IMG/VR virus record: IMGVR_UViG_3300042402_001143
Location: 1 to 34,276 of that record
Length of the DNA: 34,276 bases
Source: a virus
Reading direction: 5' to 3' (one strand)
The notes under the pieces were generated by a model. It made no database searches and was not told where the DNA came from. It saw only the letters and a list, made by a program, of their open reading frames with translations. Position 1 is the first letter of the stretch. Each line of letters starts with the position of its first letter. This document shows positions 1 through 34,276 of this stretch, in pieces. The position numbers and the translations under genes were made by a program.

Positions 1-127
1 CTTTACCAGTCGCCAAATCAACGCTGGTCACATTTTTCACAAGGGGTGTACTTGTGTGCGGTGTTTTCTTCCAAGCAGTCCATGCAGACTCACTACTATC
101 GTGTGGAGTACGGATGCTGTGAAAACA
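1..127. repeat. Terminal direct repeat, left copy (circular overlap)
   Basis: These 127 bases are identical to the last 127 bases of the window. An exact overlap of this length at both ends is what a de Bruijn assembler leaves on a circular or circularly permuted molecule, so the non-redundant genome is 34,149 bp. A true short terminal repeat cannot be excluded from sequence alone. Confidence 0.95.
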
Positions 128-128
128 T

Positions 129-205
129 AAAAAAAAAGCCACTTAGCTCTACCCTCGGTGAGAACCCTAAAGTAAAAACCAAGGGCGAGAGTAGAATTAA
201 GTGGC
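129..205 (-). terminator. Intrinsic terminator behind the secreted-peptide gene
   Basis: Read on the minus strand, a long hairpin closed by GCCACTTA and TAAGTGGC, with further imperfect pairing inside, is followed directly by nine T residues. It lies 58 bases after the stop of the minus-strand gene ending at 263. It separates that two-gene unit from the replication/methyltransferase operon across the circular junction. Confidence 0.75.
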
Positions 206-262
206 CTAATTTCATTGCTTCTCACGGCAACGGAACGAATCTTAACAAACTTTTTGGGTTTG

Positions 263-412
263 TCAATAGCAATTAGTTGAACAATTGTTTCCAAAACAAC
301 AGGTTTGGCATGTTACATACCGACCATTGGCATAGTAAGTATGTGTTGAACAAGCCGCCCACAATGTGAAGCTAGAAAGTGCTAAGTATGCGCCAATAAT
401 GACTTTTTTCAT
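263..412 (-). CDS. Small secreted cysteine-rich protein
   Basis: A 49-residue protein with an N-terminal signal sequence: MKK, a hydrophobic stretch, then TLWAACS. The mature part is tiny and rich in Cys, Tyr and Asn, with a TCQTCC motif and six or seven Cys in all. The final residues are NCSTNCY. The start at 412 has an AGGAG ribosome site and overlaps the stop of the upstream ribbon-helix-helix-like gene. Export to the periplasm and disulfide bonding are inferred from the signal and Cys content. Cleavage after AWA-like residues at Ala-Cys could also suggest a lipoprotein, but there is no clear lipobox. Function is unknown; a role at the host envelope or in superinfection exclusion is speculation. 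Confidence 0.7.
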   Translation of the reverse strand: MKKVIIGAYLALSSFTLWAACSTHTYYANGRYVTCQTCCFGNNCSTNCY

Positions 413-576
413 GTTTTCTCCTGTTGTTGACTCTTTCGATTCTCCATCGAATTCTTGAGTAAGTTTCTCAACCAAACAGAACCGCCAAGTTTGCGAAACT
501 CTAACCATTGGTCAAAAGTAACTCTGGTGGCGATTTTGAGTGGGCTTCCTGTGATTTCCGATTTGTGTCTAGCCAT
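409..576 (-). CDS. Small ribbon-helix-helix-like DNA-binding protein
   Basis: A 55-residue basic protein beginning MARHKSEITGSP. It aligns along its length with the protein at 1261-1413: both show KSE.T near the start, then (K/R)(L/V)T, QW or QY, a conserved LG(A/G)S.WL and a basic tail. The short strand followed by two helices fits an Arc/MetJ-type ribbon-helix-helix fold; this is inferred from pattern only. The start at 576 is preferred over 582 because AAGG lies eight bases upstream. The stop overlaps the start of the secreted-peptide gene (ATGA), so the two are co-translated. The position next to a divergent promoter region suggests a repressor. Confidence 0.7.
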   Translation of the reverse strand: MARHKSEITGSPLKIATRVTFDQWLEFRKLGGSVWLRNLLKNSMENRKSQQQEKT

Positions 577-624
577 GCCCATACCTTAACAATCAATTTA
601 ATGTTTGACAATAAGGGTATGTCC

Positions 625-641
625 TAATGTACGACAGAATA
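625..641 (+). promoter_or_regulatory. Repeated intergenic motif, copy 1
   Basis: This 17-base segment matches 3101-3117 at 15 positions (consensus TAATGTNYGACAGAATA). It sits in the divergent intergenic region before the plus-strand operon. The core TGTACGACA is dyad-like (TGT-N3-ACA). Operator function is inferred. Confidence 0.35.
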
Positions 642-666
642 ATAGTGTTGCACATTATCCATTCAA
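639..666 (-). promoter_or_regulatory. Candidate leftward promoter
   Basis: On the minus strand TTGAAT (666-661) and TATTAT (644-639) are separated by 16 bases, a fair sigma70-like match. It would drive the two-gene unit starting at 576. It lies in the only sizeable gap between divergent genes here. Confidence 0.4.
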
Positions 667-683
667 CAACTTGAAAGGCGTGT

Positions 684-932
684 ATGAAATTCGATATGTG
701 TTTAGATGAATTGAGAGATTTAAAGCTACCAGAGACTGAATGGGATTTGAGGGTTAAGTGGTCATACGACCCAGATTACAGCCCCAAAGAGGGACTTTAC
801 AAAAAATATGAGTTTGAACTGCAAAAGTTTGCTGATGGCAAGTGGGTTGACATCACGGACGAACTCTCTAGTTTTGACTTTGCCAAAATCTTGCGCTTGA
901 TTGAGGAGAATGACAATGATGACATTCTCTGA
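684..932 (+). CDS. Hypothetical acidic protein, first gene of early operon
   Basis: 82 residues, acidic at the C-terminus (EENDNDDIL), with several Trp and aromatic residues. No motif is recognised. The leader CTTGAAAGGCGTGT before the ATG matches the AAAGGCGTGA-type leader of genes at 29644 and 29973, so the ribosome site is convincing. It is the first gene of the long plus-strand operon, and its end overlaps the next gene. Confidence 0.65.
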   Translation: MKFDMCLDELRDLKLPETEWDLRVKWSYDPDYSPKEGLYKKYEFELQKFADGKWVDITDELSSFDFAKILRLIEENDNDDIL

Positions 933-1125
933 AGCCTTTGTGCGCATAGCATTCATTGTTGCCCTGCTGGTGGGTATAAACCATGTTTTGACACCATCAC
1001 CACAATCACAGAGCATCCAAGTCATCAGCAAGAAGAAAAGTCTCTTGAAGGCTTGTATCAGGCTTCACAAAAGAAAGGCAAAAAACTATGCAACCGTCTG
1101 TGAAAAGCGAGGAATCTATGTCTGA
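916..1125 (+). CDS. Small membrane-anchored or secreted hypothetical protein
   Basis: About 69 residues. The N-terminus (residues about 4-24) holds a hydrophobic segment, FVRIAFIVALLVGINHVL, which could be a signal or a membrane anchor. It is followed by a basic region rich in Lys and Arg. The ATG at 916 is chosen because GAGGAG lies about seven bases upstream; ATGs at 910 and 919 are alternatives. It overlaps the previous gene by 17 bases. No family recognised. Confidence 0.55.
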   Translation: MMTFSEAFVRIAFIVALLVGINHVLTPSPQSQSIQVISKKKSLLKACIRLHKRKAKNYATVCEKRGIYV

Positions 1126-1285
1126 ATGGAAGACACAACAAGAGGTCTATGACGAACTGAGGAATGACATTCTTGAAGAAGTAGCAGTCGAGATTGAGAA
1201 GATGACAGGCTTTGGTAAAGATACCATCAGCAGTTTTGCAATTTACATCAGGAATATGAAATGCCTAGACCAAAATCAGAATTGA
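1118..1285 (+). CDS. Hypothetical small helical protein
   Basis: 55 residues beginning MSEWKTQQEVYDELRNDI, predicted largely helical and acidic, with a GFGKDTISSFAIYIRNM segment. The start at 1118 follows GAGGAA and overlaps the upstream stop, so coupling is likely. A longer form from 1088 is possible but has no good ribosome site. Function unknown. Confidence 0.55.
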   Translation: MSEWKTQQEVYDELRNDILEEVAVEIEKMTGFGKDTISSFAIYIRNMKCLDQNQN

Positions 1286-1413
1286 CCACAACACAAAAGC
1301 AAATTGGAGCAAAACTTACCACATGGCAGTATGAGGAATGGAAACGGCTTGGCGCATCAAAGTGGCTCAAGCAGATGTTGATAGAGAGCCATAAAAGGAG
1401 GGTACAGGAATGA
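1261..1413 (+). CDS. Small ribbon-helix-helix-like protein, paralogue of the gene at 409-576
   Basis: 50 residues beginning MPRPKSELTTTQKQIGAKLT, followed by WQYEEWKRLGASKWLKQML. The KSELT start, a short beta-like stretch and two helices with the LGASKWL signature recur in the minus-strand protein at 409-576. Small DNA-binding regulators of this form are common in phage early operons; the fold is inferred. The ATG overlaps the previous gene, and the stop overlaps the next start (ATGA). Confidence 0.65.
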   Translation: MPRPKSELTTTQKQIGAKLTTWQYEEWKRLGASKWLKQMLIESHKRRVQE

Positions 1414-1682
1414 CACAAGATGAAATCATTCGGTTTGCAATTCAATGCCGCCTTGTGACAACAGGCAATCGTGATGGGTTATACATGGACGCATTAACAG
1501 AATTTGCCAACCTTGTAGCTCAAGAAGTGAGAGACAGGATTATGTTTGGCAGTCGAGATGATTGGGTGCTGGCTGAAAGAGAAGCCTGTGCAAAGCTGTG
1601 TGAAGAAGCGGGTACTGTTGAGCAATGGGATGGTTTATCTGAAGCCGCAGACAGAATCAGAGCCAGAGGAGAGCAAGCATGA
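1410..1682 (+). CDS. Hypothetical phage protein
   Basis: 90 residues beginning MTQDEIIRFAIQC. It is largely helical and carries LAEREACAKLCEEAG, a segment often seen in small phage early proteins of unknown function. Starts and stops overlap both neighbours (ATGA), so it is embedded in the coupled early operon. No enzymatic motif. Confidence 0.7.
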   Translation: MTQDEIIRFAIQCRLVTTGNRDGLYMDALTEFANLVAQEVRDRIMFGSRDDWVLAEREACAKLCEEAGTVEQWDGLSEAADRIRARGEQA

Positions 1683-1963
1683 CACAAGAAGCATTACGCA
1701 TGGCGCTTGAGGCGTTGGAAGCAAACGACCAACTTATCAACGGAACTGGCACTAAAGGAGGATTGGTGTACTGCATGGATGGCTATTATTCTGGTTGTTT
1801 TGATGTTGACCCAATCAATAAACAAACGGAGGAAGCCATAGCTGCCATCAAAGAAGCCTTGGCACAGCGCACAGAGCAGAACTTTTGCTCACGATGCGGC
1901 AAACGATTGGGTGGCATTGACAGCATTCATACTTGCACACCACCAATGGAGATGAACACATGA
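1679..1963 (+). CDS. Hypothetical protein with C-terminal zinc-knuckle-like motif
   Basis: 94 residues. The N-terminus MTQEALRMALEALE and the middle EEAIAAIKEALAQ are shared with the next gene, marking a tandem duplication. The C-terminus contains FCSRCGKRLGG followed by HTC, a CxxC plus HxC arrangement that could bind zinc. It overlaps both neighbours by a few bases. Function unknown. Confidence 0.7.
   Translation: MTQEALRMALEALEANDQLINGTGTKGGLVYCMDGYYSGCFDVDPINKQTEEAIAAIKEALAQRTEQNFCSRCGKRLGGIDSIHTCTPPMEMNT
1844..1867 (+). repeat. 24-base exact repeat inside paralogous genes, copy 1
   Basis: The segment encoding AIKEALAQ is identical in DNA to 2059-2082. Identity at third positions indicates recent duplication or recombination. 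Confidence 0.8.
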
Positions 1964-2376
1964 CACAAGAAGCACTGAAGCTGGCGCTTGATTTTGTTGA
2001 AACTGTACATGTTGGCGAATGGGTGGGTTCAATTGAACGCCAGTTAGAAGTTATCACCGCCATCAAAGAAGCCTTGGCACAGCCAGAGCAAGAGCCTGTG
2101 GCGTTGGAAACCTTGCTTAAATGGGATGACGACATTGACCCAATTGGTGAAGTTGTTGGCTTCATTGAGGGTAGCCCCTACATCATGGTAAAAGTGCATA
2201 AAGGAAAACAAGTAAGCCTCGATGACGACTTGTATGCCACCCCACCACAGCGCACATGGCAGGGATTAACGGATGAGGAGATTGCACAGGGCTGTAAAGA
2301 ATCTTGGGTAACTGAACAAGCATGGCAGTCAGCAGTGTGGTGGGCGGAGGCTAGGTTGAAGGAGAAGAACGCATGA
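1960..2376 (+). CDS. Hypothetical protein, paralogue of its neighbours
   Basis: 138 residues starting MTQEALKLALDFVE, with AIKEALAQPEQEPV in the first third, both shared with the preceding gene. The C-terminal third has TPPQRTWQGLTDEEI, shared with the next gene, then a Trp-rich helix (QSAVWWAEARLKEK). The ATG at 1960 follows GGAGATGAACAC and overlaps the upstream stop; a TTG at 1933 would be an unlikely extension. The mosaic of shared blocks points to duplication and shuffling. Function unknown. Confidence 0.7.
   Translation: MTQEALKLALDFVETVHVGEWVGSIERQLEVITAIKEALAQPEQEPVALETLLKWDDDIDPIGEVVGFIEGSPYIMVKVHKGKQVSLDDDLYATPPQRTWQGLTDEEIAQGCKESWVTEQAWQSAVWWAEARLKEKNA
2059..2082 (+). repeat. 24-base exact repeat inside paralogous genes, copy 2
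   Basis: Second copy of 1844-1867, in the following gene. Confidence 0.8.
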
Positions 2377-2600
2377 ACACTTGTCCAAACTGCGGAAAGG
2401 TAGCGGGTCTTCACTCAAGCATATTGCAAGGGTGTGTATGTCAATACTCTATGCAAGCACCACCACAACGCACATGGCAGGGACTGACGGATGAGGATAT
2501 TTCAGAAATTGTTAGGGGTACACATAACACAGGAAGTTTTGTTAGAGCCATTGAATCCAAACTAAAGCAAAAGAACGGCTATGCCGAGGAGAACACATGA
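2373..2600 (+). CDS. Small zinc-knuckle hypothetical protein
   Basis: 75 residues. It begins MNTCPNCGKVAGLH with a second Cys pair at CVCQY, a likely zinc knuckle. The middle PPQRTWQGLTDEDI repeats the block found at the C-terminus of the previous protein; the DNA at 2460-2500 is near-identical to 2242-2282. ATGA overlap with the gene before. Function unknown. Confidence 0.7.
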   Translation: MNTCPNCGKVAGLHSSILQGCVCQYSMQAPPQRTWQGLTDEDISEIVRGTHNTGSFVRAIESKLKQKNGYAEENT

Positions 2601-2761
2601 ACGCATTTGATTACAAAGGTCAGCCATCGGTCTGGACAAGAGATGCTGAGTTGAAGATGATAAATAATGGCAAAATTCTTGGTTTGAAACGCAGAGAACA
2701 AATCAGAGAAAAAGAAATTCAAGGCCATCATCCACTACAAGCAAGAAAGAATAAAAAGTGA
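2597..2761 (+). CDS. Short basic hypothetical protein, tandem paralogue A
   Basis: 54 residues, MNAFDYKGQPSVWTRDAELK and a Lys/Arg-rich helical tail. The ATG overlaps the preceding stop (ATGA) and the gene ends in a GTGA overlap with the next. FDYKGQPSVW is shared with the following protein, with nearly identical DNA (2603-2635 and 2768-2800). The start of a small basic DNA- or protein-binding factor is plausible but unproven. Confidence 0.65.
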   Translation: MNAFDYKGQPSVWTRDAELKMINNGKILGLKRREQIREKEIQGHHPLQARKNKK

Positions 2762-2928
2762 AGACAGCATTCGACTACAAAGGTCAGCCATCGGTCTGGT
2801 TGACAGACACTAAGATGAAGCGGTTTAAACAAGGTGAGGAGTTTGCCAAGAAGCGTCAAGAAAAAGGCGACATCAATGACAAGAACCAAGTGTTCATCTA
2901 CTCTAAAGCCCTGTCTGGCAAAAAATGA
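2758..2928 (+). CDS. Short basic hypothetical protein, tandem paralogue B (GTG start)
   Basis: 56 residues, MKTAFDYKGQPSVWLTDTKM, then a basic helical tail ending SKALSGKK. The GTG start overlaps the stop of its paralogue and the stop overlaps the next ATG, so it sits in the coupled operon. A tandem duplicate of the preceding gene. Function unknown. Confidence 0.65.
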   Translation: MKTAFDYKGQPSVWLTDTKMKRFKQGEEFAKKRQEKGDINDKNQVFIYSKALSGKK

Positions 2929-3110
2929 TTCAGCAAATCAGGACATTCTTTGGTAGACAAAGAGGTGAAAGCGGTAAGCGCAGAACCGAAGTCAAGATGG
3001 GAATTGCTTGGATTTGCTTGGGTTGCGGCAAAGTGTTCACTAACAAATCACTTGCAGATATTCATAAGTGCATTAGGGAAATTCCCTATATCAATTATGA
3101 TAATGTCTGA
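2925..3110 (+). CDS. Small zinc-finger-like protein
   Basis: 61 residues. A C2HC-type finger is visible at about residues 31-49: CLGCGKVFTNKSLADIHKC. This is the usual spacing for a single zinc finger with a helix carrying His and Cys. The N-terminus is basic. The ATG overlaps the upstream stop. Likely nucleic-acid or protein binding; the target is unknown. Confidence 0.6.
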   Translation: MIQQIRTFFGRQRGESGKRRTEVKMGIAWICLGCGKVFTNKSLADIHKCIREIPYINYDNV

Positions 3111-3117
3111 CAGAATA
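3101..3117 (+). promoter_or_regulatory. Repeated intergenic motif, copy 2
   Basis: Matches 625-641 at 15 of 17 positions and contains the dyad TGTCTGACA, which also occurs at 29328-29336. It lies about 35 bases before the gene at 3152, in one of the few gaps of the operon. Operator or processing site is inferred. Confidence 0.35.
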
Positions 3118-3151
3118 CACACATTGATAGGTTTTTTAACAGGAGTGAATT

Positions 3152-3487
3152 ATGGATTTTGAGAGAGAAAAATGGATGGCACTGCAAGACCTGAACCCCT
3201 CAGATGTTGCAGATGCGATATGCGATAGCCAAGCTATCGTTGAAGCAATCCAATCAAACGCATGGGCTGATGTTGCAGACATGGTTCGGTCAAGAGTCGA
3301 ACTCAAAGCAGAACGACTTGCACAAACAGCATTAGAAATTCCATTGACTCGTTGGGTTGATAGTGAAGAAGAACTTAATCTCTGGCGTTTTTATCGCATG
3401 GAATTGCATCGTGAGGCTATTGAACACAACAAGCCTAAATTGCCTAAAATCAACCCTTACACCAGCGAGGCCAGCAATGAAAACTAA
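3152..3487 (+). CDS. Hypothetical protein
   Basis: 111 residues, acidic and helical at the N-terminus (LNPSDVADAICDSQAIVEAI), with no catalytic motif. The leader AACAGGAGTGAATT before the ATG is shared with the winged-helix gene at 5747, so the start is secure. The end overlaps the next gene by 11 bases. Confidence 0.65.
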   Translation: MDFEREKWMALQDLNPSDVADAICDSQAIVEAIQSNAWADVADMVRSRVELKAERLAQTALEIPLTRWVDSEEELNLWRFYRMELHREAIEHNKPKLPKINPYTSEASNEN

Positions 3488-3665
3488 GCTGAATTTAGAG
3501 AGAATCATTGAGGAGCATTCCAATGAGTATTACTGTGCGTTCTGCATTAAACCTCGCAATCCAACAGATCAATGTTGCGATGACTCGGTTTTTATCTTAT
3601 TTTCAGATTTGGACACCTACACTCAGTTTGAAAGAGCGTCAGAGATTGCTCAAAAGGGCGGCTAG
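3477..3665 (+). CDS. Small Cys-rich hypothetical protein
   Basis: 62 residues, MKTKLNLERIIEEHSNEYY then CAFCIKPRNPTDQCC, a four-Cys cluster that could bind zinc. The start at 3477 overlaps the preceding stop; upstream in-frame codons overlap the previous gene and are not used. Function unknown. Confidence 0.55.
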   Translation: MKTKLNLERIIEEHSNEYYCAFCIKPRNPTDQCCDDSVFILFSDLDTYTQFERASEIAQKGG

Positions 3666-3669
3666 GCGA

Positions 3670-3897
3670 GTGAAAGAACAACCTAAGACGCAACGGGTGG
3701 TTATGCCATCCAAACTCATCACCGACCCAACATTCGGGTATGTGAACTCAGCCCTGACAAATGTTCAGGATACATGGAAGAAGCATTCAACAGGAGTAAA
3801 CAATGCTGGATTATTCAACAATCCTAATGCGGATAGAACGAACGACAAAGAGTCTGGAGGACAAGTGCCTACACAAAAAATTCGTAGGGTTCAATAA
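3670..3897 (+). CDS. Hypothetical protein with GTG start, overlapping the next gene
   Basis: 75 residues from a GTG preceded by AGGCGA. The segment QRVVMPSKLITDPTFGYVNS resembles a small phage protein seen in related genomes. The last 32 codons overlap the next gene in another frame, so the C-terminus may be an extension that arose over that gene. The frame stays open upstream to 3508, but that part lies over the previous gene and is not counted. Confidence 0.5.
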   Translation: MKEQPKTQRVVMPSKLITDPTFGYVNSALTNVQDTWKKHSTGVNNAGLFNNPNADRTNDKESGGQVPTQKIRRVQ

Positions 3898-4000
3898 CGA
3901 TATTGCTCAGATACACAGCGATTTGACGCTGTTGGCAATGTGGTCAGTTAATCAAGAGGCGATAGATATTTTTAACGATGTGATGGGAGTCAAGGAATGA
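3803..4000 (+). CDS. Hypothetical protein
   Basis: 65 residues, helical, with ATKSLEDK-type and KKFVGFNNDIAQIHSDL segments. GGAG lies seven bases before the ATG and the stop overlaps the start of the annealing-protein gene (ATGA). It starts inside the previous gene in a different frame; both are kept because each has a start signal and coupling. Function unknown. Confidence 0.6.
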   Translation: MLDYSTILMRIERTTKSLEDKCLHKKFVGFNNDIAQIHSDLTLLAMWSVNQEAIDIFNDVMGVKE

Positions 4001-4596
4001 ATCAAGAAAAGGTGTTAACAGTGGGTAATTTGGTTGACAGAAAAGAAGCAATCAACAAGTTGCTGTCAGCAAATGTCAATAATCACACTGAGAAAAAAGG
4101 CAATTTGACATATCTTTCATGGGCGTGGGCATGGGCAGAAGCACTCAAAGCTGATGAAGATGCCACTTTCAGAGTTGAAATGTTTAACGACAAGTGTTAC
4201 ATGGATATAAACGGCACTGCAATGGTGTTCGTCACAGTCACAATGTTTCGCAAATCAGTGACTTGCCAACTTCCAGTAATGGATTTTCGCAACAAAGCAA
4301 TCCTTAATCCTGACGCATTTGCAGTCAACACTGCCATCATGCGGTGCATGACCAAAGCACTGTCATTACATGGTTTGGGTCTGTATATCTATGCTGGAGA
4401 AGACTTGCCTGAAGGTGAGGGTTCAGACATAGATGTAAACAGCATGATTGACCATTTGGCGGCTATTGAAGCGGCATCCACCATTGAGGAGTTGAAAGAT
4501 GTTTACACCACTGCTTACAGTGCTTGCGGTTCTGATAAGACTTGGCAGAAAAAAGTGATTGATGCAAAAGAAAAGCGTAAAGGAGCATTGAAATGA
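3997..4596 (+). CDS. Single-strand annealing protein, Sak3/DUF1071 type
   Basis: 199 residues. The N-terminal half has the family hallmark HTEKKGNLTYLSWAWAWAEA (residues about 31-50), followed by VTVTMFRKSVTCQLPVMDFR and an NTAIMRCMTKALSLHGLGLYIY segment that closes the core domain. Phage proteins of this family anneal complementary single strands and partner with a 5'-3' exonuclease. Here the partner gene (YqaJ) lies one gene downstream. The C-terminal 45 residues are a helical tail. Coupled by ATGA overlap on both sides. Annealing activity is inferred from family. Confidence 0.85.
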   Translation: MNQEKVLTVGNLVDRKEAINKLLSANVNNHTEKKGNLTYLSWAWAWAEALKADEDATFRVEMFNDKCYMDINGTAMVFVTVTMFRKSVTCQLPVMDFRNKAILNPDAFAVNTAIMRCMTKALSLHGLGLYIYAGEDLPEGEGSDIDVNSMIDHLAAIEAASTIEELKDVYTTAYSACGSDKTWQKKVIDAKEKRKGALK

Positions 4597-4796
4597 ACAA
4601 CCCACCAGCATTTCCGCTACACAACCACGGGGCACAGACTCTTGGTTTGCATGTAACAGGCATGAGCCTTCGTGACTACTTTGCGGCAAAGGCTATGCAA
4701 GCAATGGAAACACGCAATGCCAGTGGCACAGATTACAGTCGGGCAATTCACGCTTACGAAATGGCAGACGCAATGATGAAAGCGAGGGAAGCATGA
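4593..4796 (+). CDS. Small conserved phage protein of the recombination operon
   Basis: 67 residues, with GMSLRDYFAAKAMQAM near residue 23 and YEMADAMMKARE at the end, a pattern I recognise from small proteins beside phage recombination genes. Function unknown. It lies between the annealing-protein and exonuclease genes with ATGA overlap on both sides. Confidence 0.65.
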   Translation: MNNPPAFPLHNHGAQTLGLHVTGMSLRDYFAAKAMQAMETRNASGTDYSRAIHAYEMADAMMKAREA

Positions 4797-5413
4797 GCGA
4801 TATTGAACAAGGCTCAAGTGCATGGTTTCAGCAAAGATGCGGCAAAGCTACTGCTTCTCGTATCTCTGACATTGTTGCTAAGACAAAGACAGGCTACAGC
4901 ACAAGCAGAGTTAACTACATGGCACAGTTGGTAGTCGAACGCATGACTAACCAAGTCGGAGAGTCTTACTCAAATGCCGCTATGGAGTGGGGTGTCGAGA
5001 ACGAACCCTTTGCTAGAGCCGCATACGAGGTCAAGACAGGCAATACAGTCGATCAGGTAGGTGCTATTGACCATCCAAGTATTGCTATGTCTGCCGCCTC
5101 TCCTGATGGCTTGATTAGTGACGATGGATGCTTAGAGATTAAGTGTCCAAACACTTCAACCCATATCGACACTATTCTTGGTGGTGAGCCAGCAAAGAAG
5201 TATTACGACCAAATGCAGTGGCAAATGGCGTGTGCAAACAGAAGTTGGTGTGACTTTGTGAGTTTCGACCCACGAATGCCAGCACACTTACAACTGTTTG
5301 TTCAAAGAATCCAGCGCAATGATGTTTACATTGCAGAACTGGAAAGTGAGGTTGTCCAGTTTCTCAAAGAAGTGGATGACAAAGTTAAAAAACTCAATGA
5401 AATTAAGGTGTAA
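4793..5413 (+). CDS. YqaJ-type phage recombination exonuclease
   Basis: 206 residues, a lambda-exonuclease-like PD-(D/E)XK nuclease. Family motifs occur in order: [13 protein letters not shown] (residues 15-27), MEWGVENEP (64-72), the metal site SPDG (103-106) with LEIKC (114-118, Glu115 and Lys117), and YYDQMQWQM with the second conserved Gln. It degrades 5' strands at double-strand ends, giving the 3' tails on which the annealing protein acts. The length is typical of single-domain phage YqaJ nucleases. Confidence 0.9.
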
Positions 5414-5415
5414 AT

Positions 5416-5661
5416 ATGGAACTGCGTGATAACTCAGGTGTGCTTTTTAAGAACGACAAGAAAGAAAAAGAAAATCATCCTCATTACAAAGGCAACATTC
5501 GTGTTAATGGACAGGACTTCTGGTTGTCAGCATGGATTAAAGATGGCAAGAACGGCAAGTTCATGGGACTAGCAGTCAGCCCTAAAGAAGAACAAGCACA
5601 GACTCAAAGCAAGCCTAAAGCTAATATTGAGGACATGGATTCAGATATACCTTTTAATTGA
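5416..5661 (+). CDS. Small protein with SSB-like acidic tail
   Basis: 81 residues. A compact beta-rich core ([20 protein letters not shown], then GKFMGLAVS) is followed by a Gln/Lys-rich linker and the end MDSDIPFN. The tail mimics the DDDIPF tip through which bacterial SSB recruits partners, except for one extra terminal residue. The core resembles DUF736-like small proteins. Single-strand binding or interaction with host SSB partners is inferred, supported by the position right after the exonuclease. Confidence 0.7.
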
Positions 5662-5680
5662 GAGGCTCTGGAAAACCTCT
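5661..5680 (+). other. Small intergenic hairpin
   Basis: AGAGG and CCTCT pair around a ten-base loop just after the stop of the SSB-like gene, followed by TAAAAAACC rather than a T run. It may be a weak transcript-end or processing structure; it is not a clear terminator. Confidence 0.25.
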
Positions 5681-5746
5681 TAAAAAACCAGTAAAAACAA
5701 CGGGGAAAGCGTAAGTGAGTACCCACTAACTTAACAGGAGTGAATG

Positions 5747-6088
5747 ATGACAAAACTTGACGATATACATTTTGGTGGTGGCGTAAAGAAGTTCTTTGAC
5801 TTGCCTATCTTTAATCGGGTGAGAACATCTGACCCAACAACCAGTTATGAAGCCGCTGATTCTGCTAAAGACTTGGCTTCTAAGCACTTCTCCATGATTG
5901 TGGACACTTTAAAGGCTCATGGCTCACTTGGTAAAGATGGAATAGCCCAACATAGTGGGTTAGAGTCTAATCAGGTTGCAAGGCGTTTAAACGAGTTGTC
6001 TAATATGAACTTAATTGAGTTGACAGGACGCACAGTCAAATCAAAATCAGGACGCAACGAGCGTGAATGGAGATTTAAACATGATTGA
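5747..6088 (+). CDS. Winged-helix DNA-binding protein
   Basis: 113 residues. The middle region (about 47-100) reads as a winged helix: HFSMIVDTLKAHGSLGKDGI, then SGLESNQVARRLNELSNMN as the recognition helix and LIELTGRTVKSKSGRNEREW as the wing. Phage early proteins of this form are common, often near replication or recombination genes. The start at 5747 is chosen for SD spacing (AGGAG, six bases); an ATG at 5744 is the alternative. Regulatory target unknown. Confidence 0.7.
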   Translation: MTKLDDIHFGGGVKKFFDLPIFNRVRTSDPTTSYEAADSAKDLASKHFSMIVDTLKAHGSLGKDGIAQHSGLESNQVARRLNELSNMNLIELTGRTVKSKSGRNEREWRFKHD

Positions 6089-6179
6089 AAATGTACTTAG
6101 CATAATCACACTTTTGGCAATTGGTGGAGGTGTACTCATACTTGGTGTATGGGTCTTCCTCCACTTCTTTGACGATTAA
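6081..6179 (+). CDS. Tiny single-pass membrane protein
   Basis: 32 residues. Almost the whole protein is one hydrophobic segment (VLSIITLLAIGGGVLILGVW), then VFLHFFDD. It starts inside the last codons of the winged-helix gene and ends four bases into the convergent endolysin gene. The overlap placement favours a real coupled gene; no function is assigned. Confidence 0.5.
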   Translation: MIENVLSIITLLAIGGGVLILGVWVFLHFFDD

Positions 6180-6640
6180 GCAACTAAGCCATTGAGGTAG
6201 GTGGTCTTACCAGCTATCTTGGTGGCAGTCAGTTCTTGTTTCTTGAGATTGTTTGGGTCATAAGACACATGAACCCAACCAGAATCAGGGACACCTTGGG
6301 TATAGAACTCTAAGATCAATTGTGTGTAGTCCAAGTTGTCCATAATCCACTGAGCCAGATCAGCATTGGCAACACCAGTAATCTCAATGTCAGCGGCTTG
6401 GCCTTTGCAGTGGTCAGAGGTCTTAGAGCCTCCTACAGCGGCATTGGACTCAGGACTACGATAGCCAGAGTTCACAGTCACCGACTTACCAAAGTGCTCA
6501 CGAACAGGTTGCAGAACCTTCTCGCACAAGGTTTTCAGGTTCTCCAATGCCTCATCATCAGGCGTATTGTCTAGACCCAAACGAGTGGCAGTGTCTGACT
6601 TTGTGAGTTCTTTCAGGGTGAAGTTGGCTGATAAGTTCAT
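6176..6640 (-). CDS. Endolysin, M15-family peptidoglycan peptidase
   Basis: 154 residues. Zinc-site motifs of the M15A / Peptidase_M15_3 group are visible: SGYRSPE (58-64), SDHCKGQAAD (75-84, His77 and Asp84) and WVHVS (122-126, His124). These enzymes cut the peptide side chains of peptidoglycan at lysis. There is no signal sequence, so release depends on the holin. It is the last gene of the lysis cluster; its start overlaps the Rz stop (ATGA). Confidence 0.9.
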   Translation of the reverse strand: MNLSANFTLKELTKSDTATRLGLDNTPDDEALENLKTLCEKVLQPVREHFGKSVTVNSGYRSPESNAAVGGSKTSDHCKGQAADIEITGVANADLAQWIMDNLDYTQLILEFYTQGVPDSGWVHVSYDPNNLKKQELTATKIAGKTTYLNGLVA

Positions 6641-7119
6641 GGTTTTTCCTTCAAGGTGTTGTAGATGGATTCGTAGGCTTGCTGACAGGCTGTGAGTTGT
6701 CTGATTGCTTCATCTCCTGAGTCGGTGATGGAGACAAGAGATCGAGCAGTCTCTGCGTCAAGTTCGGCTCTCTCTTGACCGCTATCTCCGCTGGCAGGGG
6801 CGGTATCTGTGGGGGTTTGTACGGGGCAGTAGGTTGCTTTGACAGGAATCCGCAACCGTAAAGCACCAGAGGAAATAGCCAAATCACGCTCTTTTGAAAT
6901 CTGTCTTGCCTTTTCATTTGATGTCCTTAAAGCTGTTGCGGTTTGTGTGACTGCCATTGTCAGTGCCTGTTCTTTCTGCCTAGCTTCAGCATTAAGTTTG
7001 GCAATCTCAAGTTGCTGACGAGTAATCTCATCCTCTGAGCCTTTCCAGTACCCACCACCAAAGGCACTCAGCACCGCTAAGACGATGCCAAGAAGCACAT
7101 ACGGGTTGAAGATGGTCAT
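6637..7119 (-). CDS. Rz-like inner-membrane spanin subunit
   Basis: 160 residues. An N-terminal membrane segment (PYVLLGIVLAVLSAFGGGYW, about 6-25) precedes a long coiled coil rich in Glu, Lys, Gln and Ala (about 33-85), the form of an i-spanin. Later residues hold CPVQTPTD and a Cys near the end. It would span the periplasm with the lipoprotein Rz1, encoded inside this gene in another frame. Overlaps the holin gene upstream and the endolysin downstream. Confidence 0.85.
   Translation of the reverse strand: MTIFNPYVLLGIVLAVLSAFGGGYWKGSEDEITRQQLEIAKLNAEARQKEQALTMAVTQTATALRTSNEKARQISKERDLAISSGALRLRIPVKATYCPVQTPTDTAPASGDSGQERAELDAETARSLVSITDSGDEAIRQLTACQQAYESIYNTLKEKP
6651..6917 (-). CDS. Rz1-like outer-membrane spanin lipoprotein, nested in Rz
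   Basis: 88 residues, read one frame over and entirely within the Rz gene. The N-terminus has a signal ending in the lipobox LYGC (Cys22). The mature part starts with Pro-rich KQPTAPYKPPQIPPLPAEI, typical of o-spanins. Nested Rz1 genes are well known from lambda-like phages. The long tail after residue 50 may reflect constraint from the Rz frame. Confidence 0.85.
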   Translation of the reverse strand: MKRQDRFQKSVIWLFPLVLYGCGFLSKQPTAPYKPPQIPPLPAEIAVKREPNLTQRLLDLLSPSPTQEMKQSDNSQPVSKPTNPSTTP

Positions 7120-7436
7120 GGCTTGGGCGGCTCATCGTTGTCGATTGATTCAGCCTTGGCAGTAGCAGAAGCTATCGCCTTGACTCCTGAACGACCAGCT
7201 ACACCACCAAGTACACCAGTGATGAAAACCATGATGGTTGAAATCTGTTGCGTATAGACCTTATCAATTGCCGCCATTCCATTCATGGGTTGGGTGACAA
7301 ATGAAACTGAGTACAAGAACATACCCATAGAACTCAACAGAATGGTCACTAAGACCACGATAACGAACGCCCATACCCTGACTTCGATTTCATCAGCGGT
7401 AAGGCGATTATTTGGTTTGTATCCGACTGTTGGCAT
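7116..7436 (-). CDS. Putative holin
   Basis: 106 residues. Two membrane segments are visible: VWAFVIVVLVTILLSSMGMF (about 21-40) and ISTIMVFITGVLGGVAG (about 65-81). A charged C-terminus (ESIDNDEPPKP) follows. Size, topology and position just before Rz/Rz1 and the endolysin support a holin. The ATG at 7436 follows GGAG at eight bases; a GTG three bases upstream is an alternative. Confidence 0.75.
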   Translation of the reverse strand: MPTVGYKPNNRLTADEIEVRVWAFVIVVLVTILLSSMGMFLYSVSFVTQPMNGMAAIDKVYTQQISTIMVFITGVLGGVAGRSGVKAIASATAKAESIDNDEPPKP

Positions 7437-7609
7437 CACTTTTTCTCCTTTTCAATTGTTACAAGTTGCTCTGGACAAGTACCTGAAGCAGTGCAAATAG
7501 GGGGTTTACATTCATCAAATTCCCAATTCTCAGGGTTTTGGCAAGGGTAACGAAATCTGTCTTCACAGGCAGACAACATAACCAACACTATCAAGCAAAC
7601 TATTCTCAT
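7436..7609 (-). CDS. Small Cys-rich lipoprotein, possible second o-spanin
   Basis: 57 residues. It begins MRIVCLIVLVMLSACEDRF: a short signal with lipobox LSAC and Cys15. The mature part is Cys-rich (CQNPENWEFDECKPPICTAS) and ends in a charged tail. Start and stop overlap both neighbours (ATGA upstream, TGATG with the holin start). It follows a gene for a membrane-plus-coiled-coil protein, the same order as Rz/Rz1. A spanin role is inferred; an accessory or exclusion lipoprotein is an alternative. Confidence 0.75.
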   Translation of the reverse strand: MRIVCLIVLVMLSACEDRFRYPCQNPENWEFDECKPPICTASGTCPEQLVTIEKEKK

Positions 7610-7770
7610 TTCTCTTTCTCCCTGTCTTTCTGTTCAACTTGTCTTCTCAACTTCTCAACCTTTTCAACCTGAGCCTTAGCCTCATTCTTAGTCTCCAAGA
7701 TGTCAAGATAAAGAAATGCCATCAAAGGCAACAACAACGCAATCAGTACGCAAGCCGCAATCCAACCCAT
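7606..7770 (-). CDS. Small membrane/coiled-coil protein, possible second i-spanin
   Basis: 54 residues: an N-terminal membrane segment (WIAACVLIALLLPLMAFLYL) followed by a short charged coiled coil (ETKNEAKAQVEKVEKLRRQV). The ATG at 7770 lies in a TGATG overlap with the upstream stop and follows GGGGGAAG. A longer frame from 7893 would add 41 Pro/Gly-rich codons over the upstream gene, and the internal start is better supported. Topology matches a minimal inner-membrane spanin. Confidence 0.65.
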   Translation of the reverse strand: MGWIAACVLIALLLPLMAFLYLDILETKNEAKAQVEKVEKLRRQVEQKDREKEK

Positions 7771-8465
7771 CACTTCTTCCCCCAATGGCTTACGAACACG
7801 AACCACATCCACAGGTAAAGGAGGAATATAAAAGTCGCCACCACTGCCGCTAGCTTTGCTTGTAGGTTTCTTTCCTCCTCTTTGCGTAGCCATGCCTCTT
7901 GCCTCTTAGTCGCCTCTTGCTTCAACCTTGCCTGAGTTTGCTCCTCATCAATCTTGTCCTTCATGCTAAAGACCTCTGAGTAGAGTGCGCCCATCTCAGG
8001 AGGGCTTTGATACACCATGCACTCACGAATCTGCACCACCAACGCATCCATCTCTTGCTGTGCCATCACCCTCTTTAAAGCCGCTTCCATGTGGTTTTGG
8101 TCAGGGTCATAGACTGTCAAACTTTTTTCTTCTTCTTCCCTTATGTGTGCCGCTAATTGCTCTTGAAGCCTGAAAAACTCGGTCAGATTCTTGACAATAT
8201 CAACTTTGACTTGGGTTTCGTCAACAGCAACGAACTTTTCCTTCTTTTTCGCCACAGGCTTGGGCGTTGACTGTTTTGCCTTGGGTTTGAAGAAGTTACT
8301 AAAGTTACTCCAAAATCCAGTAACTTCCCTATAAACGCCAACAGCCTCGTCAACAGTGCTTTTGACCTCCATGAAGGATTCTTTAGCTTGCTTGTACAAG
8401 TCACAGCCAGCTTGAATCTGTTTGACAAGTCCTGCGGCAAGGAGGCAAATGCTAATCGGGTCAAT
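7770..8465 (-). CDS. Membrane-associated protein of the lysis/tail boundary, possible AUU start
   Basis: About 231 residues. A hydrophobic N-terminus (DPISICLLAAGLV), a basic and Glu-rich helical middle (about 60-195) and a C-terminal membrane segment (LAAVVATFIFLLYLWMWF) are visible. AAGGA lies six bases before an ATT codon at 8465, and the frame is open from there. No ATG or GTG with a good ribosome site occurs near the start: TTG at 8399 and ATG at 8372 are the standard alternatives. Function unknown. It follows the large internal protein and precedes the lysis genes with tight overlap. Confidence 0.6.
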   Translation of the reverse strand: MDPISICLLAAGLVKQIQAGCDLYKQAKESFMEVKSTVDEAVGVYREVTGFWSNFSNFFKPKAKQSTPKPVAKKKEKFVAVDETQVKVDIVKNLTEFFRLQEQLAAHIREEEEKSLTVYDPDQNHMEAALKRVMAQQEMDALVVQIRECMVYQSPPEMGALYSEVFSMKDKIDEEQTQARLKQEATKRQEAWLRKEEERNLQAKLAAVVATFIFLLYLWMWFVFVSHWGKK

Positions 8466-8474
8466 TTTGTGTCC

Positions 8475-10439
8475 TTAGCGTAATCTTTGTTCTAGCATTT
8501 CTAACTCTTTAAGTTCATCAGGTGTCATGGCTTGATTAGCTTGTTCAGGCTTGGCAATACCCAAGTCTTCTTCTGTTATCCCTGCCGTTTTATACGCTTC
8601 ATTCATCAAGCCAAGTGTTTTTAAACCCAACTTTGTTCTTTCTTCTCCTGTCGCTTTAAGTGCCTGAGAATATGTTTGCTCTGCTTTTAATAGTTCTCTA
8701 ACACCGCCTTTGCTAGTTGCAAATTTTGCCAAAGCTAAAGGTGTCAAAAGAATTCCACCAGCAGATAAAACTGTCCCTACTAATCCTATTCCTCCAGCAA
8801 CTGATGCACCTGCTGTTATGCCTAACAACACTTTTTGAGCTGAATCGGCTTGGGCAGACGCAAGAGCAAGTGAAAAGGTATTTTGTGGTTTTGCTTGACT
8901 TAATTTTGCGGCATTTGCAAGTGTTTTAATGTTATTTCGTATTTCTTCATCAGGTATTGCGGCTTCAAATGTTCGTTTAAATTTTTTATCCTGTAATTTT
9001 TTATCAAGAGATAACAACGATGCAATTGCAGTTTCTTGACCTTCAGTTCCTATTAAACCAGAAAGATAATTTTTTTGTAAAGAACCTTTAATTTCATCCA
9101 CATTTAATTTTGGATTGATTGTTTGCGCTCTTTCCAAAGATTTGTACATTTGCTCTATTTCTGTAACATTACCCGTAGCAAATATGGTATCGCCTACTCT
9201 TTCAACAGTTTTATTGTTAAGTTTGGCTAAAGATTCTGGGAACAACTCAGTAACACTTTCTCTATAGAAATTTGATGTTTCTCTATAAGCCTCTTTTAGT
9301 TTTGGATTTAACTTGGATGCCGATAAATCCATAGCTTGTTCAATTGCTTTAATATTTTGAGTCAATACAGCCACTAATGGACTATTTGCTCCAAATTCAT
9401 TTTGAACATCTCTTAATTGAGCATTTAAATCAGAACGCAATTTGTGCGCTTGAGTAAAAGTTATATTGCCTTTTAAATCAGCAATATTTCTTAATTGAGT
9501 CACAACTTGGTCGCCCAAAGCAATGTTAGGAGTTCCTGACCTAGAAATATCAGCCGCTTCTTTTAATCTTGCTAAAGCATTATTTGCTATTGGACTTACA
9601 TCTACAGAGACATTTTTACCTGCTCTTTCAATTACTCCATAAGCTTCTTCAGCCGCTAAACTTAGCCCTGATTGAGCGTCTTTTATTGCCTCTTTATAAT
9701 TTTTACCAGCCTCAACATCATCAATAATTTTAGGAGTAAATTCATTTAAGATTTTATCTCTTTTATTTTGCAATGCTGTGGTATTTGCTTCTTCAAGTTT
9801 TGCAAATGTGCCTTTCCCAGCTATACCGCCTCTACCTACTGATTCAACAACTCCAGATATTGCTGTTGGTTTTACTTGAAAACGAGTTAAACCACCCAAT
9901 CCTTCTTCTTCCAACAAAGCCTGAACTTGTCTTTTTATTTCTATATCTGGTGTGGCTTTTGTTGTAAATAAACCTTTGGAAGCCAACTTTTCTTTTGCAA
10001 CTTTAAATAAGCTTCCACCTAATTTAAAGACTACATTTCCTGCCGCATCTATAGTTACTTCATTTATTGTGTTTGATAACTGTTCGGCAAATTGCTTGGT
10101 TAATGGCTGACTCTTGCCTTGAAATGCTTCAATTTGTTGTTTAGTTGCTGTACCAGTAAGAGCACCAGCACCTGTGCCTACTAAACCTCTAATTAGCCCT
10201 GCTGTGCCTGCTCTTGCTTCTGCTCCAACAATAGGGCTTCGTGTTGTTGCTGTTGCTAATGCACCACCAACTAAGCCTCCAATTTCTGGCAAAGCTTGTA
10301 CTGTTGCTTGACCTAATTGTTGACCAAATTGACCTATTCTTTGACCAAATGATGGTGGTGGTTTTGGCGGGTCAAATACAGACCCATATTGTTGTTCAAG
10401 AGCCTCTAACTCTTGTTGTTCAGCAGGTTTTAATGCCAT
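8475..10439 (-). CDS. Large internal virion / DNA-ejection protein
   Basis: 654 residues. The N-terminus is Gln/Pro-rich, then comes a Gly/Ala-rich hydrophobic stretch (about 55-110: LVGGALATATTRSP and LVGTGAGALTGTATK). A long helical region rich in Lys, Asn and Glu follows, with another Gly/Ala hydrophobic stretch near 540-575. This is the usual look of podovirus ejection proteins carried in the capsid and inserted into the host envelope. Family homology is not shown. The DNA is clearly more A/T-rich than the flanking structural genes, hinting at a different source. AAGGAC supports the start. Confidence 0.6.
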   Translation of the reverse strand: MALKPAEQQELEALEQQYGSVFDPPKPPPSFGQRIGQFGQQLGQATVQALPEIGGLVGGALATATTRSPIVGAEARAGTAGLIRGLVGTGAGALTGTATKQQIEAFQGKSQPLTKQFAEQLSNTINEVTIDAAGNVVFKLGGSLFKVAKEKLASKGLFTTKATPDIEIKRQVQALLEEEGLGGLTRFQVKPTAISGVVESVGRGGIAGKGTFAKLEEANTTALQNKRDKILNEFTPKIIDDVEAGKNYKEAIKDAQSGLSLAAEEAYGVIERAGKNVSVDVSPIANNALARLKEAADISRSGTPNIALGDQVVTQLRNIADLKGNITFTQAHKLRSDLNAQLRDVQNEFGANSPLVAVLTQNIKAIEQAMDLSASKLNPKLKEAYRETSNFYRESVTELFPESLAKLNNKTVERVGDTIFATGNVTEIEQMYKSLERAQTINPKLNVDEIKGSLQKNYLSGLIGTEGQETAIASLLSLDKKLQDKKFKRTFEAAIPDEEIRNNIKTLANAAKLSQAKPQNTFSLALASAQADSAQKVLLGITAGASVAGGIGLVGTVLSAGGILLTPLALAKFATSKGGVRELLKAEQTYSQALKATGEERTKLGLKTLGLMNEAYKTAGITEEDLGIAKPEQANQAMTPDELKELEMLEQRLR

Positions 10440-10467
10440 GATTGAGTCCTTTTATAACGACAAATTA

Positions 10468-12030
10468 TTATTTAGATTTTTGTTGTTTTTCTCTAAGTTC
10501 TTGAAGGCGTTTTTTATCTTTTCTAATTTGTTCAGTTATTCTTTGTCTTTCTGCGGGGAAATTGTATTTATTTAAATCATTTTTTTCGTCAGCAAGATAA
10601 GTTGCAAGCGCATCATTTACAGCACTATCAATCAAAGCATTTTCTTCAATTCTATCTGCAACATATTGCAAAGTTCGTAATGACAAACCTCTTGAGCCAA
10701 TGGTTTCTTTTAAGAACTTTACATCTTTATCAGATAAAGAGCCTTTAAGGTTTGATGCCGCACCAATTGTTAATTCACCTAAAATAGTGTCAATAATTTG
10801 TGATGCTGGAACCCCTTGTATATTTATACCAAATACTTCTGCTAATCTACTTGCATCCAATGCAACATCACTACCAAGTCCTGTAAATGCTTGTGGCAAA
10901 AGAGTTTTAAGATTTCTAGCAAGAGTTAGTCGATCAGATGCGCCATAAGCTTCTGTTTCAACAGTTTCTGCAAGTTTAGCTTTGTTAGCCAAAATTGCTT
11001 TATCTTGTCTTTCTTTTGGAGCACCTTCTCGTGCAAGTTTTTCATCATCTGCTTTCTTTTTAGCATTAACTGCTTTAACTTGTTCTTGTGTTAGCTGAGA
11101 AAATGGTTTAAAGAAAAGGTCTTTAGCAATAGCTTCTCTATCACTACCAACAGATGGTTCTGTGCTTGGCTTCTCAAGTTGTTTAACAATTTCAGCATTA
11201 AATTCAGGCGTTCCTTCTTTGAAGCCTTTACCTTGAGCAACTAAACGAGCTTTTTGGATGTCTTGTGGTACTTTGTCTGGACTATCAACTTCTCTTAGAT
11301 CAGCAACATTTCCGCTAATCTCATAAGTTGCCATGCTTGCAGGAGTGTATTTGCCTGAACGAAGCAATTGTTGGAATGGGTCAGCACCTTTTGCCTCACG
11401 ACCTCTTTGTTTAATTAAACTTGTATCAAGTTCTAATTTACGACCAGTTTCAGAAACAAGCGTAGCCAACTCAGAATCGCCCATTTGTTGTGCTTGCAAT
11501 GCTATTTTTTTGTAAGACTCTGGGTCGCTTCTATCTAATTGACTGAGCAACCGTTGACGCTGAGAAATAAGCTTTAACTGAGGGTCTTGTCCACCCAAAG
11601 CACCACCAAGAACATCACCCAACTGTTGACCACCACGATAGAAGCCATAGTCTGCTTGTTGCATAGGTGATAACTGTGCAAACGCTAATGCACGATCACG
11701 CATTTCTTTTTGACGACCTTGAAGATATTGCATCTCTGCCGCACGGGAGATTTCAGGACTAAACATTCCTCCCACAACAGATGGAGGTGCTTGTCTTACT
11801 GACAGTGCTGAGTATGGTTCAGCATTTGGTATGAGTTGAGTATTGTCTAATACTGCTGGCTCAAAAGTAGAAAGATCACTGCTTCTACCCATAATTTCGT
11901 CAAACCTTTGTCTTGCCAAATCAGCTTGAGTAATTCTGTTTTGTCCTGCTTGCAATGCTAAATCGTCAAGAGTTTCACTTGCACTTAAAGGAGACGCAAA
12001 AAGTCTATCCATTGGAATTTTGTATGGCAT
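10468..12030 (-). CDS. Internal virion protein
   Basis: 520 residues, mostly helical, rich in Gln, Ala, Lys and Arg, with no membrane segment. Segments such as GGQQLGDVLGGALGG and a basic coiled C-terminus (RITEQIRKDKKRLQELREKQ) are visible. It is the middle of three consecutive large genes between the tail proteins and the lysis cluster, the position of ejection proteins in P22- and T7-like phages. The role is inferred from position and composition. Confidence 0.55.
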   Translation of the reverse strand: MPYKIPMDRLFASPLSASETLDDLALQAGQNRITQADLARQRFDEIMGRSSDLSTFEPAVLDNTQLIPNAEPYSALSVRQAPPSVVGGMFSPEISRAAEMQYLQGRQKEMRDRALAFAQLSPMQQADYGFYRGGQQLGDVLGGALGGQDPQLKLISQRQRLLSQLDRSDPESYKKIALQAQQMGDSELATLVSETGRKLELDTSLIKQRGREAKGADPFQQLLRSGKYTPASMATYEISGNVADLREVDSPDKVPQDIQKARLVAQGKGFKEGTPEFNAEIVKQLEKPSTEPSVGSDREAIAKDLFFKPFSQLTQEQVKAVNAKKKADDEKLAREGAPKERQDKAILANKAKLAETVETEAYGASDRLTLARNLKTLLPQAFTGLGSDVALDASRLAEVFGINIQGVPASQIIDTILGELTIGAASNLKGSLSDKDVKFLKETIGSRGLSLRTLQYVADRIEENALIDSAVNDALATYLADEKNDLNKYNFPAERQRITEQIRKDKKRLQELREKQQKSK

Positions 12031-12040
12031 GATTTATTCC

Positions 12041-13084
12041 TTAATAGTAGCCAGAAGATAAATTATTCACAGGAATAGACGCTTGATAAGCATCTGAAAA
12101 AGCCTGTTGTTGCGGAGGATTAAAGTATTTCTCTAACCCTTGTTGTACATAAGGATTGTCACCAAGCCCCATCAATGCTTTACCAAAACCACTACCAGCC
12201 GTACTTTGAAGGGTTCTTGCCGCACCAAGTCCACCAGCAAGCAGTGATTGACCAACATTAGCACCAGCAGTAGCCGCACGACCGCCTAGCTGTGCGCCTA
12301 TATCTAATGGCTGTTGACCAAGAGACTCAATGGTAGAACCAGCACCCAAATAGCTTGTAAATGGACTCAAAGCACCGACTTGACCAGCTTGATACTGACC
12401 CATCAACTGTGCGCCTGAACCCAACAATCCTGTGCCAAAAGCCACATTCTGTTGACCAGCTTGTTGAGCCTGTGATGCCAATTGCAAGTCTTGTTGTGCC
12501 AATGCGTTGTAATACGCTTCCATCTCAGGACTAGTAGCACCCAAGCCACCAGCACCACTTGGACGCAATCCTGTAGCACCTACAGACAAGCCACCACGAC
12601 CTGTTTGGAACAACTGGTTTTGCAACTGGGCATATTGACGCTCACGGCTAGGCGCAAGCAAATCCTGTTGCTGACGCATATATTGAGATGCAACTTGTTC
12701 AGGAGTCTGCTGTAGATACTGCTGACCTAATCCAAACAGTCCTTGAGCACTTTGTTGAAGTGGCGCATACTGTTGTTGCGCCATTTCAGCTTCAGTCAAT
12801 CCTCTTTCAGTTAATCCCATCAATCGGTCTTGATAGGCTTTGAGTTCAGGAGAAACTGTGTAGCCAGCACCAGTTAGATAACCGCTAGGGTCAAACTGAA
12901 ACTGAGAAGTGCCGTAGCGAGTGGTTACACCAACAGGGCGAAACTTAGCCGCTTCAGCCGCAATTCGTGCAGACTCAAGTTGAGCTTGTGCTGATGCTTG
13001 CGCCCCTCTTTCAGCGGCTCTGCTTTGCATCGACCCACCAAGCAGTGATGCACCTCCAATAATTGCGGCGGCGGCTATAGGCAT
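12041..13084 (-). CDS. Gln/Ala/Gly-rich internal virion protein
   Basis: 347 residues. The N-terminus MPIAAAAIIGGASLLGGSM is hydrophobic. The body is dominated by Gln, Ala and Gly (QQYAPLQQSAQGLFGLGQQY and similar), giving a long helical, low-complexity protein. This is characteristic of podovirus DNA-transfer proteins. Located directly upstream of the other two internal proteins in the late operon. Confidence 0.6.
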   Translation of the reverse strand: MPIAAAAIIGGASLLGGSMQSRAAERGAQASAQAQLESARIAAEAAKFRPVGVTTRYGTSQFQFDPSGYLTGAGYTVSPELKAYQDRLMGLTERGLTEAEMAQQQYAPLQQSAQGLFGLGQQYLQQTPEQVASQYMRQQQDLLAPSRERQYAQLQNQLFQTGRGGLSVGATGLRPSGAGGLGATSPEMEAYYNALAQQDLQLASQAQQAGQQNVAFGTGLLGSGAQLMGQYQAGQVGALSPFTSYLGAGSTIESLGQQPLDIGAQLGGRAATAGANVGQSLLAGGLGAARTLQSTAGSGFGKALMGLGDNPYVQQGLEKYFNPPQQQAFSDAYQASIPVNNLSSGYY

Positions 13085-13085
13085 A

Positions 13086-13406
13086 TCAATCTCCCTTAAT
13101 CAAAATTTCATCCACTTTAGACGGGTCTTTCTCGTCTGTGGCGTGAATACAAAACCAAACACAATCTGTTATCGCTTTGACTCCATGAGTCAACCCTGCT
13201 TCAATCTCAATACACGCTGGTGCAGAAACAATGTCAATTTCAGTACCACGCAAAACAGCAACCTTGCCATGTGCCAATATCGACAAATGACTGAAGTTGT
13301 GCGTATGCTTCAAGATGCTCATTCCAGCAGTGAAGAATGACTCTTTGGCATACAATCCATCACTAAAATGATGAGTAATGCGATATTGAGGGTCTTGCAT
13401 CATCAT
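13086..13406 (-). CDS. Cupin-like small protein
   Basis: 106 residues. The sequence FTAGMSILKHTHNFSHLSIL followed by AHGKVAVL and ending IEIEAGLTHGVKAI reads as the two cupin half-motifs, with His residues (KHTHNF and THGV) that could hold a metal. The start at 13406 overlaps the stop of the fibre gene (ATGA) with GGAAG upstream; a longer form from 13421 is possible. Small cupins occur beside phage tail genes, where their role is unknown. Confidence 0.65.
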   Translation of the reverse strand: MMMQDPQYRITHHFSDGLYAKESFFTAGMSILKHTHNFSHLSILAHGKVAVLRGTEIDIVSAPACIEIEAGLTHGVKAITDCVWFCIHATDEKDPSKVDEILIKGD

Positions 13407-14095
13407 GCTGTGCGCTTCCATGCGTAGACAGTAATGTACGGCTGATAGTTAGCATTTGTGCCGCTTGTACCAGCAGACGCAACTGTTGTTGCAACTGTGA
13501 TTCCTGTTGTGGCAGTTGCAGTATTGTGTGTACCAGACCATGCTTGGTTGCTATCAGGCCCTGAAGTAGAGCCAAAGCCTTGTACTTGGCCAGTATCAGA
13601 GTGCAAGTGACCGGAATCAGTAACAGTAGAGGTTGCTGTATGGGTGTGGCTGACAGTAATTGCGTCTGCACTACCACCAGTTTCTTCAGCAGTGTCAAAC
13701 AGTGCATTACCCGCATCAAAACCAACCATGACACGACCAGCACCAAATGCAGTCCATGTACCAAAGCCTAGCAATGTCGCAGGGTTAGTGCTAACAGAAG
13801 CATTTGTGTAGATTGAACCTACTGGATACAACAAAGCAATTGCCGCTTGAACAAAAGCAGTGGTTGCTATTGCAGTTGTATTGTTGCCAGCAGACTGAGT
13901 AACAGCAACTGTACCTGTTGGCAATGTGGGCGTACCAGTAAAGGTAGGACTTGCCAAGTCTGCCTTAGTCGCAACAGCAGTAGCAATGTTGTTGAACTCA
14001 GTATCAAGCTCAGTACCTTTGACAATCTTCAAAGGATTGCCAGAAGACAGATTATCTTTTGTGGCAAAGTTCGTGCTTTTGGTGTAGTCACTCAT
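13403..14095 (-). CDS. Tail-collar-like fibre protein
   Basis: 230 residues. The middle carries the tail-collar signature YPVGSIYTNAS, LGFGTWTAFGAGRVMVG and SHTHTATSTVTDSGHLHS. It ends NYQPYITVYAWKRTA, the usual C-terminus of this family. The N-terminal half is a Thr/Ala-rich repeat that could trimerise. It is likely a receptor-binding or accessory fibre. The SHTH...HLH residues may bind metal, as in T4 short-fibre-like tips. The gene lies between the tail hub and internal proteins. Confidence 0.75.
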   Translation of the reverse strand: MSDYTKSTNFATKDNLSSGNPLKIVKGTELDTEFNNIATAVATKADLASPTFTGTPTLPTGTVAVTQSAGNNTTAIATTAFVQAAIALLYPVGSIYTNASVSTNPATLLGFGTWTAFGAGRVMVGFDAGNALFDTAEETGGSADAITVSHTHTATSTVTDSGHLHSDTGQVQGFGSTSGPDSNQAWSGTHNTATATTGITVATTVASAGTSGTNANYQPYITVYAWKRTA

Positions 14096-14104
14096 AATTT
14101 TCCT

Positions 14105-15664
14105 TTAAGTCATCTTGCCATTTTTGGCTTGAATTTCAATCTTCTGAATAGACAATGGAGTTCCATTGATGTCTGATTCATAACCTGTCTGGACAACCTT
14201 GCCTGTGCCTGATGCTGGAACAACCAAAGTCTGTAACGCAACACCATCAGAATAGTAAGCAATCGTTGTGGCATTTGCTCCATACTCAGCAATGCCATAG
14301 TAATAAACATTCTGAGTCGGAATCGTTGCATTGTCAGACAAGTAGTTTGTCTTGAAGTCAAAACCCCATTTAAATGTAACCACTTGATTTGTTCCACCAA
14401 TCACAACAGTTGATAACTTTTTCAAGATTGAAAGCACATTCTGATCGCCAAGGTCAGCATGGTTTGTGTAATACAACATACGATAAGCAGTATCGTAATC
14501 TTGATAGGTGTTGTAGTAACCAACATAACCATTCTTGCCAATGTAAAGACTTCCATCTCTACGAGACAACATTGATTTAGGCGTGATTGAATCCCAAGTA
14601 GTTACCCTTGCAGAACCATCTTGCAAATAAGCCTTGGTATCAAAACACCAAGTTGTATCAATGCTAGGAGTTGTCAACAAGTAAAAGGCTTCACGCTCTG
14701 AATAGACAGACTTGATGTTTGCTAATGTCTCACCAGCCACAGCACCCATCAAATCATTACGAATATTCTTAGACAAGTCTCTCTCAGGTGCAGACTTCTC
14801 TTGAATTGTTCTCATCAACGATCTGACACCAGAGTTTGACAAGAACAACACATCAGTGCTTGTAGTCTGAATACTGTCTCTAGCAATGCAACCAATACCC
14901 TCAACAGTGTCACTTAGTGTCATAGTTGATGGTGAAGTAGCACCAGAATAAACAAGAATTTGACGCTTACCAAAGATGAACAAGAAGCCATTGTGTGCCG
15001 CTAAACCAGTGATCTGGTCAGCACCATTCACCCAAACATTGTTCACATTCAATGAGCCAGCAGTACCTGTTGACCACACATGACCCGCAATCAAGTCGCT
15101 GAAATAAACAGTGGCATTAACAGAGTTTGTATTTGCCGCCCACAAACGACCAAACGCTGAAATCACAATATCAGCATCAGGCACAGTAGCGGCATAACCT
15201 GTTTTCTCAGAAACTCTACGATATGTTGTGGTAGATACAGCAGGGTCATAAATCAAAGGATTCTGACCAATTTGGAAAAAGTAAGTGATGCCGTTCAGTG
15301 ATGCACATTGCCAATTGCTTGCAGTAATAGTTGGTGCAGTACCACCCCCCCCATAGGTAAGTTCAGTAACTACATTGCTTGCTCCAAGTTTGAATATCTT
15401 GTTGTTTCCAGCAAACAAAACAGTCAAAGAACCATCAGCCAACACTAATTCATGGATGACCTTGACATCATTTGCACCCAAGTCACCAGAAGAAGCATTG
15501 ACTCTTGACCAACCTTTGCGTGAACCAATACGACCATACTGGTCAATGATGCAGTTTGTCGCAACCAATGCAAAGCCAGCATTCAAATCAAGAGGCGAGT
15601 CTTGAGTGTTCAACCCATAAAAGCCGGGGGCTGAGATGCTGAATGTTTGAATTGCTTGGCTCAT
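14105..15664 (-). CDS. gp10-like tail hub / DNA stabilisation protein
   Basis: 519 residues, rich in beta structure. The N-terminus reads PGFYGLNTQDSPLDLNAGFALVATN, with IDQYGRIGSRKGW shortly after, a pattern shared by P22 gp10-like hub proteins of podoviruses. Repeated motifs such as LFAGNNKIFKL, GRLWAAN, GFLFIFGKRQILVYSG and DVLFLSNSGVRSL suggest a beta-propeller. It closes the portal channel with the adaptor encoded just upstream. A C-homopolymer lies at about 15345-15353 in its coding strand complement. Confidence 0.75.
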   Translation of the reverse strand: MSQAIQTFSISAPGFYGLNTQDSPLDLNAGFALVATNCIIDQYGRIGSRKGWSRVNASSGDLGANDVKVIHELVLADGSLTVLFAGNNKIFKLGASNVVTELTYGGGGTAPTITASNWQCASLNGITYFFQIGQNPLIYDPAVSTTTYRRVSEKTGYAATVPDADIVISAFGRLWAANTNSVNATVYFSDLIAGHVWSTGTAGSLNVNNVWVNGADQITGLAAHNGFLFIFGKRQILVYSGATSPSTMTLSDTVEGIGCIARDSIQTTSTDVLFLSNSGVRSLMRTIQEKSAPERDLSKNIRNDLMGAVAGETLANIKSVYSEREAFYLLTTPSIDTTWCFDTKAYLQDGSARVTTWDSITPKSMLSRRDGSLYIGKNGYVGYYNTYQDYDTAYRMLYYTNHADLGDQNVLSILKKLSTVVIGGTNQVVTFKWGFDFKTNYLSDNATIPTQNVYYYGIAEYGANATTIAYYSDGVALQTLVVPASGTGKVVQTGYESDINGTPLSIQKIEIQAKNGKMT

Positions 15665-16308
15665 ATTGCCACAAACTCCTGATTCTCAGGATAGCGAGTG
15701 CCTTCCAAAGCAATGTAATCAGAGAGCATTGACTTGTACAACAGATAAGCCTCAGATGAAGACAGACCACCATCTTCACCACGCTCAACCAATGCACGAG
15801 CATAAGCATTCTGAGAAACCAAAACATCAGGCACAGCAATAACTGTTGCATCTGCTGACAAGGTTGCTTGAGGCACTGTTAGGCTAAATGGGATGCTATA
15901 CACGCCATCAGGACGAGGATACAGCGTTACCTTAGTGTTGTAGCTACCGTCAACACCATCAAAGGCATAGTAAAAAGGGATACCATTAACAGGAGTCGAG
16001 AAGTTCTGAAACCTGTTCATGGATGCAAAATCAATGTTCTCCATGCGTAGATTGCTTGTGACATTCAACACATCAAGAACTTGGAATTTCTGACCAGCAC
16101 CTGTCAGGGCATAAGAGTATGTGCCTGAAGTAGTGCTTAGAGTAATTGTTGTGCCAAGAACATTCCAAGCAAAAGCATCTTCTACTTGACGCTTGGCATC
16201 ATTGATAAATTTACCAATAAGGGAAGAATAAGATGTTTCGGAAACAGTTGAAACAGTTGCTTCACGCAACCGAACTAAAACATCGTTTACAAGTTCTAAG
16301 TATGTCAT
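15661..16308 (-). CDS. gp4-like portal-tail adaptor
   Basis: 215 residues beginning MTYLELVNDVLVRLREATV, followed by LIGKFINDAKRQVEDAFAW. This is the N-terminal helical pattern of P22 gp4-like head-completion adaptors. A beta-rich middle and a C-terminal helical part follow. It would attach below the portal and accept the hub. The stop overlaps the hub start and its own start overlaps the upstream gene, as in a co-assembled unit. Confidence 0.75.
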   Translation of the reverse strand: MTYLELVNDVLVRLREATVSTVSETSYSSLIGKFINDAKRQVEDAFAWNVLGTTITLSTTSGTYSYALTGAGQKFQVLDVLNVTSNLRMENIDFASMNRFQNFSTPVNGIPFYYAFDGVDGSYNTKVTLYPRPDGVYSIPFSLTVPQATLSADATVIAVPDVLVSQNAYARALVERGEDGGLSSSEAYLLYKSMLSDYIALEGTRYPENQEFVAI

Positions 16309-16610
16309 CTGCTTGCCTTCGCTTTGTTCCTTGCGGATATAGCTTTAGCTTTTGCCTTTGCGTCAGCCTTTGAGGATGCACCCCATGCCTTGAGCGAAAG
16401 AAGCAGTCTTGTCGGTTCACCATCCTTGTACTCTGCACCAGACATACCGCCCATGCGAGCCAAGAAACTTGCTCTGCGAGGGTTATCCCCCGACTTTACT
16501 GGTGCTTTTAAGTTGCCACCAGTTTCTGCATTATAAGATGATCTCCCCTTGGCATTCAACCCCCCTTTGGGATTTTTGCCCTCGGAGCGTTGCCAAGCAG
16601 GAGTTTTCAT
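16305..16610 (-). CDS. Basic small virion-region protein, DUF6321-like
   Basis: 101 residues, strongly basic. TPAWQRSEGKNPKGGLNAKG at the start and PVKSGDNPRRASFLARMGGM in the middle match what I remember of DUF6321. The C-terminal part is an Ala/Lys-rich helix (ASSKADAKAKAKAISARN). Probably DNA-associated or a minor capsid component; the role is unknown. The start at 16610 shares a base with the upstream stop. Confidence 0.65.
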   Translation of the reverse strand: MKTPAWQRSEGKNPKGGLNAKGRSSYNAETGGNLKAPVKSGDNPRRASFLARMGGMSGAEYKDGEPTRLLLSLKAWGASSKADAKAKAKAISARNKAKASR

Positions 16611-16768
16611 CACTTCACCTTTTTAGGTTTCTTTGCAGTCTTTGCCGCCTGTTTAAAGTCAGCCGCTGTAGGCGCACCCTTGCTACCTACTTTACGCATT
16701 TTCTCGCCAGACCCTGCGGCTATACGAGCCTTTTTTGCGTTAATGTTTGAGTACAAGCCAGTTTTCAT
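16610..16768 (-). CDS. Small Lys/Ala-rich protein
   Basis: 52 residues: MKTGLYSNINAKKARIAAGS, GEKMRKVGSKGAPTAADFKQ, then a basic tail. This short basic protein type occurs in the same cluster in related phages. It ends in TGATG with the next gene and starts ATGA inside the previous one, so it is tightly coupled. Function unknown; perhaps a minor capsid or DNA-condensing component. Confidence 0.6.
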   Translation of the reverse strand: MKTGLYSNINAKKARIAAGSGEKMRKVGSKGAPTAADFKQAAKTAKKPKKVK

Positions 16769-16932
16769 TTCATCTTCTTCTTAGGTTTAGACATACCAGC
16801 TTCAGATAAAGCAATGGCAACTGCCTGTTTTGGGTTCTTTACAACCTTGCCACCTTTGCCAGAGTGCAAAGTACCTTCCTTGAATTCACCCATGACCTTC
16901 TTAATCTTCTTCTGTGATTTAGTCATCTTCAT
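16765..16932 (-). CDS. Small basic protein, DUF6496-like
   Basis: 55 residues. KKVMGEFKEGTLHSGKGGKV followed by NPKQAVAIALSEAG is the pattern of DUF6496 as I remember it; the tail is Lys-rich. The ATG at 16932 follows AAGGAG at seven bases; in-frame codons upstream run into the preceding gene. Function unknown. Confidence 0.65.
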   Translation of the reverse strand: MKMTKSQKKIKKVMGEFKEGTLHSGKGGKVVKNPKQAVAIALSEAGMSKPKKKMK

Positions 16933-16943
16933 AGGGTTTCTCC

Positions 16944-17228
16944 TTAGTACATGATCTTGGCTGTGATTGTGCCAGTTACAAAAACAGTGCAATTGGCTCG
17001 TAAATACTTGGGAGCATTGGCAACTGTAATGATGCCGTTAGCAGTCAAAGCAGTTCCAATGGTTGACCAATTTGTACCATCCAAACTACCTTGCAATGCA
17101 ACAGTAGCTGATGTAATGCCTGAAACTTGCAAGAATGCTGGTTGACCAGTATCGACTTGCACAGCTTTAGATTCTCCAGTTGCGCCAACGGCACTTAGGA
17201 GTGTGATAGGTGCGGTTAAAGATGACAT
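16944..17228 (-). CDS. Small beta-rich virion protein
   Basis: 94 residues, nearly all short beta-like strands rich in Thr, Val, Ala and Gly (PITLLSAVGATGESKAVQVD, GSLDGTNWSTIG). This is consistent with a decoration or tail-tube-like jelly-roll protein. No family is named. It lies downstream of the coat gene in the small-protein cluster, and the start overlaps the upstream stop. Confidence 0.5.
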   Translation of the reverse strand: MSSLTAPITLLSAVGATGESKAVQVDTGQPAFLQVSGITSATVALQGSLDGTNWSTIGTALTANGIITVANAPKYLRANCTVFVTGTITAKIMY

Positions 17229-17413
17229 TATTTACCTCTTGAGGATTTCTTCATCATGTTGGTAGCAGTTCTGCCACCACGCATAGGCATACCTTTGGGT
17301 TTTCCAATAGCAACCATGATGGTCACAGGAACACCCTTCTTTTTGCCGTATTCTTTTGCTTCTTTCTCCCCTTTTTCAGAGTAGGGAAACTTCTTTTTTC
17401 CAACCATAGGCAT
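17228..17413 (-). CDS. Small Lys/Gly/Met-rich protein
   Basis: 61 residues: MPMVGKKKFPYSEKGEKEAK, then YGKKKGVPVTIMVAIGKPKG and a basic end. The ATG at 17413 has AAGGAG eight bases upstream; an in-frame start at 17446 would overlap the previous gene. Basic small proteins of this type recur in the head-gene cluster of related phages. Function unknown. Confidence 0.55.
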   Translation of the reverse strand: MPMVGKKKFPYSEKGEKEAKEYGKKKGVPVTIMVAIGKPKGMPMRGGRTATNMMKKSSRGK

Positions 17414-17423
17414 AGTGTTCTCC

Positions 17424-17627
17424 TTATTTCCAGAGTCGATCAGCAATAAAGGTAATGATGCCGCCCATGAATGAAGCGATAGTCATACCCATCCAAAATC
17501 CACCTTTGCCTTTGTTGGCAAGTTCAAGTAAGGCTTTTACATCTGCACTAAGTGAGTGCATCTCTTTTTGGAGTGCCTCAACTTGCGCTTCTAGTTTGCC
17601 GAATTCTCTGGCGTCAATATCAGACAT
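17424..17627 (-). CDS. Coiled-coil membrane protein, XhlA-like topology
   Basis: 67 residues. A helical N-terminus (FGKLEAQVEALQKEMHSLSA) forms a short coiled coil and the C-terminal part is one membrane segment (FWMGMTIASFMGGIITFIAD). This resembles haemolysin XhlA-type lysis accessory proteins, but the gene lies in the head-gene cluster, far from the lysis genes. Membrane insertion is likely; the role is unknown. Confidence 0.55.
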   Translation of the reverse strand: MSDIDAREFGKLEAQVEALQKEMHSLSADVKALLELANKGKGGFWMGMTIASFMGGIITFIADRLWK

Positions 17628-17844
17628 TTGCTAATACCTTTCTTGGTCTACCCATGCGTTTAATTGTGGGAATGACAGGCGCACGAAAGGCGGTATCTGT
17701 TCTAGTCTCTGATTCTACAGATTCTATGGTTACTTCTGGTTCGTCTACTCTTACATAACCCTGATGACCCTTCATAGAATCAATGTCATGTTGGTGGATA
17801 AAAGTCACACAATTACCCGATTGAAGACAACGAAAAGTAGCCAT
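17620..17844 (-). CDS. Hypothetical protein
   Basis: 74 residues: MATFRCLQSGNCVTFIHQHD, an acidic middle, and a basic end (IKRMGRPRKVLANV). The Cys pair and His residues near the start could bind metal. GRPRK near the end is AT-hook-like. Starts eleven bases after a terminator-like hairpin and overlaps the next gene by eight bases. Function unknown. Confidence 0.5.
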   Translation of the reverse strand: MATFRCLQSGNCVTFIHQHDIDSMKGHQGYVRVDEPEVTIESVESETRTDTAFRAPVIPTIKRMGRPRKVLANV

Positions 17845-17854
17845 AAAACCCCTT

Positions 17855-17882
17855 AAATGAGAAAGGGGGGACTAGCCCCCCC
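17855..17882 (-). terminator. Candidate leftward terminator behind the decoration gene
   Basis: On the minus strand a G-run (17882-17876) and a C-run (17870-17865) form a very stable stem with loop CTAGT, followed by TTTCTCATTT. It separates the coat and decoration genes from the cluster below. The T tract is interrupted, so termination may be partial. Confidence 0.5.
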
Positions 17883-17886
17883 ATCT

Positions 17887-18210
17887 TTACACCATGCGTA
17901 CAACAACGATACGCAATGTTGCTGATGCCAAGTCCACTGTAGAACCTGACTCGTTTTGAATGCGGAACTTAACTGTGTTTGCGGCACTGACATAGCCAGT
18001 AACTGTCAAACCAACTATATCCACACCCAAAGATGCACCAATAACCATGTCACCCAAGGCGACACCAGCCACTGTTACATCATCTGTTTCCCCTGCGCCA
18101 TCGACTAGTGAACCAGCGTCAAGGGTTGCTGTTACAGCCCAAGTATCGGAGAACAAGCCCCGAAACTGATCATTACCTCTGCGTGAAACTACTGCTGAAG
18201 CGGTTGCCAT
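17887..18210 (-). CDS. Putative head decoration protein
   Basis: 107 residues, beta-rich, beginning MATASAVVSRRGNDQFRGLF. Repeated Thr/Val/Gly-rich strands follow, with several hydrophobic ends (TLRIVVVRMV). It lies directly downstream of the coat gene between two terminator-like hairpins, where small decoration proteins often sit. Assignment is by position and composition only. Confidence 0.5.
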   Translation of the reverse strand: MATASAVVSRRGNDQFRGLFSDTWAVTATLDAGSLVDGAGETDDVTVAGVALGDMVIGASLGVDIVGLTVTGYVSAANTVKFRIQNESGSTVDLASATLRIVVVRMV

Positions 18211-18232
18211 TTTGATTTCTCCTAATTAGGTT

Positions 18233-18273
18233 AAAAAAGTCCCCCTACCCCTATTGCTAGAAGTAGGAGGGAC
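18233..18273 (-). terminator. Leftward terminator behind the coat gene
   Basis: On the minus strand GTCCCTCCTAC and GTAGGGGGAC pair across a loop of about 14 bases, and TTTTTTAACC follows. It lies eight bases past the coat stop, so it probably trims or reduces transcription after the most abundant protein. Confidence 0.7.
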
Positions 18274-18281
18274 AACTGCAA

Positions 18282-19268
18282 TTAGCTAGGAACAACCAAA
18301 GCAAACATGGATGAGGACTTAGCCGCACCCACAGTAGCGGCATTACGCAAAGCGGCAACGCCATACAAAGTGTCAGATGTGAACAGAGTAGCCAAATACT
18401 CTTGTTTGTACTGAACTTGTGAACGCACACCAACTTGCTCAACCAAGACCATAGCGTCTTTGTGACCCATCAAGCAGACACGAGCAATAGCAGTACCAGA
18501 CGCAGGGAAAGCGGCTGTTGCAGATGCAGAGTCAGCATTGCTGGAAGTGAACACAGGGATACCATACAGGTTACCGATTTCACCATTGCGGATAGCATCG
18601 CCATTACCGACAAATGCTTGTTCGGTGTAGCGAGCCAAACCCATCAAAGTGTTGCGGCTTGATGGAGGGATGATGAAGAAACGATTGTCCATAGGAGTAT
18701 CGTTGTCATCAAGACGCTGAATGGTGCGGCGAATAGCGGCATCAGTCAGAGCAGACGCATTACCAGTGTTGGTGTTTGCGGTGTAGTCAAAGGTTGTTGT
18801 ACCGTCACCGCCAATGAAACCAGCGTCATAACGAGCAGAACCAGCAGTGCCACCATTGGCTGAACGACCCAACTGAATCAAGTCAGTATCAACTTGACGA
18901 GCCAAGGCGTAACCAGCATCAGCAGTGTAGAACTGACGCATTGAGTTCAAAGCCTGTGCTTCGACAATATCTTCAATCAAACGGCTATATTCATAGTGCT
19001 TGTTGATAGACACATTGACTTCAGACTCTGTAGCGGCAATCAAAGTGACTGCTGTTTCAGCGGCTTTTGCAGAAGCAGAACCACGAGTAGGTGCAGGAAT
19101 GTGAACAGTGTCACCTTTCTTGCCCTTGAAGTTCATCTTCATAACTAAGTTCGCAAGAACCAAGTTTTTCTTGTAGGCGGCTACGATTTCATCTGACCAA
19201 ATTTCAGGGATGAATGTTGCGCCTGTGGTGGTAGTCACCGAGTTCGTGGGGGAAAATGATGTTGCCAT
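18282..19268 (-). CDS. Major capsid (coat) protein
   Basis: 328 residues, likely HK97 fold. Features typical of this coat group are the N-terminal FIPEIWSDEIVAAYKKNLVL, the middle INKHYEYSRLIEDIVEAQAL, DRLDDNDTPMDNRFFIIPPS-like text at about 185-200, and a late FLMGHKDAM-like segment (VCLMGHKDAMVLVEQ). The scaffold gene lies directly upstream and decoration genes downstream. A strong terminator after it suits high expression. Confidence 0.85.
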   Translation of the reverse strand: MATSFSPTNSVTTTTGATFIPEIWSDEIVAAYKKNLVLANLVMKMNFKGKKGDTVHIPAPTRGSASAKAAETAVTLIAATESEVNVSINKHYEYSRLIEDIVEAQALNSMRQFYTADAGYALARQVDTDLIQLGRSANGGTAGSARYDAGFIGGDGTTTFDYTANTNTGNASALTDAAIRRTIQRLDDNDTPMDNRFFIIPPSSRNTLMGLARYTEQAFVGNGDAIRNGEIGNLYGIPVFTSSNADSASATAAFPASGTAIARVCLMGHKDAMVLVEQVGVRSQVQYKQEYLATLFTSDTLYGVAALRNAATVGAAKSSSMFALVVPS

Positions 19269-19298
19269 TTGTGTACTCCAATAAAATCAAAAGTTAAG

Positions 19299-20081
19299 TT
19301 ATTTAACCCTACCCTCTGCGTATGCTGACATGATTTCATCACTTAAAGCATCGTAGCGGTTCGGGTCTTGCATCTTCAGCCGAATAAGGTCTGCCCTTCG
19401 GTAAACTCGTTTTCCAGACTCTCCAGTACCACCCACATCAACTGTTGCCGCTTTAAGGTTCGACTTGCGTTGGGTTTCCCCTGCATCGCTAGTCTGTTTT
19501 GCCTTAACGCCCTTCAACTGCTTGTAGGTGCTCAACAATTCATTAGCACTGTCATAGTCAAACTCACCATCAGCTTTAGCGTACAAACCAATACGAACAG
19601 GTGAAGATTTCACCCAATTCACAAAGTCTGAGTCTTGAACAATCTGACCGAAATCAGGGTGTTCTTGCGCCAGCTTTTGCTGAATCTGCATCTTTTTGAA
19701 GTCTTGACCCGCTTGGCGAGCCGCAACAACATCAGGATGGTTATCAACAGTCTTACGAACAGCCGCCTGTGGATTCTCGAAAAAATCTACTTCAGGTTCT
19801 TCCTCTTTAATAGGTTGAGACTTATCAGCAAGGTTTTGCTTAATGAGTTCATCAGCGAGTTTTCTAACCTCACCAACTTCTTGAGCTTGCTTGCCAATTA
19901 GCTTTTCAGCTTCTTGGTGCATTCTGATAATGTCAGATAACTGTTTGCCCCGATATTTATCAGGAATATCATCTGAACTATGCTCAATTGTTGATTCAAG
20001 TTTCTTCTGCTCAACAATGTCTAACTCACTCTGCATCTCGTCTGGATTGTCAATCAACATATTTTTCCTTTTTCCTGCCAC
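19299..20081 (-). CDS. Scaffolding protein
   Basis: 260 residues, charged and mostly helical, rich in Glu, Lys, Gln and Asp. The N-terminal half has IIRMHQEAEKLIGKQAQEVG and a Glu-rich EEEPEVDFFENPQ segment, seen in several podovirus scaffolds. The C-terminus (VYRRADLIRLKMQDPNRYDA) is basic, as expected for a coat-binding tail. It lies 30 bases upstream of the coat gene, the normal order. Confidence 0.8.
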   Translation of the reverse strand: MAGKRKNMLIDNPDEMQSELDIVEQKKLESTIEHSSDDIPDKYRGKQLSDIIRMHQEAEKLIGKQAQEVGEVRKLADELIKQNLADKSQPIKEEEPEVDFFENPQAAVRKTVDNHPDVVAARQAGQDFKKMQIQQKLAQEHPDFGQIVQDSDFVNWVKSSPVRIGLYAKADGEFDYDSANELLSTYKQLKGVKAKQTSDAGETQRKSNLKAATVDVGGTGESGKRVYRRADLIRLKMQDPNRYDALSDEIMSAYAEGRVK

Positions 20082-20116
20082 TTTTGGGTTCTAGGATGAC
20101 ACAACGGCATAAATGC

Positions 20117-20344
20117 TTATGTTGTGGTTTTGCGCTCTTGCACCAATTTATCCCGATGTTTCTTGTCAAATTTCATCCATGAAGATGGAAAATGACCCGA
20201 CCAACCTTCTAAATTGACGCTAGGTGCGCTGATTGTGCGATTGGCTGAACCACCGCACTCACATTGAGCTACTTGCGCCTCATAATCGCAGTATCTCTCA
20301 ATTCTGTGTCCACTCTCGCAGACAAATTCATACATTCTTTTCAT
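20117..20344 (-). CDS. FmdB-like zinc-ribbon protein
   Basis: 75 residues. MYEFVCESGHRIERYC, followed by AQCECGGSANRTISAP, is the zinc-ribbon pattern (C...H...C.CGG) of FmdB-type regulatory proteins. The C-terminus is basic (FDKKHRDKLVQERK). Small FmdB-like genes are found between scaffold and terminase-side genes in many podoviruses; the role is unknown. It overlaps its upstream neighbour by 17 bases. Confidence 0.7.
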   Translation of the reverse strand: MKRMYEFVCESGHRIERYCDYEAQVAQCECGGSANRTISAPSVNLEGWSGHFPSSWMKFDKKHRDKLVQERKTTT

Positions 20345-20567
20345 TCAATTCCTCGTAGGCTCGTTCGCTGACCTCTCTCAAGGTTTTCAGCCAAGTCAAG
20401 ATGGAAAGTTCACCCTTGCGGAACTGCAAAGTCTTTTCATCAGGAATTACGCTTATATTATTGAGTGACTCTATCATATTGTCAATATCAATAATTAAAT
20501 CCTTCCAACCATCCATCCCCATCATCTCAAATCTACTTTCGTAGTACTTTTGTAGTTCTGGGGTCAT
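20328..20567 (-). CDS. Small helical hypothetical protein
   Basis: 79 residues, beginning MTPELQKYYESRFEMMGMDG. It is mainly helical and acidic with a long amphipathic C-terminus (LTWLKTLREVSERAYEELNE). Pattern recurs in the same place in related phages. ATGA overlap with the gene upstream. Function unknown. Confidence 0.65.
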   Translation of the reverse strand: MTPELQKYYESRFEMMGMDGWKDLIIDIDNMIESLNNISVIPDEKTLQFRKGELSILTWLKTLREVSERAYEELNEKNV

Positions 20568-20785
20568 GGCATAGCCGCTTTGATTGCGTCAGCAGTTGTT
20601 GCCGCATCAATAGCAGTCTGCATGGTGGCGTATTTGTCACGCACAGCTTGCCTTGCCGCTTCAGCCGCTGTTGCTTCAGATGGAATGGTTGCCTTGATGT
20701 CCAATGGCGCAAATTCAGCAGACCTTGCTTCTCTGCGCTTGTCGTGAGCAATGGCTTTGGCTTTGTCAATGTTGATGGTAATCAT
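20564..20785 (-). CDS. C-terminal half of a split fibre-associated small protein
   Basis: 73 residues: INIDKAKAIAHDKRREARSA, then FAPLDIKATIPSEATAAEAA and a helical end. In related phages I remember this sequence following directly on the SDRTFRNAW segment in one protein of about 125-135 residues. Here that segment ends the gene at 21110-21298 and the HNH gene lies between. The ATG overlaps the HNH stop (ATGA) with AAGGACG upstream, so it can be translated on its own. Confidence 0.75.
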   Translation of the reverse strand: MITINIDKAKAIAHDKRREARSAEFAPLDIKATIPSEATAAEAARQAVRDKYATMQTAIDAATTADAIKAAMP

Positions 20786-21120
20786 GTGCGTCCTTTCATT
20801 ACATTCTCAATACGACCTAAAATTTGCAAATGTTCTGGCTTAACACACGCCCTATTATTACAAATATGGTCTATTACTTTACTATCGGCATCAATACCTG
20901 TTGGCGGATTGCCTCGAAATATTCTCCAAGAAACTTGATGCGCTTCAAGAGCTTTCCATCTATACCCTACACCAGTAGTATTCCGCATACCAAACCGGCC
21001 ATATCCGTCTTTAGAAATATGACCAGTCCAGAGCCAACAGCCAGATTCAGAATTTTGTAAAACATGTTTCATAAATCGTGCCTCAAGCGGCTGTGGTATT
21101 GGGCCAGTTTTACGCTTCAT
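20782..21120 (-). CDS. HNH endonuclease inserted in a small tail-region gene
   Basis: 112 residues, HNH_3-like. CWLWTGHISKDGYGRFGM (about 28-45) and VIDHICNNRACVKPEHL (82-98, with His85, Cys87, Cys92 and His97) are the family motifs. Its start overlaps the stop of the N-terminal half gene and its stop overlaps the start of the C-terminal half gene. There is almost no non-coding sequence, so no group I intron of normal length fits; it looks like a free-standing homing-type cassette. The start at 21120 is preferred, because a longer frame from 21222 lies over the upstream gene. Confidence 0.85.
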   Translation of the reverse strand: MKRKTGPIPQPLEARFMKHVLQNSESGCWLWTGHISKDGYGRFGMRNTTGVGYRWKALEAHQVSWRIFRGNPPTGIDADSKVIDHICNNRACVKPEHLQILGRIENVMKGRT

Positions 21121-21298
21121 AAGACCACGCATTCCGAAATGTGCGGTCTGATGGAATGTCAGCGACATCCACAATTTTGTAAGGCTTGCCAGCAGGAACA
21201 TCCTTGGCGGCAATTTCCTCAATAGTTAAACCGCACTCAGCGGCTGGAACAATGATGGCTACACCATCGTCATTTGGAAAAATGATTCTTGAGTTCAT
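21110..21298 (-). CDS. N-terminal half of a split fibre-associated small protein
   Basis: 62 residues: MNSRIIFPNDDGVAIIVPAA, then LTIEEIAAKDVPAGKPYKIV and the end SDRTFRNAWSYEA. It begins right behind the fibre gene, as small chaperone-like proteins do, with AAGGAC before the ATG. The conserved segment stops at RNAW, where intact relatives continue with the sequence now encoded at 20564-20785. The stop lies ten bases inside the HNH start. Chaperone or accessory-fibre function is inferred from position. Confidence 0.75.
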   Translation of the reverse strand: MNSRIIFPNDDGVAIIVPAAECGLTIEEIAAKDVPAGKPYKIVDVADIPSDRTFRNAWSYEA

Positions 21299-21308
21299 GG
21301 TTGTCCTT

Positions 21309-23819
21309 TTAGCGGAAAATTGAAACACAAATATATGGAGCGTCTGTATTTGCTCCTGTTGCTCTTGCAAAAGAAAGCATTCTTGTTGCGGTAGTTGTTG
21401 GAGCAGTTGTATAAGTCGGACCAACTCCGTTTGAATTTATTGTAACCATCAAACCAGTCCCAGCATCTGTATTACTTACTTGCGAAACAACTGAATAGTT
21501 AATATCAGGCATAGCAGTTGTGAAATTCACTGTGTAGTCACCAGTGCCGTTATCTGTGATTGAGGTCACATTCCCACTTGCACGAATAGCCACAGTGCCT
21601 GTGCCATTGAAGTTTACCCATGCCCTACACATATATAAAGGTGCAGTACCAGACACAGTTGCAACTTGTGCAGAGTCAATCGTTGGCGTTGTAAGTGTTG
21701 GGCTAGTTCCAAAAACCAAAGCACCTGAACCAGTTTCACCAGTAATAGCAGAAGCTAAATTTGCAGATGATGGAGTTCCTAACCAAGTTGCAACACCAGT
21801 TCCCAATGATGTAATTCCAGTACCACCATTAGCAACAGGCAAAGTTCCAGTAACTTGAGAGGTCAGGCTTACATTTGATAATGTTCCACCTAATGTTAAA
21901 TTTCCACTTGATGTAACAGTACCGCTTAAAGAAATACCATTGACAGTACCAGTTCCTCCAACCGATGTAACAGTTCCTGCATACTGGTCATTTGATGTAA
22001 TGGTGAAGTTAGGGTAAGTACCGCTAATTGAGGTAGTTCCTGCACCTGTCAATGCAACAGTCTGATCTGGTGCTGAGTTGGTGATTGTGAAGCTAGGATA
22101 TGTTCCACTTGTACTGATACCAGTGCCAGCAGTCAATGAGACAGTTTGGTCAGGAGCAGTATTGGTGATAGTTACAGCACCAATACCGCTAGACACAGAA
22201 ATACCTGTACCAGCTACTGCTGAAGTCACGCCTGAGTTAGCAATCGTGATTGAACCAGCACCTTCAGTAATGGTTATACCTGTGCCATCAGTTAGGAAAG
22301 CATTTTCCCAAACACCAGCTACAGCATCGTAAATCAGTGTGTTGCCAGATGCTAATGATGTGAAATTCACATTTCCATCTGTTCCACCTAATACAGAGCC
22401 GTATGTCGGGCGAACAAACAATACGCCATTTGATGAGCCAACATGAACAACAGCCGCCACAAGGCAAATAGCATTAGGCACTGCTGGTTTAGTCTTAGTC
22501 AAACCACCTGTTACAGATGGGTTGTAGTAAAGAACATCACCTTGCGCCCAACTTTCTGCTCCACCAGTTGTATTGATTGACTTGACTTCACCAAAAGTAG
22601 TGACAAAAATCCAATCGTTTGTAGAACCAGTTTCAGCGGCAACACCTAAAATATAACTTGCTTGTTCTGGTTGCAATCCTGTAGCTGGTGCGGCTGTCAA
22701 TCCACCACTAGCACCAAGAGTACCAGTGAACATCAGCACTTGACCTTTAGTCGCCGCTGAAGATAACTTAACCCGATAATACAGTTCTTCACCAATGTGT
22801 TGAATCTGATTGCCATTCATCTGGAATGACAATGTTTGGAATTGATCTTCAGCGTTGTAATACAACTTACCAGTTGCGTCTGTAACTGTTGCGGCAGTAT
22901 CAAACTGAATAAAGTCAGGTGATGAAATACCACCTGTAATCCCTGTCATTGATGTGATGTTGTCGTTTGCGCCAGCAGTTGCCCAACTTTGGTCAATCTT
23001 CTGCCAAACAGTACCATTGAAAACTAACCAATCCCCTGCTTGCCAATCTGTAATGCCATCTAAGTTAGTAGAACCAGCAACAGAAACAATGTAGTAGTAG
23101 CCACTTGAGCCTGTGCTACTCGCAAGAGTTGGTGTGTTTGTAGATGCGTTCCATGTACCTTGATATGTCAGTCCACTGCCACTGACAGTAGCCCAAGATA
23201 AATCAGTGCCATTGGTAGTTAGATATTTACCAGCGTTACCTGTCTGACTAGGAATCAGGTTGTCAATTTGAGACTGTAGGGAAGCTAGAGTATCAAGTAC
23301 AGACTGAGAAGTGCCGCCACCATTAGTAATGACTTTGATGCGTTCTGCAAGGTCAGGAGCAACAACCTCACCAACATTGAGTTCAACACCAGAAGACAAT
23401 GTAATGATAAGACTACCATCAAAATCAATGCGAGCAGAGGTAACAGAAACACCATCGACACCATCCACTCCATCACGCCCATTTTGACCAGCGTCACCCT
23501 TATCACCCTTTGCGCCATCTCGACCTGCTTTTCCATCTTTGCCATCCCTTCCATCTGTGCCGTTGATACCATCACGACCATCTTTGATAGAAGCAACACG
23601 CTTTTCAATGGCATTGCCAACATCGTCAAACCGAGAACGAATGTCAGATTCAATCTTCTTGAGGGCTTGGACAACCAAGTCGACATTCTCGCCAATCTTC
23701 TTCTTTTGAACTTCTTTGGCTTCGGCAACAGTAGATTTAATGCCTTCAAGAACAGCCATCTGCTGTTCAGGAGTCATGTTCTTAAGGATTAACTCCTTGG
23801 CGAGTTTTTCTACATCCAT
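21309..23819 (-). CDS. Collagen-like tail fibre
   Basis: 836 residues. The N-terminal part (1-78) is a charged coiled coil. About 79-124 is a collagen-like Gly-X-Y run (KDGRDGINGTDGRDGKDGKA and on), which should trimerise. A long Thr/Ser/Gly-rich beta region follows, with near repeats TVSLTAGTGISTSGTYPSFT and TVALTGAGTTSISGTYPNFT. The C-terminal domain (CRAWVNFNGTGTVAIRASGN to the end) matches a tip domain seen in many tail fibres as I remember it. Its start overlaps the portal stop. It is the likely host-recognition fibre. Confidence 0.8.
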   Translation of the reverse strand: MDVEKLAKELILKNMTPEQQMAVLEGIKSTVAEAKEVQKKKIGENVDLVVQALKKIESDIRSRFDDVGNAIEKRVASIKDGRDGINGTDGRDGKDGKAGRDGAKGDKGDAGQNGRDGVDGVDGVSVTSARIDFDGSLIITLSSGVELNVGEVVAPDLAERIKVITNGGGTSQSVLDTLASLQSQIDNLIPSQTGNAGKYLTTNGTDLSWATVSGSGLTYQGTWNASTNTPTLASSTGSSGYYYIVSVAGSTNLDGITDWQAGDWLVFNGTVWQKIDQSWATAGANDNITSMTGITGGISSPDFIQFDTAATVTDATGKLYYNAEDQFQTLSFQMNGNQIQHIGEELYYRVKLSSAATKGQVLMFTGTLGASGGLTAAPATGLQPEQASYILGVAAETGSTNDWIFVTTFGEVKSINTTGGAESWAQGDVLYYNPSVTGGLTKTKPAVPNAICLVAAVVHVGSSNGVLFVRPTYGSVLGGTDGNVNFTSLASGNTLIYDAVAGVWENAFLTDGTGITITEGAGSITIANSGVTSAVAGTGISVSSGIGAVTITNTAPDQTVSLTAGTGISTSGTYPSFTITNSAPDQTVALTGAGTTSISGTYPNFTITSNDQYAGTVTSVGGTGTVNGISLSGTVTSSGNLTLGGTLSNVSLTSQVTGTLPVANGGTGITSLGTGVATWLGTPSSANLASAITGETGSGALVFGTSPTLTTPTIDSAQVATVSGTAPLYMCRAWVNFNGTGTVAIRASGNVTSITDNGTGDYTVNFTTAMPDINYSVVSQVSNTDAGTGLMVTINSNGVGPTYTTAPTTTATRMLSFARATGANTDAPYICVSIFR

Positions 23820-25894
23820 TATTCAGTACCAGTTTGTGCAGAACTTAATTGCTTGGTCAATTGGTTGAGGAAATCTTCTTCCATGCCTGAAATCTTGTTG
23901 TTTTTCTCTGCCATTTGCAGTTCAACAATCTTAGACTTGTTCTTGATGTCAGCTTCCTTCAACATCAATTCGGCAATCTTAACTCTCTTATCGAACTCTT
24001 TGGAAGCTAAGTCATCTTGGTTAGGCAGATTCTTTGTCACAGCCGCCATGTTCTTGGCTTGTACTTCTTGTGGCATTAACTGAGCCTCAACCATCAATTT
24101 CTGTGCTTCAGCCCTGTTTTGCTCAGCCGCAGTAGTGTTTACAGCAATTTGAGCCTGTGCCGCTTGGATAGCCAACTGCTGTTGAGCCTGTTGCATCTGC
24201 TGTTGCTCAGGATTTGGTTGCATCATCTCATCCAACTTAGCAATCAACTCCATTCTGTTGCTCAAACTAGAGTTTGAAACGATACCTTTGAGGATAATCG
24301 GCAAAACAGGAGTCTCAGCACCCAAAGTCTGCAACAAACCAATGAATTGTTGTTGTTCATACTCACGAGCAATGATGCCCAAGGTGGCAGTAGGCACAAA
24401 ATTCATGTCCACAGAGGGATAACGCTCTGGGTCAAACTGCATATAGCGGAAAGCCGCCTTCTTGATGAATGGAATCAAGAAATCTTCTTGGAAATTCACC
24501 AATGTACGCTTGTATTTCTTGATGATGGAGGCTACTGCCATTGACATACCACCACCATCACGAGCAGATTGGCTAACCATACCCTGAGAGTCCAGAGTTC
24601 CAGTGGCTTGCAACAGCATACGCTCAAATTCTTTGGCAGTTGCTAGGTTGTTGGGGTCACTTTGACCAAACTTGAATGGATAAAGAATCTCTGACGGTGC
24701 GCCATTGGTAAGGATTGCTTTTCCGGGCTTTATCTCAAACTTCATACCCCTTGGAAGACGAGTTGCATCCATCGCAATCATGGGAGAAGTGGTCAATGCC
24801 AGTGAATCCAAGTGACTACGGGTCTGTGCATCAATGGCTTTTTGCATATTGAATGCTTTTTCCACTGTCCCACGACCCAATAAGCGGTTGGGAACGGTAT
24901 CGTCTTGGTAAGACAGAACAGGTCTGTCTTTCATCATGTAAGGGTTTTCCTCAGCCTTAAGCAATAAACCATCGTTGGCAATCACAACAATGGCTTCCAC
25001 CATATCGGTGTAGTCTTCGGCATAGGAATTGTCAGGAAACAACTCAACAATGTCCTTGTTTTCCTCTAAGTTGTTCAAATACTCACGGGGTACTAACCCG
25101 TAGTAGGTCAACAGCAATACCTTCTCATCTTGGTACTGCGATACTTCTTGGGTAGGTTCAAGATCGGTGTCTTCGTAGGTGGGCGTGATGTCTACTTTGC
25201 GGTAGATGCCTCTCTCGATTCCTTCAACAACCTTGTGTATTGAGACATACTTCTCAATAGCCACGCCCATACAGTCATCAATGGAAGTACCGTTGGGGTC
25301 AAAGAGGAAGTTCTTGGGGTTAACAGGCATGATCTTGACTGCAATCCTGTCTCTTTCCATGACCCCAATTGCCGCCTGTCCTTGCATATTGGGAATAGGC
25401 TGAGTGGCAGGGATAAATTCTTTTTCAGTTTTGACAATAATCTCGCCAATGCCTGTTCCATAGATTTCAGCCATCAACTCGATCTGATCGATAGATTTTC
25501 TGATTTTGTCTTTTTTGAAGTCTTCCATCAGTTGAGCCTTGATTAACTCAACATCGATGGGGTTGCCGTTCACATCTTGGATATTGTCTTCAATGTCAAA
25601 GAACTCGCCTTGACCAAAGATTGCTTCCATGATTTCAGCATGACGAGTCTCAACTGCTTGTTGTGTGGCAGGGGTGACGATACGGCTACGCTCTGACTCA
25701 CGAGTCTTGTCTTCTACAGCCCATTGACCTCGGAAGATGCGTTCGTATTCAAGCCAATCAGGGAGGAAGTTTGTGTCTCGGTAGTCACGCCATTTGGTGC
25801 AATGGTCGGTAACAAATGCTGTCAGTTCTTTATCAGCCTCAGTAGGCTCATAAAATTCGTTTTGTTCAAGTTTGACTTGTTTATCTGTTGCCAT
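23819..25894 (-). CDS. Portal protein
   Basis: 691 residues, P22-like size. The N-terminus contains RIFRGQWAVEDKTRESERSR and QQAVETRHAEIMEAIFGQGE, typical of large podovirus portals. The middle has FLFDPNGTSIDDCMGVAIE and a DRPVLSYQDDTVPNRLLGRG segment. The C-terminus is a long Gln/Ala-rich coiled barrel (QQQMQQAQQQLAIQAAQAQI). It forms the dodecameric DNA entry ring and works with the terminase one gene upstream. Its stop overlaps the fibre start. Confidence 0.85.
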   Translation of the reverse strand: MATDKQVKLEQNEFYEPTEADKELTAFVTDHCTKWRDYRDTNFLPDWLEYERIFRGQWAVEDKTRESERSRIVTPATQQAVETRHAEIMEAIFGQGEFFDIEDNIQDVNGNPIDVELIKAQLMEDFKKDKIRKSIDQIELMAEIYGTGIGEIIVKTEKEFIPATQPIPNMQGQAAIGVMERDRIAVKIMPVNPKNFLFDPNGTSIDDCMGVAIEKYVSIHKVVEGIERGIYRKVDITPTYEDTDLEPTQEVSQYQDEKVLLLTYYGLVPREYLNNLEENKDIVELFPDNSYAEDYTDMVEAIVVIANDGLLLKAEENPYMMKDRPVLSYQDDTVPNRLLGRGTVEKAFNMQKAIDAQTRSHLDSLALTTSPMIAMDATRLPRGMKFEIKPGKAILTNGAPSEILYPFKFGQSDPNNLATAKEFERMLLQATGTLDSQGMVSQSARDGGGMSMAVASIIKKYKRTLVNFQEDFLIPFIKKAAFRYMQFDPERYPSVDMNFVPTATLGIIAREYEQQQFIGLLQTLGAETPVLPIILKGIVSNSSLSNRMELIAKLDEMMQPNPEQQQMQQAQQQLAIQAAQAQIAVNTTAAEQNRAEAQKLMVEAQLMPQEVQAKNMAAVTKNLPNQDDLASKEFDKRVKIAELMLKEADIKNKSKIVELQMAEKNNKISGMEEDFLNQLTKQLSSAQTGTE

Positions 25895-25898
25895 AGTG

Positions 25899-26552
25899 CT
25901 ACCTTAAAGATGAATCTATTGTATTTCCCATTGGGTCAGAATAGAAAATTTTGTTAACTAGCCTGTTAAAAATTCCATTTTCATCTGTGGGTGTTTTTTG
26001 TCTGCGAGCTAAGTCTCGCATAATTGCCGCTTCTTGAGCCATTGTTGCATCAATATGCGGAGAAGATGGTTGAACAGGATATAAAGCATTTGTCGCAAAA
26101 TTTCCTACCCCAAATGATCTTAGTTCGTTTGGACTTTTTCTATATTCATTCATGCCAGTCAAAGGCATTTTTGTTTCTTCTCTAAATTTTGTAAAAGCAT
26201 CATAAAACTGTTGCTCATCATTTGATCTTAAATTTTTAGGAATCAATTGAATAGACATAGCTTTATTTGCAAGTACGCCATCTAAAGCATGATTTAATTC
26301 ATGTGGATAAATAGCTTCTGTTGCGCCTTTTCCTAAATTTATTCTAAGCAAATTTTTCCATGCATCAAAAGAGCCATACGCATCATTTGGCAATTCTTTA
26401 AATTCTGCTTGTGTTTTAGGGTATGCGTTGTTTTTTAAAAGCAACGATACAAGTTCATTCAGCGTGGTATTTGGCGTATTTATTTCCTTGGCATACTTTT
26501 CTTCAAGTGTGCCTTTTGGAATTTTATACTGCTCAAATAATCCAGTTGCCAT
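25899..26552 (-). CDS. Putative metallopeptidase-like protein (HELNH) between terminase and portal
   Basis: 217 residues. A zincin-type HELNH motif sits at residues 84-88 (YPHELNHALDG). A later YRKSPNELRSFG (Glu143) could supply the third ligand, as in gluzincin-like domains of large phage polyvalent proteins. The DNA is visibly richer in A/T than terL and portal on either side, suggesting later acquisition. The ATG abuts the terL stop. A protease or an anti-host factor is possible; a maturation protease is not required by the P22-type plan. Activity is unproven. Confidence 0.55.
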   Translation of the reverse strand: MATGLFEQYKIPKGTLEEKYAKEINTPNTTLNELVSLLLKNNAYPKTQAEFKELPNDAYGSFDAWKNLLRINLGKGATEAIYPHELNHALDGVLANKAMSIQLIPKNLRSNDEQQFYDAFTKFREETKMPLTGMNEYRKSPNELRSFGVGNFATNALYPVQPSSPHIDATMAQEAAIMRDLARRQKTPTDENGIFNRLVNKIFYSDPMGNTIDSSLR

Positions 26553-27812
26553 TTATATCCCCGAAATTACATCTAGTGGTTGCCACTCATCTTCATCATC
26601 TTGTTCAAAGTATGTGGTGACAGCAAGTTGGTCGATGTATGACAAAGAGTCGGGTAAGTCATCATGTACACCATTGGCAGGGAACATTAAGAGTTGGTCT
26701 TTGAATTCATCCCAATCTTCCTCAGAGTTCAGCACAATGCGCCCATGCTCAAACCGCCCTTGGAGACTCCAGATAATCCTGTCTGTCTTTTTCCTGTTGC
26801 CATGCGTTAAGTCAACTATGTGTGAATATACATTATTTTTCCGCATTAAGTCACTCAAATATGGCAAAACTGCATTTTTTAACGCTCCCCTCTCAATTCC
26901 AACTGCCAAAGGGCGGTATTCCCTCATTTTTAGCAGAATCGTGGCGGCTGTCTCCCTGATGTCCCACCGACCATAAGCAATCTCTTTGACAAACCACTTC
27001 CCATCATCTGTCACCTTGACCACAGAAATAGCAGTCTGATCTAGTCTTTTCTTAGAATTGGCGGCTTGTTTGGCAACTTCCTCAAATCCAGCCAAGTCCA
27101 CAGCAATGTAGTAGCTACCATAGTCAGGTTCTACCCCATACTTCAGCCATTCTTCTTTGAAGACATCCGAGCCAGCGTTGTCAAAGGATGCCATGTACTC
27201 TTGCTTGAAAGCAAAGGTAGAGAGAGTTTTCTTGGCAGATTCAATCTCAGTTGGGTCAATCAGGGGGTTGTCTTTGGTGGTGAAGTGCCAACTTTTCCAG
27301 TCGGGGTCGGTTTCTGATTTTCCGAGTTTAAAAATGTCATAGAAAAAGTTACGACCTTTGGGAGTTCCGATGAACATTGCCCGACCTTTTTTGTCTGACA
27401 GCGAAGCACGAATGACTTGCTCCCATGCTTCTGGTTTGATGTCGGCAACCTCGTCAAGCACAGCGTAGGTGAGTGACACGCCTCGCAAAGTATCTGGTCT
27501 ATCCGCACCTCTAACATAGATTTTTGCTCCGTTTATCAGGGTGATGTCCATGTTATTGATGTGGCTTGACTGAATAACCTCTCTACCCAACTCCATCAAG
27601 ACATCCCAAATAATCTGTCTGGCTTGACCATTGGTAGGTGCAACATACAGCACAGCAGAGCCAGCAGTACATTGGAGTCCTTCAATCAGGAGGGTAACGG
27701 CTGACAGGCGTGACTTACCACATCTTCGACCAGCGGCAATGACTTTAAACCTTGTTTTATCAGCAAAGACTTCTTGTTGCCAAGGGAGGAGACTGAAGTT
27801 CAAATCAGACAT
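26553..27812 (-). CDS. terL: Terminase large subunit
   Basis: 419 residues. Walker A is AAGRRCGKSR (26-35) and Walker B is YAVLDE (116-121), with GTPKGRN after it as motif III. The C-terminal nuclease has YIAVDLAG (near 233), VGIERGALKNAV and DDLPDSLSY (from 384), supplying the acidic triad. It pumps DNA into the prohead and cuts it. ATP-dependent packaging with headful cutting is expected for this family, fitting the permuted ends. The small subunit gene overlaps its start by eight bases. Confidence 0.95.
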   Translation of the reverse strand: MSDLNFSLLPWQQEVFADKTRFKVIAAGRRCGKSRLSAVTLLIEGLQCTAGSAVLYVAPTNGQARQIIWDVLMELGREVIQSSHINNMDITLINGAKIYVRGADRPDTLRGVSLTYAVLDEVADIKPEAWEQVIRASLSDKKGRAMFIGTPKGRNFFYDIFKLGKSETDPDWKSWHFTTKDNPLIDPTEIESAKKTLSTFAFKQEYMASFDNAGSDVFKEEWLKYGVEPDYGSYYIAVDLAGFEEVAKQAANSKKRLDQTAISVVKVTDDGKWFVKEIAYGRWDIRETAATILLKMREYRPLAVGIERGALKNAVLPYLSDLMRKNNVYSHIVDLTHGNRKKTDRIIWSLQGRFEHGRIVLNSEEDWDEFKDQLLMFPANGVHDDLPDSLSYIDQLAVTTYFEQDDEDEWQPLDVISGI

Positions 27813-28197
27813 CTTTGCTTTCTATATCTTCAGCTTCTATAGGGTTTTCACCAATGACTACGCCACCAATTCCTGAGATTGTGATGTTGACAGCGGAGCG
27901 TTGTTTTCCTTCTTTTTCAAACAAGGAGACAGGAAGCATTCTGTCCATACAGAGTTTGAGTGCCGCCATTTGAGCAGGGTGTTCATCATTCATGGCAATC
28001 TCGACTGCCTTGTAGACAACATTAGAACCAGCACTGTTTATCAGGAGTTCTTTGAGTTCTTTGATTTTCTGTTGTTCAGTCTTGGGTAAGACGAGTGCCG
28101 CAGGGTTGTCTGCGTACTTTGATAAGGTCATCTTTCCTGTGCCACGAGGTCTACCCTTTTTCTTCAGGTTATCAGGAAGTGCATCTACAGCGTTCAT
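27805..28197 (-). CDS. terS: Putative terminase small subunit
   Basis: 130 residues. A basic N-terminus (LKKKGRPRGTGKMTLSKYAD) could bind DNA. The helical middle contains NSAGSNVVYKAVEIAMNDEH and AALKLCMDRMLPVSLFEKEG, a pattern seen in small terminases next to this type of large subunit. An acidic tail (EAEDIESKDV) follows. It is the first gene of the late operon. No leftward promoter stands out clearly in front. Confidence 0.7.
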   Translation of the reverse strand: MNAVDALPDNLKKKGRPRGTGKMTLSKYADNPAALVLPKTEQQKIKELKELLINSAGSNVVYKAVEIAMNDEHPAQMAALKLCMDRMLPVSLFEKEGKQRSAVNITISGIGGVVIGENPIEAEDIESKDV

Positions 28198-28231
28198 CTT
28201 TTGTCCAACAGAATGGGAAGTTAGTACGCAC

Positions 28232-28260
28232 TTTACACGAGAATCAGATTCTTGTATAGT
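28232..28260 (+). promoter_or_regulatory. Rightward sigma70-like promoter
   Basis: TTTACA (28232-28237), a 17-base spacer and TATAGT (28255-28260) match the consensus well. Predicted start is near 28267. It faces away from terS and into the structured leader and the gene at 28362. Confidence 0.7.
28240..28252. promoter_or_regulatory. 13-base palindrome in promoter spacer, candidate operator
   Basis: AGAATCAGATTCT is a perfect dyad (six-base arms, one central base) lying exactly between the -35 and -10 boxes. A protein bound there would block the promoter. Repressor identity unknown; the small ribbon-helix-helix-like proteins are candidates. Confidence 0.5.
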
Positions 28261-28266
28261 GGAGGT

Positions 28267-28361
28267 AAGTCTGATTGCGCCAGACTATGAGCCTTTTAGA
28301 AGTGGTACAGCCTCGGGAGTTCTCGGGGGCGCAACTGTGCCACCCCTAAAGGGCTTTTTTT
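28267..28361 (+). ncRNA. Structured leader/attenuator ending in a terminator-like hairpin
   Basis: Predicted transcript from the promoter at 28232. Hairpin 1: AGTCTG (28268-28273) with CAGACT (28281-28286). Long hairpin: AGCCTTTTAG (28290-28299) with CTAAAGGGCT (28346-28355), stacked on GTGGTACAG (28302-28310) with CTGTGCCAC (28335-28343), each with one GU pair. Seven T residues follow (28355-28361), then the ATG of the next gene. The AAAGGG ribosome site lies in the closing stem. This could be an attenuator, a translation switch or a short sRNA. Confidence 0.6.
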
Positions 28362-28586
28362 ATGGCAATTCAACTAACACCTGAAGAACTGGCAAAACAG
28401 CGTCAGCGCAAAGAAATAGCGCAAGCACTGGAATCTTGGGGAAAAGGTTTGGCAGAGAAGTTGGCAAAAGACAGGATAGACAAGAGAAAAGTCACAAATC
28501 CCAAGAAGATTAAGGTCTACGAAAAAGGCGCAAAACAAGAAGCAAGAAAGATTCTCAAAGCATTTGATGATGGGATGATTTTCTAG
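28362..28586 (+). CDS. Small basic helical protein
   Basis: 74 residues, very rich in Lys, Glu and Ala: MAIQLTPEELAKQRQRKEIA, then KRKVTNPKKIKVYEKGAKQE. No named family. The only plausible ribosome site (AAAGGG, eight bases upstream) is inside the terminator-like stem described above. Expression therefore seems to be controlled by the leader. Its last codons contain the -35 element of the following promoter. Confidence 0.65.
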   Translation: MAIQLTPEELAKQRQRKEIAQALESWGKGLAEKLAKDRIDKRKVTNPKKIKVYEKGAKQEARKILKAFDDGMIF

Positions 28587-28592
28587 TATAGT
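28564..28592 (+). promoter_or_regulatory. Second rightward promoter candidate
   Basis: TTGATG (28564-28569), 17 bases, TATAGT (28587-28592). The -10 box and spacing are identical to the promoter at 28232. Predicted start is near 28599, at the edge of the multi-helix segment that follows. Confidence 0.55.
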
Positions 28593-28602
28593 GTCAACAA
28601 AA

Positions 28603-28755
28603 GGAGTGTCGGTTTTGCTACCCGACTCGACAGAGGGCAATCCTGTAAACCCCTGTTATGACCGCTTGGAAGCTGGTATGCCATCGTAGTGACTACGCCG
28701 CACAAGATAAACCAGAATAAGCCTAGAAGTAGGCTCTCCTAGTGGCAGACACTCT
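28603..28755 (+). ncRNA. Candidate structured RNA
   Basis: The ends pair (GGAGTGTC 28603-28610 with GACACTCT 28748-28755, including a GU). Inside are local hairpins: CAG(A)GGG 28631-28637 with CCCCTG 28650-28655; ACCGCT 28661-28666 with AGC(T)GGT 28671-28677; CGTA 28685-28688 with TACG 28694-28697; AGCCTA 28720-28725 with TAGGCT 28730-28735 around GAAG. It has no good open frame and is preceded by a promoter. It is not a tRNA. No terminator is evident behind it. Function unknown. Confidence 0.45.
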
Positions 28756-28967
28756 AATCAGCTTTCTGTTAAACATTATTTTACCTATACAAGCTATCGG
28801 GTAGCCGCCTTGCGCCCAAATGAAACTTAAAGACACACCTCACTGATTACCCCTTTTTTCCAATTCAACCTTGCTTATTTTGTTGGACAGCATGATTTAG
28901 CTTCTCGTGTGCGGAGGAGGGTTCACAAATATTTACAACACCACACCTACCCCCTCCCCCCCCATGA

Positions 28968-29048
28968 AGTAAGTACACACTTACAAGTAAGCGCACACTA
29001 ACCTACCCAGTAAGCACTTACTAACATAATGGTTAGTAAGCACTAACA
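28968..29048. repeat. Iteron-like tandem repeats
   Basis: Four degenerate copies of about 17-20 bases built on AGTAAGCNCAC and CTAAC follow one another: AAGTAAGTACACACTTAC, AAGTAAGCGCACACTAAC, CAGTAAGCACTTACTAAC and TTAGTAAGCACTAACATA. A related fragment occurs at 31671. Spacing and strand are regular enough for protein-binding iterons. Confidence 0.5.
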
Positions 29049-29325
29049 TATGTGTTGGATTATTTCCACAAAGCAAGTGCTTGGTTGGTAGATAGGGGCG
29101 ATGTACCATAATGCGAACACTAATGAGAATCATTCGCATATGCACAAACACAATTAAATGCAAACTATTGATAACAGATTATCGATAGGTTATTTATATG
29201 GTGCAAAGTGGTGCAGAGTGTTCACTAACATCACCTAATCAGTGCATGATTTTATGATGTGAAATGCAATGCACCAAGTTGGATTTTCCACAATACGAAA
29301 TTCCTTATAAATCAATAGGTTAGTA

Positions 29326-29379
29326 GTGTCTGACACTTGGCATGGTGTTTGCATAGTATTTATTGTCCGATGTTGGACA
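29326..29379 (+). promoter_or_regulatory. Promoter/operator candidate for the right accessory genes
   Basis: CTGACA (29330-29335), 18 bases, TAGTAT (29354-29359) is a plausible promoter. The palindrome AGTGTCTGACACT overlaps its -35 box, and a second dyad TGTCC-N6-GGACA (29364-29379) lies at the expected start. The gene at 29401 follows directly. Confidence 0.4.
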
Positions 29380-29400
29380 GCAAACTAAACAGGTGTGAAT

Positions 29401-29577
29401 ATGAAACAGTTTCCAACTTATGAATCAATCCCCAGTAACGCTATTTATCTGGGCAGTGAAAGTGGCGATGGTTCGATGGGTGAAACCCTTGCAGACATGA
29501 TTCTAGAGGCTATAAACCCCGCTACATTTAAAGACAGTGACGGAATACGCCACTACTTTGACCTGATAACAGACTGA
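29401..29577 (+). CDS. Hypothetical small protein
   Basis: 58 residues: MKQFPTYESIPSNAIYLGSE, an acidic middle and YFDLITD at the end. ATG at 29401 follows AACAGGTGTGAAT, the leader type used elsewhere in this cluster. First gene of the right accessory operon. No family recognised. Its stop codon is part of the hairpin module that follows. Confidence 0.6.
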   Translation: MKQFPTYESIPSNAIYLGSESGDGSMGETLADMILEAINPATFKDSDGIRHYFDLITD

Positions 29578-29619
29578 CAGTCCAGCGATAAGCCCTTCGG
29601 GGTTTATCAGTGCACTGTC
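29576..29619 (+). other. Intercistronic UUCG hairpin module A
   Basis: GACAGT (29576-29581) pairs with ACTGTC (29614-29619), enclosing GATAAGCCC (29587-29595), the loop TTCG and GGGTTTATC (29600-29608). There is no T run, so it is not a classical terminator. The element begins in the stop codon and ends about 24 bases before the next ATG. Confidence 0.7.
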
Positions 29620-29643
29620 GCACTACTTCAAAAGGCGTGAATC

Positions 29644-29907
29644 ATGACTGAAATTGATACAGTAATAGCCACAATAGAGTTTCGACTGCATGAGAATGCA
29701 GATGGTACTTGCTTCATTCTCAATGGTGACAATGAAATCATGTTTACAAGCTCAGATTATTCTCTGGCTTTGCATACCCTTGAAACCGAATACCTGACTG
29801 CTAATCAGGTTGAAGCCCTGAAACTTCACTATGAAGTCATGACTGAAATTGAGAATGAAAACAGGGCTAACCGCTCATTGTCATGCGACCATTATTCAGG
29901 TTATTGA
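29644..29907 (+). CDS. Hypothetical small acidic protein
   Basis: 87 residues, beginning MTEIDTVIATIEFRLHENAD, helical and acidic, with EIENENRANRSLSCDHYSGY at the end. The leader AAAAGGCGTGAATC before the ATG is shared with other genes of the cluster. Flanked on both sides by near-identical hairpin modules. Function unknown. Confidence 0.6.
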   Translation: MTEIDTVIATIEFRLHENADGTCFILNGDNEIMFTSSDYSLALHTLETEYLTANQVEALKLHYEVMTEIENENRANRSLSCDHYSGY

Positions 29908-29949
29908 CAGTTTAGAGTTAAGCCCTTCGGGGCTTACCTGTGCACTGTT
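29906..29949 (+). other. Intercistronic UUCG hairpin module B
   Basis: GACAGT (29906-29911) pairs with ACTGTT (29944-29949, one GU), enclosing TAAGCCC (29919-29925), the loop TTCG and GGGCTTA (29930-29936). The same layout as module A, again starting in a stop codon. The shared TGCACTGTYGCACTA and AAAGGCG text continues into the next leader. Confidence 0.7.
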
Positions 29950-29972
29950 GCACTATTTTGAAAGGCGTTGAT

Positions 29973-30188
29973 ATGAAACCAAACATTACCCTATCCAATG
30001 GGCGCATAGTAGCTCATCGTGACTATCTATTGACTGGTCAACCATATGCAACCGAGGCATATATGCTTGACGGCGGGCACATGACAGACTTCGAATGGTC
30101 AGAATATTGCAAACTGACAATGCCTAAGCCTAAGCCAGTCAAACCCACATGGGCACAGATTAAAGCAAGGGAAGCTAACCATGTTTGA
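29973..30188 (+). CDS. Hypothetical small protein
   Basis: 71 residues: MKPNITLSNGRIVAHRDYLL, FEWSEYCKLTMPKPKPVKPT and a basic end. The start at 29973 has AAAGGCG in the shared leader; in-frame codons upstream are ignored. Pro/Lys repeats in the middle may be a flexible linker. Overlaps the next gene by eight bases. Confidence 0.6.
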   Translation: MKPNITLSNGRIVAHRDYLLTGQPYATEAYMLDGGHMTDFEWSEYCKLTMPKPKPVKPTWAQIKAREANHV

Positions 30189-30270
30189 CAAAATTGACTC
30201 TATCGTGCTTGGTGTGTGTGGCTTTGCCGCCATTGTGTTAGCTCTTATTTTGATAATTGAAAGGCTTTGA
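30181..30270 (+). CDS. Tiny single-pass membrane protein
   Basis: 29 residues: MFDKIDSIVLGVCGFAAIVL, ending ALILIIERL. One membrane segment spans most of the length. It starts inside the upstream gene and stops two bases before the next ATG, the coupling pattern of the cluster. Function unknown. Confidence 0.5.
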   Translation: MFDKIDSIVLGVCGFAAIVLALILIIERL

Positions 30271-30272
30271 TT

Positions 30273-30419
30273 ATGCAAACACTTTTGGGTTTTTGGTGTA
30301 TCTGGAGGCCATCGGTTTACATCACTAAAGAGGTTTTGGTTTATTATTCTGATAATGGTTTTGGTGAGTTAATCCCTCATTCATTACCCATTCACTCAGT
30401 CAACACAGCAAACCAATAA
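30273..30419 (+). CDS. Hypothetical small protein
   Basis: 48 residues: MQTLLGFWCIWRPSVYITKE, then VLVYYSDNGFGELIPHS. AAGG at about ten bases precedes the ATG, which lies two bases after the previous stop. Aromatic-rich; no motif. Function unknown. Confidence 0.4.
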   Translation: MQTLLGFWCIWRPSVYITKEVLVYYSDNGFGELIPHSLPIHSVNTANQ

Positions 30420-30433
30420 GAGTTCAAACCATA

Positions 30434-30469
30434 GGGCATTCTGTGCCCCTTGGCCTGTACTTTCGCAGG
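30434..30469 (+). other. Third intercistronic hairpin pair
   Basis: GGGCA (30434-30438) pairs with TGCCC (30444-30448), and CCTG (30454-30457) with CAGG (30466-30469). The latter is followed by GTTTAATAGGTGTGAATC and the next ATG. It takes the place of the UUCG modules before genes 29644 and 29973. Confidence 0.5.
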
Positions 30470-30487
30470 GTTTAATAGGTGTGAATC

Positions 30488-30808
30488 ATGTCAAAAGAAA
30501 TTAGAGACCATGTTGAGCAGATAATCAAAAACCTAGAGAATGGTTTTCCTGATGAACTGGGTCAGGATGACGAACCTTATTCAGCGTTCGATTATTTATC
30601 AGATGTATTAGATATTGAATACATTGTCAACAGCAAAAAGGAATATTTAGGTGCACGGGTATTAGTAGCGTTTGGTGGCCCGAATATTTGGATTAACACA
30701 CGCACTAAACAGGTCGAGGGCTATTGGTGGGGCGATTCGTGCATCATGTCATATGAAAGTGATGCAATGGATTTAGACAGCGCATTATCAGAACTCTATA
30801 ACTGTTAA
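30488..30808 (+). CDS. Conserved hypothetical phage protein
   Basis: 106 residues. The C-terminal half IEYIVNSKKEYLGARVLVAF, GGPNIWINTRTKQVEGYWWG is a pattern I recognise from several phage proteins of unknown function. Acidic N-terminal half. Start supported by AGGTGTGAATC. No enzyme motif. Confidence 0.65.
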   Translation: MSKEIRDHVEQIIKNLENGFPDELGQDDEPYSAFDYLSDVLDIEYIVNSKKEYLGARVLVAFGGPNIWINTRTKQVEGYWWGDSCIMSYESDAMDLDSALSELYNC

Positions 30809-30821
30809 AAAGGTGTTAAAA

Positions 30822-31016
30822 ATGAACTATATCGATGCACAATTATTTAAGGCTTTGCCTTTCCCTTTGAATCACTCTAATTCAGTAGATGAAAAAAACG
30901 GGCAAATTAGAATAAAAATCCGCACTATTAGGGGTGAAACCAATTGGTTGAATGTTGACCCTTACCAAATGCGTGAAATTGAGCAAATCCTAAACAAATC
31001 AGAGGTGACAGCATGA
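30822..31016 (+). CDS. Hypothetical small protein
   Basis: 64 residues, MNYIDAQLFKALPFPLNHSN, mixed charge. The leader AAAGGTGTTAAAA before the ATG is repeated before the gene at 31419. The stop overlaps the next start. No family recognised. Confidence 0.6.
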   Translation: MNYIDAQLFKALPFPLNHSNSVDEKNGQIRIKIRTIRGETNWLNVDPYQMREIEQILNKSEVTA

Positions 31017-31192
31017 AAACCTACAAAGTGACAGCAACCTATACAGTTTATTGTGAAACCGAAATAGAGGCTGAAAATAAGGAAAAAGCCTATGAAATAG
31101 CCCGTGAATTAGATGGCGGTGCATTTGAGCTAGTAGACAATGATGGTTTGGCAGACTGGCGCATATATGATGTTTCGGAGGATGAGGCATGA
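31013..31192 (+). CDS. Hypothetical small acidic protein
   Basis: 59 residues: MKTYKVTATYTVYCETEIEA, ENKEKAYEIARELDGGAFEL and an acidic end. The beta-strand pair and helix suggest a small alpha/beta domain. ATGA overlaps on both sides. Function unknown. Confidence 0.6.
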   Translation: MKTYKVTATYTVYCETEIEAENKEKAYEIARELDGGAFELVDNDGLADWRIYDVSEDEA

Positions 31193-31359
31193 CCCAAACC
31201 CAAGCACTAACCCAAGCCCTGATTTTGGCTATTACTGCGCCCGATGATGACAGGGCACATCATGCCTCACGCCTTGCCGAAAGCATAGCCCAAGGGCTTA
31301 ATGTTGACCAAGTAGAGCAATGTAAAAGTGATGCCCTCTTAATTCTGGAGATGTCATGA
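31189..31359 (+). CDS. Small helical phage protein
   Basis: 56 residues. MTQTQALTQALILAITAPDD followed by AESIAQGLNVDQVEQ is a pattern of small phage proteins of unknown function that I recognise. ATGA overlap upstream and downstream. Predicted helical and acidic. Confidence 0.6.
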   Translation: MTQTQALTQALILAITAPDDDRAHHASRLAESIAQGLNVDQVEQCKSDALLILEMS

Positions 31360-31406
31360 TTTATGCAACCATTGCTCTATTGTTGAAAATTATTCTCAGA
31401 AAATGA
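31356..31406 (+). CDS. Very small hydrophobic peptide (uncertain)
   Basis: 16 residues, MIYATIALLLKIILRK, one short membrane-like stretch. The ATG overlaps the previous stop and the stop overlaps the start of the AAAGGTG leader. It could be a translated leader or noise. Confidence 0.25.
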   Translation: MIYATIALLLKIILRK

Positions 31407-31418
31407 AAGGTGTTAAAA

Positions 31419-31613
31419 ATGAAAACTGTATCAATTGGATATTTTCGTGATGATGGGGATTTTGCTTTATTGGCAACCTTAAACAACAATGATGGAGATA
31501 TTCGACTTTTTGAGTTTATGGTCGAAGATTTAAGGCGAGACATTTCACAATCAACAGGTATCGAATGTGTTGTTTTGGAAAGGGAAGATGCACCCGACTA
31601 TGTAACCATTTAA
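31419..31613 (+). CDS. Hypothetical small protein
   Basis: 64 residues: MKTVSIGYFRDDGDFALLAT, LFEFMVEDLRRDISQS. Acidic, mixed alpha/beta. It is the last gene before two terminators. The leader AAAGGTGTTAAAA is shared with gene 30822. Function unknown. Confidence 0.6.
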   Translation: MKTVSIGYFRDDGDFALLATLNNNDGDIRLFEFMVEDLRRDISQSTGIECVVLEREDAPDYVTI

Positions 31614-31636
31614 TAAGTTAGCAACCACTAACATTC

Positions 31637-31658
31637 AACCGCCTTCGGGCGGTTTTTT
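31637..31658 (+). terminator. Intrinsic terminator of the right accessory operon
   Basis: AACCGCC, loop TTCG, GGCGGTT, then six T: a textbook hairpin with a U run 24 bases past the last gene. Confidence 0.9.
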
Positions 31659-31693
31659 ATTGCCTGACAAGTTAGTGAGCACTTTTCAATTTT

Positions 31694-31713
31694 AAGCCCT
31701 TCGGGGCTTTTTT
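31694..31713 (+). terminator. Second tandem intrinsic terminator
   Basis: AAGCCC, loop TTCG, GGGCTT with a run of T, 36 bases beyond the first. Tandem terminators mark the end of the rightward unit before the convergent minus-strand operon. Confidence 0.85.
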
Positions 31714-31766
31714 CTTGTCTGCCTATGCCTTACCATTCCCAAGACAAAAAACCCTCTTAAAACCGC

Positions 31767-31997
31767 CTATAAATCGTTTGCGTGTGGGTCGTCAACAAAT
31801 AAACAGATGCCCACATGGTTCAGGTCAAAATCAGGGCGCAAACCTACATTCCAAAAATGTGCCGCCCATCTAATCGAAATCCTCGCACCTTCAGCAATTG
31901 AACCGCCTCCGATGTGCTCTAAGGCTTGTTTCTCTTTGTCAGTGTAGAAAATGACCTGACCTTTTGCATTAGGCGGTTTTCTGCTTTTGGATGCCAT
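31767..31997 (-). CDS. Hypothetical small protein, last gene of replication operon
   Basis: 76 residues: MASKSRKPPNAKGQVIFYTD, KEKQALEHIGGGSIAEGARI, then aromatic residues and an acidic end. A basic start, a strand and a helix resemble the small regulators at 409 and 1261, but the match is weak. It overlaps the resolvase stop by 29 bases. Function unknown. Confidence 0.6.
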   Translation of the reverse strand: MASKSRKPPNAKGQVIFYTDKEKQALEHIGGGSIAEGARISIRWAAHFWNVGLRPDFDLNHVGICLFVDDPHANDL

Positions 31998-32451
31998 GTA
32001 GTGTGTGCCTTAAATATTCTGCGATTAATAGGGCTTCCGCTTTGTTTGTATCCTTTTTAAACCTTAATTTGGCTTCTGGGAATAAGTAGCGAGCCATGTC
32101 TAGGCTTTCGCTTTTATCTGCCGTCAAATGGAAATGCTTTTTCCACTTTTGGGGTGTGACTAAGTGCACAGGGTATCGGGTTAACTCACATACTGCCGAA
32201 ATAACCCCTACTGCCCGACCAAATGTAAAAGTGCTTGAAACCCCTTGGTTTGGCATTGAATGGACTTGTTCCATGCAAATCTCTGCGCCTTCTTTTGGGT
32301 CGACTATGCTGAGAATTCGACTTTTGAAGACCAATGCCAATATGTGCTTGTCTTTATGCTCTATGTCAAAGGCTTCTAAGTAGTTTCCATCATGGTCAAC
32401 AGCACCTAATGCGCCTGATACTGCGCCCGGGTCTATGCCTATGTAAATCAT
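31969..32451 (-). CDS. RuvC-like Holliday-junction resolvase
   Basis: 160 residues. GIDPGAVSGA (5-14) carries the first catalytic Asp; ICMEQVHSMPNQGVSSTFTF has the Glu; KKHFHLTADKSESLDMARYL and KKDTNKAEALLIAEYL supply the C-terminal Lys and Asp-like residues. This is an RNase-H-fold family that cuts branched DNA, and it would clear recombination intermediates before packaging. It overlaps the previous and next genes by a few bases. Confidence 0.8.
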   Translation of the reverse strand: MIYIGIDPGAVSGALGAVDHDGNYLEAFDIEHKDKHILALVFKSRILSIVDPKEGAEICMEQVHSMPNQGVSSTFTFGRAVGVISAVCELTRYPVHLVTPQKWKKHFHLTADKSESLDMARYLFPEAKLRFKKDTNKAEALLIAEYLRHTLHGIQKQKTA

Positions 32452-32651
32452 TGATTTACCTTGATATTTTTACGCCTTTGTGCTGTTGCCCGATTGTTTC
32501 TTCTGACTGCCATGCCCAATTCTTTTGTTTTTTTGTCGTAAGACCAAACAACATCATGCACTAATCCACAATCGCAACAAGCTAATCTGTAAATTTCATC
32601 AAGAGGAACGACAAAACCCTCCTCATCGTATCTTTGAACATATTTTGTCAT
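32448..32651 (-). CDS. Small zinc-binding-like phage protein
   Basis: 67 residues. RLACCDCGLVHDVVWSYDKK has a CCxC plus His arrangement and a basic tail follows (RRNNRATAQRRKNIKVNQ). Starts in an ATGA overlap with the 75-residue gene and ends in an ATGA overlap with the resolvase. Function unknown. Confidence 0.65.
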   Translation of the reverse strand: MTKYVQRYDEEGFVVPLDEIYRLACCDCGLVHDVVWSYDKKTKELGMAVRRNNRATAQRRKNIKVNQ

Positions 32652-32875
32652 TGCTTATCTTTCATTATTTGAGTCAATTCCTGACTGATTCCCTTGAATA
32701 TCCCCAATGGATGCTGTTCCAGTTCCTTTGCTCTGTACCATGCCTGTGCTTTCCAGCCACTCGTTGATGCTAGTTTCACCAAATGGGCGAGTGTGGATTG
32801 GTATGTTTCTAACGCAATCCCCTGTTGCCCATAGTGCTTCGGTGATTCTGGCAATGGGGTGCAATCTGTTTCCAT
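32648..32875 (-). CDS. Small conserved phage protein overlapping the next entry
   Basis: 75 residues: METDCTPLPESPKHYGQQGI, LVKLASTSGWKAQAWYRAKE and a basic end. I recall a GWKAHAW-type core in small phage proteins. GAGG lies seven bases before the ATG and the stop overlaps the next start. It shares 221 bases with the gene at 32655 in another frame of the same strand. Confidence 0.6.
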   Translation of the reverse strand: METDCTPLPESPKHYGQQGIALETYQSTLAHLVKLASTSGWKAQAWYRAKELEQHPLGIFKGISQELTQIMKDKQ

Positions 32876-32918
32876 CTCTTACCTCATCCAAAAGGCGGTT
32901 TGCTTCATTTTTGGTCAC
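32655..32918 (-). CDS. Small phage protein with GTG start, overlapping
   Basis: 87 residues: MTKNEANRLLDEVRDGNRLH, PIARITEALWATGD, a helical N-terminal half; the rest follows the other frame's constraints. The GTG directly follows the TAA that ends the 231-codon frame, in the same frame, with GGAG eight bases upstream. Family resemblance is from memory only. Overlaps the 75-residue gene almost completely. Confidence 0.5.
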   Translation of the reverse strand: MTKNEANRLLDEVRDGNRLHPIARITEALWATGDCVRNIPIHTRPFGETSINEWLESTGMVQSKGTGTASIGDIQGNQSGIDSNNER

Positions 32919-33618
32919 TTAAAATTCTCCAAGCTGTTGCGGCACAAAGTGGGACTTGTCCATTTCCAATGGCTTTAAGTCTGTCCACCCCAAAGGCCAC
33001 CCCATCATCCATTCTGTGAACATGGGATGAATCTTTCCACCAACGTGCATTGCAAGGGATGAGGTCTTTCTCCGATGTTCTGCTGGATAATTTCCCTCTT
33101 TTGAGTTGTGACAAGTTGGTGTTGGCAGTTTTTCCAACAATCCATATTCTGTCCCTTTGGTGGTTTGCTCCAACATCCGCTGCTCCCAACACTCCCCATC
33201 TCGCATCAAACCCCATTGAGGCCAAGTCTCCGAGAACTCGTCCAAGTCCCCGACTAGTGAGCATTGGTGAGTTTTCCACAAACACATATTTGGGTCGTAC
33301 TTCGTAAATGATGCGAGCCATTTCTTTCCACATTCCTGATCGTTCTCCGTCAAGTCCGTCCCCACTACCTGCGGCACTAATGTCCTGGCATGGAAAGCCA
33401 CCACTGATGACATCAACAATTCCTCTCCAGGGATGTCCGTCAAAGGTTTGAACATCATCCCAAATCGGGAAAGGCGGGAGAAGACCGTCATTTTGTCGGG
33501 CGCACAATACGCTTGCTGGGTAGGCTTCCCACTCAACTGCACAGACTGTTCTCCATCCAAGGAGTTTGCCGCCAAGTATTCCTCCACCAGCACCTGCGAA
33601 AAGAGCCAACTCATTCAT
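32905..33618 (-). CDS. dcm: DNA cytosine-C5 methyltransferase
   Basis: 237 residues. Motif I: LFAGAGGGILGG (6-17). Motif IV: GGFPCQ with the catalytic Cys77. Motif VI: ENS (115-117). Motif VIII: QRDR (154-157). Motif IX/X: RLKAIGNGQVP (213-223). The target-recognition part between VIII and IX is very short, as in compact phage enzymes. It would methylate phage DNA against host restriction. Its ATG overlaps the previous stop, but the GGGAG lies only three bases away. A second long frame covers almost the whole gene. Confidence 0.9.
   Translation of the reverse strand: MNELALFAGAGGGILGGKLLGWRTVCAVEWEAYPASVLCARQNDGLLPPFPIWDDVQTFDGHPWRGIVDVISGGFPCQDISAAGSGDGLDGERSGMWKEMARIIYEVRPKYVFVENSPMLTSRGLGRVLGDLASMGFDARWGVLGAADVGANHQRDRIWIVGKTANTNLSQLKRGKLSSRTSEKDLIPCNARWWKDSSHVHRMDDGVAFGVDRLKAIGNGQVPLCAATAWRILSDQK
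32919..33614 (-). CDS. 231-codon open frame overlapping the methyltransferase gene
   Basis: Read one frame over from the methyltransferase, from an ATG four bases after its start to a TAA 14 bases before its stop. No stop interrupts 231 codons. GGGAG stands seven bases from this ATG, better spacing than for the methyltransferase. Segments FSETWPQWGLMRDGECWE (127-144), LPTPTCHNSKEGNYP and FTEWMMGWPLGWTDLKPL (199-216) resemble a recurrent phage protein found near methyltransferases, as I remember it. Trp-rich. Either a dual-coding gene or a conserved shadow. Confidence 0.55.
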   Translation of the reverse strand: MSWLFSQVLVEEYLAANSLDGEQSVQLSGKPTQQAYCAPDKMTVFSRLSRFGMMFKPLTDIPGEELLMSSVVAFHARTLVPQVVGTDLTENDQECGKKWLASFTKYDPNMCLWKTHQCSLVGDLDEFSETWPQWGLMRDGECWEQRMLEQTTKGTEYGLLEKLPTPTCHNSKEGNYPAEHRRKTSSLAMHVGGKIHPMFTEWMMGWPLGWTDLKPLEMDKSHFVPQQLGEF

Positions 33619-34046
33619 TGTCTCCCTCTCAATGCCGCTAGTTTTTCCCTAATATGGTCAGGCATAGGAATAGCGTTTTGGCGGTCTTTTTCTAGTTTGG
33701 CTATGGCAGGGTCAATTTGTGGTTTTATCTGCGTTTCAGGCACTTCTGCGCCATCCCATCGTTGTTGATTGAGATAGACCAAAGGTGCAGGAATAAAAGC
33801 CCCGTTTGCCTTTAACCATTGCTCTGTGGTTTTCATCCATGCAAGGTGTTTGATAATTTGGTCTGCTTGTGTGTCGCAATAAGACTTTATCCACACCTGT
33901 TTACATTTAGCCTTTGCCCCTTTTCTTGGAGTGTTAGGCCACATTTTCCAGAAGTCATCAAACATCGGTTTACTTTCAGACATAGTTTCTCCAAGGGTGG
34001 ATAGAGTCATTTCTATCCTACCTTCTCCAGACAATCTAGTGTTCAT
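33615..34046 (-). CDS. Replication-organiser-like protein
   Basis: 143 residues. FDDFWKMWPNTPRKGAKAKC, QADQIIKHLAWMKTTEQWLK and GAFIPAPLVYLNQQRWDGAE form the C-terminal module found in many phage replication-initiation proteins. The usual N-terminal winged helix is missing, so this is a stand-alone module. The start at 34046 has GGAG at seven bases; 34010 and 33983 are alternatives. First clear gene of the replication operon across the circular junction. Confidence 0.65.
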   Translation of the reverse strand: MNTRLSGEGRIEMTLSTLGETMSESKPMFDDFWKMWPNTPRKGAKAKCKQVWIKSYCDTQADQIIKHLAWMKTTEQWLKANGAFIPAPLVYLNQQRWDGAEVPETQIKPQIDPAIAKLEKDRQNAIPMPDHIREKLAALRGRQ

Positions 34047-34149
34047 TCATTGACTCCTATTAACATTGAAAAACCAAAAAGCCCCAAGTGCGCTTGACGG
34101 ATTTGTTCGCTTATACACATGGCCTTGTTTACCACCGATGTACCATGTG
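34047..34149 (-). other. Operon leader with possible junction-spanning frame
   Basis: No well-supported gene. If the circle is closed, a frame on the minus strand runs from a GTG at 142 through position 1 and on from 34149, ending in ATGA overlap with the start at 34046 (about 82 codons). It has no convincing ribosome site and begins inside a terminator, so it is noted rather than called. A leader for the replication operon is the simpler reading. Confidence 0.25.
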
Positions 34150-34276
34150 CTTTACCAGTCGCCAAATCAACGCTGGTCACATTTTTCACAAGGGGTGTAC
34201 TTGTGTGCGGTGTTTTCTTCCAAGCAGTCCATGCAGACTCACTACTATCGTGTGGAGTACGGATGCTGTGAAAACA
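34150..34276. repeat. Terminal direct repeat, right copy
   Basis: Second exact copy of the first 127 bases. Joining the ends puts the minus-strand operon that starts at 34046 directly downstream of the terminator at 129-205. Confidence 0.95.

Follow-up and report, generated by a model that had tools for sequence, protein, structure and literature searches.

Comparison among related phage loci indicates that a segment beside the terminase genes of IMG/VR virus record IMGVR_UViG_3300042402_001143, analysed here in its full length of 34,276 bases (the window), encodes a real structured non-coding phage RNA, rna2, that is larger than first noted. Judged by the searches described below, rna2 represents a family without precedent in Rfam 15 or the collections searched, and we take it to be, with some probability, an accessory RNA open to exchange rather than a part of the terminase or a leader. 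The RNA (28599–28828, + strand; about 230 nt) lies in the gap between the divergent terS ORF and later + strand ORFs; its 5' end is placed from a promoter-like site, P2, and its 3' end is a minimum. It is the last element of a unit that consists, in order, of a promoter-like site P1, a leader RNA (rna1), a 74-codon ORF, P2 and rna2, and the same order recurs in rna2 loci that retain enough upstream sequence. The large terminase subunit, TerL (26553–27812, − strand), belongs to family phrog_2 and has at least 598 relatives in IMG/VR, the best 80 of which were retained. Its relatives in cultured phages are distant only, all below 60% identity, with the best rows at about 25–33%. The adjoining ORF (27805–28197, − strand) is named terS from its position, and a family search with it gave no match.

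The two promoter-like sites share an identical −10 box, TATAGT, as the original prediction had stated for the site preceding the segment. P1 (TTTACA-17-TATAGT, 28232–28260, + strand) is the stronger and persists in relatives with a different RNA type, and P2 (TTGATG-17-TATAGT, 28564–28592, + strand) has its −10 box directly 3' of the stop codon of the 74-codon ORF. The best-scoring site upstream of rna2 has hexamers with a 17-base spacer and 9–10 of 12 matches in all 51 rna2 loci scored, some of which share one contig; a score of at least 9 also arises in 238 of 2000 mononucleotide shuffles and is not rare for a single sequence. Between promoter and rna2 the distance varies by no more than 2 bases in three lineages, and the L103/L238 group has a spacing that exceeds it by about 18 bases.

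Patterns derived from four parts of rna2 match 37–45 IMG/VR stretches each, on nearly the same contigs, and rna2 is therefore conserved as one piece up to ATGAAACTT (28828); it is kept end to end in 45–47 IMG/VR contigs, always at the site opposite terS. The non-coding RNA of about 150 bases originally predicted was thus correctly recognized as structured and non-coding, with a 3' end at 28755 that was placed too early, as conservation and structure reach at least 28828. Between the window and one relative, L031, identity is 93.8% in rna2, 73.8% in the adjacent ORF and 79.3% downstream. A coding function was rejected, since no frame is open across the homologs and the length of rna2 varies by about 30 bases between lineages, as was an antisense role against the phage's own mRNAs, to which only two isolated 12-base matches exist within the window. 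At its end, rna2 carries an invariant ATGAAACTT with which a short frame begins (28820–28846, + strand; MKLKDTPH in the window); this frame varies in length from lineage to lineage, and no ribosome-binding site was seen for it at 28820. The sequence 3' of rna2 is C-rich and G-poor, and no intrinsic terminator was found on the + strand between 28830 and 29000.

The structure of rna2 comprises 59 pairs, which are 95.1% paired over 28 distinct sequences. Double changes were observed at 14 pairs in 63 cells (the sequences come from few lineages, and the cells are therefore not independent events). Sliding the partners left no more than 4 such pairs and 24 such cells, and shuffled controls averaged 9.5 pairs and 24.9 cells, with none of 500 reaching the observed values. 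Of five measures, one (the count of further pair types) does not set rna2 above the shuffles. The double changes are located in helices H1, H3, H4, H5, both parts of H6, and H9, so that most of the predicted helices withstand the covariation check in relatives. The outer helix H1 joins the ends already noted as pairing, GAGTGTC (28604–28610) and GACACTC (28748–28754; this and all other rna2 helices are on the + strand), with 98.9% of cells paired and two pairs doubly changed; in L105 it reads GGATGTC/GACATCC. The closing pair of hairpin H3 (28629–28637 with 28650–28657) is AU, GU, CG or GC across lineages. H4 (28662–28670 with 28737–28745), which encloses H5–H7, has four doubly changed pairs and 86.9% of cells paired, three of its positions being mispaired in 10–12 sequences. 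Within it, H5 (28673–28676/28712–28715) contains H6 (28678–28681/28700–28703 and 28685–28689/28693–28697); in the L103 group an inserted base causes the alignment to misread H5, and H6 is missing from the shorter lineages. The internal hairpins of the original prediction are present, including H7 (28720–28735), which has a GAAG loop on six pairs and is invariant in the 28 sequences. Next to the 3' strand of H2, the three-pair hairpin H9 (28806–28814) appears as CGC/GCG, CAC/GTG, CGT/GCG or CGT/ACG according to lineage.

H2 itself, nine pairs between 28617–28625 and 28797–28805, is invariant in 28 of 28 sequences and crosses H1, and the two would form a pseudoknot if both are made. We consider this pseudoknot probable, with covariation as the basis for H1 and, for H2, nine invariant complementary pairs, which covariation cannot test. 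An alternative hairpin, 28608–28612/28622–28626, is disfavoured as it excludes the covarying H1 and is broken in L093. The folding energy is weakly low, with z-scores of −1.85 for 28595–28765 (7 of 200 shuffles are as low) and −1.69 for 28599–28828, and the case for rna2 therefore rests on comparison.

The leader RNA rna1 (28261–28361, + strand) is pseudoknotted as well. Over a set of 30 distinct sequences, 99.4% of its cells are paired and 12 pairs are doubly changed. It is composed of a hairpin (28268–28273/28281–28286), a long stem (28290–28355) and a pseudoknot (28275–28280/28329–28334) that pairs the hairpin loop with a bulge, five of its six pairs changing on both sides and none ever being broken. 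The strand preference that can be read from G-U pairs is clear for rna1 and weak for rna2 (95.1% vs 92.5%). A T-run at the end of rna1 leads up to the ATG of the 74-aa gene or, in some relatives, of an HNH endonuclease gene, and AAAGGG, the likely ribosome-binding site, lies within the 3' arm of the long stem. With a gene directly downstream and a putative ribosome-binding site inside the structure, rna1 has the attributes of a cis-regulatory leader and, by analogy, would repress the downstream ORF, its hairpin covering AAAGGG and keeping expression of the 74-aa protein down. A precedent is the mobE hairpin of T4-like phages, an RNA structure that covers the ribosome-binding site where an intergenic cassette carries an HNH gene (PMC2988022); rna1 differs from it in being pseudoknotted, in having a T-run and in mostly preceding the 74-aa gene. 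That ORF (28362–28586, + strand) encodes a basic protein and accompanies rna2 wherever the upstream sequence is available. All 27 distinct homologs are 74 aa long, and the gene is under purifying selection, with dN far below dS in comparison with near relatives (L031: dN 0.18, dS 1.74). No family match above the curated cut-off was obtained for the protein, which is modelled with moderate confidence (pLDDT 76.6) as a two-helix structure.

The region from 28261 to about 28900 behaves as an exchange segment, with an approximate right edge, that is replaced as a block in relatives carrying other RNA types. Among relatives with 97–98% identical terminase, it is swapped for an RNA of type A, for one of type B, or for RNA C2 together with an HNH gene. 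Homology to the window ends at 28260–28264, at the −10 box of P1, in types A and B and at 28370, just past the ATG, in the HNH types, and it resumes at 28874–28926. The neighbourhood could be read for 121 distinct TerL sequences, and in these the slot holds type A in 81, rna2 in 24, type B in 6, HNH with C2 in 4 and no RNA in 6 (one, L064, was judged from 1,300 bases only). Where TerL is at least 97% identical to that of the window, all of these RNAs are represented, with 4 A, 3 B, 3 C2 and 2 rna2. On the TerL tree the fewest RNA-type changes number 29, compared with 36–39 in the five shuffled labelings listed. The six relatives that have no RNA at the slot site are more distant, three of them (L061, L067 and L069) with TerL 88–90% identical. 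It is on this pattern of four RNA types at TerL identities of at least 97%, sharp exchange edges and six relatives devoid of an RNA that the probable accessory nature of the module is based.

Type A, the commonest occupant, is found at L018 3843–4052 (− strand) and about 140 other loci, in at least 120 IMG/VR stretches; it covaries, with double changes at 12 pairs, and has no match in Rfam. A covariance model of rna2 finds no type A, B or C2, and one of type A finds no rna2, B or C2. In both rna2 and type A, a hairpin and a multibranch come after a long-range ACCC/GGGT helix, and the two may thus be remotely related. The type B occupant (L003, about 1550–2080, − strand) is an apparently structured, non-coding segment of about 450 bases, and RNA C2 (L006, about 3350–3720, − strand) starts where the HNH gene ends, at its stop codon. 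In type A and type B slots there is no ORF between promoter and RNA. Upstream of terS, some relatives have tRNA-like genes of about 108 bases (L003 2352–2459 and L006 4480–4587, both + strand, and a similar one in L078); these genes score 44 bits in Rfam, yet ARAGORN rejects those of L003 and L006, and an insert or an atypical arm may be present in them. Beyond the slot, a conserved intergenic region with short repeats (28880–29395) is common to all RNA types. An element that is first G-rich and then C-rich (28900–29047; GGAGGAGGG ... CCCCCTCCCCCCCC) comes after the slot whichever RNA type is present, as well as in RNA-less relatives, and is possibly origin-related. The next listed + strand ORF begins only at 29395, over 560 bases past rna2, so that rna2 is not a near leader; a cis-regulatory leader or riboswitch was rejected for want of a same-strand gene directly downstream.

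The original prediction recognized no RNA family in the segment and excluded a tRNA, and the searches agree on both counts. At the gathering score Rfam 15 has no match in the window, nor in eight relatives except for tRNA-like hits elsewhere, and a search at E up to 5 returned a single chance match (E 4.4); ARAGORN reports neither a tRNA nor a tmRNA in rna2. Neither the rna2 nor the type A patterns have an exact match in 84,980 bacterial and archaeal genomes, a distant blastn of 27500–29800 against cultured phages revealed no similarity, and no description of rna2 or of its exchange slot was found in the open-licence literature. As a kind, rna2 joins the structured phage RNAs of unknown function. 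Among these are GOLLD and ROOL, structured and pseudoknotted RNAs of phages and prophages (PMC12286853), which rna2 resembles as a structured, probably pseudoknotted phage RNA; they measure roughly 600–800 nt and more and are located near tRNA islands, whereas rna2, at about 230 nt and lacking an Rfam match, is encoded opposite terS with a linked 74-aa gene. The C2 variant, in which a putatively structured RNA adjoins an HNH gene, recalls HEARO and IsrB-IscB. However, only HNH was matched in its protein of 151 aa, whereas RuvC-HNH is the criterion for such systems; rna2 adjoins the 74-aa gene instead, and the HEARO model matches neither rna2 nor C2 even at E 5. In type III toxin-antitoxin loci, a promoter and a pseudoknotted RNA are followed by a terminator-like hairpin and then an ORF. 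P1, rna1 and the 74-aa gene follow this layout; but rna1 is a single copy without the repeated antitoxin units, the ORF has no match to ToxN or another toxin family, and rna2 has no counterpart there, and a ToxIN-type system was rejected.

Of the functions that can be envisaged for rna2, we give about even weight to that of a trans-acting accessory RNA, a regulator or an anti-host effector, perhaps together with the 74-aa protein; both roles had also been raised as possible in the original prediction. Transcription would start at P2, with possible additional read-through from P1, and rna2 would fold into a multibranched, pseudoknotted form and then act in trans on a target, probably in partnership with the basic 74-aa protein of its unit, while the unit as a whole would constitute a cassette in a fixed slot behind P1, exchanged for other structured RNAs. 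This model is consistent with the structure and conservation of rna2, its linkage to the 74-aa gene, the exchange and the absence of an RNA in some relatives. Against it count the type A and B slots without an ORF, by which a protein partner is not general, the position beside an intergenic region that may hold an origin, by which a role in cis is possible, and an exchange pattern that would also fit a homing element.

Homing is the strongest of the alternatives, although we regard it as unlikely. The free-standing HNH endonuclease of the C2 type would drive replacement during mixed infection and be silenced by rna1, the RNAs would be passengers or parts of the element, and the 74-aa gene would be a nuclease-less occupant. 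The HNH gene stands behind the same rna1 in L006, L008, L012 and L065, exchange occurs as a block at one site, and both intronless homing and the mobE ribosome-binding-site hairpin provide precedents (PMC2988022). On the other hand, the type A, type B and rna2 slots have no nuclease gene, no copy was found at another site, and rna2 is more conserved than the neighbouring protein gene, which suggests a role of its own. That rna2 serves replication in cis, for instance as a structured precursor of a primer or by forming an R-loop, appears less probable still. rna2 is directed towards the repeat-bearing intergenic region shared by all RNA types, but the same region occurs without a preceding RNA in six relatives, RNAs without detectable kinship replace one another in front of it, and an origin near the slot is only putative. 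Proximity to the terminase genes had originally suggested a packaging role, in which rna2 would cooperate with the terminase as phi29 pRNA does, likewise a phage RNA encoded near packaging genes. This suggestion is weakened and now seems very improbable: L061, L067 and L069 lack any RNA at the site, unrelated RNAs of every type accompany nearly identical TerL proteins, phrog_2 gives no hint of an RNA-dependent motor, and membership among pRNA-like molecules was rejected since the RNA is missing at the slot site in six relatives and replaced there in most. That the segment is no functional RNA at all, being a DNA element or a chance fold, is scarcely credible in spite of its weakly low folding energy, its weak G-U strand preference and the invariance of H2 and H7, which places them outside the covariation test, because separate lineages show double changes in H1, H3, H4, H5, H6 and H9, neither sliding nor shuffling yields anything near the observed double-change cells or covariation score, and covariation rules out chance folding.

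The original prediction is thereby upheld in part: it did not recognize how far the RNA extends, that it is probably pseudoknotted, that a leader RNA and a 74-aa gene are linked to it, or that RNA types are exchanged at the site. More tentatively than the trans-acting role, we propose that this is a dedicated slot whose one conserved promoter serves at least four unrelated structured RNAs, exchanged for one another as alternative effectors, with rna2 and the 74-aa protein forming one RNA-protein effector. Anti-defence islands swap protein genes; the proposed slot would swap RNAs likewise. To the few structured phage RNAs, rna2 adds a family whose structure can be tested and for which there is a candidate protein partner. 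The site is the more unusual feature: its promoter and its downstream boundary stay fixed, and the neighbouring terminase is nearly the same throughout, while one RNA type takes the place of another. Should these RNAs act upon the host, the slot would offer a ready catalogue of RNA effectors.
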